From contig NZ_FPKO01000007.1 of NCBI RefSeq assembly GCF_900119385.1, positions 248,001-312,000 on the forward strand: DNA of 64,000 bases, written 5' to 3'. The translations under genes were made by a program, and so were the position numbers. A model generated the notes under the pieces. The model saw nothing but the letters and a program-made list of their open reading frames with translations. It was not told the DNA's origin and did no database searches. The DNA comes from Thermophilibacter mediterraneus (lineage in GTDB: Bacteria > Actinomycetota > Coriobacteriia > Coriobacteriales > Atopobiaceae). Below, piece after piece: positions 1 to 64,000 of the stretch. Within the stretch, counting starts at the first letter, position 1. Every line of letters begins with the position of its first letter.

Positions 1-154
1 TGCCGCTCCGGACATAAGTGTCTCCGGTCATGAGAAAAGACACGTACACATGTTCTAGTATTGTGATATTATGATGCCAATGGTAGGGCGGGCGAGCGGG
101 ATTGCCGTCGCGCGCCCGCACCCAAAAGCCGATGCCCTTGGATAGGAGGACGTC

Positions 155-505
155 ATGCCCGTCGTTCACACCCACTGCTCCGAGCCCATCCCCGTCGAGG
201 CCCGCGAGGTCCTCAAGGCCGCGTACGGCAAGGCCATCGAGGCCGTTCCGGGCAAGTCGGAGGCGTGGCTCATGTGCGTCTTCGACGAGTCGGCCCCCAT
301 GTACTTTGGAGGGGACGACTCCAGGCCCTCCGCCCTCGTCGAGGTGAGCGTCTTTGCGCGCTCCGAGGTCCCGGCGGCCGCGTGGGAGCGCTTCACGGAG
401 GAGGTCACCCCCGTGGTGTCCCGCGCGCTCGGGGTCGACCCGGAGCGCATCTACCTCAGCTACGGCTCCACGCCCAACTTTGGGTGGAACGGGGCGAACT
501 TCTGA
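155..505 (+). CDS. MIF-like phenylpyruvate/dopachrome tautomerase
   Basis: A 116-residue protein of the macrophage migration inhibitory factor fold, which in bacteria tautomerises enol-keto pairs such as phenylpyruvate; the native substrate is unknown. It begins Met-Pro, so removal of Met would expose the catalytic N-terminal proline. A PGK motif near residue 30 matches the conserved active-site lysine, and the C-terminal NFGWNG matches the NVGWN strand of MIF. Length is that of the family. The start follows a strong GGATAGGAGG site. The stop overlaps the next ATG, so the two genes are translationally coupled. Confidence 0.85.
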   Translation: MPVVHTHCSEPIPVEAREVLKAAYGKAIEAVPGKSEAWLMCVFDESAPMYFGGDDSRPSALVEVSVFARSEVPAAAWERFTEEVTPVVSRALGVDPERIYLSYGSTPNFGWNGANF

Positions 506-717
506 TGGGGGAGGGTCTGGGCGCGGAGGACGTCGAGCGCCTGGCGGCCTACGAGTCCTTTGCCCGCGACGTGCGTGCCGAGCTGGCGAGCACCAGGGAG
601 AAGATGTCCGAGCTCGCCGCCGCGGGCAAGGTGAAGACGGCAACGTACCGTCAGCTCTTCGCGGCTCGCGTCACGCTCAGGGAGATAGACTCGCGCCTCT
701 CCGCCCACGGGCTGTAG
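505..717 (+). CDS. small hypothetical protein coupled to the tautomerase
   Basis: A 70-residue soluble, charged, mostly helical protein that I do not recognise. Its ATG overlaps the TGA of the tautomerase by one base, the usual sign of coupling. It has no signal peptide, membrane segment or cysteine motif. Heptad-like spacing of leucines in the middle suggests one or two helices. Reality rests on the overlap and on codon use like its neighbours. Confidence 0.6.
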   Translation: MGEGLGAEDVERLAAYESFARDVRAELASTREKMSELAAAGKVKTATYRQLFAARVTLREIDSRLSAHGL

Positions 718-718
718 G

Positions 719-781
719 GTTGTGTCGAGCCACGCCACCGGGCAGGCCATCTACATCGACGGAGGCTGGACCTGCGTGTAG
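719..781 (+). pseudogene. C-terminal remnant of a short-chain dehydrogenase
   Basis: Directly after the previous stop, the plus strand reads about 20 codons ending in ATGQAIYIDGGWTCV and a TAG. This is the classic C-terminal signature of short-chain dehydrogenases/reductases (TGQ-x-I-x-V/I-D-G-G). No upstream start or nucleotide-binding domain is present in that frame. The rest of the gene has apparently been lost by deletion that joined this tail to the small ORF before it. Confidence 0.6.
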
Positions 782-817
782 TCGGCGCGGCTTCGTCGCG
801 TGCGGGCGCCGCCCCGC

Positions 818-1306
818 CTACGCGACGGAGCCGAGCCAGGCGCGCACGTCCTTGCCCGCCGTGACGAGCAGGACGCCGCCCACCACGCCCATGACGGCGG
901 AGACCGCCCAGAGGTCGAACGCCGTGTCGAACGGCGCCAACTGCACCGGGAGCATCGCCCTCCCGCCGGAGCGCGGGTCCAGCCCGAGCATCGTGAGCAG
1001 CAGGGTCGCAACGGCGACCACCACCGACAGGAGCGCGACCATGCCAAAGAGCGCGCGGCTCATGTGGCTGACGCCCCTGCGCGTCGCATCGCGGTCGATT
1101 GCCCCCGCGCCGTCGGTCGCCGTGCGCCCGGCGGCGGACGCGAGGCGACGCGCGCCGGAGCGCATGACGAGGTAGGCGACAAGCGAGACGAGCGCCAGCG
1201 CCAGGTAGAAGACGGCGAACACCCCCACGCACGGGTTGGCCGCGCTCAGCGAGGTCGCCCCCGTCAGCAGCGCGAACGCCGCCCAGAACGCCCTTGATTG
1301 CCGCAT
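818..1306 (-). CDS. four-helix membrane protein, unknown
   Basis: A 162-residue protein with about four predicted membrane segments (roughly residues 8-24, 28-48, 84-107 and 130-150) and a basic loop after the second. I do not recognise a family. ATG at 1306 has a GAGGT-type site close upstream. It lies 74 bp downstream of the ABC exporter pair on the same strand and may be the last gene of that operon. A protein partner or immunity role is possible but unproven. Confidence 0.65.
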   Translation of the reverse strand: MRQSRAFWAAFALLTGATSLSAANPCVGVFAVFYLALALVSLVAYLVMRSGARRLASAAGRTATDGAGAIDRDATRRGVSHMSRALFGMVALLSVVVAVATLLLTMLGLDPRSGGRAMLPVQLAPFDTAFDLWAVSAVMGVVGGVLLVTAGKDVRAWLGSVA

Positions 1307-1380
1307 GTCGACCTCACTTGTCTCCAGCCACGTGGCGGCCGCGTCACTGCGGCCCCATCCATCATATGACGCCGCGCCCG

Positions 1381-3138
1381 CTATTCCGTCGGCGCGAACT
1401 GTGCCTCGTAGATCGCTCGGTAGCGACCGCCCGCGGCAAGCAGCTCCTCGTGCGTGCCGCGCTCCGCGATGCGCCCGTCTGCGACCACGCAGATGAGGTC
1501 TGCGTCGCGCACGGTGGAGAGCCGGTGCGCCACCACGAAGCTCGTGCGACCCTCCATGAGCCGCGCCAGCGCGCGCTGGACCAGGAGCTCGGTTCGGGTG
1601 TCGATGTTGCTCGTCGCCTCGTCGAGGATGAGCATGGCGGGCCGCGCGAGGACGACGCGCGCGATGCACAGCAGCTGCCGCTGCCCCGCGGAGAGCGATG
1701 CGGAGCCGTCGAGCACCGTGTCGTAGCCCTGCGGCAGCCGCATGACGAAGTCGTCCGCGTACGCCTCGCGGCAGGCGGCGCGCACCTCCTCGAGCGTGGC
1801 GTCGGGCCTTCCCATCGCCACGTTCTCGCGCACCGTCGCCCTGCGCAGCCAGGTGTCCTGCAGGACCATGCCCCACCCGGCGCGCAGGCTCTCGCGCTCG
1901 AGCTCGCGCACGTCGTGCCCGTCCACGACCACCGCGCCGCCGCTTACGTCGTAGAACCGCATGAGCAGGTTGATGAGGGTGGTCTTGCCGCAGCCCGTCT
2001 CGCCCACGAGGGCGACCCTCGTGCCGGGCCGCACCGCGAGGTCCACGTCGCGCAGCACCGGGCGGCCCGGGTCGTAGCCAAAGGCGACGTGGTCGAGCCG
2101 CACCTCGCCGTGCGGCTCCGCGAGCGCGACGGCGCCCAGGGCGTCGGCGTCCTCTGCGGGCTCGTCGAGCAGGTCGAAGAGGCGGCGCGCGCAGGCGACG
2201 CAGTTCTGCAGCTCGGTGGCGACGCCGGATATGTCGTTGAAGGGCTTGGCGTACTGGTCCGCGTAGCCGAGGAAGGCCGAGAGGCCACCCACGGTGATGC
2301 CGCCCGACATGGCGACGAACGCCCCGAAGATGCCGATGGCGGCGTAGACGAGGGCGTTGGCGAAGCGCGTGGTCGGGTTCACGAGCGACGAGAAGAACAC
2401 GGCCTTGAAGCTCTCCTGTCCGAGCGCGGCGTCCGTCGCGGCGAAGCGAGCGTGGACACGGTCCTGGACCTCGAAGGTCTCGACGGCCGAGATGCCCCCG
2501 ACCATCTCCTCCACGTAGGCGGTGAGCTCTCCGCGCAGGCGCGTCTGCCCCGAGAAGTGCCGCGCGCTGTGCGTGGCGATGAAGCGGGCGGTGAAGATCG
2601 AGACGGGCGTGAGAAGTGCCACCACGGCGGCGATCGCCGGGTTGAGCGCGAACATGAAGGCGAGCGTCACCACGATGGTGAGGACGCCGGTCGGAAGCTG
2701 CTGGAAGGCCATGAGCAGGCCGTTGGTGAGCATGTCGGCGTCGGTCACGATGCGGCTCGCCAGGTCGCCGTGCCCGTGCGCGTCGAGGTAGGAGAGGGGC
2801 AGCTCCTGCAGGTGGTCGAAGGCGCGCCGGCGCAGCTCGAGCGCGGCCCCGAAGGCGAGGCGGTTGGTGACGGCGCTGAGCGCCCACTGGCAGCACGCCG
2901 TGGCGGCGAGCGCGACGGCGATGAGCGCGAGGGTCTCGTGCAGCCCGGCAAAGTCGACCCTGCCGGGCCCCGCCACGCAGTCGACCGCCCGGCCCGAGAG
3001 CACGGGCAGCGCGAGGGTCCCCACGACCACGCAGGCCGTGAGGCCGGCGGCAGCGGCCACCTTTCCGCGCTCTGCCGAGAAGAGCCTCGCGATGCGACGG
3101 ACGGTGCCGTCCGCGGCGAGCTTCGCCTCGCGACTCAT
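1381..3138 (-). CDS. ABC exporter, catalytically complete half (TM288-like)
   Basis: A 585-residue type IV ABC exporter half: six-helix membrane domain (about residues 1-330) followed by a nucleotide-binding domain. Visible motifs are Walker A GETGCGKTT, signature LSAGQRQ, Walker B LILDEATS with the catalytic glutamate, and the H-loop histidine in VVAHRLST. Its ATG overlaps the TGA of the upstream half (ATGA), so the two subunits are co-translated and most likely form a heterodimer. Such pairs export drugs, peptides or lipids; the cargo cannot be read from sequence. Confidence 0.9.
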   Translation of the reverse strand: MSREAKLAADGTVRRIARLFSAERGKVAAAAGLTACVVVGTLALPVLSGRAVDCVAGPGRVDFAGLHETLALIAVALAATACCQWALSAVTNRLAFGAALELRRRAFDHLQELPLSYLDAHGHGDLASRIVTDADMLTNGLLMAFQQLPTGVLTIVVTLAFMFALNPAIAAVVALLTPVSIFTARFIATHSARHFSGQTRLRGELTAYVEEMVGGISAVETFEVQDRVHARFAATDAALGQESFKAVFFSSLVNPTTRFANALVYAAIGIFGAFVAMSGGITVGGLSAFLGYADQYAKPFNDISGVATELQNCVACARRLFDLLDEPAEDADALGAVALAEPHGEVRLDHVAFGYDPGRPVLRDVDLAVRPGTRVALVGETGCGKTTLINLLMRFYDVSGGAVVVDGHDVRELERESLRAGWGMVLQDTWLRRATVRENVAMGRPDATLEEVRAACREAYADDFVMRLPQGYDTVLDGSASLSAGQRQLLCIARVVLARPAMLILDEATSNIDTRTELLVQRALARLMEGRTSFVVAHRLSTVRDADLICVVADGRIAERGTHEELLAAGGRYRAIYEAQFAPTE

Positions 3139-4865
3139 CGCGCCACCTCCTCGGAGCTGAGCTGGGACTCGCAGATCTCCCGGTAGACGGGGCAGCGCTC
3201 GAGCAGCTCCTCGTGCGACCCGAGCCCCACCTGCCTGCCCCCGTCGAGGACGAGTATCTGGTCGGCGTGGCGCACGGTGGTCACGCGCTGGGAGATGAGG
3301 ATGACCGCGGCGCCCGAGCAGTCGCGCCTCAGCGCCCGGCGCAGGGCCGCGTCGGTCGCGAAGTCGAGCGCGGAGGACGCGTCGTCGAGCACGAGCACGC
3401 CCGGCCTGCGCGCGAGGGTCCGGGCGACGGCGAGGCGCTGGCGCTGGCCGCCCGAGAAGTTCCGCCCGAACTGCTCGACCTCCGCGGCGAGGCCGTCCTC
3501 CCTTCCTCCCGCGATGCCCGCGGCCTGCGCGGTCGAGAGCGCCGCCTCGAGGTCCTTCTCGCCCGCGTCGGGCCCGCCCCAGCGAAGGTTGGACTCGATG
3601 GTCCCCGAGAAGAGCGTGGCGCCCTGCTCGACGAGGGACACCACGCGCCGCAGGCTCTGACGCGTGAGGTCGCGCACGGCGACGCCCCCCACGCGGACCG
3701 AGCCGGACGTGGCGTCGTAGAATCGCATGACGAGGCTCGCGAGGGTGGACTTCCCCGAGCCCGTGCCCCCGATGACGCCGAGCGTCCGCCCCGCCATGAG
3801 CTCGAAGCTCACGTGGCTGAGGGCGCTCCCGGCGCCCCCCGGGTAGGTGAAGCTCACGTCGTCGAAGGCGACGGCGGGGCGGTCGGGCGCGAGGACCGCC
3901 TCGAGCGGGCCGTCGGCCATGGAGGGCTCGGTCTCGAAGACCTCGTTGACGCGCCGCGCGCAGGCGGACGCCTTGGAGAGCAGCATGATGAGGTTGGTGA
4001 GCTTGAGGAGCTCGACGAGCGCCTGGCTCACGTAGCTCACGAGCGCCACGAGCTGGCCCTGGGTGAGCGTCCCGGCGCTCACGCGGGGCCCGCCGAGCCA
4101 CAGCAGGGCGATGAGCCCGCAGTTGATGGCGACGTAGGTGAGCGGGTTCACGAGCGCGGAGATGTCGCCGGTCGTCACCTGCCGGTCGCGGACCGCCCCG
4201 GCGACGCCGGCGAAGTCGGAGCGCTCGCTCTCCTCGCGGCGGAAGGCGCGCAGGACGCGCACGCCCTCAAGATTCTCGGCGACGCGCAGCTGGACGTCGT
4301 CAAGGCCCCGCTGTATCTGGCGGTAGCGGCCCGTGGTCACGCGCATGAAGCCCATGACTATGGCGCCCGAGACGATGACGGCGGCGAGAAGCGCCGCCCC
4401 CTCGACGCCGTCGACGAGAAACGCCGCGACCACCGTCCCGAAGGTGACGAAGGGGGAGCGCAGGATGAGGCGGAAGAACATGTTGAGGCCGTCCTGCACC
4501 TGCTGGGAGTCGTTGGTGATGCGCGTCACGAGGCTCGCGCGGCCGATGCGCTCGACGTCGGCGCGCGAGAGGGTCAGGACGTGGGCGAAGAGGTCGTCGC
4601 GCATGGCGGTCCCGAAGGCGGAGGCGAGGCGCGAGCAGAAGAACTGCGCCGTGACCGAGATGACCCAGGCGAAGACGCCGACGCCTGCGAGCAGCGCGCC
4701 GTGGGCGAGCACGTAGGAGGCGTCGCGGCTTGCGATGCCGACGTCGATGACCTGCGCCATCACGAGCGGGACGAGGAGCTGCAGCAGCGCCTCGAGCCCC
4801 TTGAACAGCGGCGCGACCACGCACTCCGCGTAGTGGCCCGCGAGGTACCTCCTGAGCTTGAACAT
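3135..4865 (-). CDS. ABC exporter, degenerate-site half (TM287-like)
   Basis: A 576-residue ABC exporter half and the first gene of the pair. Walker A is GGTGSGKST and the signature is FSGGQRQR. Walker B ends LVLDDASS, with Asp instead of the catalytic Glu, and the H-loop reads ISQR, with Gln instead of His. These are the substitutions of the degenerate site in heterodimeric exporters such as TM287/288. The 3' end is coupled to the second half by ATGA. The 5' side faces a dyad-repeat array. Confidence 0.9.
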   Translation of the reverse strand: MFKLRRYLAGHYAECVVAPLFKGLEALLQLLVPLVMAQVIDVGIASRDASYVLAHGALLAGVGVFAWVISVTAQFFCSRLASAFGTAMRDDLFAHVLTLSRADVERIGRASLVTRITNDSQQVQDGLNMFFRLILRSPFVTFGTVVAAFLVDGVEGAALLAAVIVSGAIVMGFMRVTTGRYRQIQRGLDDVQLRVAENLEGVRVLRAFRREESERSDFAGVAGAVRDRQVTTGDISALVNPLTYVAINCGLIALLWLGGPRVSAGTLTQGQLVALVSYVSQALVELLKLTNLIMLLSKASACARRVNEVFETEPSMADGPLEAVLAPDRPAVAFDDVSFTYPGGAGSALSHVSFELMAGRTLGVIGGTGSGKSTLASLVMRFYDATSGSVRVGGVAVRDLTRQSLRRVVSLVEQGATLFSGTIESNLRWGGPDAGEKDLEAALSTAQAAGIAGGREDGLAAEVEQFGRNFSGGQRQRLAVARTLARRPGVLVLDDASSALDFATDAALRRALRRDCSGAAVILISQRVTTVRHADQILVLDGGRQVGLGSHEELLERCPVYREICESQLSSEEVAR

Positions 4866-4956
4866 GCGACCTCCGCGAGAACGTTCGATGCCCCCCAATT
4901 CTAGCGCGGGAGGGGGCCGTCCCGCGCCGGTCGGGCGCGGAGGCCAGCCGAGAAGA

Positions 4957-5180
4957 ACGTGCGGGCTGCGGTCACTTTGGGACCCCGAAACGTCCGGAAC
5001 CCGCACGTGTCTGGGGTTCGTGCGGGTTGCGGTCGGAATCGGGCCCCGGAACGTCCGCAGCCAGCACGTGTTGTGGGAACGTGCGGGTTGCGGTCGGAAT
5101 CGGGCCCCGAAGCGTCCGCGGCCCGCACGTACGTCAACAACGTGCGGGCCGCGGACGGAATGGGGCCAGGCCGTGCGGGC
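4957..5180. repeat. dyad repeat family 1, locus A (61-bp period, 3.7 units)
   Basis: The gap between the exporter pair and xdhD contains no gene. It holds four units at 4957-5008, 5018-5069, 5079-5130 and 5140-5180 (truncated). Each complete unit is a 52-bp imperfect dyad: left arm like ACGTGCGGGTTGCGGTCGG, a roughly 14-bp centre, and a right arm that is its complement. The spacers 5009-5017, 5070-5078 and 5131-5139 are exactly 9 bp and differ in sequence, so the period is 61 bp. The array ends at the stop codon of xdhD. Related arrays lie at 25331 and 38883. Confidence 0.85.
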
Positions 5181-7984
5181 TACTCCCCGAGGAGCACCTT
5201 GCTCGGCGTGATGGGCAGGTCGCGGACGTATCGGCCGGTCGCGTGCGCCACGGCGCTCATGATGGCGGGCGACGGGGTGTTGATCACGACCTCGCCGATG
5301 GACTTCGCGCCGAAGGGCCCCGTGGGCTCGAAGCTCGGCATGAACTCGACCCGCGGCTCGGGCACGTCCATGCGGGTGGGGATCTTGTAGGTCATGAAGG
5401 ACCCCGTGCGTAGGTTGCCCCGCTCGTCGCGGAGCACGTCCTCGGTGAGCGCCATCCCGATGCCCTGGGCGATGCCGCCCTCCGCCTGGACGCGCGCGAG
5501 CGCCGGGTTGATCACGGTGCCGCAGTCCACGACGGCGGCGTAGTCGGTGACCGTGACCCTGCCCGTCGCCTTGTCGACCTCGACCTCGGCGATGCCGGCC
5601 ATGTAGGGCGGCGGGGAGGTCGGCTGGGCGTTGGAGCCGTGGCCCTCGAGCATGCCGGGCTGCATCCCGAAGCCGATCATCTTGTTCGCCATGGCTGCGA
5701 CGCTCATCTGGTGCTCGGGGTCGCCCGGGGCGCCCGAGCCGAGCGCCCACACGCGCTCGCCGTCGAACTCCACGTCAGCCGCGTCGACGCCCCACCAGCT
5801 CGCCGCCTGCTCGCGAATCTGTCGCACGAGGTCCTCGGCCGCGCGCACGACGGCGCCGCCGGTGGTGTAGGTGCCCGAGGACGCGTAGGCGCCCGTGTCG
5901 AAGGGGGAGGTGTCGGTGTCGACGCCCTTGGTGACGACGCGGTCGACGTCGCAGCCCAGGGCCTCGGCCGCCATCTGGGCCAGGATCGTGTCGGCGCCGG
6001 TCCCCACGTCGGTGGCGCCGATGGACAGCACGTAGAAGCCGTCGTCCTCGAGGCGGATGTCGACGTTGGCGATGTCGACGTTGGCGATGCCGGAGCCCTG
6101 CATCGTGAGGGCGACGCCGATGCCGCGCACGCGGTCGCCGAGGTCCTCCGAGAGGGGCCGGTCGCCCCAGCCCACCATCTCCATGGCGCGCCCGAGGCAC
6201 TCGTCGAGCCGGCAGCTGTGGAGCTTCTCGTCGTTGAGCTGCCAGAGGGTCTCCCCTGGCTTGACCAGGTTCTTGAGGCGCAGCTCGCACGGGTCTATGC
6301 CGAGCTCGTCGGCGAGCTCGTTGACGGCCGACTCCACGGCGAAGCAGCCCTGCGTCGCCCCGTAGCCGCGGTACGCACCGCCCGGGGTGGTGTTGGTGTA
6401 GACCACGTCGTAGGTGAAGCGGCTCGCCGCGGCGTGGTTGTAGATGGGCAGCGCCTTGCCGCCCACGAGCGTCACCGTGGTGGTGCCGTGGTAGCCGTAC
6501 GCGCCGGCGTTCGAGAGCGCGTGGAGGTCGATGGCGCGGATCTCGCCGTCGCGCGTGGCGCCCACGCGCACCCGCATCACCATCTCGTGGCGGGTGTTCG
6601 AGCAGCACATGGTCTCCTCGCGCGTGTAGGTGCACACGCAGGGGCGCCCGGTGGCGAGCGCGGCCCACGCGGCGAAGGCCTCGTTGCACCCGCTCTGCTT
6701 GGCGCCGAAGCCGCCGCCCACGCGCGGCTTGATCACGCGCACCTGGCTCTTGGGGATCCCCAGCGCCGTGGCGACCTGCCGACGGATGTGGAAGGGCACC
6801 TGCGTGGAGCTCACCACGGTGAGCCGTCCGAAGGCGTCGGTGTAGGCGAAGGAGCGGAACGTCTCCATCATGGCCTGCTGGGTGGCCTGGGTGCGATAGG
6901 TGCGCTCGATCACCACGTCGGAGGAGGCGAGGGCGGCGTCGAGGTCGCCGTGGACGCGCTGGCCGTGCGCCACGAGGTTGCGCGAAGGGTCCCCGGACGT
7001 GTCGGAGCCGGCGGCCCAGTCGTCCTCGTCGTGGATGACGGTGGGGTTGTCGAGCGCGTCCTCGACGCTCACGATGGCGGGGAGCTGCTCGTAGGTCACC
7101 TTGACGGCGCGCACCGCGGCGGATGCGGAGGCCTCGTCCTCGGCCACGACCATCGCCACCTCGTCGCCCACGTATCGAACGTGGCGGTCGAGAAGAACGG
7201 TGTCGTAGGGGCTCGGCTCGAGGAAGGACTGGCCCGCGAGCGTGAAGCGCCTGTGCGGGACGTCGTCCGGCCCGAAGACGGCCACGACGCCGGGGAGCGC
7301 GCGGGCTGCCTCGAGGTCGATGTCCGTGACCAGGGCGTGCGCGTGGCGGCTGCGGACGAGCTTCACCACGAGCGCGCCCTCGGGGGCGAGGTCGGCCGTG
7401 TAGACGGGGCGCCCGGCCAGCAGGGCGTCGGAGTCCTTCTTCGCCACCGGGCGCGCGATCTGGGCGTGGCGCTCGCCGGACTCGGTCACGGAGTCGTCGG
7501 GCACCGCGCGCGGCGGCAGCTCGCCGCCGTTGTCGTGGCGGGCGAGGAAGCGGCGCACCGCGCGCATCTGGCTCGCGTATCCCGAGCAGCGGCAGAGGTT
7601 GCCCGAGAGGTAGCGGCGGACCTCCTCGTCGGTGGCGCCCGGGTTCGCGGCGTCGAGCGCGAGCACGGCCATCTCCGTGCCCGGCGCGCAGAAGCCGCAC
7701 TGCTCCGCGCCCTCCTCGGCGAGGCAGCGGGCGAGCAGCTCCCGGCGTCCGTCGCGCATGCCCTCGAGCGTGGTGACCTCGCGGCCGTCGACGCGCGCCA
7801 TGGGGACCGAGCACGAGAGCACCGGCTCGCCGTCCAGCAGCACCGTGCACAGGCCGCAGTTGGAGGTCTCGCAGGCGCACTTCACGGACTTGAGCCCGTG
7901 CGCTCGGCAGAAGTCGAAGAGGGTCATGTCCGGCCGCACGTCCCGCTCGAGGCGCGCGCCGTTCAGGGTGAGGGTGACGAGCAT
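5180..7984 (-). CDS. xdhD: XdhD-type molybdenum hydroxylase, Fe-S and Mo subunits fused
   Basis: A 934-residue protein joining a two-cluster [2Fe-2S] domain (residues about 1-160) to a molybdopterin hydroxylase domain. Cysteine sets CACETSNCGLC, QCGFC and NLCRCSGY bind the clusters. The Mo domain shows GGGFGAK, GAYRGYG and FGAKSIGE with the general-base glutamate. The Mo half resembles E. coli YgfN/XdhD closely (for example STQVPFHIRRQVA), while its N-terminus keeps all cluster cysteines. The FAD gene ends 2 bp upstream, so the pair forms one enzyme passing electrons from a purine-like substrate through Mo, Fe-S and FAD. Substrate and any selenium dependence are not visible. No maturation gene is adjacent. 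Confidence 0.88.
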   Translation of the reverse strand: MLVTLTLNGARLERDVRPDMTLFDFCRAHGLKSVKCACETSNCGLCTVLLDGEPVLSCSVPMARVDGREVTTLEGMRDGRRELLARCLAEEGAEQCGFCAPGTEMAVLALDAANPGATDEEVRRYLSGNLCRCSGYASQMRAVRRFLARHDNGGELPPRAVPDDSVTESGERHAQIARPVAKKDSDALLAGRPVYTADLAPEGALVVKLVRSRHAHALVTDIDLEAARALPGVVAVFGPDDVPHRRFTLAGQSFLEPSPYDTVLLDRHVRYVGDEVAMVVAEDEASASAAVRAVKVTYEQLPAIVSVEDALDNPTVIHDEDDWAAGSDTSGDPSRNLVAHGQRVHGDLDAALASSDVVIERTYRTQATQQAMMETFRSFAYTDAFGRLTVVSSTQVPFHIRRQVATALGIPKSQVRVIKPRVGGGFGAKQSGCNEAFAAWAALATGRPCVCTYTREETMCCSNTRHEMVMRVRVGATRDGEIRAIDLHALSNAGAYGYHGTTTVTLVGGKALPIYNHAAASRFTYDVVYTNTTPGGAYRGYGATQGCFAVESAVNELADELGIDPCELRLKNLVKPGETLWQLNDEKLHSCRLDECLGRAMEMVGWGDRPLSEDLGDRVRGIGVALTMQGSGIANVDIANVDIRLEDDGFYVLSIGATDVGTGADTILAQMAAEALGCDVDRVVTKGVDTDTSPFDTGAYASSGTYTTGGAVVRAAEDLVRQIREQAASWWGVDAADVEFDGERVWALGSGAPGDPEHQMSVAAMANKMIGFGMQPGMLEGHGSNAQPTSPPPYMAGIAEVEVDKATGRVTVTDYAAVVDCGTVINPALARVQAEGGIAQGIGMALTEDVLRDERGNLRTGSFMTYKIPTRMDVPEPRVEFMPSFEPTGPFGAKSIGEVVINTPSPAIMSAVAHATGRYVRDLPITPSKVLLGE

Positions 7985-7986
7985 GC

Positions 7987-8799
7987 TTAGGCCTCCTTGT
8001 CGGCGCGGGGCTTGTCGGCGGCTCGCCTGACGGCGCGGCGGATGAGCGCCGGCGCCACGGCGCGGCGCCACTCGGCGGTTCCGCGCAGGTCGGAGCCGTA
8101 GTCGAGGCCCTCGGCGAGCTCGCAGACGGCGTCGAGCTCGGCGGGGGAGAAGTCGCGGCGCAGCGGGGTGCGCTCGCCGCCCGTGAGCAGCGCGGCCTTC
8201 TTGGGGCGCGCGCCCACCGCGACGTGCCACGACCCCTGCCAGCAGGCGGCCGCGGCGTTCAGTGCCGAGAAGTCCGTCGCCGCGTTGCGGACGGACTCGA
8301 AGGCGCCCTGGTAGCGATGCTTGCGCACGATCACGTGCGTGAGGATGTCGCCCCTCGCCCCGCGCTCCACGAACGGGATGATGGGCACGACGCCGGCCCC
8401 CTCGAGCTCGACCTCGGCGTCGAGCGCGAGCAGCGCGCACACGACGTCCGAGAAGCCCATGCGCGCGTAGACCGAGCCGCCCACCGTGGCGAGGTTCCTG
8501 AACTGGGTGCCCACGACGTCGCGCACCGCCTCGGCGAAGATGCCGCAGGTCGCGGCGGAGAAGCGCTCGTGGCGCTCCAGCTGCCCGAGCGTGACCATGG
8601 CGCCGATCCTGAAGGCGTCCGGCGTCTCCTCGACCTCGTCCAGCCCGCAGCGCGAGAGGTCGATGCCGAGCGGCGCGGTGCGGTCCGCGAGGCGCAGCCA
8701 CATCATGCCTCCGATGACGGTGGCGAGCCGGTTCTCCTGCAGGAGGTCGTAGGCCTCCCGCGGGGTGGCGGGGCAGACGTACTTCTCGAACGTGAGCAC
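7987..8799 (-). CDS. FAD-binding subunit of molybdenum hydroxylase (YgfM-like)
   Basis: A 270-residue protein of the xanthine dehydrogenase FAD subunit family. It has an N-terminal glycine turn (VIGG, residues 28-31) and an ATVGGSVYAR segment near residue 110 that fits the FAD-binding loop. Length is that of stand-alone FAD subunits. It is first in a two-gene operon with xdhD, and its stop lies next to the xdhD ATG. The start follows a CAAGGAGGAC site. Confidence 0.87.
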   Translation of the reverse strand: MLTFEKYVCPATPREAYDLLQENRLATVIGGMMWLRLADRTAPLGIDLSRCGLDEVEETPDAFRIGAMVTLGQLERHERFSAATCGIFAEAVRDVVGTQFRNLATVGGSVYARMGFSDVVCALLALDAEVELEGAGVVPIIPFVERGARGDILTHVIVRKHRYQGAFESVRNAATDFSALNAAAACWQGSWHVAVGARPKKAALLTGGERTPLRRDFSPAELDAVCELAEGLDYGSDLRGTAEWRRAVAPALIRRAVRRAADKPRADKEA

Positions 8800-8989
8800 G
8801 TGTCCTCCTTGGGGTTATGTTCTGGGAATACCCCATGATACCGCAGGTAGACGGCCCGTCCGCGTGAAGCGTTGCACTTTTGGGTGCACAACGGAGCGGA
8901 CGTCGTTCGCCCGGCCGGCCGCCGCGCGCGACCTTGCCGGCGCTCATGCGATAAAATAGGCGACCGTTTGTCAATAAAGGGGGTGGGAC

Positions 8990-9862
8990 ATGCGCGGGGA
9001 GAAGGACGAGGGCTCCGCCGCCGGGGGCGCCCGGTGCGACGAGGACCGCGTCATCGAGGCGCGCGGCATCCGTCACGCCTACGTGCCCGCGCGCCCCGAC
9101 CTGCGCGACGTGGACCTCGACGTGCGCCGCGGGGAGCTCGTCGCCGTCGTCGGGGAGAACGGGTCGGGCAAGACGACGCTCGCCCGCCACCTCAACGCCC
9201 TCGTCGGGCTGCAGGCCGGGGCGCTTCGGGTGGCGGGGCTCGACGCGTCGGACCCGAGCACCCTCTGGGAGCTGCGCCGCGCCTGCGGGATGGTGTTCCA
9301 GAACCCCGAGAACCAGTTCGTGTCGTCCGTCGTGGGGGAGGACGTCGCCTTTGGCCCCGAGAACTTCGGAGCAGGGGGCGAGCGCGCCCGCGAGGCGGCC
9401 CTCGAGGCGCTCCGTGCCGTGGGGCTCGAGGGCTTCGAGCGGCGCGACGTGCACGCGCTCTCGGGCGGGCAGCAGCAGCGCGTCGCGCTCGCGGGGGTGC
9501 TCGCGAGCGGCCCGGAGGTCGTCGTCCTCGACGAGGCGACGTCCATGATCGACCCGCGGGGCCGCGACGAGCTCATGGCCGCCGTCGAGCGCGTCCGCCG
9601 CGAGCTCGGCGCCACCGTCGTCTGGGTGACGCACGACATGGAGCTCGCCGCGCGCGCGGACCGCGTGGTGGTCATGGGAGCGGGCGAGGTTCTCGCGTCG
9701 GGCGCCCCCGCGGACGTGCTGACCGACGCGGCGCTGCTCGAGCGCGCCGGCCTCGAGCAGCCCCTCGCGGCGCGCACGTGGGCGGAGCTCGTCCGCATGG
9801 GCGCCGCCGACGGTCCCGCCCCGGTCACGGTCGAGGGCCTGGTGAGCGCGCTGTGCGGGTGA
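8990..9862 (+). CDS. ecfA1: ECF transporter ATPase EcfA1
   Basis: A 290-residue ABC ATPase of the energy-coupling-factor type. Motifs are Walker A GENGSGKTT, the VFQNPENQF Q-loop typical of EcfA, signature LSGGQQQR, Walker B VVVLDEATS and the H-loop in WVTHDME. It powers vitamin or micronutrient uptake as part of A1-A2-T-S. The first 20 residues are an acidic extension without domain. Its TGA overlaps the following gene. An AT-rich stretch (ATAAAATAGG, about 8949-8958) upstream may be the -10 region. Confidence 0.92.
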   Translation: MRGEKDEGSAAGGARCDEDRVIEARGIRHAYVPARPDLRDVDLDVRRGELVAVVGENGSGKTTLARHLNALVGLQAGALRVAGLDASDPSTLWELRRACGMVFQNPENQFVSSVVGEDVAFGPENFGAGGERAREAALEALRAVGLEGFERRDVHALSGGQQQRVALAGVLASGPEVVVLDEATSMIDPRGRDELMAAVERVRRELGATVVWVTHDMELAARADRVVVMGAGEVLASGAPADVLTDAALLERAGLEQPLAARTWAELVRMGAADGPAPVTVEGLVSALCG

Positions 9863-10698
9863 CGCTCGACAAGGTCTGCGTCTCGTTCGAGGACGCCTCG
9901 GGAGGGCGCACCCGGGCGCTCGAGGGCGTCTCGCTCGAGTTCTCGGGCGGGGTCACCGGCCTCATGGGGCAGACCGGGTCCGGGAAGACCACCCTGCTCG
10001 AGGCCGTGGCCGGCGTGCTCGCCCCCGACTCGGGGAGGGTGCTCGCGGACGGCCTCGACGCGGCGCGGGGCGCGGGAGGGCGGCTCCTCGGCGCATCGGC
10101 GGGGCTCGTCTTCCAGATTCCCGAGCGCCAGTTCTTCGAGCCGACCGTGGAAGAGGAGGTCTCCTTCGGGCTCCGAGCGCGCGGGGCGTCCTCCTCCGAG
10201 GCCCGGGAGCGCTCCGCGTGGGCCCTCGACCTCATGGGGCTCTCGCTCGACGAGCTCGGTCGTCGCTCGCCGTTCGCCCTCTCCGGGGGCCAGCAGCGCC
10301 GCGTGGCCATCGCCTCCGTGCTCGCCGTTCGCCCGGCGCTCCTGCTCCTCGACGAGCCGACGGCGGGGCTCGACCCGCGGGCGCGCGAGGCGTGCCTTGC
10401 CGCGGTGCGCGCCGCGGCCGACGAGGGGGCAACCGTCGTCATGGCGAGCCACGACGCCAATGCGCTCGCAGAGGTCGCGGACCGCGTTGTGTGCCTCGAG
10501 GGCGGGCGCGTGACGCTCGACGGACCCGCCCGGGAGCTCCTGGGGGACGCGGCGCTCATGCGCGACCACGGGCTCGAGGCGTCGTGCGCGGCTCGCGCGG
10601 CGGCGGCGCTCAGGCGAGCGGGCGTCGCGGTGGAGGGGCTCCCCCTCGACGCGGAGGAGCTCGCCCGGGCCATCGTGCGGGGGAGGGGGCGCGCATGA
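9853..10698 (+). CDS. ecfA2: ECF transporter ATPase EcfA2
   Basis: About 280 residues. The reading frame starts at GTG 9853 or GTG 9859, both overlapping the ecfA1 stop; the second gives a GTGA overlap. Motifs are GQTGSGKTT, FQIPERQFFEPT (the EcfA Q-loop), LSGGQQRR, LLLLDEPTAGLD and the H-loop MASHDAN. The C-terminal region of about 60 residues is the usual EcfA2 extension. It heterodimerises with EcfA1 and couples to EcfT. The TGA overlaps the ecfT ATG. Confidence 0.92.
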   Translation: MRVTLDKVCVSFEDASGGRTRALEGVSLEFSGGVTGLMGQTGSGKTTLLEAVAGVLAPDSGRVLADGLDAARGAGGRLLGASAGLVFQIPERQFFEPTVEEEVSFGLRARGASSSEARERSAWALDLMGLSLDELGRRSPFALSGGQQRRVAIASVLAVRPALLLLDEPTAGLDPRAREACLAAVRAAADEGATVVMASHDANALAEVADRVVCLEGGRVTLDGPARELLGDAALMRDHGLEASCAARAAAALRRAGVAVEGLPLDAEELARAIVRGRGRA

Positions 10699-11417
10699 GG
10701 GCGATCGGGGGGTACGTGTGGGCCGACTCGCCGCTGCACCGCGCGCGGCCCGCGGCGAAGCTCGCCGGGCTTCTCGCCCTCGTGGCGCTCGTCGTCCTGG
10801 CGACGACGCCGCTCGAGCTGGCCCTCGTCGCCGCCCTCGTCGCCGCCCTCGTCGGCGTCTCGCGCGTGGGGTGGCGCGCGGCGGGTCGCGCGGCCTGGGG
10901 CCTTCGGTGGTTCCTGCTCGCGGTGCTGGTCATGAACGCGCTGCTCTTCAGCGCCGAGGATGCGCTCTGGGACCTGGGGCCGCTTCACCTCACGTGGGCG
11001 GGCCTCTCGCAGGGCGCGCGCGTCGTGGCGCGGACCCTGCTCGTCGTGGTCCTGGGCACGCTGCTCACCGCGACCACGCGCCCGCAGGAGCTCGTCGACG
11101 GGGTCCGCTCCGCCCTGCGCCCGCTCGCTCGCCTGGGCCTGCCCGTCGAGGCGGCGGCGCTCGCGGTGGGCGTGACCGTCCAGTTCGTGCCGACGCTGCT
11201 GCGCGAGAGCCGGCAGCTCATGCGTGCGCAGACTATACGTTGTGGTAGCGTCGCTTCTCATGGTATTATGCAACGCGTCGTCAGTTATGTGCGGCTGCTC
11301 GTGCCTATCTTCGTCTCCGCGCTCCGGCGCGCCGACGAGCTGTCCGTCGCCATGGAGGCGCGCGGGTACCGAATTTCCCCGGGGCGCCCGGCCGACCGCG
11401 GGGAGGAAAGGGAGTGA
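10695..11417 (+). CDS. ecfT: ECF transporter transmembrane coupling protein EcfT
   Basis: A 240-residue membrane protein with about five helices and the two coupling-helix motifs of EcfT: one around MRAQTIR (residues 175-181) and ADELSVAMEARGY near residue 222, whose Ala-Arg-Gly contacts the ATPases. It overlaps ecfA2 by four bases (ATGA). Codons between about 11231 and 11285 are unusually A/T-ending (ACT, ATA, TGT, TCT, CAT, ATT, TAT), unlike the rest of the gene. This patch also contains a good internal promoter match, listed separately. Confidence 0.9.
   Translation: MRAIGGYVWADSPLHRARPAAKLAGLLALVALVVLATTPLELALVAALVAALVGVSRVGWRAAGRAAWGLRWFLLAVLVMNALLFSAEDALWDLGPLHLTWAGLSQGARVVARTLLVVVLGTLLTATTRPQELVDGVRSALRPLARLGLPVEAAALAVGVTVQFVPTLLRESRQLMRAQTIRCGSVASHGIMQRVVSYVRLLVPIFVSALRRADELSVAMEARGYRISPGRPADRGEERE
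11240..11269 (+). promoter_or_regulatory. possible internal promoter inside ecfT for ecfS
   Basis: TTGTGG (11240-11245), an 18-bp spacer and TATTAT (11264-11269) lie inside the ecfT coding sequence, about 150 bp before the S component. The match sits exactly in the only run of A/T-ending codons of the gene, as if codon choice were bent to keep it. This is a sequence match only. Confidence 0.35.
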
Positions 11418-11422
11418 CGCCC

Positions 11423-11965
11423 ATGAGTCAGGTCAAGAGAATCGTCATCGCCGCGGTCTGCGCGGCCCTGTGCATCGTGCTGCCGATGGCCTTCCACTCC
11501 ATCCCCAACGCCGGGGCCACCTGGCTGCCCATGCACATCCCCGTCATGATTTCCGGCCTCGTCGCCGGTCCCGTCGCCGGTGCCGTGACGGGCATCCTGG
11601 GACCCGTGCTCTCCGGCGTCCTGACGGGCATGCCCCCGGCGCCGATGTTGCCTCCCATGACCTGCGAGCTCCTCACCTACGGCCTCGTCTCGGGGCTGCT
11701 CGCCAGGTACGTGCGCACCGGCCGCGTCACCGCCGACCTCTACATCTCGCTCGTCGGCGCCATGGTCGCGGGGCGCGTGGTCAACGGCGTGCTGCGCGCG
11801 CTGATCTTCTCGCCGGGCGCCTACTCGCTCGAGGCCTGGGTCGCCGCCTCCTTCGCGACGAGCCTCGTGGGCATCGTGCTGCAGCTCGCGGTGGTCGTGC
11901 CGATCGTGGTCTCGCTCGAGCGCGCCGGCCTCGTGCCGCCGCGCTACCCGGAGAAGAGCGCGTAG
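11423..11965 (+). CDS. ECF transporter substrate-binding S component
   Basis: A 180-residue, six-helix membrane protein with many Gly/Pro-rich turns (LPMHIPVMISGLVAGP, LTGMPPAPMLPPM), typical of ECF S components that bind the vitamin. The substrate is not recognisable. ATG 11423 is chosen; a GTG at 11414 overlapping the ecfT stop would add three residues. A GGGAGG-type site fits either. As the fourth gene of the cluster it makes this a dedicated (group I-like) ECF system. Confidence 0.85.
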   Translation: MSQVKRIVIAAVCAALCIVLPMAFHSIPNAGATWLPMHIPVMISGLVAGPVAGAVTGILGPVLSGVLTGMPPAPMLPPMTCELLTYGLVSGLLARYVRTGRVTADLYISLVGAMVAGRVVNGVLRALIFSPGAYSLEAWVAASFATSLVGIVLQLAVVVPIVVSLERAGLVPPRYPEKSA

Positions 11966-11979
11966 CCGAGGCACCGCCG

Positions 11980-12038
11980 CACCGAGACGCGCCCCGCGGG
12001 CCGCCCGGACGCCGGGTCCCGCGGGGCGCGTCTCGGTG
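11980..12038. terminator. bidirectional hairpin between convergent ecfS and dipeptidase
   Basis: A perfect 21-bp inverted repeat (11980-12000 and 12018-12038, arm beginning CACCGAGACGCGCCCCGC) with a 17-bp loop fills the convergent gap. There is no T-run, as is common in GC-rich actinobacteria. Position and symmetry suit termination in both directions. Confidence 0.7.
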
Positions 12039-12083
12039 TGCGCCCGCGCGAGGCGATTCCCCGCCTCCGGGGTCCCGCGAAGG

Positions 12084-13091
12084 CTACCCGCGCTCGACGC
12101 GCTCGAGGAACGCGAGCGCGTTGCCGGCGCAGAGCTTCGCCGTGACCGTCTCCCCGAAGCGGCGCTCGAGCATCTCCTGGAACGCGGGCATGCTCCGCGC
12201 CCCGTCGAGAAAGCCGGGGACGTCGGTGCCGTCATAGTCGCTCCCGAGCGCCACCGCGTCCTCGCCCCCGAGATCGAGCCAGTGCTCGACGTGGGCAGCG
12301 ACGTCGTCGAAGTCGGGGTCGACGCCGTCCTCGCGAATGAAGTCGCGGCAGTAGTTGAGGCCGACGACGCCCCCGCGCTCGCAGATCGCGCGGAACTGGT
12401 CGTCGGTGAGGTTCCTGGGGTGGCCGCAGACCGCCCGCGAGTTCGAGTGGCTCGCCGCGAAGGGGCGCGTGGCGTGCGCGCACACGTCGGCGAAGCACTC
12501 GTCGTTGAGGTGGGAGACGTCGAGCGCCATGCCCGCCCGCTCCATGAGCGAGATCGCCTCGACCCCGGCGGGCGTCAGCCCGTCGTGCGAGTCGTGTCCG
12601 CTCGCGAGCGGCCCCGAGGCGTTCCACGAGAGCGATGCCATGACGACCCCGCGTCGCGCGAGCCGCTCGACGAGGCCGGGGTCGGCGGCGAACATCCGCG
12701 CGTTCTCGATGGTGCGCACCGCGACGAACCCTCCCGCGGCGAGGCCGGCGCGAATCTCATCGACGGAGGAGGCGAGGCGGGCCGCCCCCGCGCTCGCCGC
12801 GACCTCCCGCTCGACGTAGCCGAGGACGTGGTCGCCAAAGCGGGCGGCCTGCTCGGGGTCGAGCTGGTCGGGGACGAAGCACGCCATGCACTGGGCCCAG
12901 GGCGTGCCGACCGTCGCCTCGATCGAGAGGTGGCAGTGGTTACGCGCGAGCCGCTCGCAGCCCGCCGGGTCGGCCTCGTCCTCGGGGCCGTAGTAGTCCA
13001 TCTTGCAGGTGGCACGGATGTCGGCGGGAAGGGTGTGCCACGACAGGCGGTCAGCCGTGTCGCAGTGCAGGTCAAAGACGGGATGGGGCAT
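12084..13091 (-). CDS. membrane dipeptidase family (peptidase M19)
   Basis: A 335-residue zinc dipeptidase of the renal dipeptidase fold. The metal ligands are visible as the HxD motif in DLHCDT near the N-terminus, a glutamate in RTIENAR, and histidines in ASHSNSRAVCGHPRN; LGSDYDG near residue 290 is the conserved C-terminal aspartate motif. M19 enzymes cleave dipeptides, often with a C-terminal D-residue. There is no signal peptide, so it acts in the cytoplasm. ATG 13091 follows AAGGAGCGACAG. Confidence 0.88.
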   Translation of the reverse strand: MPHPVFDLHCDTADRLSWHTLPADIRATCKMDYYGPEDEADPAGCERLARNHCHLSIEATVGTPWAQCMACFVPDQLDPEQAARFGDHVLGYVEREVAASAGAARLASSVDEIRAGLAAGGFVAVRTIENARMFAADPGLVERLARRGVVMASLSWNASGPLASGHDSHDGLTPAGVEAISLMERAGMALDVSHLNDECFADVCAHATRPFAASHSNSRAVCGHPRNLTDDQFRAICERGGVVGLNYCRDFIREDGVDPDFDDVAAHVEHWLDLGGEDAVALGSDYDGTDVPGFLDGARSMPAFQEMLERRFGETVTAKLCAGNALAFLERVERG

Positions 13092-13229
13092 CTGTCGCTC
13101 CTTTGGACTCGGGTGCGCGGGAAAGTCTATCACTGTCACGGGCGCGCGAGGGGCCCCGGCGACTCGGCCAGGAGGGTCTTCTCGTGCGCTCGTGACGAGG
13201 GGTGGGAAGCGGGCCGTCCGCCGTCCGCC

Positions 13230-14438
13230 TCACGCCCTGCGTCCCGCACGCTGGAGTTCGGGCCCCAGCCAGCAGACGCACAGCAGGGCTCCCGCCGATG
13301 CCACGGCGCCGCCGACCGCACCCACAAGGGCGATGCCGGGGCCGTCGCACACGACGCCTCCCACGACCGACCCCAGGCCGATCCCGACGTTGAAGAGACC
13401 CGAGAAGACGGACATGGCCACGGGAGAGGCCTCCTCGGAGGTCGTGCGGATGACCTCCGCTTGGGCTGCCACGTTGAATGCCGTGGCGGAGGCCCCCCAG
13501 ACGATGCAGCAGACAAACGGCCCTGCGGGCCATCCGCAGAGCGGCGCGAGCGCGAGCAGGGCAACGGTGATTCCCATCATGGCGGCCGAGAGAAAGGCCG
13601 TGCGATGCGCATCGAAGAGGCGCGCGAAGAGCCAGCTGCCGGCCAGCCCCGCCACGCCAAAGACGGTGAGCGCACCGGTGATGAGCCCGTCCGGCAGGGC
13701 TGCGACTTGCTGAAGGAAGGGCTCGATGTAGCTGTAGGCGGTGTAGTAGCCCGTGGCAAAGAGGACGGTCGCCACGTAGAGGCCCACGAGCGCGCGGTTG
13801 CGACCAAGCTCGGGAAGGCGGGAGATGCCGAACGGCTCGCCCTTCTGAAGGCGCGGGAAGAAGGCGGCGAGCCCGGCGAGCGCCACGAGGCCCATCGCGC
13901 ACACGCACGCGAAGGCCATGCGCCAGCCAAGGGCGATACCCAGGGCGCGACCAAGCGGAAGCCCGAAGATCATGGCGACGGAGGTTCCCGTGACGATCAT
14001 GGACATGGCGAGCGAGGAGTGCTCCGGTGCCGCCACGCGTACGGCGAAGGGGGACGCCACGGACCAGAAGACGGCGTGGGAGGCTGCCACCATGAGTCGC
14101 GCCATCACGAGCAGCTCGAAGGTGGGGGCAAGGGCCGAGGCGACCTGGCCTGCGCAGAAGAGGGTGAGCACCGCGGTGATGATCGCCTTGGGAGAGACGC
14201 GGCTCGCCACCATCATGAGAGGGAGCGAGAGCGCCGCGACCGCCCAGGCATAAAGGGAGATCATCATGCCCGCGCCGGACTCGGAGAGCCCGAAGGCCCC
14301 CGCTATGTCCGTCAGAAGCCCTATGGGTACGAACTCCGACGTGTTAAGGAGAAACGCGGAGAGCGTGAGGGCCAGGAGCGGTAGGAGCTCCCGGACGGGC
14401 ACGGACGCCCGGAGCGGGTTGGGAGTGGGGGAGGTCAC
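13230..14438 (-). CDS. MFS exporter, SotB/YdeA-like
   Basis: A 402-residue twelve-helix major facilitator with the N-terminal LLNTSEFVPIGLL signature of the sugar/drug efflux (SotB, AraJ) subgroup and the R-x-x-x-A-x-x-H-A-V-F-W segment in helix 4. GTG 14438 is chosen because GAGAGGA lies 8 bp upstream; the longer frame to 14507 has no such site. Substrate is unknown. An AT-rich leader upstream (14480-14600) is the likely promoter region. Confidence 0.85.
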   Translation of the reverse strand: MTSPTPNPLRASVPVRELLPLLALTLSAFLLNTSEFVPIGLLTDIAGAFGLSESGAGMMISLYAWAVAALSLPLMMVASRVSPKAIITAVLTLFCAGQVASALAPTFELLVMARLMVAASHAVFWSVASPFAVRVAAPEHSSLAMSMIVTGTSVAMIFGLPLGRALGIALGWRMAFACVCAMGLVALAGLAAFFPRLQKGEPFGISRLPELGRNRALVGLYVATVLFATGYYTAYSYIEPFLQQVAALPDGLITGALTVFGVAGLAGSWLFARLFDAHRTAFLSAAMMGITVALLALAPLCGWPAGPFVCCIVWGASATAFNVAAQAEVIRTTSEEASPVAMSVFSGLFNVGIGLGSVVGGVVCDGPGIALVGAVGGAVASAGALLCVCWLGPELQRAGRRA

Positions 14439-14616
14439 GGCACGTCCTCTCTGGCAGGTCAGGACGCGCCTAGTGTAGCTCAGTCGCCAGAGAGCGTATA
14501 CGCGCAAAATGATAGATACTATGACAATATGCTAGTATTTCTCGTACTCACGTTATATTTTGACACATGGAATACGATGTCTTGTGCAGGTAACTGGCGA
14601 GAAGGGCTGGTGACAC

Positions 14617-14666
14617 GCGCCCCCGGCGTCCCGGACCCTGCGCAGGGGCCGGGACGCCGGGGGCGC
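14617..14666. terminator. terminator hairpin downstream of the 134-residue membrane protein
   Basis: Eighteen perfectly paired bases, 14617-14634 with 14649-14666 (arm GCGCCCCCGGCGTCCCGG), enclose a 14-bp loop that is itself a palindrome around CCCTGCGCAGGG. The structure lies 10 bp after the stop of the minus-strand gene ending at 14676. No T-run. Confidence 0.7.
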
Positions 14667-14675
14667 ACTCGGGCC

Positions 14676-15080
14676 CTAGCGCTGCGCCTGCTCGTCCACC
14701 TTGCCGGAGAGGACGACGCAGCCCACGGCGAGCGCGAGCGCAGCGACGGCCGCCACGAGCGTCGCGACGTCCGGCCCGTCGGGACGCGCGGCCGACGCCG
14801 CCGCTCCCGCGGCGGCCAGCACGGCCACCACGACGCCCGGCACCTTGACGGCTCCCGCGCGTCGGGGCGTGTTGGCCCCCCGGATGCCCGCCCCGGAGAG
14901 CAGGAGCCCCAGCGCGCCCTCCGCAACGCCCCAGACGCCCAGGCCGAGCGACCACGCCTGGAGGTCCGCCGCGGCGGAGCCGGAGCCGAGCAGGGCCGTC
15001 ACGCCCAGGACGACGCAGGCGACGGCGCAGACGACGAGCAGGAAGCAGAGGATCTTGAGGATCTTGCGCTCTTGGGACAT
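14676..15080 (-). CDS. four-helix membrane protein, unknown
   Basis: A 134-residue, Ala/Val-rich protein with four predicted helices (about residues 8-30, 40-62, 78-98, 104-124) and a basic N-terminus. No family recognised. The start has a perfect AGGAGG site 5 bp upstream. It is divergent from the ligase gene, and a TATAGT -10-like hexamer on this strand lies near 15119-15124. Confidence 0.7.
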   Translation of the reverse strand: MSQERKILKILCFLLVVCAVACVVLGVTALLGSGSAAADLQAWSLGLGVWGVAEGALGLLLSGAGIRGANTPRRAGAVKVPGVVVAVLAAAGAAASAARPDGPDVATLVAAVAALALAVGCVVLSGKVDEQAQR

Positions 15081-15151
15081 GGTTCCTCCTTATGGAGACA
15101 CGTTCTTCTCGGCCCCTCAACTATACCGCGCCGCCCGACGCCCCACATCTC

Positions 15152-15157
15152 TATAAT
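15152..15157 (+). promoter_or_regulatory. -10 hexamer upstream of ligase
   Basis: A perfect TATAAT occurs 33 bp before the ligase ATG. No clear -35 hexamer is seen at the usual distance. Confidence 0.5.
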
Positions 15158-15190
15158 GGGCGCACGTCATTTCCCGTTTGGAGGATCAAC

Positions 15191-16234
15191 ATGACCAGGG
15201 TGGCTCTTATATTCGGCGGCGTGTCCACCGAGCACGACATCTCCTGCAGGTCCGCGGACAACGTCGCCTCGGCGCTCGGCGACCGCTGCGACCTCGTCCT
15301 CATTGGCATCACGCGTGAGGGGCGCTGGCTCCGCTACTCCGGCGACCCGTCGGAGCTGACGGCGGGCTGGGAGGGGCACGACTGCGTGCCCGTCGCGCTC
15401 GTGCCGGGGGCGGGGCTCGTCGAGCTCGGAGAGGGCGCGCCGCGCCGCCTCCCGGTTGACGTCGCGCTGCCGGTGCTGCACGGCCAGGGCGGCGAGGACG
15501 GCACGGTCCAGGGCGCCCTCGAGGTCGCGGGCGTGCCGTACGTGGGCTGCGGAGTCATGGCGAGCGCCGTGTGCATGGACAAGGACGCCGCGCACCGCCT
15601 CGCCGCCTCCGCGGGGGTGCGCTCCCCGCGCTGCGAGGTGCTCTGGCGCGGCTGCTCCGACGAGGAGCGCGCCGCCGCGGCGCGGTCCTGCGGCGGATTC
15701 CCCGTCTTCGTGAAGCCCGCGCGCGGGGGCTCCTCGATCGGCGTGTCGCGCGCCGCGGACGAGGCCGCCTACGCGGCCGCCCTCGACGCCGCCTTCGAGC
15801 TCGACGAGAAGGTCGCCGTGGAGGAGGCGATCGTCGGCGTCGAGGTTGGCTGCGCCATCGTGGGCGACGCGGTCCGCGGCACCTGGATGGGCGAGCCCGA
15901 CGAGATCGTGGTGCCCGACGACGGCTTCTTCCGCATCCACCTCGAGAAGGACCCCGGGGCCAACACCGAGCTGCGCTGCCCCGCGGAGCTGAGCGCCGAC
16001 GAGCTTGCGCGCGTGCGCGACGCGGGCACCGCCGTCTACGAGGCGCTCGGCTGCGAGGGGCTGGCCCGCGTCGATCTCTTCGTCACGCCCGGGGGCGAGG
16101 TCGTCTTCAACGAGGTCAACTCGATGCCTGGCCTCACGCGCTACTCGCGCTTCCCGCAGATGATGCGCGTCGCGGGCCACGAGCTCGGCGACGTGCTCAT
16201 GGGGATCGTCGAGGACCGCCTGGCGCGCGCCTAG
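15191..16234 (+). CDS. ddl: D-alanine--D-Ala/D-lactate ligase, VanA-type
   Basis: A 347-residue ATP-grasp ligase that makes the D-Ala-D-X end of the peptidoglycan precursor in the cytoplasm. It follows VanA more closely than housekeeping Ddl: EHDISCRSA, LHGQGGEDGTVQG, VGCGVMASAVCMDK, KPARGGSS, GEPDEI, and an omega-loop FFRIHLEKDPG. His250 in FRIH aligns with VanA His244, the residue that favours D-lactate, where ordinary ligases have a tyrosine region (YDYEAKY). The ATG follows GGAGGATCAAC. No vanH (lactate dehydrogenase), vanX or vanRS is nearby, so the physiological product is uncertain. Confidence 0.9.
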   Translation: MTRVALIFGGVSTEHDISCRSADNVASALGDRCDLVLIGITREGRWLRYSGDPSELTAGWEGHDCVPVALVPGAGLVELGEGAPRRLPVDVALPVLHGQGGEDGTVQGALEVAGVPYVGCGVMASAVCMDKDAAHRLAASAGVRSPRCEVLWRGCSDEERAAAARSCGGFPVFVKPARGGSSIGVSRAADEAAYAAALDAAFELDEKVAVEEAIVGVEVGCAIVGDAVRGTWMGEPDEIVVPDDGFFRIHLEKDPGANTELRCPAELSADELARVRDAGTAVYEALGCEGLARVDLFVTPGGEVVFNEVNSMPGLTRYSRFPQMMRVAGHELGDVLMGIVEDRLARA

Positions 16235-16256
16235 CGCCCGTTGCGAGGGGGAGCAG

Positions 16257-17489
16257 ATGCTGAAGAGGGCGATGACGAGCCGGCGCGGCGCCCTTGTCGC
16301 GGCGACGTCGTGCCTGGGGCTCGCCCTGGGCGCGTGCGCGGGCGAGCCCGGCGTCGACGGCGCCGACCCGGATGCGGGGGAGAGGGACCGGGAGGTCCCG
16401 GTGCGCGACCTCGACGCGACGCGCCCGGACGACGGCGCCGACGCCTCGGAGGTCGACCGCGTCGTCTCGGGCATGACGCTCGAGCAGAAGGTGGCGCAGC
16501 TCTTCGTCGTCCAGCCGGAGGCGCTCACGGGCGTGGGCGTGCAGGTCGCAGCGGGAGAGGCCACCCGGAGGGCGCTCGAGTCTATGCCGGTGGGCGGCAT
16601 CTGCTACTTTGCGGCAAACCTCCTCGACGCCGACCAGACGCGCGAGATGCTCTCGAACACCGCGCGCTACTCCGAGGAGCTCACGGGCCTCCCGCCCTTC
16701 CTGTGCGTCGACGAGGAGGGGGGCACCGTCTCCCGCGTGGGCGGCAACCCCGGCTTTGGCGTCGACAACGTGGGCGACATGCGCGACGTGGGGTCAACCG
16801 GGGACGCGGGGTACGCCCGCGAGGTCGCGCTGCACGTCGGCACCTATCTGAGCGCCCTCGGCTTCAACGTCGACTTCGCCCCCGACGCCGACATCGCGAG
16901 CAACCCCGCCGGCACGATGGGGCGGCGCTCCTTCGGCACCACGGCGGACGCGGTCGCCCCGATGGTCGCGGCTCAGGTCGAGGGCTTCTCCGAGGCCGGG
17001 GTGCTCTGCGCCGCCAAGCACTTCCCGGGCATCGGGGGCGCCGCCGGGGACTCGCACGACGGGCGCATCTACTCCGAGAGGACCCTCGACGAGATGCGCG
17101 CGGAGGAGCTTCGGCCCTTCGTCGCCGCCATCGAGGCGGGCGTGCCGTTCGTGATGGTGGGGCACCTCTCGACGCCCGCCGTCACCGGCGACGACGACCC
17201 CGCCACGCTCTCCAGCGAGATTGTGAGCGACCTGCTGCGCGACGAGCTCGGCTACGAGGGGATCATCATCACCGACTCCATGGCCATGGGTGCCGCGACC
17301 GACTCGCTGCCGGCGGGGCGCCTCGGCGTCGAGCCGCTCCTCGCCGGCGTGGACATGGTGCTCATGCCCGCGGACCTCGAGGAGGCCTACCAGGGCGTCC
17401 TGGACGCCGTCGCCTCCGGCGAGCTCTCCGAGGAGAGGATCGACGAGTCCGTGCGCCGCGTGGTCGCGACCAAGCTCGAGCGCCTCTAG
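16257..17489 (+). CDS. family-3 glycoside hydrolase lipoprotein (NagZ-like)
   Basis: A 410-residue protein. A lipobox LALGAC places the lipidated cysteine at residue 27, so it is anchored outside the membrane. The GH3 domain shows DEEGG near residue 155, KHFPG followed by GDSHDG (the NagZ-type acid/base dyad loop) and IITDSM with the nucleophile aspartate near residue 340. Family members remove N-acetylglucosamine from muropeptides or chitobiose. It lies 22 bp after the ligase and may share its transcript. The start follows GAGGGGGAGC. Confidence 0.88.
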   Translation: MLKRAMTSRRGALVAATSCLGLALGACAGEPGVDGADPDAGERDREVPVRDLDATRPDDGADASEVDRVVSGMTLEQKVAQLFVVQPEALTGVGVQVAAGEATRRALESMPVGGICYFAANLLDADQTREMLSNTARYSEELTGLPPFLCVDEEGGTVSRVGGNPGFGVDNVGDMRDVGSTGDAGYAREVALHVGTYLSALGFNVDFAPDADIASNPAGTMGRRSFGTTADAVAPMVAAQVEGFSEAGVLCAAKHFPGIGGAAGDSHDGRIYSERTLDEMRAEELRPFVAAIEAGVPFVMVGHLSTPAVTGDDDPATLSSEIVSDLLRDELGYEGIIITDSMAMGAATDSLPAGRLGVEPLLAGVDMVLMPADLEEAYQGVLDAVASGELSEERIDESVRRVVATKLERL

Positions 17490-17528
17490 GGCGCGCCGGG
17501 GCCTGCCGCCGGGGTCGCGTGTCGGAAG

Positions 17529-17765
17529 GCCCGAGCCTCTCGCACGGAATTAGGCGTCGGGCCGTGCGCGGGGCTCGGGCTCATGGTTCTTCTCGCATAG
17601 AAGCCCGAGCCTCTCGCACGGAATCTGCCGCTGGACCGTGCGCGAGGCTCGGGCAAGGCTGGGGCGGTCCTGATGCTCCGCCTTTCGCGCACGGTTCCCG
17701 ACCGTGTTCCGTGCGTCCGTATCGGGCTTTCGCCCGGCCCGACGCCGCCGCCCGGTCCGGCCCGT
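17529..17765. repeat. dyad repeat family 2, locus A (two 52-bp units and a decayed third)
   Basis: The convergent gap between the glycosidase and the metal ATPase holds two 52-bp imperfect dyads at 17529-17580 and 17603-17654. Each has a left arm GCCCGAGCCTCTCGCACGG, a 14-bp centre and a complementary right arm. A third, diverged copy (TGATGCTCCGC...CGCACGG) spans about 17670-17728. No coding signal is present. The same family recurs at 21909 and 39079. Confidence 0.8.
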
Positions 17766-17770
17766 GCCGC

Positions 17771-19675
17771 CTAGCGCTCCACGCGCATGGCGCGCATGGC
17801 GTTCAGGATCGCGATCATCGCCACGCCCACGTCGCCGAAGACCGCGAGCCACATGTTGGCGATGCCGAGCGCCGCGAGCACGAGGATGGCAATCTTGACG
17901 CCCAGCGCGAAGATAATGTTCTGCCACACGATGCGCATGGTCCTTCTCGCCACGCGCATGGCCAGCGCGACCTTGGAGGGGCGGTCGTCCATGAGGACCA
18001 CATCCGCCGCCTCGATCGCGGCGTCCGAGCCCATGGCGCCCATGGCGATGCCCACGTCGGCGCGCATGAGCACGGGGGCGTCGTTGATGCCGTCCCCCAC
18101 GAAGGCGAGCCTCGCACCGTCCTTCTCGCTCGAGAGCAGGCGCTCCACCTCGCTGACCTTGTCCTGCGGCAGGAGCTGCGCGCGCACCTCGTCGATTCCC
18201 AGGCGCCCGCCCACCGCCTCGGCGACGTCGGCTCGGTCGCCGGTGAGCATGACGCAGCGACGCACGCCGGCGGCGTGGAGGTCGCGGATGGCGGCCTCGG
18301 CGTCGTCCTTCACCACGTCGGCGATCACGATGTGCCCCACGTAGGTCCCGTCGACGGTGACGTGCAGGACGGTCCCGGCGAGGTCGCACTCGTGCCAGCT
18401 TGCGCCGTGCTCGGCCATGAGCTTGTCGTTTCCGACCAGCACGACGTGCTCGTCGACGCTCGCCCGCACGCCGTGGCCGGACTCCTCGGTGACGTCGGTG
18501 ACGCGCTGGCGGTCGATCGTGCCGGAGTACGCGGCGCGCACGGAGAGGGCGATGGGGTGGTCCGAGAACGCCTCGGCGTGGGCCGCGCGCGAGAGCACGT
18601 AGTCGGCGTCGACGCCCGCCTCGGGGTGGACCGCCACCACGTTGAAGGTCCCGGAGGTGAGCGTGCCCGTCTTGTCGAAGACCACGGTGTCGACCTTCGA
18701 GAGGAGCTCCAGGTAGTTGGACCCCTTCACGAGGATTCCCAGGCGGGATGCGCCCCCGATGCCCCCGAAGAAGCTGAGCGGCACGCTGATCACGAGGGCG
18801 CACGGGCAGCTCACCACGAGGAACGTGAGCCCGCGCAGCACCCAGTCGCTCCAGGGTCCCATCCCCGCGAGCGGCGGGACGACGGCGAGCGCGAGGGCCG
18901 CGAAGACCACGATCGGCGTGTAGACGCGGGCGAAGCGGGTGATGAAGTTCTCCGTGCGCGCCTTCTTCTCGCTCGCGTTCTCCACGAGCTCGAGGATGCG
19001 GCTCACGGTCGACTCGCCGAAGGGTTTGGTGGTGCGCACGCGCAGGAGCCCCGTCATGTTGACGCAGCCGGAGACCACGTCGGAGCCCGCCTCCACGTGG
19101 CGCGGGACGGACTCGCCGGTGAGGGCGGCGGTGTCGAGCTGGCTCGCGCCCTCGGTGACGACGCCGTCGATGGGCACGCGCTCGCCGGGCTTGACCACGA
19201 TGACGGTGCCCACGGCGACCTCGCCCGGGTCGACCTGCTCGAGGCGTCCGTCGCGCTCGACGTTTGCGTAGTCGGGCGCGATGTCCATCATGGCCGCGAT
19301 CGACTTGCGGCTCTGTCCCACGGCGTAGCTCTGGAATATCTCGCCCACCTGGTAGAACAGCATGACGGCGCAGCCCTCGGCCATCTGGGGCTCCGCGTCG
19401 GGGAAGGCGATCGTGGCGAAGGCGCCGATGGTGGCGACCGTCATGAGGAACGCCTCGTCGAAGGCCTCGCCCCGTCGGATGTTGCGCCAGGCCTTCCTGA
19501 GGACGTCGTGCCCCGCGATGAGAAACGGTATCAGGTAGAGGGCGAAGGCGACGTAGGGCTCGGCGCCGCCGAAGAGGGCCCCGAGCAACCCGAGTCGCTC
19601 GCCCAGAAGAATCGCGGCAAAGATGGCGATCGCGAGGACGATCCTGTTGCGCCACCGGCGCAGCTTCTTGTTCAT
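17771..19675 (-). CDS. Zn/Cd/Pb-exporting P-type ATPase
   Basis: A 634-residue P1B ATPase pumping soft divalent metals out of the cell. It has TGES (186-189), the metal-site CPC in helix 6 (290-292), phosphorylation site DKTGT (Asp334), the DHP motif, GDGIND, and the C-terminal FALGVK and FGDVG motifs of the P1B-2 (ZntA/CadA) subgroup. It lacks the usual N-terminal HMA domain; that domain is encoded by the separate gene just upstream. A dyad operator precedes it at 19695. Confidence 0.92.
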   Translation of the reverse strand: MNKKLRRWRNRIVLAIAIFAAILLGERLGLLGALFGGAEPYVAFALYLIPFLIAGHDVLRKAWRNIRRGEAFDEAFLMTVATIGAFATIAFPDAEPQMAEGCAVMLFYQVGEIFQSYAVGQSRKSIAAMMDIAPDYANVERDGRLEQVDPGEVAVGTVIVVKPGERVPIDGVVTEGASQLDTAALTGESVPRHVEAGSDVVSGCVNMTGLLRVRTTKPFGESTVSRILELVENASEKKARTENFITRFARVYTPIVVFAALALAVVPPLAGMGPWSDWVLRGLTFLVVSCPCALVISVPLSFFGGIGGASRLGILVKGSNYLELLSKVDTVVFDKTGTLTSGTFNVVAVHPEAGVDADYVLSRAAHAEAFSDHPIALSVRAAYSGTIDRQRVTDVTEESGHGVRASVDEHVVLVGNDKLMAEHGASWHECDLAGTVLHVTVDGTYVGHIVIADVVKDDAEAAIRDLHAAGVRRCVMLTGDRADVAEAVGGRLGIDEVRAQLLPQDKVSEVERLLSSEKDGARLAFVGDGINDAPVLMRADVGIAMGAMGSDAAIEAADVVLMDDRPSKVALAMRVARRTMRIVWQNIIFALGVKIAILVLAALGIANMWLAVFGDVGVAMIAILNAMRAMRVER

Positions 19676-19694
19676 GCTTGCTCCCAGATGAATC

Positions 19695-19712
19695 TATGAA
19701 CATACGTGCATA
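19695..19712. promoter_or_regulatory. ArsR/SmtB-type operator before the metal ATPase
   Basis: TATGAAC-ATAC-GTGCATA is a 7-4-7 dyad with one mismatch. It resembles the two dyads in front of the repressor gene and lies 20 bp upstream of the ATPase start. Confidence 0.6.
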
Positions 19713-19751
19713 TATAGGGCACGACAAGGACCGCTCCGGGCGGCCGATGCG

Positions 19752-19970
19752 CTATCGCACGATCTCGCAGTCGGGCTCGATGTCGGCGGCGAGCGCGACC
19801 ACGCGGTCGAGGACGTCGTCGAAGCGCTCGTCGGCGGCGGTGAGCGTGAGCTTCTGCGTCATGAAGTTGACGGAGACCTCGTCGACGCCGTCGAGGCGCG
19901 CGATGGCGTCCTGGAGCTTGTTCGCGCAGTTGGCGCAATCGATCTCGTCGAGCTTGAATGACTTGCGCAT
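19752..19970 (-). CDS. stand-alone heavy-metal-associated (HMA) domain protein
   Basis: A 72-residue ferredoxin-fold HMA protein with metal-binding DCANC near residue 10 and the family's V-S-V-N-F strand. In most ZntA-type pumps this domain is fused to the ATPase; here it is separate and probably delivers or senses metal for the pump 76 bp downstream. The start follows GGAAGGGAACC. Confidence 0.85.
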   Translation of the reverse strand: MRKSFKLDEIDCANCANKLQDAIARLDGVDEVSVNFMTQKLTLTAADERFDDVLDRVVALAADIEPDCEIVR

Positions 19971-20025
19971 GGTGGTTCCCTTCCCGAGGATGGCTGTCGG
20001 GGCCGCGGCCCCACGATCCGATCTC

Positions 20026-20349
20026 CTACTCGCAGATGTGGCTCATGCCCTGGTTGAGCATGGTGTAGACGTGGTCGTCGGCGAGCGAGTAGACCACGTT
20101 GCGGCCGTCCCGCTCGAACTTCACCAGATGGGCCTGCTTGAGCGTGCGCAGCTGGTGGCTGACGGCGCTCTGGGTGGTGCCGGTCTGCTCGGCGATGTCC
20201 GCCACGCAGAGCTCGCGGCCCATGAGCGCGAAGAGGATCTTGATGCGCGTGGTGTCGCTGAAGACCTTGAAGAGGTCGGCGAGGTCATAGAGCAGCTCCT
20301 CGTCGGGCAGCTCGTCGGGCGTCTCGCCGACGGCAATCCCATCGGACAT
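20026..20349 (-). CDS. ArsR/SmtB-family metal-sensing repressor
   Basis: A 107-residue winged-helix repressor. A DNA-reading helix TTQSAVSHQLRTL lies in the middle. ELCVADIAE carries a cysteine at the place of the alpha-3 metal site, and the C-terminal DDHVYTMLNQGMSHICE carries the D-x-H and H-x-x-E/C ligands of the alpha-5 zinc site. It should release DNA when Zn or Cd binds, de-repressing its own operon with the HMA protein and pump. ATG 20349 follows GAAGGGAGC; a longer frame to 20379 has no such site. Confidence 0.88.
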   Translation of the reverse strand: MSDGIAVGETPDELPDEELLYDLADLFKVFSDTTRIKILFALMGRELCVADIAEQTGTTQSAVSHQLRTLKQAHLVKFERDGRNVVYSLADDHVYTMLNQGMSHICE

Positions 20350-20371
20350 GTCGCTCCCTTCATCTGAATAT

Positions 20372-20426
20372 ATGAGCACTCGCTCATGTATTAGCTACGC
20401 ATGATTATATGAGCACGCGTTCATAT
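20372..20426. promoter_or_regulatory. two dyad operators of the metal-resistance operon
   Basis: ATGAGC-ACTC-GCTCAT (20372-20387) and ATATGA-GCACGCGT-TCATAT (20407-20426) are perfect dyads, the second matching the SmtB/CzrA operator half-site TGA(A/G)CA. They lie 23 and 58 bp upstream of the repressor ATG in an AT-rich island. Confidence 0.65.
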
Positions 20427-20496
20427 GTCAACAGGGTTTTTCGACTGGGGGATGCCGGCGGGCTGACGGGTGATGTTGCTGCCTGGCGGGATGGGC

Positions 20497-20618
20497 AGTT
20501 GTATGCAGTTTTTTGAGGAAGCCCGAGTATCCGCGGGGACTGGACGCAAAAAGAGCAGGTAGTGAAATGCTACCTGCAAGGTGATACATGAGGCGTAGCC
20601 AGGAAACTGCATACAACT
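20497..20618. repeat. nested inverted repeat around a terminator
   Basis: In the 352-bp gap between the repressor and xpt, a perfect 15-bp inverted repeat AGTTGTATGCAGTTT (20497-20511) / its complement (20604-20618) encloses 92 bp that contain the terminator described separately. The arms are AT-rich in GC-rich surroundings. No gene is visible in 20430-20700. Confidence 0.7.
20550..20577 (-). terminator. rho-independent terminator, likely for xpt
   Basis: On the minus strand GCAGGTAG and CTACCTGC pair around a 7-base loop and are followed by TCTTTTT. It lies about 125 bp after the xpt stop. Confidence 0.7.
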
Positions 20619-20701
20619 CTGGGTACAGGGCCGCAGAGGCGCCTGGCGGGGCGCGTCGGGCTTCGGCTGAAGGGGAGTCGGGGCGGATCCCCGGCACAGC
20701 G

Positions 20702-21280
20702 TTAGGCGAACGTGATCTCGCCCGTGGAGGCGTCCATGGACTTCACGATTGCGAGCGACTCGACCTGGTAGCCACGCTCGCGCAGCTGGGCGCCGCCGGG
20801 CTGGAAGCCCTTCTCGATGGCGATGCCGATGCCCTCCACGATGACGCCCGCCTCGTCGCAGATCTCGAGCAGGCCGTTCATGGCGCAGCCCATGGCCATG
20901 AAGTCGTCGATGACGAGTACGTGCTCGCCGCGGGTGAGGAAGCGCTTGGCCACGATGACCTGGTACTCGCGTCCCTTGGTGTAGCTCCTGATGTTGGTGC
21001 GGTACTGGTCGCCGTCCATGTTCTTCGACTCGGTCTTGCGGGCGAAGACCACGGGCACGCCGCCGAAGTGCGTGGCCGCCACGCAGGCGATGCCGATGCC
21101 CGACGCCTCGATCGTGAGGATCTTGTCGATGCGCTTGCCCGCGAACAGACGCGCCCACTCGGCGCCCATGTGGTCGTAGAGCGCCACGTCGCACTGGTGG
21201 TTGAGGAAGTTGTCGACCTTGAGGACGTTGCCCTCGCGCACGATCCCGTCCTGGCGAATGCGACCCTCAAGCTCCCTCAT
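20702..21280 (-). CDS. xpt: xanthine phosphoribosyltransferase
   Basis: A 192-residue type I phosphoribosyltransferase that converts xanthine and PRPP to XMP. It has LTIEASGIG (the flexible-loop region), [10 protein letters not shown], and the PRPP motif [13 protein letters not shown]. Length and sequence are typical of Xpt. ATG 21280 follows AGGGGAGCC. A CATAAT -10-like hexamer at about 21319-21324 leaves a leader of only some 25 bases, so there is no room for a purine riboswitch. Confidence 0.93.
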
Positions 21281-21372
21281 GCGTGGCTCCCCTCGTGCGT
21301 CGGATGGCATTCCGTACATTATGCACGCTCGCCGCCAGCGACGTGCTGCTCACCTGAAAACTTCTCGCAACT

Positions 21373-21389
21373 TGTCGTTTATCGACAAT
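21373..21389. promoter_or_regulatory. dyad over the -35 of the small membrane protein/XRE pair
   Basis: TTGTCG-TTTAT-CGACAA is a perfect 6-5-6 dyad. Its first hexamer also serves as a plausible -35, with TACAAG 18 bp downstream as -10. An outer CGACAAG copy follows. It is a good candidate for the binding site of the XRE protein encoded downstream. Confidence 0.45.
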
Positions 21390-21439
21390 TTTTGGTACAA
21401 GAACGACAAGAGGAAGCACAGAGAACGGAGGCGGTCGCC

Positions 21440-21682
21440 ATGACGAGGAAAACAGATGATCTCAGCCTCACGCGCGAGCAGACTGACCTGAGGATCCGGC
21501 GCATGGCGAGGGTGGCGTCGGCGCTCTGCTGGGTGGCGGCGGTGGTGACGGCCGCCCTTGCGGCGGCCTCGCTCGTGGCGGGCGACTTCATCTGCTGCGC
21601 GGAGGGCCTGCTGTTCATGGCCGTCGCGCGGATGTTCGAGTACGGCTGCATCCTGCAGCGGCAGGACGACGAGACGCTGTGA
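21440..21682 (+). CDS. small two-helix membrane protein
   Basis: An 80-residue protein with two predicted helices (about 25-46 and 48-65) and charged ends. It precedes an XRE regulator by 10 bp. Many Gram-positive genomes pair a small membrane protein with a YozG-like XRE regulator; the specific family is not recognised here. GGAGG lies 8 bp before the ATG. Confidence 0.65.
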   Translation: MTRKTDDLSLTREQTDLRIRRMARVASALCWVAAVVTAALAAASLVAGDFICCAEGLLFMAVARMFEYGCILQRQDDETL

Positions 21683-21692
21683 GGGGGGAGCT

Positions 21693-21899
21693 GTGATCGT
21701 TTTGCGCCTCGACCGCGTGCTCGCGGACCGCAAGATGCGCTCCAAGGACCTCGCCGAGAGGGTTGGTCTCACCGAGGCCAACCTCTCGCGCATCAAGACG
21801 GGAAGGATCTCGGCGGTGCGCTTCTCCACGCTCGACGCGATCTGCCGTGAGCTCGGCTGCCAGCCCGGCGACATCCTCGAGTACGTACCCGACGAGTAG
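21693..21899 (+). CDS. YozG-like XRE-family regulator
   Basis: A 68-residue Cro/C1-type helix-turn-helix protein: LAERVGLTEANLSRIKTGR is the DNA-binding motif, followed by STLDAICRELGCQPGDILEY, the hallmark end of the YozG/DUF739-like group. GTG start after GGGGGGAGCT. It forms a two-gene unit with the membrane protein before it and probably autoregulates through the upstream dyad. Confidence 0.85.
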   Translation: MIVLRLDRVLADRKMRSKDLAERVGLTEANLSRIKTGRISAVRFSTLDAICRELGCQPGDILEYVPDE

Positions 21900-21908
21900 G
21901 CTCCTCAG

Positions 21909-22075
21909 GACCGAGCCAGGCGCACGGTTTCATGCCTCGGAACGTGCGTTGGGCTCGGACGAACCGGGGTGCGAGCTGATGCTCCGCGTCTTTCGCACGC
22001 TCTGGGGTCTCAGGCCGTGCGCCAGGCTCGGGCGAGCGCCGAAGCGTGCGCGAGGCTCGGGCCAGCGCGCGATGC
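21909..22075. repeat. dyad repeat family 2, locus B
   Basis: The convergent gap after the XRE gene holds a 52-bp unit at 21909-21960 (arms GACCGAGCC...CGCACGG and complement), a second with a decayed left arm at 21982-22033, and a half unit near 22043-22063. The stretch TGATGCTCCGC...TTTCGC also occurs in the locus at 17670, so the two loci share more than single units. Confidence 0.75.
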
Positions 22076-22091
22076 ACCTAGTGCGATGCGC

Positions 22092-23078
22092 CTAGTAGTA
22101 GATGCGGCGGCCGAAGAAGGGCAGGCGCGGCAGCCTGCCGCGATACGGGCTCACGAAGTCCTCCTCGCCGATCTGCTCGGACGCCTCCACGTCGGCGGGC
22201 ACGCTCTCGACGACGCCGTTGGGCACGTCGGCGACGGGCATGTCGGTGATGTCGGGCACGACGGTGGCGACCGGCTGCTCCTCGCCCGCCGCCTCCGCGG
22301 CGGCCTCGGCCTTCTCGCGGTAGCGGACCATCATGTCTCGCTGCAGCTCCACCACGCTCGGAGGAGCCCAGATGAGCGCGTTCGCGCCCGCGGCGACCGT
22401 CGCGGCCGCCGCCTCGTCGTCCCGGCCGCCGGTGGCGATGATGGGCAGCGCCGGGAACGCGGCGCGCAGCTCGGCGATGACCTCGGCGGTGCGACGACCC
22501 GCCGCCACGTTGATGATGCGCGCCCCGGACTGGATCTTCTCGACGGCCTCGTTGTCGAAGCGCGTGATGGTGGCGATCACGGGAATGTCGACGGTCGATG
22601 CGACCTGGGCGACCATCTCGGGCGTGGCGGGGGAGTTGAGCACGACGCCCGCGGCGCCCTGCATCTCGGAGACGGCGGCGAGCTCGGCGGCTCGGCGGCC
22701 GGTCGTGGTGCCGCCGCCCACGCCCACAAAGAGCGGGGCCTCCGCAACCGTGAGCAGCGCCTGCGTGATGGCGGGCTGCGCGGTGAAGGGGTAGACAGCG
22801 AAGATCGCGTCGGCGTTGGAGTTGCGGATGGCCGCGACGTCGGTGGAGTAGAGGAGCGTCTTGATGCGGCGCCCAAAGAGCGTGAAGCCACTGCAGGCCT
22901 CGTAGTTCTCGGGCACGCGCAGCGGGGCCTTGCGCAGGCGCCCCTCGATGGGCGCGGGTCCGTCGGCGGCGGGCACGAGCTCGTTGGGGGAGTCCGCCAC
23001 CTCGAAGATGCCGGAGTGGATCGCCGTAGAGATGCCCTGGTCGGAGGCCTGCGGGCTTCGGGTGTTCGTCTCTTCCAT
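22092..23078 (-). CDS. TIM-barrel-like protein of unknown function
   Basis: A 328-residue protein. Residues about 60-240 read like a phosphate-binding TIM barrel: GVGGGTTTGRRAAELAAV, then IPVIATITRFD, and PIIATGGRDDEAAAATVAAGANALIW, the GG and GA turns where IMP dehydrogenase-like barrels hold a phosphate. The last 80 residues are acidic and low in complexity and end with a basic-aromatic FFGRRIYY. The enzyme activity cannot be named. The start follows CAAGGAGGCCCC. Confidence 0.65.
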   Translation of the reverse strand: MEETNTRSPQASDQGISTAIHSGIFEVADSPNELVPAADGPAPIEGRLRKAPLRVPENYEACSGFTLFGRRIKTLLYSTDVAAIRNSNADAIFAVYPFTAQPAITQALLTVAEAPLFVGVGGGTTTGRRAAELAAVSEMQGAAGVVLNSPATPEMVAQVASTVDIPVIATITRFDNEAVEKIQSGARIINVAAGRRTAEVIAELRAAFPALPIIATGGRDDEAAAATVAAGANALIWAPPSVVELQRDMMVRYREKAEAAAEAAGEEQPVATVVPDITDMPVADVPNGVVESVPADVEASEQIGEEDFVSPYRGRLPRLPFFGRRIYY

Positions 23079-23216
23079 GGGGCCTCCTTGGGGTCTCGTC
23101 GGTGGCGGTGGGGGCGGTCGGTCTCCCGCCGCCTCAAGATTCAGACACTTTTTTGTTCCCCAACCGCGCCCGCCGTATTCACCGCGCGCGAAATCGGGCG
23201 GCGCGCGGCGCGACGC

Positions 23217-24263
23217 CTAGTAGAGCGAGAGCGCCATCTCGAGTGTCTCCGCGAGGCTCTGCTCGCTCACGACCCAGACGTCGTCCACGAGTTCGAGCTC
23301 GATGCCGTAGGGGCCGAACGAGTCCGGCTCCGCGGCCGCGACCTCCTCGAGCGCCTCGTTGAGCGCGTCGCTCATGTACGAGCGCTGCTCCTCGGTGGGC
23401 TCGATGACCTCCTCGCCCCAGAGGTCGTGCTCGATGAGGTAGTCGCCCACCGCCTCGTCAAGGGCCCAGAAGAGGTCGTTGGCGTCGAGCGCGGAGATGC
23501 TCGCGTAGGCGGTCGCCGTGCCGTCGCCCCAGTCGTAGGCGTACTCCGCCCTGGCTTGGGAGATCCCCCCGACGACCATGCGCGCGAACGCGGAGGCGTC
23601 GACGCCGAGCTCCTCGGCGCTGTGGCCCTCGACGTCGAGGATCTTCTGCTCGAAGTACGTCCGCACCTGCTCGAAGGTGGGCCCCTGCCCGGGGTCGAGC
23701 TGGTCTAGGCGCGCCTGGAGGGCCTCGGTGGCCGCGCGGTCGCCCTCGTCCTGCTCGGGGACGTAGTCCGTCCAGTCGTCCGCGCCGTCGGAGTCGTCGC
23801 CGAAGAGCGTCTCCCCGAGGTTCTGGACGGCGTCGACCGCGCCCTCGCCGGCATCGGTCAGGACGCTCGCCGCGCAGCTCACGATGCTCGACCCAAAGGC
23901 GACGAGAAGGACGATCGCGATGACGACGCGCGTGACCAGCCTCTGGTCGCGCGAGGTCCTTCTCTGCACGTCCCCGCCCGCGGCGGAGCGCCCGCCCGGG
24001 CGCCGCCGTCGGCGCCGGGGCTCGTCGGTCGAGGGGGCGTCGTAGTCACGCTTTCCCGTGCTGGGCGCGCGGTAGTCGTCCTCCAGCTTGTGGGGGGAGC
24101 CGGTCGGGTCCCCGTGCGGGGCGTAGTCGGGGCCCACGTCGGCCGCCCCGCTCGCCGGCCCCTCGCCGAGCGGCTCGGGCTCGCCGCCGGGCAGCTCGGG
24201 CTCGCCCGCGTTGAAGGGGTCGATCTGTGAGTCGCTGGAGCGAGAGAATCGAGACATTGCCAC
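23217..24263 (-). CDS. membrane-anchored protein with extracellular domain, unknown
   Basis: A 348-residue protein: an acidic, proline-rich cytoplasmic part (1-85), an RRRRRRPGGR stretch, one helix (about 110-130) and an extracellular domain of about 210 residues rich in acidic and aromatic residues. No family recognised. GTG 24263 is chosen because GGAGG lies 8 bp upstream; an ATG two codons later is possible. A perfect -10 TATAAT lies on this strand at 24299-24304. Confidence 0.65.
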   Translation of the reverse strand: MAMSRFSRSSDSQIDPFNAGEPELPGGEPEPLGEGPASGAADVGPDYAPHGDPTGSPHKLEDDYRAPSTGKRDYDAPSTDEPRRRRRRPGGRSAAGGDVQRRTSRDQRLVTRVVIAIVLLVAFGSSIVSCAASVLTDAGEGAVDAVQNLGETLFGDDSDGADDWTDYVPEQDEGDRAATEALQARLDQLDPGQGPTFEQVRTYFEQKILDVEGHSAEELGVDASAFARMVVGGISQARAEYAYDWGDGTATAYASISALDANDLFWALDEAVGDYLIEHDLWGEEVIEPTEEQRSYMSDALNEALEEVAAAEPDSFGPYGIELELVDDVWVVSEQSLAETLEMALSLY

Positions 24264-24298
24264 GGCAGCCCCCTCCGTACGGCGAAATTATCGTCCCC

Positions 24299-24304
24299 AT
24301 TATA
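24299..24304 (-). promoter_or_regulatory. -10 hexamer of the membrane-anchored protein gene
   Basis: TATAAT on the minus strand, 36 bp upstream of the GTG start, in the divergent gap shared with the SPFH gene. Confidence 0.5.
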
Positions 24305-24363
24305 TTTGTGTCCGGCAGGTTGGGTATGCTAGGGACACGTTAGGGGCGTTCTAGGGAGTGCCT

Positions 24364-25320
24364 ATGTTCGAGTTAATCGGTCTTGTGCTCGTGGTCCTCG
24401 CGATCTTCGTCATCGTCGGTCTCGTGACGGGCAACCTGTTCTACGTCGTCAAGCAGCAGCACGCCGTCATCATCGAGCGCCTGGGCAAGTTCCACAAGAT
24501 CGTGGGAGCGGGCTTCCACGTGAAGATCCCCTTCGTGGACCGCAAGGCGGCCACGGTCAGCCTCCGCACCATGAAGAACGGCTTCAACATCGACGTCAAG
24601 ACCGAGGACAACGTCACCATCGGGCTCGAGGTCTCCGCGCAGTACCACGTGAGCTACGAGCGCGGCGCCACCCCGCAGGAGTCGGGCGTCTACAAGAGCT
24701 ACTACATGCTCCAGCAGCCCGTGGCGCAGATGCGCGACTTCATCACCGACGCGCTGCGCTCCTCGATCCCGGTCTACACGCTCGACGAGGTCTTCGCCAA
24801 GAAGGACGACATCGCCAAGGACGTCAACGCCACCGTGTCCGAGCAGATGGACGCCTACGGCTTCACGCTCGTCTCGACGCTCATCACCAAGATCGCGCTC
24901 CCGGCCGAGGTCGAGGACTCGATGAACCAGATCAATGCCGCCCAGCGCACCAAGGCCGCCGCCCAGGACCTCGCCGAGGCCGACCGCATCCGGCGCGTGA
25001 CCGAGGCCCAGGCCGAGGCCGAGGCCATGGAGAAGGCCGGCGAGGGCATCGCCAACCAGCGCAAGGCCATCGCGGCGGGCATCAAGGAGTCGCTCGAGAC
25101 CATCCAGGAGACGGGCGTCGGCAACGCCGAGGCGAACCAGCTCTTCATGTTCACGCAGTGGACGGAGATGATGAGCGACTTCGCCAAGACGGGCAAGGCG
25201 TCGACGGTGGTGCTGCCGAGCGACTTCTCGCAGACGGCGGGCATGTTCGAGCAGATGGTCGCCGCGAGCTCGGCGGGTCGCGACGCCGGCGAGCCGCCCG
25301 CGCCCACGGCGGAGCGGTAG
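24364..25320 (+). CDS. SPFH/stomatin-family membrane protein (QmcA-like)
   Basis: A 318-residue band-7 protein: one N-terminal helix (about 5-26), then the SPFH domain starting VVKQQHAVIIERLGKF, and an Ala/Glu-rich coiled coil (about 190-240). Such proteins form large oligomeric microdomain scaffolds. No NfeD partner is adjacent. ATG 24364 is preferred over GTG 24358 because of AGGGAG spacing. Confidence 0.88.
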   Translation: MFELIGLVLVVLAIFVIVGLVTGNLFYVVKQQHAVIIERLGKFHKIVGAGFHVKIPFVDRKAATVSLRTMKNGFNIDVKTEDNVTIGLEVSAQYHVSYERGATPQESGVYKSYYMLQQPVAQMRDFITDALRSSIPVYTLDEVFAKKDDIAKDVNATVSEQMDAYGFTLVSTLITKIALPAEVEDSMNQINAAQRTKAAAQDLAEADRIRRVTEAQAEAEAMEKAGEGIANQRKAIAAGIKESLETIQETGVGNAEANQLFMFTQWTEMMSDFAKTGKASTVVLPSDFSQTAGMFEQMVAASSAGRDAGEPPAPTAER

Positions 25321-25330
25321 CCCGCCAACA

Positions 25331-25443
25331 GCGCGCGGGCTGCGGACGGTCCGGCCGAGAAGGGCGCCCGCAGCCGGCACGTCTTTTGACTGCGCGCGGG
25401 CCGCGGACGCCTCGAGCCCTCGAGACGCACGCGGTCCGCACCC
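25331..25443. repeat. dyad repeat family 1, locus B (two diverged units)
   Basis: The convergent gap between the SPFH and HAD genes holds two diverged 52-bp dyads at 25331-25382 and 25392-25443. Arms resemble GCGCGCGGGCTGCGGACGG and its complement. The 61-bp period and 9-bp spacer are the same as at 4957 and 38883, although the sequence has drifted. Confidence 0.65.
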
Positions 25444-25491
25444 TCGTGTCCGGCTCGGGCCTTCCGGGGCCCCGGCGTCGACGCGCGCTCC

Positions 25492-26163
25492 CTACGCGCC
25501 CAGTATTGCCGCGGGCAGCTCGAGCAGGCTTCCCAGCACCGCCTCGCAGCGCTCGAGCAGCTCGGGCGTGGGCGTCGCCCACTCGGGCACGAGGTAGGTC
25601 GCCATGCCGGCCGCGCACGCCGCAAGCGCGCCGTTCACCGAGTCCTCGACCGCCGCGCACGTCGTGGGGTCGAGGCCCAGGCGCCGTGCCGACTCGAGGT
25701 AGATGTCGGGCGCGGGCTTGGCGTGCTCGATCTGGTCGCCAAAGGTCATGGACGAGAAGAACGGGGCCATCCCAAAGCGCTCCATGAGGGGCAGGGCGTG
25801 CTCGCGGGCGGTCGAGGTCGCGAGGGCGACGGCGATGCCGGCCTCGCTCACGGCGCGCAGGGCCTCGAGCGCGCCCGTGCAGGGCTCGAGCTGCTCGTCC
25901 TCGATCTCGAAGAAGAGGTCGCGCTGGTGGGCGAAGAGGCGCTCGGTGAGCGCGGGGTCGCCGAACTCGTCGTCGATCATCGCGCGGGCGTCGGGGAGGC
26001 TGCAGCCCACGAAGGCGTTCCAGATGCGCTCGGGAACCTCGAGGCCAAAGTCCGCGGCGGCGCGCCGCCAGGCGGTCTGGCTCACGCGCTCGGTGTCGAC
26101 GAGCGTGCCGTCCATGTCGAAGATGACAGCCTCGGGCAGGCGGGGCGTCTGGGGTGCGGTCAT
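25492..26163 (-). CDS. HAD-family phosphatase/phosphomutase (beta-PGM-like)
   Basis: A 223-residue HAD hydrolase with motif I DMDGTLVDT, motif II ATSTA, the lysine in HAKPAPD and motif IV EDSVNG, the pattern of the beta-phosphoglucomutase-like subgroup acting on sugar phosphates. The helical cap lies at about residues 25-95. ATG 26163 follows GGAGGGACC; TACAAT at 26203-26208 (minus strand) is the likely -10. Confidence 0.85.
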   Translation of the reverse strand: MTAPQTPRLPEAVIFDMDGTLVDTERVSQTAWRRAAADFGLEVPERIWNAFVGCSLPDARAMIDDEFGDPALTERLFAHQRDLFFEIEDEQLEPCTGALEALRAVSEAGIAVALATSTAREHALPLMERFGMAPFFSSMTFGDQIEHAKPAPDIYLESARRLGLDPTTCAAVEDSVNGALAACAAGMATYLVPEWATPTPELLERCEAVLGSLLELPAAILGA

Positions 26164-26243
26164 GTGGGGTCCCTCCGGTCGCGTGTCGTGTCCCGAGGGG
26201 GCATTGTATCCGGATTCGCGCTGGCAGCACACCCCACAAGGAC

Positions 26244-26313
26244 GCCGAGTAAGAGCTTTTGACCAAAATATGACGTCAGCGGGGCCTGTTTTGGCACAAA
26301 GCTCTTACTCGGC
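26244..26313. repeat. 70-bp AT-rich hairpin
   Basis: A 16-bp perfect inverted repeat GCCGAGTAAGAGCTTT (26244-26259 / 26298-26313) continues inward through CCAAAA/TTTTGG, giving about 27-bp arms around a 16-bp loop. Its base composition differs sharply from the surroundings. It lies upstream of the HAD gene promoter. Confidence 0.65.
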
Positions 26314-26330
26314 GCGCGGCCGGTCAGAAG

Positions 26331-26361
26331 CTGTCAATCGGGGCCAGGCCCCGATTGACAG
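26331..26361. repeat. REP-like 15-1-15 palindrome, possible terminator
   Basis: CTGTCAATCGGGGCC, one central A, and the exact complement form a perfect 31-bp palindrome 5 bp after the stop of the ABC permease operon. It could end that transcript. GGGGCC/GGCCCC palindromes with a one-base centre resemble REP elements handled by RAYT transposases. Confidence 0.65.
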
Positions 26362-26366
26362 AAACC

Positions 26367-29300
26367 CTAGAGTGCGTCGGCGCGCAGGGCCTCCACGAGG
26401 TTCATGGCGTGCGTCTTTCTCAGCGCGTAGAGGACGCTTGCCGCGAGCACCCCCACGACCAGGGCAAACGCGAGCGCGAGGTGACCCCACGGCACCACGA
26501 GCGCAACGCCGCTCACAGAAAGCGACATGGCCTGCCAGAGGAACCACTCGACGATCAGGGCCAGCGCGCCCCCCAGCACGAGCCCCTTGAGCGCGTAGTC
26601 CGCGCACTCCACGAAGATCATCTTCCGGAACGACCGCTCGCCCATGCCGGCCGAGCGCAGCACCGCGAACTCGCGCGTGCGCAGCATCATGCCGGAGGCG
26701 ATGGTGTTGAAGACGTTGGCCACCGCGATGAGCGCCAGGATCGCCGCAAAGCAGAAGAGGAAGACCTGCACGGTGAAGGACATGGCGCGCGCGTCGCGCA
26801 GCGTCGCGGCGAGGTTGGTGGAGCCGAGCACGTCGATGCCGCCGATCTGCTCAGCGGCGCCCTCCATCTGGCGCAGCGCCTCGGCGTCGTCGGCGCCCTC
26901 CTCGAGGCGCGCGAGCACGCTCACCCACGGCGTGTAGAGGCTCTGGACCATGGGGTCGAGCGCGACCCCCGACTCCCGCACGGCGCGCGCGGGCATCACC
27001 AGGGTGGGGAACTGGCTGGAGAGCTGGCCCGGGCTCAGGGGGAAGTCCTCGCCGAGGTCGGGTCCCACGACCGTCACCGGCACGCTCGTCACGACGCGCG
27101 CCGCCTCCCTCAGCGGGACCTCGAGGTCGGAGGAGCTGTCCTCGGGGGCGTAGTAGACGACCGTGCCGTCCTCCCCCCATGCCAGGAGGGGCTTCTCGTA
27201 GCCCGCGCGCTCGTCGATCGCGAGCAGGTCGACCTCGCCCGTCGTCTGGGCGGGGAGCAGCTCGCTCTGGACGTAGCGCGAGCCGTCGCTCGCGTAGACC
27301 GTGCCGACCAGAAGGGCGCTGAGACGCGACGGGTCGGCGGCTTCGGCCCCCAGGACGCCCCGCTCTGCGAGCGAGCGCCACGTGGCGTCGTCGACGAGGA
27401 AGACGTCGGCCGAGGCGTAGCCCTGCCCGTCGACGTTGCCGACCTCGCTCGCCGGGAGGTCGCCGCCTGCGGTCGTCGCGCCGCCGAGTAGGCCCCCCGA
27501 GAGCCGGATCGCGGCGGAGAGGCTTCCGTAGTAGGAGGCGCCCTCGACGCCGTCGAGCTGCCCTATGCGGGCGAGCAGGTCGTCGGCCGCGGCGAGAGAG
27601 ACTGATCCGCCCCGGTCCGCCCCGTCGCCCTCCTCCGGCTCGTCCTGGCGGTCCGCCACGGTGAGCTCGAGGTCGAACGACGTCGCGGAGCCCAGCTGGG
27701 TCGCGTCCGTCGCGCCGGTGAGCATGTCGTTCACGACGCCCGCCGTCACGAGCAGCGTGACGGAGACGGCGAGCGAGAGCACCGCGACGCGCGCCTTGCT
27801 GGAGGAAACCAGCAGGGTGCGGCGGGCGAGGAAGGCGGGGACGCCCCCGAGCCGCGCCGCGAGGCCGCGCGGCCGCGAGCCGTCGGGGGAGAGGTCGTCT
27901 GCGGGGCGGGTCCTCCGGGCAAAGACGCGACGCAGCCTCCTGCTCGGGCGGACGTCGGACGACTGACGGATGGCGTCCACGGCCGAGACGCGACTGGCGC
28001 GCACGGCGGGGACCATCGCGCTCACCACCAGCGTGAGCGAGGCGAGAAGGACAGTGAGCGCCACGCTCCACGGGCTCACGACGAGCGTCACCGCAGAGTC
28101 GGTGCCGACCATGCGCGCCCAGCCCTCGCCCGTTACGGCGAAGGCGACCGCGGCGCCCGCGATCCCGATGGCAACGCCGAGCGGGATGCCGACGGCCCCG
28201 AGCACGCCCGCCTCGACAAAGACCGTGCGCCTGAGCTGTCGCCTCGAGGCGCCGAGCGAGGAGAGCAGGCCGAACTGGCGCGTGCGCTCGGAGACGGAGA
28301 TGGTGAAGGCGTTCGAGATGAGCGAGACCGCCGCGACCACGATCACCACGGCGAGGGTTGCGGCGAACATGGCGAGGGTGTCGAAGATCAGCCGGTCGCC
28401 GCCGAGCCCCTGGTAGGTGAGCAGGCCCCTGTTGAGGACCGACGCGCGATCTCCCCCGGCGGGGCGCAGCCGCTCGACGAGCTCGTCGAGCTCCTCTCGG
28501 CTCGAGCACGAGGTGGAGAAGTACGCGTTGGTGCGCGGCAGGGCTGCCCCTCCGGTCTGGTCGGGGCTCACGTAGCCGATGTAGCCCGGGATGGTCCAAT
28601 CGGGCTCGACGAAGCCGACCACGGTGTAGGTGCGCGGCGCGCTGACGCCCTCGAGGGTCTCGGAGATCTGGCCCTGCCCCATGTCCGCGGTGCCGTCCGC
28701 GTCCGTCCCGTAGACGACGCTCCGGTACATGACGCTGCTCTCGGCGCCCACCTCGTCGTCCGAGCCGTCCTCGTAGCGCTGGACGCGCCGGCCAAGCGAG
28801 AGCGTGAGCTGGGAGCCGAGCTCGAGCGGACCGTCGGCGACCACGCCGGCGTCGATTCCCGGGAGCTCGGAGGCGCCGGGCGTGAGCTCGATGCCTCGCA
28901 GGTTCGAGGTGAGCGCGATTTCGCCGCCCTTCTCGGGAAGTCGGCCCGACGTGACGGAGGGGGCGAGGAGGACCTCGTAGGCGTCGTCGCCCATGGCACG
29001 CGCGGTGCCGCCCTGCTCCACCGGGAGGCCCAGCACCGAGAGGTAGGTGCCGTTGCGCTCGGCGTCGCTCGCGGAGAAGGCGGCCGAGCCCAGGTCCCGC
29101 TGGGTCGCGAGGCGGTCAAGGAGGTCTCCGGCGACGTCGCGGAGGCTCTGGAGCTCGGCGTCGTCGGTCGCGGGGAACTTGACCTGCCAGACGCCGTCCG
29201 TCTCGCGGCTCTGGTTGGCGAGCCCCGCCTGCAGGCTCGTGACGCTCGCGAGCACGGCCATGAGCAGGCCGGTCGCAAGGGCGATGCCCACCACGGTCAC

Positions 29301-29384
29301 GGCGGTGCGAACGCGGTTGGCCGCGAGCGAGCGCAGCGTGAACCGCGCGAACACGGATGATGAAAAGGGACTGTCCCTTTTCAT
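26367..29384 (-). CDS. MacB/FtsX-type ABC permease, paralogue 1
   Basis: A 1005-residue permease with two FtsX modules. There is an N-terminal helix, a large external region (about 45-330), helices around the conserved RTRQFGLLSSLGASRRQLRRTV, a second external region (about 530-840) and a C-terminal FtsX module with FNTIASGMMLRTREFAVLRSAGMG. It pairs with the ATPase encoded two genes upstream; such systems move or detach lipoproteins, peptides or antibiotics at the membrane. Its TGATG overlap with paralogue 2 couples translation. Its first codons coincide with a palindrome (29358-29386). Confidence 0.87.
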   Translation of the reverse strand: MKRDSPFSSSVFARFTLRSLAANRVRTAVTVVGIALATGLLMAVLASVTSLQAGLANQSRETDGVWQVKFPATDDAELQSLRDVAGDLLDRLATQRDLGSAAFSASDAERNGTYLSVLGLPVEQGGTARAMGDDAYEVLLAPSVTSGRLPEKGGEIALTSNLRGIELTPGASELPGIDAGVVADGPLELGSQLTLSLGRRVQRYEDGSDDEVGAESSVMYRSVVYGTDADGTADMGQGQISETLEGVSAPRTYTVVGFVEPDWTIPGYIGYVSPDQTGGAALPRTNAYFSTSCSSREELDELVERLRPAGGDRASVLNRGLLTYQGLGGDRLIFDTLAMFAATLAVVIVVAAVSLISNAFTISVSERTRQFGLLSSLGASRRQLRRTVFVEAGVLGAVGIPLGVAIGIAGAAVAFAVTGEGWARMVGTDSAVTLVVSPWSVALTVLLASLTLVVSAMVPAVRASRVSAVDAIRQSSDVRPSRRLRRVFARRTRPADDLSPDGSRPRGLAARLGGVPAFLARRTLLVSSSKARVAVLSLAVSVTLLVTAGVVNDMLTGATDATQLGSATSFDLELTVADRQDEPEEGDGADRGGSVSLAAADDLLARIGQLDGVEGASYYGSLSAAIRLSGGLLGGATTAGGDLPASEVGNVDGQGYASADVFLVDDATWRSLAERGVLGAEAADPSRLSALLVGTVYASDGSRYVQSELLPAQTTGEVDLLAIDERAGYEKPLLAWGEDGTVVYYAPEDSSSDLEVPLREAARVVTSVPVTVVGPDLGEDFPLSPGQLSSQFPTLVMPARAVRESGVALDPMVQSLYTPWVSVLARLEEGADDAEALRQMEGAAEQIGGIDVLGSTNLAATLRDARAMSFTVQVFLFCFAAILALIAVANVFNTIASGMMLRTREFAVLRSAGMGERSFRKMIFVECADYALKGLVLGGALALIVEWFLWQAMSLSVSGVALVVPWGHLALAFALVVGVLAASVLYALRKTHAMNLVEALRADAL

Positions 29385-29386
29385 CA
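29358..29386. repeat. REP-like 14-1-14 palindrome over the permease start codon
   Basis: TGATGAAAAGGGAC, central T, and the exact complement span 29358-29386. It covers the stop of permease 2 and the first eight or nine codons of permease 1, so it encodes the start MKRDSPFSS. It has the same one-base-centre architecture as the palindrome at 26331. Confidence 0.7.
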
Positions 29387-32341
29387 GAGCACCTCCGACC
29401 TCAGGGCCTCGGCCACGCCGGCGGCACCGCAGCGGCGCAGGGCATAGGCCACGCTCACGGCGATCACGGCGAGCACCGCCACGACGGAGAGGGCGATCTG
29501 CGGCCAGGGCAGCGCGAACTCGTAGGTGGAGAAGGAGAGCGCCATGGCCTCGTAGAGCCCGACGTTGGCCACGAGCGCCAGCGCGAAGCCGAGCGCAAGT
29601 CCGCGCAGGGCGTAGCTCGCGCACTCGTAGGCGATCATGCGGCGGAAGGCGCCCCCGCCCATGCCGATGGACCTGAGCACGGCGAACTCGCGGCGGCGCA
29701 GGATCAGGGCGTTGGCGAGCGTGTTGAAGACATTGGTCACGGCGATGAGCCCGGTGATGGCGGCAAAGCAGTAGATGAAGGTGTTCACGGCGGTGGCCAT
29801 GAGGCGCTTCTGCAGGTTGTCCTCGGCGACGTTGGTGTAGGTGACGTCGAGCGCGGGGTGGTCGGCCGCAATCTCCTGAATCTCCTCCTGGGCGTCCGAG
29901 GCGCGCGCGGCGTCGCCGTCCGTGGAGAACGAGCAGCTCGCGCGCAGGTAGCCCATGGTGTCGGCGAGCTCGATGGCCGAGGCGGGCAGGACGAGCTGGA
30001 GGCTGCCGCTCAGGCTCACGCCCACGGGGGCATGGTCGGCGAGCGCACCCACCTCGATCTGTTGCTCGCGGGCGACGGCCTGGTCGAGGGGCAGCGCCTG
30101 CTCGTTGCCGCTGTCGTCGTAGTAGTAAGCCTCGGGCTGGCCGTCCGCGCCGTCGCGCAGGCCGTCGACGAAGCGCCCGTCGAGGTCGGCAAACTCGAGC
30201 GACGTCACCGTGCCGCCGGCGGCCAGCGGGGCGAGGCGCGCGTAGGTCTCGCCGCCGCGGATGTTGTAGGCGCTCAGCGCGACGGCGCGCGGGTGCGCAG
30301 GGTCACAGAACTCGTCGCGCGAGAGGCCGAGCTCGTCGACGTAGGCGTCCCAGCTCTCCTGGTCCAGGAACGCGACGTAGGCCTGGCCGTACCACGAGCC
30401 GTCCGCGAGGTGCGTGTAGCTGCCCTCGAGCCCCGCCATGTCGTCCGTGGCCATGCCCGCGGGGAGAAGGACCTCGGCGACGTAGCTCGTGGCATAGCCG
30501 TTGGCGTGCGCACCGTCCACGTCCTTGACCTCGTTGTAGAAGCTGGCGAGCGCCTCCTGCATGCCGTGCCCGTCCACCTTGCCATCGGCGAGCGCGAGCG
30601 TCTGGTCCGCCCCGGCGCCGGTGGCGTCGAGGTAGAGCAGGAGGTCCTGCCCCGTCATGGTGTCCACGGAGGTCTCCGTGGCGTAGCCCATGACGTCGGC
30701 GATTGAGCCAGAGGTGATGAGCAGCGCGCACGAGACGGCGAGCGCGGCCACGGTGACCCTGCCCTTCGACGAGCTTCGGGAGAGGTTGCGGTGCGCGACG
30801 AAGCCGGGGACGCCGAAGAGCTGCCCGGCGAGGCCGAGTCGCGGGCCGCCGGCCCGGCCGTGCCGCGCGGACGCGAGCGCGGGGCGGCGGGTTCTTCTCG
30901 CCCGGCGGCCCATGTGCACGTCCTGCGTCTGGCGGATGGCGTCGACGGCGGAGACCCTGCTCGCGCGCACTGCCGGCACCCACGCGCTCACGAGCAGCGT
31001 GACGAGGCCGAGCAGCGCGGCTGCCAGCAGCGCCCCGGGGCTCACGACCATGGACGGCGCCGCACCGCCGCCGGCGAGCGCCGCGAGGCCCTCTCCCACG
31101 AGGCCAAAGACCACGTAGCAGCCGGCGAGCCCGAGCACGAGGCCCGCAGGCACGCCCACGGCGCCGATCACGAGCGCCTCCACGAGCACGGTGCGGCGGA
31201 GCTGCCGGCGGCTCGCGCCGAGGGAGGAGAGCAGGCCGAACTGACGGGTGCGCTCGGCCACGGAGATGGCGAAGCTGTTGTAGACGAGCGAGACGCCGGC
31301 CACGACCACCACGGCGGCGAGGATGCCCGCGATCTGGTAGAGCGTGTTCCAGATGGCGGTGTCCGGCGTGGCGCCCATCCAGCGGATGAGGGAGCTGTGC
31401 ACGGAGCTGCCCATCGCCGCGTCGCAGGACTCGGCAAGTGCGGCCGCAACGTCTGCGGCCTTGGCCGGGTCGGCGGTGCGGAAGACCGCGGATGCCCAGG
31501 TGGCCGCGGAGTCGTCCGAGAGCGCGCCGGCGAGGGCGCTGCCGTCGTCGTAGACGTAGGCGCTGTTGCCCTGGAGCGCCATGGTGCTCGAGAAGCCGTA
31601 GGAGCGGTAGAAGCCCACGACGGTGGCCTCCATGCGGCCGAGATTGGCTGAGAAGGACTCGCGCTGCGTGGTCTCGTCGACGTAGGAGCCGTTCACGGAG
31701 GTGGCCGTGTAGGTGCTGCCGTCGGCGAGGTTCTCCACGGTCCGCGTGCCCAGGTCCAGCGTGACGGTGCTGCCCAGCTGGATCGCGCCACCGTCCGAAG
31801 TCGAGATGCCGCAGGGCTCGAGCTCGGCGCCGCGCAGGTAGTGGGGGAGGACGACCTCGCCCGCGGCCTCCGGCGCGCGGCCGGCCACGAGCTCGGGCGC
31901 CTGGAGGAGCGGCTCGCTGGCGTCGCTGCCGGCGCCGGCGGCGGGCCAGGTCTTGGCGTAGAGGTAAGGGCCGAAGAGGTCACTGTTCTTCTCGCCCAGG
32001 GACACGGTGCCGAGGTCGGTCACGGCTGCCCAGTCCGTGACCTCCGGGTCTTCCTCGAGCTGCTCGAGGCCCTGCTCGGTGATGCCGGCCGCCTCCGCGT
32101 ACCACCAGCCCTCGTCGGCCGCGGTGCGCCGGACGAGCATGTCGGAGAGCGAGGCCACGCTCGTGAGCACGGCGGCGATGAGCGCCACGGAGAGGGCCAC
32201 GCCCATGACCGAGACCACGGTCCGCACCCGGTTGGCCGCGAGCGAGCGCAGCGTGAACCGCACGAACACGGACCGCGCGGGCCCTCCCGCGCGCCGCGGC
32301 GCCAGGTCCTTCTCGCCCGGGTCGTGCCTGTGGGCGGCCAT
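29384..32341 (-). CDS. MacB/FtsX-type ABC permease, paralogue 2
   Basis: A 985-residue permease with the same architecture as paralogue 1, sharing FVRFTLRSLAANRVRT at the N-terminus, RTRQFGLLSSLGASRRQLRRTV, VRASRVSAVDAIRQ and the C-terminal FNTLANALILRRREFAVLRSIGMG. The external regions differ. The first 25 residues are a charged extension. It starts 1 bp after the ATPase stop, so ATPase, permease 2 and permease 1 form one operon. The two permeases probably work together with one ATPase dimer. Confidence 0.87.
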   Translation of the reverse strand: MAAHRHDPGEKDLAPRRAGGPARSVFVRFTLRSLAANRVRTVVSVMGVALSVALIAAVLTSVASLSDMLVRRTAADEGWWYAEAAGITEQGLEQLEEDPEVTDWAAVTDLGTVSLGEKNSDLFGPYLYAKTWPAAGAGSDASEPLLQAPELVAGRAPEAAGEVVLPHYLRGAELEPCGISTSDGGAIQLGSTVTLDLGTRTVENLADGSTYTATSVNGSYVDETTQRESFSANLGRMEATVVGFYRSYGFSSTMALQGNSAYVYDDGSALAGALSDDSAATWASAVFRTADPAKAADVAAALAESCDAAMGSSVHSSLIRWMGATPDTAIWNTLYQIAGILAAVVVVAGVSLVYNSFAISVAERTRQFGLLSSLGASRRQLRRTVLVEALVIGAVGVPAGLVLGLAGCYVVFGLVGEGLAALAGGGAAPSMVVSPGALLAAALLGLVTLLVSAWVPAVRASRVSAVDAIRQTQDVHMGRRARRTRRPALASARHGRAGGPRLGLAGQLFGVPGFVAHRNLSRSSSKGRVTVAALAVSCALLITSGSIADVMGYATETSVDTMTGQDLLLYLDATGAGADQTLALADGKVDGHGMQEALASFYNEVKDVDGAHANGYATSYVAEVLLPAGMATDDMAGLEGSYTHLADGSWYGQAYVAFLDQESWDAYVDELGLSRDEFCDPAHPRAVALSAYNIRGGETYARLAPLAAGGTVTSLEFADLDGRFVDGLRDGADGQPEAYYYDDSGNEQALPLDQAVAREQQIEVGALADHAPVGVSLSGSLQLVLPASAIELADTMGYLRASCSFSTDGDAARASDAQEEIQEIAADHPALDVTYTNVAEDNLQKRLMATAVNTFIYCFAAITGLIAVTNVFNTLANALILRRREFAVLRSIGMGGGAFRRMIAYECASYALRGLALGFALALVANVGLYEAMALSFSTYEFALPWPQIALSVVAVLAVIAVSVAYALRRCGAAGVAEALRSEVL

Positions 32342-32342
32342 G

Positions 32343-33023
<681 letters not shown>

Positions 33024-33096
33024 GCTGCCTCCCTGAAGGCGCTTTCAGTGACGATTCTATGATGGGGAAGGCCGCCTGCTCGGCCGTGACGCGCGC

Positions 33097-33112
33097 GTGA
33101 CGGATTCGTCAC
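33097..33112. promoter_or_regulatory. candidate response-regulator box before the ABC operon
   Basis: GTGACG-GATT-CGTCAC is a perfect 6-4-6 dyad about 75 bp upstream of the ATPase start, followed by CGGC. The same dyad with the same flank lies before the response-regulator gene (35354). BceR-type regulators bind 4-bp-spaced inverted repeats. Confidence 0.6.
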
Positions 33113-33160
33113 CGGCCGGCGCCGGGGGCGGACGGGTCCCGCGCCGCCGCGCGCCCCGCC

Positions 33161-33223
33161 CGCGCCGTCGCAGGGCCCGCTCGCGCCGTCGCAGGGCCCG
33201 CTCGCGCCGTCGCAGGTCCTGCT
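33161..33223. repeat. 21-bp tandem repeat, three copies
   Basis: CGCGCCGTCGCAGGGCCCGCT occurs twice exactly (33161-33181, 33182-33202) and once with two changes (33203-33223) in the gap between the ABC operon and the kinase gene. Confidence 0.75.
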
Positions 33224-33245
33224 CGTGCTATCGGCCCTTCCGGGC

Positions 33246-33490
33246 AAGAAGCCCCGGCGATTGGGTGGCGAGCACCGGGCGGGCTCATCGGACGCTGGCC
33301 CTGCGAAGGCGCGGACGCCTCCCGATGCGGCCTCGTGGGTCGGGATTGCCACGTTTCCCCGGTGGTTGGGTGCCCCGCGCGGTGCCATGCGCCGACGGGA
33401 GCCGAGCGACCGGTCGGGCGACTACCCAATTGCCGGGGCTTCTCGCCAGATTGGGCGTTTTCGAGAGCGCGGGTACCCAATGGCCGGACA
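33246..33490. repeat. dyad repeat family 3 (GATTGGGT family), locus A
   Basis: The 535-bp gap 33024-33558 has no gene. Besides the dyad and tandem repeat it holds GAAGCCCCGGCGATTGGGT (from 33248) and an inverted copy around ACTACCCAATTGCCGGGGCTTC (33421-33442), about 150 bp apart, plus a further ACCCAAT at 33475. The arms match at about 18 of 19 positions through the GAAGCCCCGG part. Confidence 0.65.
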
Positions 33491-33558
33491 TTTCTGGCGC
33501 CGCCACGCCGCGCGCCGCCACGCTGCCCCCGCCGCGCGCCGCCCCCGCCGCGCGGCGG

Positions 33559-34599
33559 CTAGACCGTTGCCTTGAAGAACACGATGTCGAAGACGGCCCC
33601 GCCGCCCGGGCGGTTGGCGGCCCGGATGGAGCCGCCCTGCGCGGTGACGAGGCTTCGGGCGAGCGCGAGGCCGATGCCCACGCCCGTGGGGTCGACCTCG
33701 GACCCCTCCGCGCCGCCGCCCTGCTCGCCCCGATAGAAGCGCTCGAAGACGTGGGGCAGGTCCTTCTCGGCGATGCCGGGGCCGGTGTCCTCCACGCGCA
33801 GGCGGAAGGCGAGCGCGTCCTCCGCGCAGCTCACACGCACCTCGCCGCCGGCGGGCGTGTGCTCGAGGCAGTTCTTGAGCACGTTCTCGAGCGCCTCCGC
33901 CGTCCAGGCCATGTCGCCCCGAAAGCCCGAGCCCGGCTCCACGCTGCGCACGAGCCGCACGTCGGCGAGGTCGAACGCCACGGCAAGCGGCTCCGCCGCC
34001 CGCGCGACGAGCTGGCCGCCGTCCACGTGCCCCCGTGTGAGCCGCACCACGCCCGCGTCGATGCGCGCGAGCTTGAGCAGGCTCGAGACGAGCCACTCGA
34101 TGCGGTCCTCGAGGCGCTCCATGGTGCGCAGGCGCGCGAGCTCCCCCTCGTGGCCGCCCTCGGCGGCGAGCTCGCGGCGCGCGAGCGACGTCATGAGGGC
34201 GAGCGACGTCAGGGGAGTCTTGAGCTGGTGCGATATGTCGGCGAGCGCGTCGGCGAGGGCGTTTCTCTCATGGGCGAGCTCCTCGTTCGCGAGGGTCAGC
34301 CTGCCGCGCATCTTGTCGAGCTCTGAGGCGAGAATGGCGAGCTCCCCCTCGCGCATGCGCTCGAAGCTCACGTCGCGCGCGCCGTGCAGCACGTCGTCGA
34401 CCTGCGCCGCCAGCCGAGCGATTGCCCGGTAGCGCGCCCGGGTGGCGACGACCAGCACGAGCAGCAACGCGGCGGAGGTCGCCGCCACGCACGCCCCGGC
34501 CGCCCGCCCCGCGACGCCCCAGGCTGCCGCGGTCCCGACGGCGCCCACGGCGACGAATGCCACGACCGTTCGCCAGACCTCGCGGTTCCTCAGGAGCAC
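33559..34599 (-). CDS. sensor histidine kinase, intramembrane-sensing type
   Basis: A 346-residue kinase. Two N-terminal helices (about 10-30 and 34-53) are joined by only a few residues, so there is no external sensor domain, as in BceS-like kinases that sense through an ABC permease. H-box DISHQLKTPLTS has His124; N-box NVLKNCLEHT; G-boxes DTGPGIAEKDLPHVFERFYRG and GVGIGLALA. GTG 34599 starts 6 bp after the response-regulator stop with GAGGGG before it. Confidence 0.9.
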   Translation of the reverse strand: MLLRNREVWRTVVAFVAVGAVGTAAAWGVAGRAAGACVAATSAALLLVLVVATRARYRAIARLAAQVDDVLHGARDVSFERMREGELAILASELDKMRGRLTLANEELAHERNALADALADISHQLKTPLTSLALMTSLARRELAAEGGHEGELARLRTMERLEDRIEWLVSSLLKLARIDAGVVRLTRGHVDGGQLVARAAEPLAVAFDLADVRLVRSVEPGSGFRGDMAWTAEALENVLKNCLEHTPAGGEVRVSCAEDALAFRLRVEDTGPGIAEKDLPHVFERFYRGEQGGGAEGSEVDPTGVGIGLALARSLVTAQGGSIRAANRPGGGAVFDIVFFKATV

Positions 34600-34605
34600 G
34601 GGAGC

Positions 34606-35298
34606 CTACCCCTCGTCCCCGGCGCGGTAGCCGAGGCCCCGCACGGTCACGATGAGGCGCGGATCGGAGGGGTTGTCCTCGAGCTTGTCGCGCAGCCGCT
34701 TGATGTAGACCGAGAGCGTGTTCTCCTCCACGTATGCCCCCGCGTCGTCCCAGAGGGCGTCGCGCATCATGTCGCGCGTCACCAGCCGGCCGGCGTTCTT
34801 GGCAAAGAGGAGCAGCAGCCGGTACTCGAGCGCGGAGAGGACGACCTCGCGACCGTCCTTCTCGACGTGGGCGCGGTCGGGGTCGATGCTCACCCTGCCG
34901 AGGCGCAGCGTCACGCGCTCGGGCCGCGCGCGGCGGATGGCAGCCTGGATGCGCGCCACGAGCTCGCGCGGGCGGAAGGGCTTGGCCACGTAGTCGTCGG
35001 CGCCCATCGAGAGGCCAGTCACGGTGTTGAGCTCGTCGTCGGCTGCGGTGAGAAAGATCACGGGGACGCCGGGGGAGACGGACTTGATGGCGTTGCACAC
35101 GGCGAAGCCGTTGCCCTGCGCGAGCGTGAGGTCGACGAGGGCCAGCGCATAGTTGGCGTGCGGTCTGCTCGCCAGCTCGACCGCCCCGGACTGCGTGGGG
35201 GAGGAGTCGACGACGTAGCCCTCGTTGGCCAGGAGCTCCGAGAGCCCCTCGACGATGAGCGGGTCGTCCTCGGCGAGCAGGATGTGCGGCAGGTGCAT
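34606..35298 (-). CDS. OmpR-family response regulator
   Basis: A 230-residue regulator: receiver domain with acidic pocket EDD (10-12), phospho-acceptor Asp56, Lys106 in AKPF, and a C-terminal winged helix (LSALEYRLLLLFAKNAGRLVTR, then SVYIKRLRDKLE). Partner of the kinase downstream; likely activates the ABC operon through the GTGACG-N4-CGTCAC box found before both units. Confidence 0.92.
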   Translation of the reverse strand: MHLPHILLAEDDPLIVEGLSELLANEGYVVDSSPTQSGAVELASRPHANYALALVDLTLAQGNGFAVCNAIKSVSPGVPVIFLTAADDELNTVTGLSMGADDYVAKPFRPRELVARIQAAIRRARPERVTLRLGRVSIDPDRAHVEKDGREVVLSALEYRLLLLFAKNAGRLVTRDMMRDALWDDAGAYVEENTLSVYIKRLRDKLEDNPSDPRLIVTVRGLGYRAGDEG

Positions 35299-35324
35299 GG
35301 TTCTCCTATCTTCGAGGTGCCTTG

Positions 35325-35369
35325 AGTATAGGTGCCGGGACCCGCGCGGTCCCGTGACGCTTTCGTCAC
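35325..35369 (-). promoter_or_regulatory. response-regulator promoter with its candidate box
   Basis: A TATACT -10 lies at 35325-35330 on the minus strand, and the dyad GTGACG-CTTT-CGTCAC at 35354-35369 lies 24 bp further upstream. The dyad and its CGGC flank repeat the box before the ABC operon, which suggests autoregulation. Confidence 0.6.
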
Positions 35370-35543
35370 CGGCTCGCCGGGCGCCTCGCCCCCGATGCCC
35401 CCGCGCACCCCGGTCGACCCTTTCCGTGAACGGTATGTTTCTTGGTGGTTAGCGGCACGAAACTATGTCGGAATCGTGGAGGCGCGTCCGATCTCGCGCG
35501 CGCACCATGTACGCCGCTCCTACGTTTTAGAAAAGGGGGAAAC

Positions 35544-37340
35544 ATGAACGGAATCGTCATCGTGCTCGTTGCGGCCGTGGTGCTGGTCGCCGGGTACCTG
35601 CTCTACGGACGCTGGCTCGCGCGCACGTGGGGCATCGACGAGCAGGCCCTCACGCCCGCGCGTCGCATGGAGGACGGGAAGAACTTCTCGCCCGCCTCGT
35701 GCTTCACGGCCTTCTCGCACCAGTTCAGCTCCATCTGCGGCGCCGGCCCCGTCACGGGCACCATCGCCGCGATGATGTTCGGCTGGCTGCCGGTGCTGCT
35801 GTGGGTGCTCGTGGGCGGTATCTTCTTCGGTGCCGTGCACGACTTCGGCGCGCTCTACGCCTCCGTGCGCAACAACGGCAAGTCGCTCGCCCAGCTGATC
35901 GAGAAGTACATCGGCCGCACCGGCCGTCGCCTGTTCCTGCTGTTCAGCTGGCTCTTCACCATCATCGTGATCGCCGCGTTCGTGGACATGGTCGCCGGCA
36001 CATTCAAGGCGACCTTCGACGCCGCGGGCGCCGTCGACGCGTCCGCCTCCTACGCGGGCGGCGCTGCCGGCACCATCTCGATCCTGTTCACCTTCGTCGC
36101 CATCGCCTTCGGCTGGATCAACCGCCGCTTCGGCCTCTCCGGGTGGAGGGAGCTCGTGCTCGCCGTGGTGCTCTTCGTGCTCATGTTCGCCGTGGGCATG
36201 CAGTTCCCGGTGTACCTCGACAAGCTCGGCTGGTTCGCGGTCATCACGGTCTACCTGCTCTTCGCCGCGGCCATGCCCATCCAGACCCTCAAGCAGCCGC
36301 GCGACTACCTCACCTCCATCATGATGCTCGTCATGATTGCGTGCGCCGTCGTGGGCATCTTCGTGCTCGGCGCGGGCGGGCAGGCCACGATGACGGCCCC
36401 CATGGTCGCCGACGTCTCCGCCCTCGCCGCCAAGGGCTCCTACCTCTTCCCGCTGCTGTTCGTCTCCGTGGCGTGCGGGGCCCTCTCCGGCTTCCACAGC
36501 CTCGTCTCCACCAACACCTCCTCGAAGCAGCTCTCGAGCGAGAGGGACGCGCTGCCGGTGGGCTACGGCGCCATGGTGCTCGAGTCCTTCGTGGGCGTGC
36601 TCGCCATCGTCTTCGCGGCGATCATGTTCTCGCAGATCAACACGAGCGGTGCGCTCGGCGCCGCCGTGGGCACGCCGTTCCAGATCTTCTCGCAGGGCGT
36701 GGCGCGCGGCATGACGGCCTTCGGCGTTGACGCCACGCTCGCCACCGTCTTCATGACCATGTGCGTCTCGGCCCTCGCGCTCACCTCCGTCGACGCGGTG
36801 GCGCGCATCGGGCGCCTCTCGTTCCAGGAGTTCTTCTCCAAGAGCAACGATGCCGCCGAGGAGGCGGGCGCCGACGCAACGGGCGCGGCGAGGTTCTTCT
36901 CCAACACGTGGGTGGCCACCGTGCTCACGCTGGCGCTCGGCCTTGCGCTCGCCTTCGGCGGCTACAACAACATCTGGCCGCTCTTCGGCGCCTCCAACCA
37001 GCTGCTCGGCGGCATGACCATGATCATGCTGGCGGTCTTCTGCAAGTGCACCGGGCGCAAGGGCTGGATGCTCTACGTGCCCGTGGCGTTTCTGCTGGTC
37101 TGCACGTTCACCTCGCTCGTGCAGAGCATCATCGGCTGCGCGAGCGCCCTCGCGACGAGCGGTGCCGCCGTGGTCGCCACCTCGGGCCTGCAGCTCGTCT
37201 TCGCGATCCTGCTCGTGGTGCTCGGCCTCATCGTGGCGTACAACTGCCTGAGGGAGCTCTTCGGCAAGGACGCCGGGTCGCTTCCCGACGAGGAGCCCGA
37301 GTGGAGCGAGCTCGGGCGCAAGAACTGCGGCGGCGAGTAG
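35544..37340 (+). CDS. cstA: CstA-family peptide/pyruvate transporter
   Basis: A 598-residue, multi-helix carbon starvation protein A family member, taking up peptides or pyruvate. Family signatures include MEDGKNFSPAS...HQFSSICGAGPVTGTI near residues 45-75, FGAVHDFGALYASVRNNGKS, and SGFHSLVSTNTSSKQL. Length fits the short Gram-positive type. The start follows AAAAGGGGGAAAC. The IS3 element was inserted 41 bp after its stop. Confidence 0.88.
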   Translation: MNGIVIVLVAAVVLVAGYLLYGRWLARTWGIDEQALTPARRMEDGKNFSPASCFTAFSHQFSSICGAGPVTGTIAAMMFGWLPVLLWVLVGGIFFGAVHDFGALYASVRNNGKSLAQLIEKYIGRTGRRLFLLFSWLFTIIVIAAFVDMVAGTFKATFDAAGAVDASASYAGGAAGTISILFTFVAIAFGWINRRFGLSGWRELVLAVVLFVLMFAVGMQFPVYLDKLGWFAVITVYLLFAAAMPIQTLKQPRDYLTSIMMLVMIACAVVGIFVLGAGGQATMTAPMVADVSALAAKGSYLFPLLFVSVACGALSGFHSLVSTNTSSKQLSSERDALPVGYGAMVLESFVGVLAIVFAAIMFSQINTSGALGAAVGTPFQIFSQGVARGMTAFGVDATLATVFMTMCVSALALTSVDAVARIGRLSFQEFFSKSNDAAEEAGADATGAARFFSNTWVATVLTLALGLALAFGGYNNIWPLFGASNQLLGGMTMIMLAVFCKCTGRKGWMLYVPVAFLLVCTFTSLVQSIIGCASALATSGAAVVATSGLQLVFAILLVVLGLIVAYNCLRELFGKDAGSLPDEEPEWSELGRKNCGGE

Positions 37341-37440
37341 TCCCCTCTGGCAGAGGACGCTTCCTCGGCCCCGGCGCCCGCTGAACTGCCTCCCATTTCT
37401 TGGACTGAAAAGTAAAGTCCGAGGGATGGGAGGCTTTCTC

Positions 37441-37950
37441 ATGTCGACCGACCAGCGCTTGAGGCACGACACGTCGCTCAGGGGGCGCGCCGCGGACCTC
37501 TTCGCGAGGGGGCTGGGGAGGGCGGCCGTTGCCGGCCTCCTCGGCGTCCCCGAGGAGGCCGTGAGAAAATGGCAGTACACCTACCGGGCCGCGGGAAGGG
37601 ACGGGCTGCTGAGGATGGGCGCGGGCAAGGCGAGGTACGACTACGAGACGAAGGTCGCCGCGGCGAGCGCCGTGGTCGACGGCGGGATGTCCAAGCCCGA
37701 GGCGATGGAGCGCTTCGGGGTGGCGAGCCTGTCGCCGCTGAAGGAGTGGTGCCGGCTCTACCGCGCGGGCGGCGCGGAGGCCCTGCGGCCCAGGCCCAGG
37801 GGCAGGCCGCGCAAGGCTCCCGGCGCCCCGGCGACGCGCGAGGAGGAGCTCGAGCGCGAGGTCCGCAGGCTCGAGGCGCAGGTGGCGTACCTAAAAAAAT
37901 CGATAGCCCTGAAGGCGGAGCTGCGCTCCCGAGGCGGGAGAAGGCCCTAG
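37441..37950 (+). CDS. IS3-family OrfA
   Basis: A 169-residue protein with two helix-turn-helix segments (LFARGLGRAAVAGLLGVPEE and MSKPEAMERFGVASLSPLKEW) and a C-terminal leucine zipper (EEELEREVRRLEAQVAYL) for multimerisation. It binds the element ends and, with OrfB, forms the transposase. ATG 37441 has GGGAGG 8 bp upstream; an upstream in-frame ATG at 37426 lacks a site. Confidence 0.87.
   Translation: MSTDQRLRHDTSLRGRAADLFARGLGRAAVAGLLGVPEEAVRKWQYTYRAAGRDGLLRMGAGKARYDYETKVAAASAVVDGGMSKPEAMERFGVASLSPLKEWCRLYRAGGAEALRPRPRGRPRKAPGAPATREEELEREVRRLEAQVAYLKKSIALKAELRSRGGRRP
37893..37899 (+). other. programmed -1 frameshift site (A7)
   Basis: The orfA frame reads CTA AAA AAA TCG; slipping back one base at A-AAA-AAA enters the orfB frame (AAA AAA ATC GAT). 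This is the standard IS3 arrangement that makes the OrfAB transposase. Confidence 0.8.
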
Positions 37951-38810
37951 CGGTCGCCGAGCTTTCAGGGCTGGGGCACGACCTGGCCGACCTGCTGGGG
38001 GCCGCCGGCCTCGCCAGGTCCACATACTATTACGCGCTCGCGCACCCCAAGGGCCCGACCAGGCCCGAGCTCCGGCCGCGCGTCGCCGAGATCTTCGGGA
38101 GGCTCCCGAACGGCGTCGGGCACCGCCAGGTCGCCATGGAGCTGCGCGCCGTGGACGGCGCCCGCATAGCCGACAAGACCGTCCTCAAGATGATGCGCGA
38201 GATGGGCCTGCGCTGCGGCATCCGCCGCGAGACCGACTACCACAGGTACAACTCCTACAGGGGCGTCGTCGGCGAGGTGTTCGAGAACGTGCTCGGGCGC
38301 GACTTCGAGGCGGACGGCCCGTGGCAGAAGATGGGGACGGACGTCACCGAGTTCAGGCTCTCCTTCGGCAAGGCCTACCTCGCGCCGGTGTACGACTTCG
38401 GGAGCAAGGAGATCGTGGCGCACTCGATCTCGGAGCACCCCGACCTCGAGCAGCAGCGCGAGATGCTCTCCATGCTCGCGGAGGCCAAGCCCGCGTGGGC
38501 CAGCCCGGTCATGCAGACGGACATGGGCTGGCAGTACCAGCACGCCGAGTTCGTCGCCGCGCTCGAGGGGATGGGGATCGTCCAGAGCATGTCGCGCAAG
38601 GGCAACTGCATCGACAACGGCGCCACCGAGCAGGTGTTCGGACACATCAAGGACGAGTTCCTCCGCGGGCGCGACTGGGACACGTTCGAGGGGTTCAAGG
38701 CGGACCTCGAGGCCTACATCCATCACTGGAACCACGTGAGGCGCCAGGTCAGGCTGAAGGGCCTGACCCCGGTGGAGTTCCGGGAGCAGGCCCTTCGCGA
38801 CGCCGCATAG
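37893..38810 (+). CDS. IS3-family OrfB transposase (expressed by frameshift)
   Basis: About 305 residues in the -1 frame. An HTH_21-like region (RSTYYYALAHPKGPTRPELRPRV) is followed by an rve integrase domain with D (GTDVTEF), D (MQTDMGWQY) and E (ATEQVFGHIKDE). Exactly 35 residues separate the second D and E, the D(35)E spacing of IS3. The catalytic residues are intact, so the element may be active. Confidence 0.9.
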   Translation, partial: KKIDSPEGGAALPRREKALAVAELSGLGHDLADLLGAAGLARSTYYYALAHPKGPTRPELRPRVAEIFGRLPNGVGHRQVAMELRAVDGARIADKTVLKMMREMGLRCGIRRETDYHRYNSYRGVVGEVFENVLGRDFEADGPWQKMGTDVTEFRLSFGKAYLAPVYDFGSKEIVAHSISEHPDLEQQREMLSMLAEAKPAWASPVMQTDMGWQYQHAEFVAALEGMGIVQSMSRKGNCIDNGATEQVFGHIKDEFLRGRDWDTFEGFKADLEAYIHHWNHVRRQVRLKGLTPVEFREQALRDAA

Positions 38811-38882
38811 CGGCTATTATTTATGCGTCCAAGTTTTGGGGCGCAGTTCACGCTCGGCGTCGGGGCCGTTCTCGTCGGGAGG

Positions 38883-39056
38883 GCGTGCGGGTTGCGGACG
38901 GTTTGGGGCCCGATTCCGACCGCAACCAGCACGCGTTTCGGGAACGTGCGGGTTGCGGACGGTTTGGGGCCCGATTCCGACCGCAACCAGCACGCAGTCT
39001 GGATACGTGCGGGTTACGGACGGTTCCCGCCCCCGGACCGTCCGCAACCAGCACGT
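38883..39056. repeat. dyad repeat family 1, locus C (three perfect-period units)
   Basis: Units 38883-38934, 38944-38995 and 39005-39056 are each 52 bp with 9-bp spacers (38935-38943, 38996-39004). Arms CGTGCGGGTTGCGGACGG and complement; units 1 and 2 are almost identical. The array lies 30 bp from the IS3 element and 22 bp from a family 2 unit. No gene in 38851-39128. Confidence 0.87.
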
Positions 39057-39078
39057 GCTTCTCGCCGCGCGCCTCGAG

Positions 39079-39130
39079 TCCCGAGCCAAACGCACGCTTC
39101 GGGGCCGAGAACCGTGCGCGGGGCTCGGGC
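39079..39130. repeat. dyad repeat family 2, locus C (single 52-bp unit)
   Basis: One 52-bp dyad with arms TCCCGAGCCAAACGCACG and GGGGCTCGGGC. Its outer edge coincides with the point where homology of the trpB fragment ends. Confidence 0.75.
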
Positions 39131-39371
39131 GGTAGACCTTGTACATCTCGCGCACGGGCCCGGGGATCTCCACGTAGGGGGTCTCGTCGTCGAGCTCCTG
39201 GTCGATGAGGGCGTCGGCGAAGACGGGGGCGAGGTCGGCATGGGTGGCGACCGCGCCGCTGGGAAGGCGCATGGGCTCGGGCTTCTCGGGCATGTCGGCG
39301 CGCAGGTTGTACCAGGCCGTGGGAATCTGCTGCTCGCTGAGGTAGGTGCGGTAGGGGGTGGTCGTGGTCAT
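39129..39371 (-). pseudogene. trpB: truncated TrpB2-type tryptophan synthase beta chain
   Basis: The first 81 codons match the N-terminus of TrpB2 proteins: PTAWYNLRADMPEKPEPM, then LAPVFADALIDQELDDE and VEIPGPVREMYKVYRP, which corresponds to the conserved ...EEVREIYRLWRPTPL. Homology stops at this point, where a family 2 repeat unit begins, and the frame runs through repeats to a stop at 38817. The PLP-lysine region and the remaining 350 or so residues are missing. The ATG at 39371 has a good GAGAGGAGC site and a complete trp attenuator upstream. Confidence 0.8.
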
Positions 39372-39406
39372 GTCTCGCTCCTCTCGAGGGTGGGTGCGCG
39401 CACGAA

Positions 39407-39440
39407 AGAGGGCCCCCGGAACTGAGTCCGAGGGCCCTCT
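39407..39440 (-). terminator. trp attenuator terminator
   Basis: On the minus strand AGAGGGCCC...CGGA and TCCG...GGGCCCTCT form a strong hairpin (39407-39420 with 39427-39440) followed by TTTC. It lies between the leader peptide stop and the trpB start, where a transcription attenuator belongs. Confidence 0.8.
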
Positions 39441-39469
39441 GTGGGTAAGCGTCGTGCGCCTGGCCGTCG

Positions 39470-39562
39470 TCAGCCCGGGATGAGGGTCGTCCTTGTCCAC
39501 CACCACGCGCGCTCGCCGGCCGGTGCCGGAATGGTCGTTGCGATGCGCGGGCGGGAGGTCAT
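39470..39562 (-). CDS. trpL: trp operon leader peptide with three tandem Trp codons
   Basis: A 30-residue ORF with a good GAGAGGAAG site reads, near its end, ERAWWWTRTT, with TGG TGG TGG in a row, and stops 30 bp before the attenuator hairpin. Ribosome stalling at scarce Trp would prevent the terminator from forming. This is the classic actinobacterial/enterobacterial trp attenuation layout and confirms that the gene behind it was a tryptophan gene. Confidence 0.82.
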   Translation of the reverse strand: MTSRPRIATTIPAPAGERAWWWTRTTLIPG

Positions 39563-39600
39563 GGACGGTCTTCCTCTCGACGGGTGACGATTGGGAAAGC

Positions 39601-40266
39601 CTACCGACCCCCTGCTTCCGCCTCGTTGCCGGGGCGAGAAAAGCCGGTTGCGGCGAGGTCCCGCGCGTCGCGCCTCAGCAGGGCCCGGGCGAGGCCCTCG
39701 TCGGGGTAGGCGCGGGCGAGAAGGACGTGGAACCGCTCGTTGTGACTCGGCTCCAGCAGGTGTGTGAGCTCGTGGGCGACCACGTAGTCGAGGCAGGTGG
39801 GCGGGTAGGCGGCCAGGCGCACGTTCACGCGGATCCGTCCGGTGCGCGGCGTGCAGGACCCCCAGCGCGTGGACATGGCGCGCAGCTGCCACCCGCTCGC
39901 GTGCGCGCCGGTCGCGGCCTCCATGCGCTCGACGACCCCGGGGAGGCGGCGCTCGAGCTCGTCGCGCCAGAGCTCGTCGGGCGCGATGCCCCCGGGCAGC
40001 TCGACGAGGCGCCCCCACAGCGCGACGAGGCCGTCCGCGCCGGCTCCGTCCGCGCGACGGGCGAGGCGGCGCTCGACGTGGGCGCGCAGCCACCCCTCGT
40101 GCTCGGCGAGGAAGCGCCGCACATCCTCGGCGGGCACGCGCGCCGGCACGCTGAGGCGGGCGCTCCCGTCGGCGCGGACGCGCAGGTTGAGCCTGCGGAC
40201 GCCCCCGCGCTCGACCTCTACCGGGATTCCGCCGACGATCACCGTGGCGCGGCGTCGTCGCGCCAC
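39601..40266 (-). CDS. YgjP-like zinc metallopeptidase (DUF45/M48-like)
   Basis: A 221-residue protein of the YgjP/WLM-like family with zinc motif HELTHLLEPSHNERFH (HExxH plus downstream His) and the preceding STRWGSCT signature. Cytoplasmic; role unknown. GTG 40266 starts 14 bp after the upstream stop with GAGGGG before it, so it is co-transcribed with the XRE membrane protein. Confidence 0.85.
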   Translation of the reverse strand: MARRRRATVIVGGIPVEVERGGVRRLNLRVRADGSARLSVPARVPAEDVRRFLAEHEGWLRAHVERRLARRADGAGADGLVALWGRLVELPGGIAPDELWRDELERRLPGVVERMEAATGAHASGWQLRAMSTRWGSCTPRTGRIRVNVRLAAYPPTCLDYVVAHELTHLLEPSHNERFHVLLARAYPDEGLARALLRRDARDLAATGFSRPGNEAEAGGR

Positions 40267-40280
40267 GGGGCCCGTTCCCC

Positions 40281-40874
40281 TCACGCCCCGAGGAGGCCGA
40301 GCGCGACCTCGAGCAGCGTCACGAGCGCGACCGCCTGCAGCAGGTAGCCCACCACGGAGAGCGCCCGCTCCTCGTCGGCCGGGCGCGCGCCGCGCTCGAG
40401 GTAGTCGGTGACGCCGCGCGCGGTGCGCAGGCCCGCGTCGCGCTCGAGCAGGAGCGCGCGCACCGAGAGCGGCGCCGAGACGACGAGCAGCGCGAGGTAT
40501 GCCGCGAGGAAGGAGCTCCCCGGGGCGAGGGTGCGCGCGACCTCGAGCGCGAGCACGACGAGCCAGCCCAGGCTGAGCGCGGCGTAGGTCGCCTTGAGCT
40601 CCCGGCGCGACTCCGCCGCGATCTCGTCGAGCCGAGCCGCCCCGTCCCTCCCGACGAGCGCGCCGAGGTCCGTCTCGAGCGCGGCTGCCAGGCCGATGAG
40701 CCGGGCCGCCGACGGCAGCGCGTCGCCCCGTTCCCATTCTGCGAGGTCGCGCTCCTCGATCCCCTCCCGCTCGGAGAGCTCCCCGACCGAGAGCCCGCGC
40801 GCCTCGCGCGCGGCGCGAAGGCTCGCCCCCAGCGCCGCCCGGTCGAAGCGCGCCATGTCTGCCCGTGCGCCCAT
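40281..40874 (-). CDS. XRE-family regulator with C-terminal membrane helices
   Basis: A 197-residue protein: a Cro/C1 helix-turn-helix (about 12-70; LSVGELSEREGIEERDLAEWERG) and three predicted helices (about 100-118, 123-142 and 175-194). Membrane-bound XRE proteins of this type often regulate envelope or stress genes. The ATG follows AAGGAGGCCGC. Confidence 0.8.
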   Translation of the reverse strand: MGARADMARFDRAALGASLRAAREARGLSVGELSEREGIEERDLAEWERGDALPSAARLIGLAAALETDLGALVGRDGAARLDEIAAESRRELKATYAALSLGWLVVLALEVARTLAPGSSFLAAYLALLVVSAPLSVRALLLERDAGLRTARGVTDYLERGARPADEERALSVVGYLLQAVALVTLLEVALGLLGA

Positions 40875-41077
40875 GCGGCCTCCTTTCCCTCCAGACGAGT
40901 ATGGCACGCGCCGGCGCCCGCGTCCCGTCGGGTTCGGTCGGACCCTTGCGAAATCCTTAGGGGCGCATAAGGCCCCTCGATGGCCCGATGCCCGGGCGAG
41001 GGGGACGATGGGGTCGTTCTCGCGCCCGGGCCGCCCCGACCCTCGGGCGCGGCGGCCGCCGACAGGAAGGAGATGAC

Positions 41078-42454
41078 ATGCCCCTCGCGATCAGGCTCGC
41101 GCTCGGCAACGTCGGGCGCTGCGTGCGCGACTACTCGGTCTACTTCGTCACGCTCACGTGCGCGTCGTGCCTGCTCTACTCGTTCAACGCCGCGGGCGAC
41201 TACCTGCTCGCGCTCCCCCTCACGCCCGCCCAGGCCGAGGTCGTGGGGAAGGCGCGCGACGTGACGGGGGCGTTCACGACGTTCGTGGTGCTGGTGTTCG
41301 CCCTGCTCGTGGCCTACGCCGGACGCTACATCGTGCGGAGGCGCTCACGCGAGTTCGCGACCTACGGGCTGCTCGGCATGCGCGCGCCCCTGCTCGCCGG
41401 GGTGGTCGCCGCCGAGGGCGCGCTGGTCGGGGCGATGGCCCTCGCCGCGGGCGTCGCGGTCGGGTTCGCCGCGTCGCCGGCGTTCGGATCGATCGCCGCC
41501 TTCGTCTTCGGGGTGCCCTGGGAGCTCGCGTGGTCCTTCTCGCCCTCCTCCGCGGTCGCGACGGCGGGCTGGTTCGCCGCCATCGAGGGGGCGTCGATCG
41601 CGCTCTCGGTCATCGAGGTGCTGAGGAGGCCGCTGGTGGAGCTCCTCCAGCAAGACCGCGCCCCGGAGCGCCTCGTGCTCACGGGGCGGGCGCCGACCCG
41701 TGCCCAGGCCGCGCTCGCCGCCCTGCTGCTCGCGGTGGTGTGGGGGTCGTGCCTCGTGCAGCCCGGCCTCTTCGTGCTCGCCATCCTCCCCATGGGGTGG
41801 GCGGCCTACGTGGCCACGTCGCTGGTGTTCCGCATCGTGGCGTCCCGCGTGCCCGGGGCGCTCAGGAGGCGCGATGGCTACTGGGAGGGGCTGCGCGCCT
41901 TCGTGCTGCGCCAGCTCGAGGGGCGCGTCTCCACCTCGTGCCAGGCGCTCTCGTGCACCTGCGTGCTCATGGCGTGCGCGGTCTGCATGGTGTGCGCGGG
42001 GCTCCTGTTCTCGGTTGGGCAGCGCGCCTCCGGCCTCGTGGACCCCGGGGCGCTCTCGGAGGCGAGCCTCGCGCCCATCGGGTTCGTGGGGATCTTCTAC
42101 GGGGAGGCGTTCCTCGTGGCCGCAGCCGCCGTGCTCGCGCTGCAGCAGCTCGGGCAGGCGGCGGACGGGAGGCGCGCCTACGCGACGCTCGTCGAGCTCG
42201 GGGCGGAGCCGCGCGAGCTGCGCTCCGCCGTGCGCGCCCAGGTGGGGGCGTCGTTCGCGCTTCCCGCTGCGATGGCCGCGGCGCACGACCTCGTGGGCAT
42301 CGCGCTCGTGCGGCAGCTCGCGATGGGGGTTGCCGACGAGGTGTTCCTGGCCATTGCGGCGGCCTCGCTGCTGGGGACGCTGGCGCTGCTGGGGGCCTTC
42401 TACCTGCTCTGCGTGCGGGAGTGCTCGCGCCTGCTGCTGCGCGAGGGGGCCTGA
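41078..42454 (+). CDS. BceB-like ABC permease lacking the large external domain
   Basis: A 458-residue FtsX/BceB-type permease. The N-terminal half follows BceB (RDYSVYFVTLTCASCLLYSF, then IVRRRSREFATYGLLGM). Between the helix ending LLFSVGQ and the C-terminal module (ATLVELGAEPRELRSAVRAQ) there are only about 25 residues where BceB has an external domain of some 200. No BceA-type ATPase or BceRS pair is adjacent, so its partner is elsewhere or lost. The start follows AGGAAGGAGATGAC. Confidence 0.75.
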   Translation: MPLAIRLALGNVGRCVRDYSVYFVTLTCASCLLYSFNAAGDYLLALPLTPAQAEVVGKARDVTGAFTTFVVLVFALLVAYAGRYIVRRRSREFATYGLLGMRAPLLAGVVAAEGALVGAMALAAGVAVGFAASPAFGSIAAFVFGVPWELAWSFSPSSAVATAGWFAAIEGASIALSVIEVLRRPLVELLQQDRAPERLVLTGRAPTRAQAALAALLLAVVWGSCLVQPGLFVLAILPMGWAAYVATSLVFRIVASRVPGALRRRDGYWEGLRAFVLRQLEGRVSTSCQALSCTCVLMACAVCMVCAGLLFSVGQRASGLVDPGALSEASLAPIGFVGIFYGEAFLVAAAAVLALQQLGQAADGRRAYATLVELGAEPRELRSAVRAQVGASFALPAAMAAAHDLVGIALVRQLAMGVADEVFLAIAAASLLGTLALLGAFYLLCVRECSRLLLREGA

Positions 42455-42605
42455 GCGCGGGGTCGCCCCCGCGCCGGCGGCCGCCCCTGCCGCCGCGCCC
42501 GTTCAGCACTGTGACGCAAACCTGAACCCGGGGACGGTCGGCGTATCAGCGGGCGCGGGAACGGGTACCCTACCCTGGTATCACGACCCCCTCGGAGGAC
42601 CCCCC

Positions 42606-45600
42606 ATGCTCGAGCTCAAGGACATCTGCAAGCGCTACGTGACCGACTCCTTCACCCAGGTCGCTCTCGACCACGTCTCCGTCGCCTTCCGCGACAGCGA
42701 GTTTGTCGCGGTGCTGGGCCCGTCGGGCTCGGGGAAGACCACGATGCTCAACATCGTGGGCGGGCTCGACCACTTTGACGAGGGGGACCTCGTCATCGAC
42801 GGCATCTCCACCAAGCGCTACCGCGACCGCGACTGGGACGCGTACCGCAACAACCGCATCGGCTTCGTGTTCCAGAGCTACAACCTCATCCCGCACCAGA
42901 CGATTCTCGCCAACGTGGAGCTCGCGCTCACGCTCTCAGGCGTGGGCCGCGCGGAGCGCCGCCGCCGCGCCCTCGACGCCCTCGCGCGCGTGGGCCTCTC
43001 CGACCACGTGGGCAAGCGCCCGAGCCAGCTCTCCGGCGGTCAGATGCAGCGCGTCGCCATTGCCCGCGCCCTCATCAACGACCCCGAGATCCTGCTCGCC
43101 GACGAGCCCACCGGCGCCCTCGACTCCGCCACGTCCGTGCAGGTGATGGACCTGCTCAAGGAGGTCGCCCGGGACCGGCTCGTGATCATGGTCACGCACA
43201 ACCCCGAGCTCGCGCGCCGCTACGCCACGCGCGTCGTCGAGCTTCGCGACGGGCACGTCACGGCCGACTCGGACCCCTTCGACCCCGCGTCCGCCCCCCG
43301 GCGCGAGGCGAGGGCGGCGCGGCGCACCTCGATGAGCTTCCTCACGGCGCTCGGCCTGTCGTTCAACAACCTCATGACCAAGAAAGGCCGCACCGTCATG
43401 ACGGCCTTCGCGGGCTCGATCGGCATCATCGGCATCGCCGCCATCCTCGCGCTCGCCAACGGCGTGAACGACTACATCGCCCGCGTCGAGGAGGACACGC
43501 TGTCGAGCTACCCGCTCTCCATCACCAGGCAGAGCATGGACGTCTCGAGCATGCTCACGGAGGACGCGGGCGCCGGGGAGGCCGAGAAGGACGACGACCC
43601 CGACCAGATCCCCACCTTCACGATGCTCACCGACATGTTCTCGACCGTGGGCTCCAACGACCTGTCGGGTCTCAAGGCCTACCTCGAGACCGACCCCGAC
43701 GGCCTCTCCGAGAACGTCAACGCCATCCAGTACGACTACGGCCTCACGCCGCTCGTCTACAGGGCAGACACCTCCGAGGGGGCGGTCCAGCTCAACCCCA
43801 ACGCGCTCGGCACCGCCATGACCGGCGGCGCGTCCGGGACCGCGACCGCGGGCATGACGGGCGGCGGCATGTCCGTCTTCAACGAGATGATCGACGACCA
43901 GGAGCTCCTCGCGTCCCAGTACGACGTCGTGGCGGGGCGCTGGGCGAGCGCGCCGGACGAGTGCGTGCTCGTGCTCACCCAGAGCGGCGGCATCTCCGAC
44001 TACACGCTCTACGGCATCGGCGCGCTCGACCCGGCGGAGCTCACCGAGATGGTGAGCAGCGCCATGAGCGGCACGGCGGGGGAGACCGACGTCGAGCACG
44101 ACGACATCGACTTCACCTACGACGACGCGCTCGCCCTCTCGTTCAAGGTGATCAGCCCCACCGACGAGTACCGCAGGAACGAGGAGACGGGCGGCTGGAC
44201 CGACATGTCCTCCGACGCCGAGTTCATGCGCTCCGCCGTCGAGGGCGGGCTCGACCTGCGCGTCGTGGGGGTGGTGCGGCCCAACGAGTCGTCCGACGCC
44301 AAGGCCCTCTCGGCGGGCATCGCCTACACGCCCGGGCTCACGGAGGCGCTCATGGAGCGAGCGGCGAGCTCGCAGATCGTGCAGCAGCAGCTCTCCGACC
44401 CGGAGACGGACGTCTTCACGGGCAAGAGCTTCGCGACCCTCCAGGAGGAGGCGCGCCAGGGCGTCGACCTCGAGAGCCTCTTCTCGGTGGACGAGGAGGG
44501 CCTGCGCTCCGCGTTCTCCTTCGACGCGAGCGGTCTCTCCGCCGCCTTCGACCCCTCCGGGATCGACCTCTCCGGGGTCTCGGTCGACCTCTCGGGCGTG
44601 GCGGACTCGATCGACGTCGAGTCGCTCGTGGCGGGGGTGCCCGCGCCGGACTTCTCGGCCATCCTCGAGGAGGCGGTGAGCGACCCGCCCGTCACCCTCG
44701 ATCAGCTCGAGGAGGCGGCCCGTCTCGGCGGCGAGCTCGTGGGGGGCTTCGTCCGCTGGTGGGGGGAGAACGCGGGCGAGCTCGACCCCGACGACCCCGC
44801 CTTCGCCCAGGGCGTCGTCGACCTCCTCGGGCGCTACCTCGAGACCGAGGAGGCCCGGGCCCTCCTCGCCCAGATCGACGCCGTGGCGGGCCAGCCCGTG
44901 CGCGAGCGCGTGGAGAAGATCGTGTCCGACTACGTGTCGGGCGAGCTCGCGCCCTACCTCCAGTCCTTCCTCCAGGAGATGTCGTCCCAGATCTCCTCGG
45001 CCATCTCCTCCCAGCTCCAGGGCGCGATCTCCCAGGTGATGGCCAGCTACGCGAGCCAGGTGGCGGGCGGGCTCTCGAGCCTGCAGGACGCCTTCTCCGT
45101 GAACGCCGACGCCCTCGCCTCGGCCATCCACTTCAACATGGACGCCGAGGACCTGACCTCGCTCATGGAGAGCTACGCCAACGCGAGCCAGCTCACCTAC
45201 GACAACAACCTCCAGACGCTCGGCTACGCCACCCCCGACAACCCCGCCGCCATCCAGATCTACCCGCGCGACTTCGAGGCGAAGGAGCGCGTGCTCGACG
45301 TCATCGACGGCTACAACGACGCGCAGCGGGCGGCCGGCAACGAGGACGGGGTCATCACCTACACGGACTACATGGGCGTCATCATGGGCAGCGTGACCGA
45401 CATCGTGAACATGATCTCGCTCGTGCTCATCGCCTTCGTCTCCATCTCGCTCGTGGTGAGCTCGATCATGATCGGCATCATCACCTACATCTCGGTGCTC
45501 GAGCGCAGGAAGGAGATCGGCATCCTGCGCGCGATCGGTGCCTCGAAGGGCAACGTCGCGAACGTGTTCAACGCCGAGACCTTCATCGAGGGCCTCATCT

Positions 45601-45815
45601 CGGGCCTCTTCGCCATTGCCGTGGTGGTGGGCGTGTCGATCCCGGTGAACGCGTGGGTGGAGTCCAGCTTCGCCGTCGAGAACATCATGAGCCTCCCGGC
45701 GACCTCGGCGCTCGCGCTCGTGTGCGTGTCCGTGGCGCTGACGCTCGTGGCCGGGCTCATCCCGAGCTCCGCGGCGAGCCGCCGCGACCCGGTCGAGGCG
45801 CTTCGCAGCGAGTGA
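42606..45815 (+). CDS. ABC transporter, ATPase fused to FtsX-type permease
   Basis: A 1069-residue fusion: N-terminal ATPase (about 1-230; GPSGSGKTT, LSGGQMQR, ILLADEPTGALDS, VTHNPE), a helix near 255, a very large external region (about 290-915) with DLSGVSVDLSGV repeats and a Gln/Ser-rich coiled-coil (SSQISSAISSQLQGAISQV), then three C-terminal helices with LERRKEIGILRAIGASKGNV. Resembles MacB-like single-chain systems. Substrate unknown. GGAGGACCCCCC precedes the ATG. Confidence 0.88.
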   Translation: MLELKDICKRYVTDSFTQVALDHVSVAFRDSEFVAVLGPSGSGKTTMLNIVGGLDHFDEGDLVIDGISTKRYRDRDWDAYRNNRIGFVFQSYNLIPHQTILANVELALTLSGVGRAERRRRALDALARVGLSDHVGKRPSQLSGGQMQRVAIARALINDPEILLADEPTGALDSATSVQVMDLLKEVARDRLVIMVTHNPELARRYATRVVELRDGHVTADSDPFDPASAPRREARAARRTSMSFLTALGLSFNNLMTKKGRTVMTAFAGSIGIIGIAAILALANGVNDYIARVEEDTLSSYPLSITRQSMDVSSMLTEDAGAGEAEKDDDPDQIPTFTMLTDMFSTVGSNDLSGLKAYLETDPDGLSENVNAIQYDYGLTPLVYRADTSEGAVQLNPNALGTAMTGGASGTATAGMTGGGMSVFNEMIDDQELLASQYDVVAGRWASAPDECVLVLTQSGGISDYTLYGIGALDPAELTEMVSSAMSGTAGETDVEHDDIDFTYDDALALSFKVISPTDEYRRNEETGGWTDMSSDAEFMRSAVEGGLDLRVVGVVRPNESSDAKALSAGIAYTPGLTEALMERAASSQIVQQQLSDPETDVFTGKSFATLQEEARQGVDLESLFSVDEEGLRSAFSFDASGLSAAFDPSGIDLSGVSVDLSGVADSIDVESLVAGVPAPDFSAILEEAVSDPPVTLDQLEEAARLGGELVGGFVRWWGENAGELDPDDPAFAQGVVDLLGRYLETEEARALLAQIDAVAGQPVRERVEKIVSDYVSGELAPYLQSFLQEMSSQISSAISSQLQGAISQVMASYASQVAGGLSSLQDAFSVNADALASAIHFNMDAEDLTSLMESYANASQLTYDNNLQTLGYATPDNPAAIQIYPRDFEAKERVLDVIDGYNDAQRAAGNEDGVITYTDYMGVIMGSVTDIVNMISLVLIAFVSISLVVSSIMIGIITYISVLERRKEIGILRAIGASKGNVANVFNAETFIEGLISGLFAIAVVVGVSIPVNAWVESSFAVENIMSLPATSALALVCVSVALTLVAGLIPSSAASRRDPVEALRSE

Positions 45816-45900
45816 CGGCCCGCCTCCGCGTGCCCGCCCCGCCTCCCGCCCGGGGCCGCCGCGCGCTATCCTAGTCGGGTGACGCGAGAGAGGAGAGCGC

Positions 45901-46293
45901 ATGCTGCAGAGGGACTACGTCCTTGAGATCGTCGACCAGTTCGTCGAGGGGGTCTCCGACGCCCTGAGGCGCGCCCTGCGGGGCGAGGCCGGGGCTACGG
46001 ACGACATCGAGCGCCAGATCGGTGAGCTGCTCGACCTCGACCCGGGCACCGCGCTCGTCCTGGCGCCCGACTCGCTCGTCACGATGATGGTCATCTCCGG
46101 CATCGGCGACTCCGTCGCGGGCTACGTCTGCTACGCGCTCGCGCGCCTGGCGACGATCTACGGGCGCGAGGGAGCTGACGACCTGGCCGGGCTCAGGCGC
46201 CTGCAGGCGCGCGCCGTGGCGGAGTCCTTCGGCTGCGACCCCGACGACGTCCCCGCCGAGCTCGCGCGGCTCGACGCCGAGCTGTTCTCGTAG
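45901..46293 (+). CDS. small conserved-looking protein, unknown
   Basis: A 130-residue soluble helical protein starting MLQRDYVLEIVDQFVEGVSDALRRAL, a beginning seen in small hypothetical proteins of Gram-positive bacteria (DUF6483-like, by memory only). No catalytic motif. It has its own AGAGAGGAGAGC site and a TATCCT -10-like hexamer about 30 bp upstream. Confidence 0.6.
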   Translation: MLQRDYVLEIVDQFVEGVSDALRRALRGEAGATDDIERQIGELLDLDPGTALVLAPDSLVTMMVISGIGDSVAGYVCYALARLATIYGREGADDLAGLRRLQARAVAESFGCDPDDVPAELARLDAELFS

Positions 46294-46349
46294 CGCGGCG
46301 CGCGGCGGCGGGCGCCTGAGCCCGGCGTCGTGGTGTACGATGATGGCGG

Positions 46350-46588
46350 AGCCCGCCCGCCCCGCGCGGCGGGCCGTCGCGGCGCTTCCGCGGGGGCCGC
46401 GGATTGGTCGTTGACTCCTACCGCGCAGACGGTTCTTGAAAGGCTCCGACCGCAGCCCCCGCGCGAGCGCGCCCCGGCGCCCCGACCCGGCGCCGCGAGT
46501 CCCCGTCCTTCTCGCCCCCGCGGCATGGGTCGCCCCATAAGGGGAAGAGTCTACGTGTAGGCAGGACTCGACCTCGGGAGGTGGCGCC
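46350..46588 (+). ncRNA. probable bridge RNA region of the IS110 element
   Basis: IS110-group elements encode a structured bridge RNA in the non-coding left end directly before the transposase. This 295-bp gap (46294-46588) has no ORF of its own and several hairpins, for example CCCC-ATAA-GGGG at about 46533-46544. The guide loops cannot be assigned by eye. Confidence 0.4.
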
Positions 46589-47764
46589 ATGATCGCCGTG
46601 GGCATCGACGTCGCAAAGGACAAGCACGACTGCACGGTCGTGGGAGGGGACGGGGTGATCCTCGCCGACTCCTTCGTCGTCCCCAACAGCCAGGAGGGCT
46701 TCTCGCGGCTGCTCGGGCAGATCGGCGCGTGCTCGGGGGACCGCGAGGAGGTGCGGGTGGGCCTCGAGGCGACGGGCCACTACGGCACCAACCTCCTGAG
46801 GTTCCTCGTCGACGCGGGCCTCGCCGTCTACGTGCTCAACCCACTCTCGACCAACCTCTACCGCAAGAGCCTCTCGCTGCGCAAGACCAAGACCGACCGC
46901 GTGGACGCGCGCACGATCGCGGCGATGCTGCTGTCGGGGTCGGGCCTCGTGCCGTATCGCGCCGAGGCGCGACGCACGGAGGACCTCAAGTCGCTCACGC
47001 GCTACCGCTTCGACAAGGTCCGGGAGCGCGCCAAGCTCAAGCAGTCGATCTCGAGGCTCGTGTGCATCCTGTTCCCCGAGCTCGAGAAGCTCGTGCCCAC
47101 GCTGCACATGCGCTCCGTCTACGAGCTGCTCGGCGCGTTCCCCGGCGCGGCCCAGGTTGCCGAGGCGGGGCTCGAGGAGCTCTCGGAGCTGCTGGAGCGC
47201 AGCTCGAAGGGGCACTACAAGCGCAGCGCCGCGGAGGAGATCTACGAGGCCGCGCGCTCGTCGATCGGCGCGTGGGCGCCGGCGAAGTCCCTCGAGCTGC
47301 AGCACACCATCCGACTCGCCCGCGAGCTCGGCAGCGAGGTTGACGACGTGGAGCGCTTCATCAAGGCGATCCTGGTCGAGATCGCGTCGCCCATCACGAC
47401 CATCCCCGGCATCGGGTTCCGGATGGCCGCCATGATCATCGCCGAGGCGGGCGACTTCTCGCGCTTCGAGAGCGCGGACAAGCTGCTGGCGTACGCCGGC
47501 ATGTCGCCCTCGACCTACCAGTCGGGGCAGCTCAGGAACTGCTACCCGCACATGGAGAAGCGCGGCAGCCGCTACCTGCGCTACGCGCTCTACAACGCCA
47601 CCAAGCACGTGTGCCGCTACGACCCGACCTTCGCGGCGTACCTGGGGAAGAAGTGCGCCGAGGGCAAGCACTACAACGTGGCGATCTCGCACGCGTGCAA
47701 GAAGCTCGTGCGCGTCATCCTGGCGCTCGAGCGCTCCGGAGAGCCGTACCGCCCGGCGGCGTGA
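46589..47764 (+). CDS. IS110-family transposase (DEDD type)
   Basis: A 391-residue RuvC-like recombinase with catalytic D7 (GIDVAK), E60 (LEATGHYG), D103 and D106 (KTDRVDA), and a C-terminal Transposase_20 domain with PGIGFRMAAMIIAEAGD and the serine-bearing GMSPSTYQSG. All key residues are present. GGGAGGTGGCGCC precedes the ATG. Confidence 0.92.
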   Translation: MIAVGIDVAKDKHDCTVVGGDGVILADSFVVPNSQEGFSRLLGQIGACSGDREEVRVGLEATGHYGTNLLRFLVDAGLAVYVLNPLSTNLYRKSLSLRKTKTDRVDARTIAAMLLSGSGLVPYRAEARRTEDLKSLTRYRFDKVRERAKLKQSISRLVCILFPELEKLVPTLHMRSVYELLGAFPGAAQVAEAGLEELSELLERSSKGHYKRSAAEEIYEAARSSIGAWAPAKSLELQHTIRLARELGSEVDDVERFIKAILVEIASPITTIPGIGFRMAAMIIAEAGDFSRFESADKLLAYAGMSPSTYQSGQLRNCYPHMEKRGSRYLRYALYNATKHVCRYDPTFAAYLGKKCAEGKHYNVAISHACKKLVRVILALERSGEPYRPAA

Positions 47765-47828
47765 CGGGCGCGGGGCGCCGTGGTATCGTGCGGGGCGTGG
47801 TCGGACGAGGGGACGGCGGAGAAGGACG

Positions 47829-48686
47829 GTGGGGCCTGTGGCGGGGGCGCTGTGTCTCACGGACCGCGGCAACGCGGCGAACGAGGACTTCGTGCGGGTG
47901 ACGGAGTCGTACGGCATCGTGGTCGACGGGGCGTCGGGGCTCGCCGGGGAGCCGCTGTTCGCCCCGCGCTTCGCCACCAACGCCCAGTGGCTCTCGCACG
48001 TGGTGGGGGAGCGCGCGTGCGCCGAGCTCGAGGGCGGGGCGAGCGTCGACGACGCGCTCGAGCGGGCCGTTGGGGCCGCGCGCGCCGAGCTCGAGACGGC
48101 GGCGGGGGTCGCGCTCGAGCGGATGGACCCGCTCGCGGTCCCGTCGGCCACGCTCGCGCTCGCCGCGGTGAAGGGCGACGTCGTGGAGCTTCGGGGCCTC
48201 GGGGACTCGCCGCTGGCGGTGCTCATGCGCGACGGGTCGCTCGTCGTCGTGACCGACGAGGCCCTCGAGGCGCTCGACGCCCGCGCGGTCAGCCTCATGG
48301 CGCTCCGCGACCCCGGGTGCGCCCTGAGCGGTCCCGAGCGCCGCAGGCTCGTCGACGACGTCGTGCGCGCGAACCGCCTGCTGCGCAACGTCGACGGAGG
48401 GTACTGGAGCCTCGACTCCTCGGGGGACGGGCTCGCCCATGCGCGGCGCGCGTCCCTGCCGCGCGAGGAGGTCCTCGCCGTGGCGGGGATGAGCGACGGC
48501 ATGTGGCGCGCGTTCTCGGAGTTCGGCGTCGCAGAGGCGGCGCGCGAGCTGGTCGGCCTCACGCCGGGCCGGGCGCACGAGATCGTGCGCCGCCTGCGCG
48601 AGCTCGAGGCGTCCGACCCCGACCTCGCGCGCTTTCCGCGCCTCAAGCGCTCGGACGACGCGAGCCTCTTCTGGATCGGGCTCTAG
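47829..48686 (+). CDS. PP2C-like serine/threonine phosphatase
   Basis: A 285-residue protein with PPM-type motifs: DRGNAANEDF, VVDGASGL, RGLGDSPLAVL, GMSDGMW and the terminal SDDASLFWIGL. Metal-ligand aspartates are in place. Length exceeds PrpC/Stp by about 40 residues, mainly in the middle. GTG start after GGAGAAGGACG. It lies between IS110 and priA; no kinase gene is next to it. Confidence 0.8.
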   Translation: MGPVAGALCLTDRGNAANEDFVRVTESYGIVVDGASGLAGEPLFAPRFATNAQWLSHVVGERACAELEGGASVDDALERAVGAARAELETAAGVALERMDPLAVPSATLALAAVKGDVVELRGLGDSPLAVLMRDGSLVVVTDEALEALDARAVSLMALRDPGCALSGPERRRLVDDVVRANRLLRNVDGGYWSLDSSGDGLAHARRASLPREEVLAVAGMSDGMWRAFSEFGVAEAARELVGLTPGRAHEIVRRLRELEASDPDLARFPRLKRSDDASLFWIGL

Positions 48687-48798
48687 CGGCGCGCGAGCCG
48701 CCCGCGCGGCCGCGCCCGCGCGAGACCCTGCGCGACGCCACGCGCCGCACGCGCGCCCCCCGTGCGCCCCGCGGTCCGTCCCCGCGCCGCGGCTCGAC

Positions 48799-48804
48799 TA
48801 CAAT
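48799..48804 (+). promoter_or_regulatory. -10 hexamer before priA
   Basis: TACAAT 46 bp before the preferred priA start. Confidence 0.45.
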
Positions 48805-48850
48805 GGTGTGCTCACCCTGCCGCCCATCGACCCAGGAACGGAGGATGCCC

Positions 48851-51154
48851 ATGCGCTACGCGAGCGTCGCGCTCGACATACCAACGCGCGCGCTCGAGGG
48901 CGCGTTCGACTACGCGGTGCCCCCCGAGCTCGAGGGGGACGTCGTCGTCGGTTCCACGGTGCTCGTCTCCTTCTCGCACCGCATGGCGGTGGGCTACGTG
49001 ACGGCGACCTCGGACGCGCCTCCCGACGGGGTCGCTCCCGAGCGGGTGCTCCCCGTGTCCCAGGTCCTTGCCCCCGCCGCCTTCGACGAGGGGGCCGCGC
49101 GCGTGGCGGAGTGGATGGCGCGCGAGTACGCCTGCCCGCTCTGCGAGGCAATCCGGCCCTTTCTCGCGCCCGGGCAGAAGGTCCGCGTGACGCGCGCGTC
49201 CGAGGACGCCCCGTGGGAGCTCCAGACCGAGCGCGCCGGCGCCGTGGACGCTCGCTGGGCGGCGCTGACGCCGACGGCGGACGACTACGTCCCCGCCCGC
49301 TCCGCGAGTCGGCAGCGGGCGGTGATCGAGGCCCTGCGCGAGGGGCCGCAGCGCGTGGCGGAGCTCTCCGCCACCATCCCGGGCGCATCGAGCGCGGTCG
49401 CGGCCCTCGAGCGCCGCGGGGTCGTGGCGGTCACGCGCCGCCGCGAGCTGCGCGGGCGTGACGAGACCACGCTCTCCTCGGCCGCCGCGCCCCGACCGCG
49501 GCGCCTCACGGACGGTCAGCTCACCGCCCTCGCCGCCATCGACGAGGCTCGCGCCGCCGCCCGCGGCGACGCGGTGCTCGTGGACGGCGTCACCGGCTCG
49601 GGCAAGACCGAGGTCTACCTCGCCGCCATCGAGCGCTCGCTCGCCGCGGGCGGCGGCGCGCTCGTCCTCGTGCCCGAGATCTCCCTCACGGCCCAGACCG
49701 TGGGGCGCTTCCGCAGCCGCTTCGGCGACGAGGTCGCGGTGCTGCACTCGCGCCTCTCGACCGGCGAGCGCTTCGACCAGTGGGACCTCGTCCGCTCCGG
49801 GCGCGCCCGCGTGGTCGTGGGCGCGCGCTCGGCGCTCTTCGCGCCGCTCTCCGAGGTCGGCCTCATCATCATCGACGAGGAGCACGAGTCCTCCTACAAG
49901 CAGGACAAGGCCCCGCGCTACCACGCCCGCGAGGTCGCGGCGCGCCTGGCGCGCGAGCGCGGGGCCGCGCTCGTGCTCGGCTCCGCAACGCCCTCGCTCG
50001 AGAGCCTCGAGCGCTGCCGCGCCGGGCGATTCCGGGGCGCGCGCTGGTCGCGCGTCGAGATGCCCGAGCGCCCGGCGGGCGCGGTCCTGCCCCGCGTCAC
50101 CGTGGTTGACATGGCCGAGCAGTTCCGAGGCGGGGGTCGCTCGGTCTTCTCGGCCCCGCTCGTCGACGCCCTGCGCGGGGTGGTCGAGCGGCGCGAGAAG
50201 GCCGTGCTGCTGCTCAACCGCCGAGGCTTCGCCAGCTTCCTCATGTGCCGCGAGTGCGGGTGCGTCCCGGAGTGCCCGCACTGCTCGACCGCGCTCACCT
50301 ACCACGAGCGCGGTCACATGCTCGCCTGCCACACGTGCGGCCGCACCTGGCCGGTGCGCGCCTTCCCCGACCCGTCGACGGCGTGCCCCAACTGCGGCAG
50401 CCGCTACCTCGCCGCGTACGGGGTGGGGACGCAGCGCGTCGAGGACGAGCTCTCGGCGCTCCTGCCCGAGGGCGTCGAGGTGATTCGCATGGACGCCGAC
50501 ACCACGCGCGCCAAGGGCGCCCACCAGCGGCTGCTCGAGCGCTTCGACGCCGCGGAGTGCGCGGTGCTCGTGGGCACGCAGATGATCGCCAAGGGGCTCG
50601 ACTTCCCCGAGGTCACGCTCGTGGGCGTGATCAACGCCGACACCATGCTCAAGCTGCCCGACTTCCGGGCGGCGGAGCGGACCTACGACCTGCTCGAGCA
50701 GGTGGCGGGCCGCGCGGGCCGCGGGGGGCGGCCGGGGGAGGTCATCGTCCAGACGTACTGGTCGACGCACCCCGCCATGCGAGCCGTGGCGGCCCACGAC
50801 CGCTCCGTGTTTCTCGACGCGGAGCTCGCCGAGCGCGCCGAGGCGTCCTACCCGCCCTTCTCGAGGGTGTCGAACGTCGTCGTGCAGGGGCGCTCCGAGC
50901 GCGACGTCCGTGCCGCGTGCGACGCGCTCGCCGCCGCGGTGCGCGAGCGCGTGGGGGGCGCCGCCGGGTGGGAGGTGCTCGGGCCCGCCGACTGCGTCCG
51001 CGCCCGCGTGAAGGACCGCGTGCGGCGCCACGTGCTGGTGAAGTGCCCCCCGGAGGCGGAGGTGGGGAATCTGCTCGCCTCGTGCGCCGCGGGACTCGGC
51101 CGACGGGCGGGTATTACCATAGCAGTGGACGTTGACGCCTACGACCTCATGTGA
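48851..51154 (+). CDS. priA: primosomal helicase PriA
   Basis: A 767-residue superfamily 2 helicase that restarts stalled replication forks. The N-terminal DNA-binding domain (1-105) is followed by Walker A GVTGSGKTE, DEEH, GSATPS and the zinc-binding cysteines CRECGCVPECPHC, CHTCG and CPNCG, then QVAGRAGRGGRPG. ATG 48851 is preferred because GGAGG lies 6 bp before it; ATG 48845 is two codons upstream. First gene of the priA-def-fmt-rsmB cluster. Confidence 0.92.
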   Translation: MRYASVALDIPTRALEGAFDYAVPPELEGDVVVGSTVLVSFSHRMAVGYVTATSDAPPDGVAPERVLPVSQVLAPAAFDEGAARVAEWMAREYACPLCEAIRPFLAPGQKVRVTRASEDAPWELQTERAGAVDARWAALTPTADDYVPARSASRQRAVIEALREGPQRVAELSATIPGASSAVAALERRGVVAVTRRRELRGRDETTLSSAAAPRPRRLTDGQLTALAAIDEARAAARGDAVLVDGVTGSGKTEVYLAAIERSLAAGGGALVLVPEISLTAQTVGRFRSRFGDEVAVLHSRLSTGERFDQWDLVRSGRARVVVGARSALFAPLSEVGLIIIDEEHESSYKQDKAPRYHAREVAARLARERGAALVLGSATPSLESLERCRAGRFRGARWSRVEMPERPAGAVLPRVTVVDMAEQFRGGGRSVFSAPLVDALRGVVERREKAVLLLNRRGFASFLMCRECGCVPECPHCSTALTYHERGHMLACHTCGRTWPVRAFPDPSTACPNCGSRYLAAYGVGTQRVEDELSALLPEGVEVIRMDADTTRAKGAHQRLLERFDAAECAVLVGTQMIAKGLDFPEVTLVGVINADTMLKLPDFRAAERTYDLLEQVAGRAGRGGRPGEVIVQTYWSTHPAMRAVAAHDRSVFLDAELAERAEASYPPFSRVSNVVVQGRSERDVRAACDALAAAVRERVGGAAGWEVLGPADCVRARVKDRVRRHVLVKCPPEAEVGNLLASCAAGLGRRAGITIAVDVDAYDLM

Positions 51155-51209
51155 CCGGGGCCGTCTCGCATCGTCGCCGCGCGGCCCCGCCGCCGGCGGA
51201 AGGAGGACC

Positions 51210-51761
51210 ATGAACGAGCTCAACCAGATCGTGCTCTCGCCCGACCCGCGCCTCTCGCAGGAGTGCGCGCCCATCGACGTCATCGACGACGAGGTCCGCG
51301 CGCTCGCCAAGCGCATGCTCAAGGTCATGTACGCGGCCGACGGCTGCGGCCTCGCCGGCCCGCAGATCGGCGAGATGCGCCAGATCGTCGTCATCGACGT
51401 CGACTGGGCGGGGCGCGGCAGCAAGAAGAACCCCTACGTGCTCATCAACCCCCGCATCGTCTGCGCCGACGGCCCGGAGCGCGAGGGCTCGGAGGGCTGC
51501 CTGTCCTTTCCGGGCGTGAGCGTCACGGTGAGCAGGCCGAGCCACGTGGTCGTGCAGGCAAGAAACCTCGACGGCGACCTCATGCAGTACGAGGCCGATG
51601 GCGACCTCATGGCCGTCTGCCTCCAGCACGAGATCGACCACGTCCACGGCGTGACGATGTTCGACCACCTCGCCCCGATGCGCCGGGCGGAGGCGGAGCG
51701 CGAGTACGAGGCGGCCCTCGCCGCGGGCGCGCGCCCCGGCGAGACCGAGGTCGCGGAGTAG
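51210..51761 (+). CDS. def: peptide deformylase
   Basis: A 183-residue metalloenzyme removing the formyl group from nascent N-terminal Met. Three motifs are present: GCGLAGPQIG (one Ala replaced by Gly), EGCLSFPG with the metal cysteine, and QHEIDHVHG with two metal histidines and the catalytic Glu. GGAAGGAGGACC precedes the ATG. Followed 8 bp later by fmt. Confidence 0.95.
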   Translation: MNELNQIVLSPDPRLSQECAPIDVIDDEVRALAKRMLKVMYAADGCGLAGPQIGEMRQIVVIDVDWAGRGSKKNPYVLINPRIVCADGPEREGSEGCLSFPGVSVTVSRPSHVVVQARNLDGDLMQYEADGDLMAVCLQHEIDHVHGVTMFDHLAPMRRAEAEREYEAALAAGARPGETEVAE

Positions 51762-51769
51762 GGGGGAGC

Positions 51770-52726
51770 ATGGCAGGCGAGAAGAACGATCGGACCGCGC
51801 GCGACGGGCGCCTGCGCGTCGTCTTCATGGGCACGCCCGACTTCGCCGTGCCCTCGCTCGAGGCGCTCGCCGACGCCCACGACGTCGCGCTCGTGCTCAC
51901 GCGACCGGACGCCGTGCGCGGCCGCGGGAGGGCGCTCGTGCCCTCGCCCGTCAAGGCGCGTGCGCTCGAGCTCGGGCTGCCCGTGCTCGAGGCGGGTCGC
52001 GTCACGCCCGAGGTGATGGTCGCCCTGCGCGACGCGCGCCCTGACGTGATCTGCGTCGCGGCGTACGGGTGCATCCTCCCCGACGAGGTGCTCGGCCTCG
52101 CGCCGGGCGGCTGCGTCAACGTCCACGCCTCGCTGCTGCCCCGCTGGCGCGGCGCGGCGCCGATCCAGCGGGCGATTCTCGCCGGCGACGAGCTGACGGG
52201 CGTCTCGATCATGAGGATCGGCCACGGCGTGGACACCGGCGCCTACTGCGCGCAGGCCGCCACGGGCGTTGCGGGAAAGTCGACGGCGGAGCTCACCGCG
52301 GAGCTCGCGCGCATGGGCGCCGAGCTGCTGGTCGACGTGCTGCCCTCCGTGTTCGACGGGAGCGCCGCGTGGACCGAGCAGGACGAGGCGCTCGTGACGC
52401 ATGCCGCCAAGGTGGGGAAGGCCGAGATGCTCCTCGACCCCGAGGACACCGCCGAGAGGAACCTCGCGCGCGTGCTGGCGTCCGGGGACACGGCTCCCGC
52501 GCGCTGCTCGGTGGCCGGCCGCGGGGTGCGCGTGTGCGCGGCGGCGGCGGGCGACGGGGACGTGCCCGCCGGGTCCGTCCTCGTGAGCCACGGGAGGGCG
52601 TGGCTCGGCTGCTCGGACGGCTCGATCGAGGTCGTCCGCGTGAAGCCGGACGGCAAGCGCGAGATGGATGCCTCCGCGTGGGCCGCCGGCCTTCGCGGGG
52701 ACGGCATCGCCTGGGGGCGCGCGTAG
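51770..52726 (+). CDS. fmt: methionyl-tRNA formyltransferase
   Basis: A 318-residue enzyme formylating initiator Met-tRNA. Motifs are VVFMGTPDFAVPSLEAL, the formyl-THF site NVHASLLPRWRGAAPIQRAI, and GVSIMRIGHGVDTGAY. The first 14 residues (MAGEKNDRTARDG) are an extension absent from most Fmt. Its TAG overlaps the rsmB GTG. Confidence 0.95.
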   Translation: MAGEKNDRTARDGRLRVVFMGTPDFAVPSLEALADAHDVALVLTRPDAVRGRGRALVPSPVKARALELGLPVLEAGRVTPEVMVALRDARPDVICVAAYGCILPDEVLGLAPGGCVNVHASLLPRWRGAAPIQRAILAGDELTGVSIMRIGHGVDTGAYCAQAATGVAGKSTAELTAELARMGAELLVDVLPSVFDGSAAWTEQDEALVTHAAKVGKAEMLLDPEDTAERNLARVLASGDTAPARCSVAGRGVRVCAAAAGDGDVPAGSVLVSHGRAWLGCSDGSIEVVRVKPDGKREMDASAWAAGLRGDGIAWGRA

Positions 52727-54063
52727 TGGCCCGGGCGACGCCCGCCCGCCGCGCCGCGCTGTCGCTCGTCTCCGAGCGCAGGCGGCGCGGGGCGCGCGCC
52801 CGCGAGCTCATGCGCGACAGCGCGGGGCTCTCGGAGCTGCCGGTTCGCGAGCGGTCCCTCGCCACGCGCCTCGTCATGGGCGCCACGGCCGCCGAGGGCG
52901 CGCTCGACCGCGTCATCGACTCCCACCTCAGGCCCGGGGCGCGGCTCGAGCCCCGCGTGCGCGACGCGCTCAGGGTCGCGACCTTCGAGCTGCTGTACCT
53001 GGACGGCCGCGCGGACGTTGCCGTGAGCCAGGGCGTCGAGCTCGTGCGCGGCGTCGCGCCGCGGGCCGCCGGGCTCGCCAACGCGGTGCTGCGCCGCGCG
53101 GCCGAGCTCGATGCGCCGCGGCTCGAGGCGGCCCGCGCCCGCGCGGCGTCGGGCGCCCCCGACGCCGCCGACCTCGCGCTCGTGGGGGCGCTCCCGGAGT
53201 GGCTCTGCGACCTCGCGCTCGCGTCGCTCGGGCCCGCCCGCGCCGCGGCATGGGCGTCGGGCGCCCTCGGGCCCGTCGGAGCGTGGGCCTCGGCGAACCG
53301 CTCGCTCGTGACGACGGGGGAGGCCGCGGCCCTTCTCGCCGAGGCGGGCTGCGAGCCCGCGGAGGGCCCCCTGCCCGGGTCGCTCCTGCTCGGGGCGCCC
53401 GCCCGCCTCGCGCCGTCCGGCCTCGTCGAGCGGGCGCTCGTGCTGCCGTGCGACCTCGCCGCGCAGGAGGTCGCGCTCGCCGCGGCGCCGGCGCCCGGAA
53501 GCCGCGTGCTCGAGGTGGGACAGGGACGCGGCACCAAGACGCTCCTGCTCGAGGGCGCCTCCGTCGCCGCGGGCGGGGCGTGCGACATCGTGTCGGTCGA
53601 GCTCGACGCCCGCAAGTCCGTGCTCGCCGCGCGCCGCATGGAGGCGGCGGGGGTGGCGGGCCACGTTGCGTGCGTCGCGCTGGACGCGCGCGACCTCGCC
53701 GGGACCGATCTGCCCGAGGTACTTCTCGGTACCTTTGACCTGGTCTTTGTTGACGCCCCCTGCACAGGGACGGGTACGCTCGCGCGCCACCCGGAGATCG
53801 CCTGGTCGCTCGACGCGGCGGCGCCCGCGCAGCTCGCCGCGCTCCAGCTCGAGATCCTGTCCGCCGCGGCGGCGCGCGTCGCCCCGGGGGGCAGGCTCGT
53901 CTACGCCACCTGCTCGGTCCTGTCCGAGGAGAACGAGGGCGTGGTCGAGGCGCTTCTCTCCAGCGGGGCGGGCGCGGGGCTCGAGCTCATCGCGGCGGGG
54001 CTCACCCCCGCCAGGCCCAACGCCGACACGCACTTCCACGCCGAGCTGCGTCGTCTTGCCTAG
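52726..54063 (+). CDS. rsmB: 16S rRNA m5C967 methyltransferase RsmB
   Basis: A 445-residue enzyme with an N-terminal NusB-like domain (1-140) and a C-terminal Rossmann methyltransferase: VLEVGQGRGTKT for SAM, VDAPCTGTGTL with one catalytic Cys, and YATCSVLSEEN with the other. GTG start overlapping the fmt stop. Last gene of the cluster; followed by family 3 repeats. Confidence 0.92.
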   Translation: MARATPARRAALSLVSERRRRGARARELMRDSAGLSELPVRERSLATRLVMGATAAEGALDRVIDSHLRPGARLEPRVRDALRVATFELLYLDGRADVAVSQGVELVRGVAPRAAGLANAVLRRAAELDAPRLEAARARAASGAPDAADLALVGALPEWLCDLALASLGPARAAAWASGALGPVGAWASANRSLVTTGEAAALLAEAGCEPAEGPLPGSLLLGAPARLAPSGLVERALVLPCDLAAQEVALAAAPAPGSRVLEVGQGRGTKTLLLEGASVAAGGACDIVSVELDARKSVLAARRMEAAGVAGHVACVALDARDLAGTDLPEVLLGTFDLVFVDAPCTGTGTLARHPEIAWSLDAAAPAQLAALQLEILSAAAARVAPGGRLVYATCSVLSEENEGVVEALLSSGAGAGLELIAAGLTPARPNADTHFHAELRRLA

Positions 54064-54131
54064 CCGCCCCGCGGCGCCCCGCGCGCCCGTCGTCCCGCCT
54101 AGCCGCCCCGCGCGTCCATCGCCCCGTGACA

Positions 54132-54400
54132 GATTTCTCGAGCGATTGGGTACTTTGGCAATCGGGCGCTCCCCGCGGGGCCGGATTTGTCAGGATGCCC
54201 GCCTGATTGGGTGGCGGGCCCTCCTCGCTTGCCGGTGCCCCAGCCGACGGGACACCCAATCTCCGCTCCAACCTGACACATGAGGGCGAGAAGGACGTGC
54301 GAGGGCCAACGTGCATCCCCGGCTCGGGTCATCGGTCCCTCCCCAACATAAAATGTTATGCCCAATCACAGGGGTAGCCAGACAAATCGGGCGCTCCGGC
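54132..54400. repeat. dyad repeat family 3 (GATTGGGT family), locus B
   Basis: The convergent gap 54064-54529 has no gene. GATTGGG occurs at 54144 and 54205, 61 bp apart, and inverted copies ACCCAAT/GCCCAAT at 54254 and 54360. The outer pair includes AACATAAAATGTTATGCCCAATC, which aligns with the arm at locus C. TGACAGATTT/ATTTGTCAGG lie alongside. Confidence 0.6.
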
Positions 54401-54529
54401 GAACCGTGCCCACGCGGCCCGCGCGCTCGGGCGCTCCGGCGAACTGTGCTCTGGGCGCTCCTGCGAACCGTCCCCCCCCGCGGCCCGCGCGCTCCGGCCC
54501 CAGACAGGCCGCTCGCCCGGTCGCGCCCG

Positions 54530-55249
54530 TCAGCGGGCTCGGGACGCCTCCGCGAGGCCCTCCCAGCCGTCGATCCAGGCGTCCGCCGCCCGCCGGAGCT
54601 CCGTCCGCGGCTGGCGGGGGTCGTCGCAGCCCACGGCCACGGCGCGCATGCCGGCGCGGCGGGCGGAGAGCACGCCGGGCAGGATGTCCTCGAAGACCGC
54701 GCAGGCGGCGGGCTCGGCGCCCAGCCGCCGCGCCGCCTCGAGGTAGATGTCCGGGTGGTCCTTGCCGCGCGCGACCTCGCGCCCGCACACGACCTCGTCG
54801 AAGAGGGACCGGACGTCGACGTGTCGCATAGCGCCCAGGACGTGGGGGTCGTTGGTCGTCGCCAGTGCGAGCGGCACGCCCGCCGAGCGCAGCGAGCGCA
54901 GGTAGCTCTCTGCGCCGGGGCGCAGGCGGACCCTCGTCTCGTAGAGCGCCGCCCCGAGGCGGTTCCACTCGTCGACGATGTCGGCGACCTCGTCGCGCAG
55001 GTGGTAGCGCTCCAAGCACCACTGCGCTCCCGCCGCGAACCCGAGCGTCGCGAGCGTGGCGGAGGCGTCCTCGTCAAAAGGAATGCCGCGCGACGAGAAG
55101 AAGACCTCGTCCACCTCGCGCCAGAGGTGCCAGGTCTCGGCGAGCGTCCCGTCGAAGTCGACGATCGCCGCGCCGAAGCTCGGCGGCCACAGGCGGAGGG
55201 GCGCCGCGGCGGGGGAGGGGCGCGCGCCGTCGCGCGGGGCGCCCGTCAT
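54530..55249 (-). CDS. HAD-family phosphatase
   Basis: A 239-residue HAD hydrolase with motif I DFDGTLAET, motif II ATTND, RGKDHPD with the lysine and motif IV EDILPG; the cap lies at about residues 45-115. Likely acts on a small phosphorylated metabolite. The ATG overlaps the TGA of the upstream 739-residue gene by four bases. Confidence 0.83.
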   Translation of the reverse strand: MTGAPRDGARPSPAAAPLRLWPPSFGAAIVDFDGTLAETWHLWREVDEVFFSSRGIPFDEDASATLATLGFAAGAQWCLERYHLRDEVADIVDEWNRLGAALYETRVRLRPGAESYLRSLRSAGVPLALATTNDPHVLGAMRHVDVRSLFDEVVCGREVARGKDHPDIYLEAARRLGAEPAACAVFEDILPGVLSARRAGMRAVAVGCDDPRQPRTELRRAADAWIDGWEGLAEASRAR

Positions 55250-57465
55250 CGGTCCGGCTCGTCCTCGAACGAGCGCAGGATGCCGTAGGTGACGTCGTCG
55301 CGGGTGAGCGAGCAGAGCGCGCGCGTGAGGTCGCGCGCGACGCAGAAGAGCTCGGCGTCGGTGGCCGCGCGCGCCGCCTCGAGGAGGACGGCGCCGACCT
55401 CCTCGGTCGGGGCCAGCGGGATGCCCGCCGCGACGAGCACGGAGTCTGCCTGCTCGGGGCCGAGCTGCCCGCCGGACGAGGCGCCCACGTGGCCGATGAG
55501 CGCCACGACGGCGAGCCCCGCCACGAGGGCGGGGGCGCCGAGCTGGCGCGTCGCGCGCTGGTAGCAGGCCTGTGCGGCGAGCACCCTGCCCGCCTGCCAC
55601 TGGAGCTGCGCCATCTGCAGGTACGCGATGCCGATGGACTCGGGGTCGTGCGCGAGGGAGAGCACGCGCGCGATCTCCCCTTCGGCGCCCTCCGCGTCGC
55701 CGGCGGCCTCGAGGCACTGCGCGAGGTTGAGCCCCGCCTGGGCGGAGAGGGGGGCCACCTGAGCCGCCCGCCGCGCGTGAGCGAGGGCGCTCTCCACGCG
55801 CCCGCGGGCGAGGTCGCAGGCCGCAGCGATGGTGTGCGCCTCGAGGTAGGCGGAGGGCACGAGGGCGCACCGCTCGCCGGGGCGGGCGACGAGGCGGTTG
55901 TAGACGACCCGGTCCGCGTAGCCGTCGAACGACGCCCAGCGCGTGCCGTCGGACCCGCCCTCGTAGGTCCCGAGCCCGTCGACGGGCAGGAGCGCCTCCT
56001 CGGCGAGCCTGCCCGCGCCGTCGAGGTCGCGCGCGGCGAGGCGCCCGCGCGCCAGCGCGCAGAGCCTCGTGAGGTCGTCTCCCGCGACGAACGCCTCCTC
56101 GATCGCGAGCGGGTCGTCGTCGAGCGTCCCGTCGATCAGGCCCCGCAGGCAGCGATGGGCCGCCTCGTCGACGTCGGGGCTGCCGTCGCGACGCGCGGCC
56201 TCGAGGATCGCGGCGACGTTGTCCGCCGTCGAGGTCCCGAGGTCGCGGGTGAGCTCCCGGGCGACGGCGCGCCGGCGCGCCGCCTCGTCGACGCCGAGGT
56301 CGAGCACGCGCTCGCAGCCCAGGGCGCGCGGGCGGTCCCCGAAGAGCACGCGGTCGGAGAGCTCGGGGGGCTCGTAGCGCTGCGGCGGGCAGAGCTCCTC
56401 GTCGTCGAGGGTGAAGCCCTGGCGCACCGGGTGGAGCGAGACGCCGTCGGCGTCGATCTCGGCGCCCGCCGCGCCGAGCGCAGCGAGCGGGCTCGCCGCG
56501 GGGTCGGGGCCGAGCCGCTCGAGCAGGGCGCGCCCGATCCGCACGGAGTAGTAGCACGCGTGGTCGGTCGCGGTGTCCACCACGCCCGCGACCCAGACCT
56601 CCGAGAGCTGCGGGCACGCGCCGAGCGCGAGCTCGGCGAGGAGCAGCGCGAGGCGCGCGTTGTAGTCGCTCGCCGCGCGGCGGCGCATCTCGGCGGTGGC
56701 GGGGACGATGCCGAGGCCGTCGACGAAGGCGGTGTCGACCCATGCCGAGGGCGGAACGAGGTCGACCTCGAAGGCGGCGACCCCGCGCGCCACGTTCACG
56801 CGGAACCGCGTGGTGAGGCGGTAGGGGAGCCGCAGCGACTCGATCCCCAGGGAGATGGCGTGACGGACCTCCCACTCGCCGAGCGCAGGGGCGCCGACGC
56901 GCCCGGCGACCTCGCCCGCCTGGGCGACGATGGAGCGCGCCACGCGCTGCTCGGCGCGAACGAGCTCCTCGACGGTGGCGTCGGCCGGGCGCTCGAGCGC
57001 CCGCGTGACGAGGAGGGCGGAGTTGAGCGCCGCCTCGATCCCGAGCACGCGGAGCTTGGCGAGGTAGCTGACGCGCTCGTCCTCGATCCTCAGGTAGAGC
57101 AGGCCGGAGAGGCGCGGCCGGACGACGCGCACGGAGGGGAGCTCGGGCTCTGGCTCGAGCAGCCCCGCGCCCACGAGCCGCGCGGCGAGGTGGGTCTCGA
57201 GCGCGCTCGGCGGCAGCGCGGGGACGTCCGCACCCGGCAGCGCGGTCGCCTCGGCTCGGGCGCGTACGTCGGCGACCATGCCGGCGAGAAGGGCCATCGG
57301 GTCGGGGGACGCCATGAGCGCGTCGGCGAGGCCGTCGACGTCGAGCACGGAGGTGTTGCCGTCGGCGCCGCCCGCCGCCTCCGCCCCGTCGTCCGGGTCG
57401 GTGCTCACGAGCGCCGCGAAGAGCCTCCCGAGCCGTCCGCGCCCGCTCTCGTCCATGTCGGCCAT
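55246..57465 (-). CDS. 739-residue protein of unknown function with TPR-like C-terminus
   Basis: No family recognised. Residues about 1-110 are acidic; a middle part (150-340) is mixed alpha/beta with SLGIESLRLPYRLTTRFRVNV; a C-terminal part (about 540-650) has helical pairs resembling tetratricopeptides (RVESALAHARRAAQVAPLSA, AGDAEGAEGEIARVLSLAHD). No membrane segment. ATG 57465 has GAGGTGACGAC before it; a second ATG lies three codons later. Coupled to the HAD gene by ATGA. Confidence 0.7.
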   Translation of the reverse strand: MADMDESGRGRLGRLFAALVSTDPDDGAEAAGGADGNTSVLDVDGLADALMASPDPMALLAGMVADVRARAEATALPGADVPALPPSALETHLAARLVGAGLLEPEPELPSVRVVRPRLSGLLYLRIEDERVSYLAKLRVLGIEAALNSALLVTRALERPADATVEELVRAEQRVARSIVAQAGEVAGRVGAPALGEWEVRHAISLGIESLRLPYRLTTRFRVNVARGVAAFEVDLVPPSAWVDTAFVDGLGIVPATAEMRRRAASDYNARLALLLAELALGACPQLSEVWVAGVVDTATDHACYYSVRIGRALLERLGPDPAASPLAALGAAGAEIDADGVSLHPVRQGFTLDDEELCPPQRYEPPELSDRVLFGDRPRALGCERVLDLGVDEAARRRAVARELTRDLGTSTADNVAAILEAARRDGSPDVDEAAHRCLRGLIDGTLDDDPLAIEEAFVAGDDLTRLCALARGRLAARDLDGAGRLAEEALLPVDGLGTYEGGSDGTRWASFDGYADRVVYNRLVARPGERCALVPSAYLEAHTIAAACDLARGRVESALAHARRAAQVAPLSAQAGLNLAQCLEAAGDAEGAEGEIARVLSLAHDPESIGIAYLQMAQLQWQAGRVLAAQACYQRATRQLGAPALVAGLAVVALIGHVGASSGGQLGPEQADSVLVAAGIPLAPTEEVGAVLLEAARAATDAELFCVARDLTRALCSLTRDDVTYGILRSFEDEPDR

Positions 57466-57518
57466 GTCGTCACCTCGCCTCCCGCGCCGTCTCCCGCCGC
57501 TGCCCGGGCTCCCTCTCG

Positions 57519-58817
57519 CTAGGACTCGTCGTCCCGCTCGCCCCGGTGCCTCCTCCTGCCGTCGAGCACGCACTCCCGGTTGCTGACGCGCCTCACGAAC
57601 AGGCCGCTCGACGGCTTGGGGGCGAACCAGGTCGACTTGGGGGGCATGAGCCGCCCCGCGTCGGCGACGGCCATGAGCTCAGCGACGGAGGTGGGGAAGA
57701 GGGTGAAGGCGACACCTCGGTCGCCGGCCCGCCGCTCGAGCTCTCCCGCCTCGGCCGCGCCGCCCACGAAGGAGAGCCGCGGGTCCTCGCGCGGGTCGCC
57801 CACGCCCAGGACGCCCGCGAGCACGCGGTCCTGCAGCACGGAGACGTCGAGCGCGTCGGCCGGGTCGTCGGGTCGCTCGTCGGGCAGGCCCAGCTCCCTC
57901 CAGGCGCCGAACGCGTACATGCCCACGGCCCCGCGGCGGGACGGGCGCACGGGGCGCTCCCCCCGGGGCCCCACGGAGACGCCCTGCGCCTCGAGGGCGG
58001 CGACGAGCTCGTCCTCGGTCATGCCCGCGACGTCGGCGACCACGCGGTCGTAGGGGTCCGCGTGGAGCCGGCTCGCGGGGAAGAGCGCGCAGAGCAGGTA
58101 GTTGTAGGCCTCGTCGCCGGTGTGGCGCTCGCCGCCCTCGGTGCGCATGCGCCTGCAGACGCGCGCCGCGGCCGCGGCGCGGTGGTGTCCGTCGGCGACG
58201 TAGGCGCACGGGACGTGCTCGAACATCAGGCGCAGCGACTCGACCGCCGCCGGTCGCGCCACGCGCCACACGGTCTGCCGGACGCCGTCGGCGTCGACGA
58301 AGTCATAGAGGGGCTCGGCCGTCTTCGCCGCCTCGACGAGGGCGTCGAGCACCGGGTTGTCGGGATAGGCGAGCACGACCGGGGCCGTCTGGCAGCCCGT
58401 CGCCTCGATGTGCCGGACGCGGTCGTCCTCCTTCTTGGGGCGGGTGAGCTCGTGGCGCCGGATGATGCCGTTGCTGTAGTCGTCGAGCGAGCACGCGGCG
58501 ACCACGCCGGTCTGCGAGCGCCCGTCGGCCTCGAGGCGGTAGAGGTAGAAGCAGGGGGTGCCGTCCCGCAGGAGCGAGCCCCCGTTCACGAGGTCGGCGA
58601 GCCGGTCGTGCGCGACCTGGTAGACGTCGTCGGGCGCGTCGGGGCCCGCGGCGGGCGACGACGCGGCGTCCGGGCGCTCGACCGAGAGGAACGAACCCGG
58701 GTGCGCTGCGAGGTAGGCCTCGGCGCCCGCGCGGTCGAAGACGTCGTAGGGCGGGGAGGCGAGGGTCGCGGCGGCCTCGGGCCTCGGTCGGTAGCAGGTG
58801 ATGGGCTCGACGTGCAT
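57519..58817 (-). CDS. DUF1015-family protein
   Basis: A 432-residue protein with DUF1015 hallmarks: ASPPYDVF near the N-terminus, LYRLE, HELTRPKKEDDR and YVADGHHRAAAA. The family is widespread next to serine and NAD metabolism but its activity is unsettled. The ATG follows GAGGAGGAGCC. A TATCAT -10-like hexamer lies upstream on this strand at about 58852-58857. Confidence 0.87.
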   Translation of the reverse strand: MHVEPITCYRPRPEAAATLASPPYDVFDRAGAEAYLAAHPGSFLSVERPDAASSPAAGPDAPDDVYQVAHDRLADLVNGGSLLRDGTPCFYLYRLEADGRSQTGVVAACSLDDYSNGIIRRHELTRPKKEDDRVRHIEATGCQTAPVVLAYPDNPVLDALVEAAKTAEPLYDFVDADGVRQTVWRVARPAAVESLRLMFEHVPCAYVADGHHRAAAAARVCRRMRTEGGERHTGDEAYNYLLCALFPASRLHADPYDRVVADVAGMTEDELVAALEAQGVSVGPRGERPVRPSRRGAVGMYAFGAWRELGLPDERPDDPADALDVSVLQDRVLAGVLGVGDPREDPRLSFVGGAAEAGELERRAGDRGVAFTLFPTSVAELMAVADAGRLMPPKSTWFAPKPSSGLFVRRVSNRECVLDGRRRHRGERDDES

Positions 58818-58968
58818 GGCTCCTCCTCGCGAACTCGTTACACCCAGCCATGATACCCCGCGCGCGGCGCGCGCGACGCGGCGAGGCGCCGGGCGGCCGC
58901 CTCGGGCGCCCGGCGGGCGCGCGACCGCCGGGCGTGCTACGCTTGGGGCCACGAGGGAAGGAGGCGCG

Positions 58969-59646
58969 ATGGCGCTCACCGGTGAGGACGTCACGGGCAG
59001 GCGGCTCGTGATCTTTGACTTCGACGGCACGCTCGCGGACACGGTTGACGGGATCTGCGCCACGGCGCGCACGGTCCTTCTCGCCCACGGCATCTCCGAG
59101 GAGGGGCTCGGCGACCTCAGGCGGATCATCGGGCCGCCGTTCCCCCAGGCGTTCTCGCTGGTCTACGGCTTCGACGAGCGGGAGGCCGCCCAGGTGACCG
59201 CCGAGTACCGAGCCATCTACCAGGGCCTCGGAATCGAGGGGTGGCCGCTCTACCCGGGGATGCGCGCCGCGCTCGAGACCCTGCGCGCCGCCGGCCGCTC
59301 GCTCGCCGTGGCGTCGTCGAAGCGAGAGGCGCTCGTGGCGCGGGCCGTCGCGGACAACGGGGTCGGCGACCTCTTCGACGTCGTCCTCGGCAAGCAGTCG
59401 GACGCGCAGGCGAGCAAGGCGGCCACGATCGCGCGCGTGCTCGAGCTCACGGGCAGCGAGCCGGGCGACGCGGTCATGGTGGGGGACCGCCACCACGACG
59501 TTGAGGCCGCCGCGGAGGTCGGCGTCGCCTGCGTGGGCGTGACCTATGGCGGGACCGCGGCGCCAGGCGAGCTCGAGGGCGCGGGCGCCTGCGCCGTTGC
59601 GGGCAGCGTCGAGGGGCTGCTGCGGGTCCTGCTGGGGAGCGCCTAG
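58969..59646 (+). CDS. HAD-family phosphoglycolate phosphatase-like
   Basis: A 225-residue HAD hydrolase with DFDGTLADT, ASSKRE, a lysine in QASKAATI and GDRHHDVEAAAEVG, the pattern of Gph/PpaX-type phosphatases with a helical cap (25-95). The IIGPPFPQAF segment is typical of the subgroup. Strong AAGGAGG before the ATG. Divergent from the DUF1015 gene. Confidence 0.85.
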   Translation: MALTGEDVTGRRLVIFDFDGTLADTVDGICATARTVLLAHGISEEGLGDLRRIIGPPFPQAFSLVYGFDEREAAQVTAEYRAIYQGLGIEGWPLYPGMRAALETLRAAGRSLAVASSKREALVARAVADNGVGDLFDVVLGKQSDAQASKAATIARVLELTGSEPGDAVMVGDRHHDVEAAAEVGVACVGVTYGGTAAPGELEGAGACAVAGSVEGLLRVLLGSA

Positions 59647-59764
59647 CCCCGCGCGCCCGCGCCGCCCGCCGTCCCTGTCGCCGAAATCATGGCGGCCCCT
59701 GTGGGTAGAAGGGTGAGCATAGAGTCGACGCACGGCCGTTGCCAACCGGGAGAAAGGGGAAAGC

Positions 59765-60115
59765 ATGTCTGAGTTCGACGTGACCGAGGGCCTGAAGAAG
59801 CTCTTCCTCGCCAGCGTGGGCGCCGTCGCCATGGGCGCCGAGAAGTCCCAGGAGGTGGTCGACGAGCTCGTCAAGAAGGGCGAGCTGACGGTCGAGCAGG
59901 GCAAGACGCTCAACCAGGAGCTCACCCGCAAGGCCAAGGAGGTCATCGACGGGACGAGCGACAGGGCGCTGCGGGCCCGCCTCGAGGCCATGACGCCCGA
60001 GGAGCGCGCCGCCTACGCGGCCAAGGTGGCCGAGATGTCCGCGGACATCGACGCCCAGACGGTCAAGGTGGACGTCGAGGAGCCCGCGGGCGAGGACGAG
60101 GCCGACGCCAAGTAG
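59765..60115 (+). CDS. phasin-like small helical protein
   Basis: A 116-residue protein starting with a short hydrophobic helix (LKKLFLASVGAVAMGAEKSQEVVDELVKKGELTVEQGK), then an amphipathic helix and an acidic tail. This matches the phasin-like proteins that precede UbiB-family kinases in many Gram-positive bacteria. It lies 14 bp before the UbiB gene and is probably its partner. Role unknown. Confidence 0.8.
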   Translation: MSEFDVTEGLKKLFLASVGAVAMGAEKSQEVVDELVKKGELTVEQGKTLNQELTRKAKEVIDGTSDRALRARLEAMTPEERAAYAAKVAEMSADIDAQTVKVDVEEPAGEDEADAK

Positions 60116-60129
60116 CCTGGGGGATCCGC

Positions 60130-62058
60130 GTGACGCAAGCAGGGCACGACGACCGGGGCCTCGGCGGTGGCCGGGTCCCGGTCGGCGCAGGAAAAGAGAG
60201 GGACGACGGGCCGGTGACGGGCGCGCAGCCCGACGCGGGCCCGTCCGATGCTGCCGCGCCGACGCCCGCCGAGGAGCGCCGCAGCTGGGGGCCCGTCATG
60301 GGGACCGAGCTGCCCCGCCGCCAGCACCCCACGACCTCCAGGACCCCGGACGAGATCCTCGACGCCTGGTACGCCGCCGTGAAGAAGCGCGAGGCCAGGC
60401 GCGAGTCCTCCCAGACCATCGGCATCTTCGGCGGCCGCGCGGCGGGCGCGGACGACTACGAGCTCACCACCGCCTCGCGCCTCGCGCGAATCGGCGAGAT
60501 GGTCAAGATCGTCCGGCGCTACGACATCTTCCACGGCCTCACGCCGAAGGGGCTGCGACGCATGCTCGAGGAGCTGGGGCCCACCTTCGTCAAGGCGGGC
60601 CAGATCCTCTCCATGCGCTCCGAGATCCTGCCCGAGAGCTTCACCCGGGAGCTCGGCAAGCTCCGCACGAGCGTGGAGCCCATGGACCGCGACACGGTGA
60701 TCGACGCCCTGCGCGCCGAGTACGAGACGCCGCTCGAGGAGATCTTCGACGCGATCGACGACCGCCCGCTGGGGTCGGCCTCGGTGGCGCAGGTCCACAA
60801 GGCCCGGCTGGTCTCGGGCGACATGGTGGCCGTCAAGGTCCAGCGCCCGCACGTCAAGGAGATCATGGCGCAGGACATCTCCATCATCCGCTCGCTCGCG
60901 CGCTACGCGAGCCGCTTCATGGGCGAGGACCAGTTCATCGACCTGCAGTCCGTGGTGGACGAGCTCTGGCAGTCCTTCCGCGAGGAGACGGACTTCCTCG
61001 TGGAGGCGAGGAGCCTCGAGGAGTTCCGCCGCAACAACGCAGACTGCCGCTTCATCGACTGCCCCAAGCCCTATCCCGCGCTCTGCACGAGCCGCGTCGT
61101 GGTCATGGACTTCGTCGAGGGCATCCCCATCAACGACACGGCGCGGCTCGTGGCGCAGGGCTACGACCTCGCCGAGATCGGCACCAAGCTCGCGGACAAC
61201 TACACCACCCAGATGCTCGACGACGGCTTCTTCCACGCGGACCCGCACCCGGGCAACCTCGTGATCCGCGACGGCAAGATCGTCTACCTGGACCTCGGCA
61301 TCATGGGACGGCTCTCCGCGCACGACCGCCGGGCCGTGAGCGACATCGTGCTCGCCGTGGGGCGGCGCGACTCGGCCGCGCTCGCCGACGGCCTCATGCG
61401 CTTCTCGGTCTCCAGCGTCGCCGACGTCGACCAGGCGCACCTGCTCGCGGACCTCGATGCCATCGTCGCGGACTACGGCACCGCCGACCTGTCGGAGCTC
61501 GACATCGGTGCCTTCATGAACGCCGTCATATCCATGGCGCAGAAGAACGGCATCGAGCTTCCCGGCACGATCACCATGCTCGCGCGCTCGCTCGTGACGC
61601 TCGAGGGCGTGGTGCACGACCTCCTGCCCGACGCCTCCATCGTGGGCATCATCCAGAGCCACGTGCGCGCCCACACGGCGATCGACGACCTCGCCGCCGA
61701 CGAGCTCAGGCGCCTCGCGCGCGAGACCGTCGCCGCGACGCACGGCCTGCTCGGCGCGGCGGGGGAGCTGGGCCTCGCCATGCGGATGCTCACGCGCGGG
61801 CAGCTCCGCGTGAACCTGGACCTCGCCGGCACGGAGGACCCGCTCGAGGACGTCTCGCGCATCGCCAACCGCCTCACGATGAGCGTGATCGTGGCGGGCC
61901 TCTTCATCGGCTCGTCCGTGGTCTACTACGCGCGCATCCAGCCGGTCATCTTCGGCATCCCGATCATCGGCTTCATCGGGTACCTCGTCGCCTTCGTGCT
62001 CGGCGTCTGGGTCGCCCACGACGTCCTGCGCGAGAGCCGCCGGCGCCGCCGGCGCTAG
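60130..62058 (+). CDS. UbiB/AarF (ABC1) atypical kinase
   Basis: A 642-residue ABC1-family protein: the KAGQ motif (155-158) that excludes protein substrates, the Ala-rich loop GSASVAQVHKARL, VAVKVQRP with the ATP lysine, FFHADPHPGN (368-376) and YLDLG. Two C-terminal helices (about 585-632) anchor it. The first 55 residues are low-complexity. It binds ATP and isoprenoid-like lipids in homologues. GTG 60130 is taken; ATG 60298 would remove the extension. Confidence 0.88.
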   Translation: MTQAGHDDRGLGGGRVPVGAGKERDDGPVTGAQPDAGPSDAAAPTPAEERRSWGPVMGTELPRRQHPTTSRTPDEILDAWYAAVKKREARRESSQTIGIFGGRAAGADDYELTTASRLARIGEMVKIVRRYDIFHGLTPKGLRRMLEELGPTFVKAGQILSMRSEILPESFTRELGKLRTSVEPMDRDTVIDALRAEYETPLEEIFDAIDDRPLGSASVAQVHKARLVSGDMVAVKVQRPHVKEIMAQDISIIRSLARYASRFMGEDQFIDLQSVVDELWQSFREETDFLVEARSLEEFRRNNADCRFIDCPKPYPALCTSRVVVMDFVEGIPINDTARLVAQGYDLAEIGTKLADNYTTQMLDDGFFHADPHPGNLVIRDGKIVYLDLGIMGRLSAHDRRAVSDIVLAVGRRDSAALADGLMRFSVSSVADVDQAHLLADLDAIVADYGTADLSELDIGAFMNAVISMAQKNGIELPGTITMLARSLVTLEGVVHDLLPDASIVGIIQSHVRAHTAIDDLAADELRRLARETVAATHGLLGAAGELGLAMRMLTRGQLRVNLDLAGTEDPLEDVSRIANRLTMSVIVAGLFIGSSVVYYARIQPVIFGIPIIGFIGYLVAFVLGVWVAHDVLRESRRRRRR

Positions 62059-62094
62059 GGACGCGGCTCGACGCGGGACCGGCAGCCAGGAATG

Positions 62095-62330
62095 CCGGGC
62101 GATTGGGTATTGAGCGGGCCCGGCGCGGGCCCCTGCGGCGCGCGTTGGCAAGGTATCCGGGCGATTGGGTAGCATGTTTGATGCTGAGCCCGCGCTCCCG
62201 GGTCGCGCCGAATTTTCTCGATGCTCTGACCTGCGGATTTCCTTGCCCGTACATCGCGCAAGCTCGCCGAGTGCGTGCTCAACATCAAATGTGCTACCCA
62301 ATCGCCCGGGGTTTCGTCCAAATCGGCTCA
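62095..62330. repeat. dyad repeat family 3 (GATTGGGT family), locus C
   Basis: After the kinase gene, CCGGGCGATTGGGTA occurs at 62095 and 62157 (62 bp apart). The second copy starts a 32-bp arm (62157-62188) matched inversely at 62278-62309 with 29 of 32 bases, giving a 153-bp element that includes ATGTTTGATG/CATCAAAT. Nothing coding is visible in 62059-62500. Confidence 0.75.
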
Positions 62331-62507
62331 TCCGGGAATCCCCGGGCCCGGCACGCGGCCTGCCGGGCACCCGACCGGCGCGGGCCCCGACCCCGCGAGC
62401 GGACGCCCCCGGATAATTCGCGGGTCCGTGCAAGGATTTCGCCCCCTGAGTCGTGTCTGTCATGAGGGGGCCGGGGCGGGCCCGGCGCCCCCGCGGACAG
62501 GAGGGTG

Positions 62508-62582
62508 ATGATGAAGAGAAGGACGATGGTCTCGCTCGCGATCGCCGCGCTCGCGGTCGTGGGGCTCGGCGCCGCGTCCTCA
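62508..62582 (+). pseudogene. orphan signal peptide, probable 5' remnant of a secreted protein gene
   Basis: A strong CAGGAGGGTG site and ATG begin a textbook secretion signal: KRR, then VSLAIAALAVVGLGAASSAPA. After about 25 codons the frame runs antisense into the convergent ABC-2 permease and has no protein-like character. Most likely the beginning of a secreted protein whose body was lost. Confidence 0.45.
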
Positions 62583-63758
62583 GCCCCTGCCCCGCGCCCT
62601 GCCGACGGCGGCCCCGGCGGCGGCGATGGCGAGCGCGAAGAGCAGGACCAGCCCGCACGACGTCGCGACCTCGGCCAGCAGCGCCTCGCTCGGCCCCGGG
62701 GCGGCGTAGACGCAGCCGAGCGCGCTCACGACCCACCAGACGGGGGTGAGCCTGCCCACCGCCGCCACCGCCGCGCCCATGCTGGCCTGCTGGACCCAGG
62801 TGCCGCCGAGAAAAGACAGCACCATGGAGGAGATGTTGCCGGCGGCGTGGATGACGTCGCCGCTCGACCCGAGCTCCCAGAGCAGGTAGCCGAAGGCGGC
62901 GCCGACGATGGAGAGCGCGAGCAGGGGCAGCTGGGCGAGGAGCACGAGCGCGCCGTCCACGCCGGCGAGCTCCCCCCGGCACCAGAGGATCCCGAGCGCG
63001 CCGAGCGCCGCCCACACGAAGACCGCCACGGCGAGGCAGGCGAGCACGACCTGCGCCCCCCACGACGCGGTGCCGAGCGGCGCCACGAGCAGGCGCTGGC
63101 GCGCCGCCTGGTCGCGCCCGAGCGAGCGCAGCCCGCTCGCGACGAGGATCCCCACGCCGCCGAACAGCGCGTAGGTCGAGAACTGCATGAAGACGAGATA
63201 GCCGGTCGGGAGCCCCGTGGCCTCGGTCTGGATGAGGTCGACCTCCGTGCGCGCCTGCCGCGCCTCGCCCGCCCACGCCACTGCCTCCTCGACGCTCGCG
63301 CCCGCCTCGGCGAGCAGGGCGAAGAGCTGCTGCGCATAGGCCCTCACGCGCTCGTCCATGAGAATCGCGGAGGTCTCCCGGTAGCTCGTCACGGTCTCGA
63401 GGACGGGCATCTCGGCCCCGTCGCGCGCGGCGGCCACGAGCGCCTCCCCGTAGCCCTCGGGGATGACGAGCACGTAGCTCGCCAGGTCCTTCGCCGCCGC
63501 GTCCTGGAGGGCGTAGGGGGTGTCGGGGAGCTCGACCTCCTCGCCGCCGTCCCGCACGAGGCCGGCGATGGCGCGGGAGAGCTCCGAGTCGTCGCGGTCG
63601 ATCACGGCGACGGTCGGGCTCGACGACTCGTACCCCTCCGAGGGGGAGCCCACCGAGGACGCCATGAGGAACCCGAAGCACGCGAGCATGCCCACGTAGA
63701 GCAGGATGAGGTAGCGGTGGCGCAGGACCACGCGCCCGACGAGCCTAAAGACGTGCAT
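62580..63758 (-). CDS. ABC-2 type permease
   Basis: A 392-residue membrane protein: N-terminal helix (about 15-34), an external domain (40-160) with the ABC-2/DUF4162-like beginning SPTVAVIDRDDSELSRAI, then five helices from residue 175 on. This is the architecture of YhgE/YhfS-type exporter permeases. It overlaps the upstream permease gene by 14 bp, so both encode one two-permease transporter; the ATPase must lie outside the window. The ATG at 63758 follows AGGAGGCAGC. Confidence 0.83.
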   Translation of the reverse strand: MHVFRLVGRVVLRHRYLILLYVGMLACFGFLMASSVGSPSEGYESSSPTVAVIDRDDSELSRAIAGLVRDGGEEVELPDTPYALQDAAAKDLASYVLVIPEGYGEALVAAARDGAEMPVLETVTSYRETSAILMDERVRAYAQQLFALLAEAGASVEEAVAWAGEARQARTEVDLIQTEATGLPTGYLVFMQFSTYALFGGVGILVASGLRSLGRDQAARQRLLVAPLGTASWGAQVVLACLAVAVFVWAALGALGILWCRGELAGVDGALVLLAQLPLLALSIVGAAFGYLLWELGSSGDVIHAAGNISSMVLSFLGGTWVQQASMGAAVAAVGRLTPVWWVVSALGCVYAAPGPSEALLAEVATSCGLVLLFALAIAAAGAAVGRARGRG

Positions 63759-64000
63759 AGCGCTGCCTCCTCATGAACAGGGCCGCGATGACGAGAAGAG
63801 CGGCGGACACGGCGACGAGCGACGCGACCGACGCGGCGAAGGGCCCGAGCGAGTCGTAGAACGTGAGTCGGTAGAACGCCTCGCCCGCCTGTGCCGCGGG
63901 GTTGATGGCCTGGACCCAGGGAAGGTTGGCCCACAGCCAGTCGGAGAGCTCGAGCGAGGGCGTGCCGAAGAGGCCCGCCGGCAGCGAGAGCCCCATCGTG
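63745..64000 (-). CDS. ABC-2 type permease, C-terminal part (cut by window edge)
   Basis: Only the last 84 or so residues are inside the window: SDWLWANLPWVQAINPAAQAGEAFYRL, a typical ABC-2 external helix and re-entrant region, followed by the final membrane helix and RRQRYARL. The N-terminus lies beyond 64000. Same operon as the following permease. Confidence 0.7.
   Translation of the reverse strand, partial: TMGLSLPAGLFGTPSLELSDWLWANLPWVQAINPAAQAGEAFYRLTFYDSLGPFAASVASLVAVSAALLVIAALFMRRQRYARL

Follow-up and report, generated by a model that had tools for sequence, protein, structure and literature searches.

Among the described repeats, those closest to the arrays reported here are the REP, BIME and REPIN elements associated with RAYT genes, which in the parts of the literature drawn on here are imperfect palindromes, present in many copies, intergenic and mostly located downstream of genes (PMC3733652, PMC3116915). 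The same parts describe the REPtron, in which one gene has its own repeats on either side, the type of repeat is matched to the protein and the repeats come in both solitary and clustered forms (PMC3733652, PMC3116915). They also describe the CGTC-tagged REPs, REP-like palindromes for which that work found no dedicated transposase and in which CGTC is an unpaired end tag (PMC3733652). As far as these sources go, the RAYT is the one known kind of partner gene for REP-like palindromes in the open-licence literature. A search of that literature by title and opening of the abstract revealed no work that connects dispersed palindromic repeats with proteins of the AbiEi or DUF559 type, and no account of DUF559 with inverted repeats was found in it. 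In AbiE, a type IV toxin-antitoxin system, the AbiEi antitoxin binds inverted repeats at its own promoter.

The window, i.e. the whole 64-kb stretch of Thermophilibacter mediterraneus DNA that was analysed, contains 8 full units of 52 bp and one half unit at three sites, beginning at 4957, 25331 and 38883, and all steps between units are 61 bp. Each unit is built from arms of 19 bp around a centre of 14 bp. Units were scored on both strands with a covariance model made from 50 units of the same genome (53 sequence-unique units were listed and three near-copies left out), the six good units of the window being among those that built the model. The first array (A) consists of unit 1 at 4957–5008 (64.9 bits on the minus strand), unit 2 at 5018–5069 (plus strand, 66.4 bits) and unit 3 at 5079–5130 (plus strand, 72.9 bits), with the 9-bp spacers of the spacer comparison at 5009–5017 and 5070–5078, and ends at 5140–5167 (plus strand), in register at +61, in a half unit that stops near the dyad centre and of which the left half scores 29.3 and the right half is negative. 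Array C comprises units at 38883–38934 (minus strand, 75.9 bits), 38944–38995 (minus strand, 74.7 bits) and 39005–39056 (plus strand, 68.2 bits); taking both strands, the six units of arrays A and C score 52.8–75.9 bits. The two units of array B have drifted, the one at 25331–25382 scoring 26.8–29.3 bits and the one at 25392–25443 13.9–17.0 bits (29.3 and 17.0 on the minus strand), and their spacing is still 61 bp. Inspection of the flanks revealed the motif GAGAAG one base outside array A at 4950–4955 (plus strand) and one base outside array C at 39058–39063 (minus strand, CTTCTC on the plus strand), in both cases on one side only.

All three sites are located between predicted genes according to a simple gene caller. 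The sequence-only reading, which had proposed imperfect dyads of 52 bp with arms of 18–19 bp and a centre of about 14 bp, recurring with an exact period of 61 bp at three intergenic places and keeping that period in spite of the drift at 25331, is thus borne out. It had also set the arrays apart from CRISPR, and rightly so, since their spacers are 9 bp and not about 25–40 bp. An 18-mer pattern of the arms gave 14 matches, 13 of them within arrays, against 0.52 expected, and the threshold for a unit was passed 0 times in 290,408 shuffled bases (one shuffle), which excludes a chance origin of the arrays. The window showed no match in Rfam at the gathering score, array A no DNA match to phage records and array C none to plasmid records.

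When the genome of T. mediterraneus was searched with the model, at least 80 units were found at 31 or more places, with 47 steps of 61 bp, one of 60 bp and one of 72 bp; scoring was limited to the 150 best candidates, and the count may therefore overlook drifted arrays in other places. The fetched regions and the window, scanned together with a profile, gave at least 84 units at 32 sites and 52 steps, 50 of which were exactly 61 bp, one 60 bp and one 72 bp. With the simple gene caller, 29 of the 32 sites are clear of predicted genes, one is inside a gene, one overlaps and one touches a gene, and the neighbouring genes are convergent at 12 sites, tandem at 18 and divergent at 2, the arrays being found mostly at the 3' ends of genes. 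A half unit ending near the dyad centre is present at some array ends, and in some arrays a duplication of units is visible. The spacers had been called variable, and their sequences do differ, but the 50 spacers of 9 bp follow a pattern, mostly N-N-Y-Y-S-R-R-R-N. The spacer was also considered as a target-site duplication and this was rejected, as spacers often differ within an array and rarely repeat the flank when compared by eye. At 12 of 64 array ends GAGAAG is situated exactly one base outside the array (0.05 expected), never at both ends of the same array, and may be an end mark or a target. The abutting motif often reads GCCGAGAAGW, on one side only and at many loci, and GAGAAG is also seen in dyad centres and spacers of related species.

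Matches to the model were found in 25 of 31 genomes of the genus and in 28 of 60 relatives overall, T. mediterraneus being included in both counts. A pattern allowing any step of 51–81 bp (31 steps) was run through 84,980 species genomes, a collection to which T. mediterraneus and its near relatives possibly do not belong, and all 23 matches had a step of 61 bp; they form 20 stretches, all in the genomes G019 and G009, and the loci fetched from these two genomes gave 46 of 46 steps of 61 bp (27 arrays). Other species have variant arms around a common GGACG...CGTCC core, with steps of 60–62 bp, 69–73 bp or mixed, and the arms differ between species yet still pair (arms compared by eye). Of the 27 arrays in G019 and G009, ten have the same neighbouring genes as an array of T. 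mediterraneus. The likeness of G019 units to those of T. mediterraneus was 0.709 at shared sites and 0.708 at different sites, and that of G009 units 0.728 and 0.709, one G009 array being a clear ortholog, while the mean likeness between different arrays of one species was 0.744 in G019, 0.759 in G009 and 0.749 in T. mediterraneus. Since units at shared sites are no more alike across species than other units, the sequence of the arrays is replaced within each genome and their places persist or are re-used. When empty sites and target-site duplications, the mark of a MITE moved by a DDE transposase, were sought at two sites, the intergenic DNA of T. mediterraneus and G019 proved too diverged to align.

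The partner gene of these arrays is located outside the window, on contig C6 at 449,384–450,442 (minus strand, stop codon not counted), flanked by the genes of an MFS/Atg22-like transporter and a class-III aminotransferase. Its product P0001, of about 352 aa, is predicted to consist of an AbiEi-like N-terminal part and a Vsr/homing-endonuclease-like C-terminal part. P0001 gave no significant match in Pfam or NCBIfam; within its family the Pfam AbiEi models each match 1 of 44 members (E 0.01–0.02) and one PADLOC AbiEi model matches 28 of the 44. Compared by sequence, P0001 gave only two chance-level matches in the PDB (E 0.67 and 0.7), no match among phage records and one match in the plasmid collection, from Collinsella aerofaciens (34% identity over 78%). 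Relatives of P0001 are present in 38 of 60 genomes, with one to five in each, and a profile of the family reaches 49 of 396 genomes and 25 of 236 genera of the phylum.

An AlphaFold2 model based on the 44-member alignment (pLDDT 92.4, pTM 0.89) could be superimposed with residues 5–208 on the AbiEi antitoxin 6y8q (Z 11.8, 184 residues, rmsd 6.4) and with residues 213–335 on the homing endonuclease domain of I-Bth0305I, 3r3p (Z 9.7, 97/97, rmsd 3.1). Further fold matches of the nuclease part were NGO0050 (3hrl, Z 8.3) and Vsr (1vsr, Z 7.5), where a Z under 8 may reflect merely a common arrangement. With Foldseek alone no PDB structure was matched at E ≤ 0.001, and it is the second aligner on which the fold assignment rests. 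The predicted fold is that of an AbiEi antitoxin, with a winged helix and a partner domain, for the N-terminal part, and that of a Vsr-type homing endonuclease, in its catalytic domain, for the C-terminal part. The 44-member alignment has seven invariant residues, G214, E216, S217, R220, E264, D266 and K270, and a nearly invariant D250; in our reading these residues form a putative PD-(D/E)XK/Vsr-like site.

Arrays are found on both sides of the partner gene in T. mediterraneus, G019 and G009, and in G028 and G008 at least one of its sides has units next to it. GGWC-type long dyads occupy both of its flanks also in G028, G006, G029 and G020. When the family was compared with control genes (82 in total, 48 from the window and 34 from Y1 and rpoC loci), a repeat common to both 400-bp flanks was revealed for 34 of 45 members and 5 of 82 controls (p 3.5e-16), leaving 11 members with no common flank repeat; three of the five positive controls are from loci fetched for Y1 (RAYT-type) genes and two from the window. 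A long dyad was present in a flank of 32 of the 45 members, against 11/48 and 9/34 controls (20/82), and in both flanks of 12 members, against 0/48 and 2/34. Two earlier control sets, one of 6 genes (long dyad in 1) and one of 101 genes from array-bearing loci (long dyad in 32), were discarded as too small or biased. With loci already examined left out, a common flank repeat was also identified for 6 of 14 further members from the order (L242 counted, its frame misread) and for 9 of 10 remote members from Actinomycetota. On these sequence comparisons a link between the gene family and the palindromes is well supported.

Paralogs, and likewise clades, differ in their flanking repeats, which within several clades look alike. 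The gene at locus L194 of G022 and the T. mediterraneus paralog at L208 are sisters with a support of 100, and both have repeats with CGAGCATGCC ends. The match of clade to repeat was tested formally for the GGWC type only, with GGWC dyads on both flanks of 8 of 9 clade-1 genes (SH-aLRT support 98) and 1 of 35 others (p 4.5e-7), and for the clade tested the type of repeat follows the protein clade. A joined query of 12 gene-flanking repeats gave matches in 11 of 12 genomes, the exception being G019, whose repeat was not queried. Among the matches listed, 8 of the 12 repeats have copies away from the gene in their own genome, that of G053 at 14 places and that of paralog L208 at 6, and those of L215, L194, L209 and L199 have none. 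Both L208 (contig C6, 388300–394300) and L209 (contig C6, 271000–277000) are further T. mediterraneus genes of the family, each with a different flanking repeat.

The period of 61 bp recurs where the sequence is another one altogether. In G011 and G017 the clade-2 genes, which share about 60% identity with the T. mediterraneus gene, stand between arrays that have a period of 61 bp and an unrelated sequence, and when the gene-flanking and dispersed arrays of G011, G017 and G022 were taken together (both strands counted), 53 of 67 anchor intervals were exactly 61 bp (23/27 beside genes and 30/40 dispersed) and 5 exactly 122 bp, the remaining ones being 60, 62 and 123 bp as well as 21 and 40 bp, these last two mostly in pairs summing to 61. 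The repeats of paralog L208, G053, G035 and G016 showed no 61-bp tandem array in the nine dispersed stretches examined. The 61-bp step is a property of the system and not of the repeat sequence.

The sequence-only reading had advised a search for a dedicated protein whose presence follows the repeats, and such a candidate is provided by the nuclease-like gene flanked by arrays, but its presence follows them loosely. The 13 genomes with a close relative of the gene (at least 55% identity) have more model matches than the other 18 (one-sided p 0.0037; matches per genome count both strands, with the best 150 scored). There are three clear exceptions, G016, G013 and G018, with 75, 49 and 33 matches and no close relative of the gene in assemblies that are 94, 94 and 91% complete, and few matches are found despite a clade-1 or clade-2 gene in G020 (6), G017 (6), G007 (3) and G011 (1). 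At the partner-gene locus G012 has a unit and no family gene. In one close pair of genomes this locus reads array-gene-array in G006 and in G016 consists of one array, of the left type at one end and of the right type at the other, which fits either recombination between flanking arrays or entry of the gene into an array.

Compared with REP elements and their RAYTs, the arrays show the same features, being imperfect palindromes in many copies, intergenic and downstream of genes, in solitary and clustered forms, with a gene flanked by its own repeats and a repeat type matched to the protein. They differ in that the partner is an AbiEi-Vsr-type protein and not a Y1 HUH transposase, in lacking the unpaired GTAG at the foot of the hairpin and in following one exact 61-bp lattice common to unrelated repeats. 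Nor does anything point to common descent with the CGTC-tagged REPs; GGACG and CGTCC are here located inside the paired arms, CGTC standing opposite GACG in the consensus of the 50 units. We consider it probable that the arrays make up the non-coding component of a REP-like system whose second component, which drives it, is a nuclease-like protein of the AbiEi-Vsr type and not of the HUH class.

That they are instead ordinary REP/BIME elements moved by a RAYT, in line with the RAYT/IS200-like transposase suggested from the window alone, would agree with this common habit and with the finding of Y1 transposase matches in 40 of 60 relatives, many of them of RAYT size and three in T. mediterraneus. 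However, the repeat-rich genome G019, with at least 146 model matches against at least 150 in T. mediterraneus (both strands counted), has no Y1 match, the 5.3-kb regions around the three T. mediterraneus Y1 genes contain no unit at E 0.1, two of these three loci carry other flanking repeats (by eye) and GTAG is absent from the consensus of 50 units and, by eye, as a rule from spacers and flanks. The family search and the survey of the three Y1 loci led to rejection of RAYT as driver of the arrays, and with it the earlier suggestion falls; the explanation is highly improbable. We regard it as equally doubtful that the units are structured RNA hairpins, kept for a function at mRNA 3' ends and amplified by tandem duplication, a proposal consistent with the position of most arrays at gene 3' ends, with the duplicated units and with arms that change between species and go on pairing. 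In a first test the cells of the 19 arm pairs were paired in 84.7% of cases, a value reached or exceeded in 499 of 500 shuffles. Because the strand of the units had been chosen by score, the test was redone without orientation on 82 distinct units; within a unit the arms match at 14.90 of 19 positions as compared with 15.28 (sd 0.11) for arms re-dealt between units, the re-dealt arms being at least as well matched in 2000 of 2000 shuffles, and no covariation between the arms was seen among units of this genome, but rather the opposite. The 52-bp units are systematically imperfect and are kept so, and the constraint on the arrays within the genome is not base pairing. An RNA function is also at odds with the lack of an Rfam family in the window at the gathering score and explains neither the link to the gene nor 61 bp in unrelated sequences; a hairpin RNA, also named in the sequence-only reading, is possible but not needed to explain the arrays.

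Two further explanations concern the gene itself. It may be a homing-endonuclease-like parasite of existing palindromic arrays that owe their spread and homogeneity to another agent, with the gene just inserting into them and thereby coming to be flanked by them, which we hold to be unlikely though worth weighing. The nuclease part is closest to a homing endonuclease domain, with which it shares the predicted catalytic fold, and has acidic residues conserved in the family, the gene of G006 lies inside an array that exists without it in the close relative G016, and G016, G013 and G018 have units and no close relative of the gene. On the other hand, the protein is, unlike I-Bth0305I, fused to an AbiEi-type domain, the gene is situated between genes and not in an intron (one locus examined closely) and is accompanied by many solo copies of its flanking repeat, and in G053 the palindromes on its two sides are both complete, not the halves of a split one; a parasite gives no cause for the dispersed copies of repeats that differ from one family member to another and match it, or for the flank repeats of remote members of the phylum. 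Less probable still is an AbiEi-type regulator or toxin-antitoxin remnant with the dyads as operators and the dispersed arrays as a regulon or decoys under selection on expression, although the predicted AbiEi fold of the N-terminal part, the PADLOC matches, the 10 of 27 array positions common between species and the fixed step all speak for it. Against it, the neighbours of the T. mediterraneus gene include no AbiEii toxin gene, the protein has an extra nuclease-like domain with invariant candidate residues, and the repeats are dispersed and are found downstream as well as upstream of the gene. The dispersed arrays are moreover rarely between divergent genes (2 sites, against 12 convergent and 18 tandem), the wrong place for operators.

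In the two-part system with an AbiEi-Vsr-type protein that we favour, the spreading of the repeats by the protein is inferred, as are binding, cutting and copying and the reason for 61 bp. The winged helix would bind the cognate dyads and the nuclease part would nick or cut at or beside them, after which repair and recombination could place copies of units in intergenic DNA close to the 3' ends of genes, make the units of one genome uniform and add units at one fixed step. This step would be set by how neighbouring protein-bound dyads are held, and for that reason the unrelated repeats of sister proteins could share 61 bp. The sequence-only reading had put forward a binding protein or a mechanism of copying as the source of constraint, and this stands in outline, given 61 bp in two unrelated repeat families and a predicted DNA-binding and nuclease gene flanked by repeats, with binding and copying themselves at the level of the proposal above. 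There is, in our estimate, an even chance that the arrays represent an undescribed class of self-spreading element in Actinomycetota, in which a fused AbiEi-type/Vsr-type protein propagates and homogenises its own lineage-specific palindromes, two clades doing so on a 61-bp lattice dictated by the nuclease, a non-HUH counterpart of RAYT/REP. A protein of another class whose gene has its own repeats on either side, seen in one bacterial order and in the majority of the remote members examined from the phylum, offers a second, testable explanation for the spread of palindromic repeats in bacteria and a candidate function to seek for a nuclease-like family without significant match in Pfam or NCBIfam, and a step of exactly 61 bp in sequences that are unrelated gives unusually clean access to the mechanism.

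Some minor observations were made at other loci. On contig C1 of T. mediterraneus the flanks of the two RAYT-like Y1 genes L114 and L115 contain, by eye, short repeats of another kind, and a RAYT/REP system and the new one may therefore coexist in this genome. At L061–L063 and L068 the steps are 69–73 bp in place of 61 bp, about one helical turn more. The partner-gene locus of G018 (L266) has no such gene and contains palindromes, including another type. The intergenic site after rpoC (L153–L176) carries different palindromes or none depending on the species of the genus, among the genomes listed, and at L175 a long near-perfect inverted repeat is found in this position.
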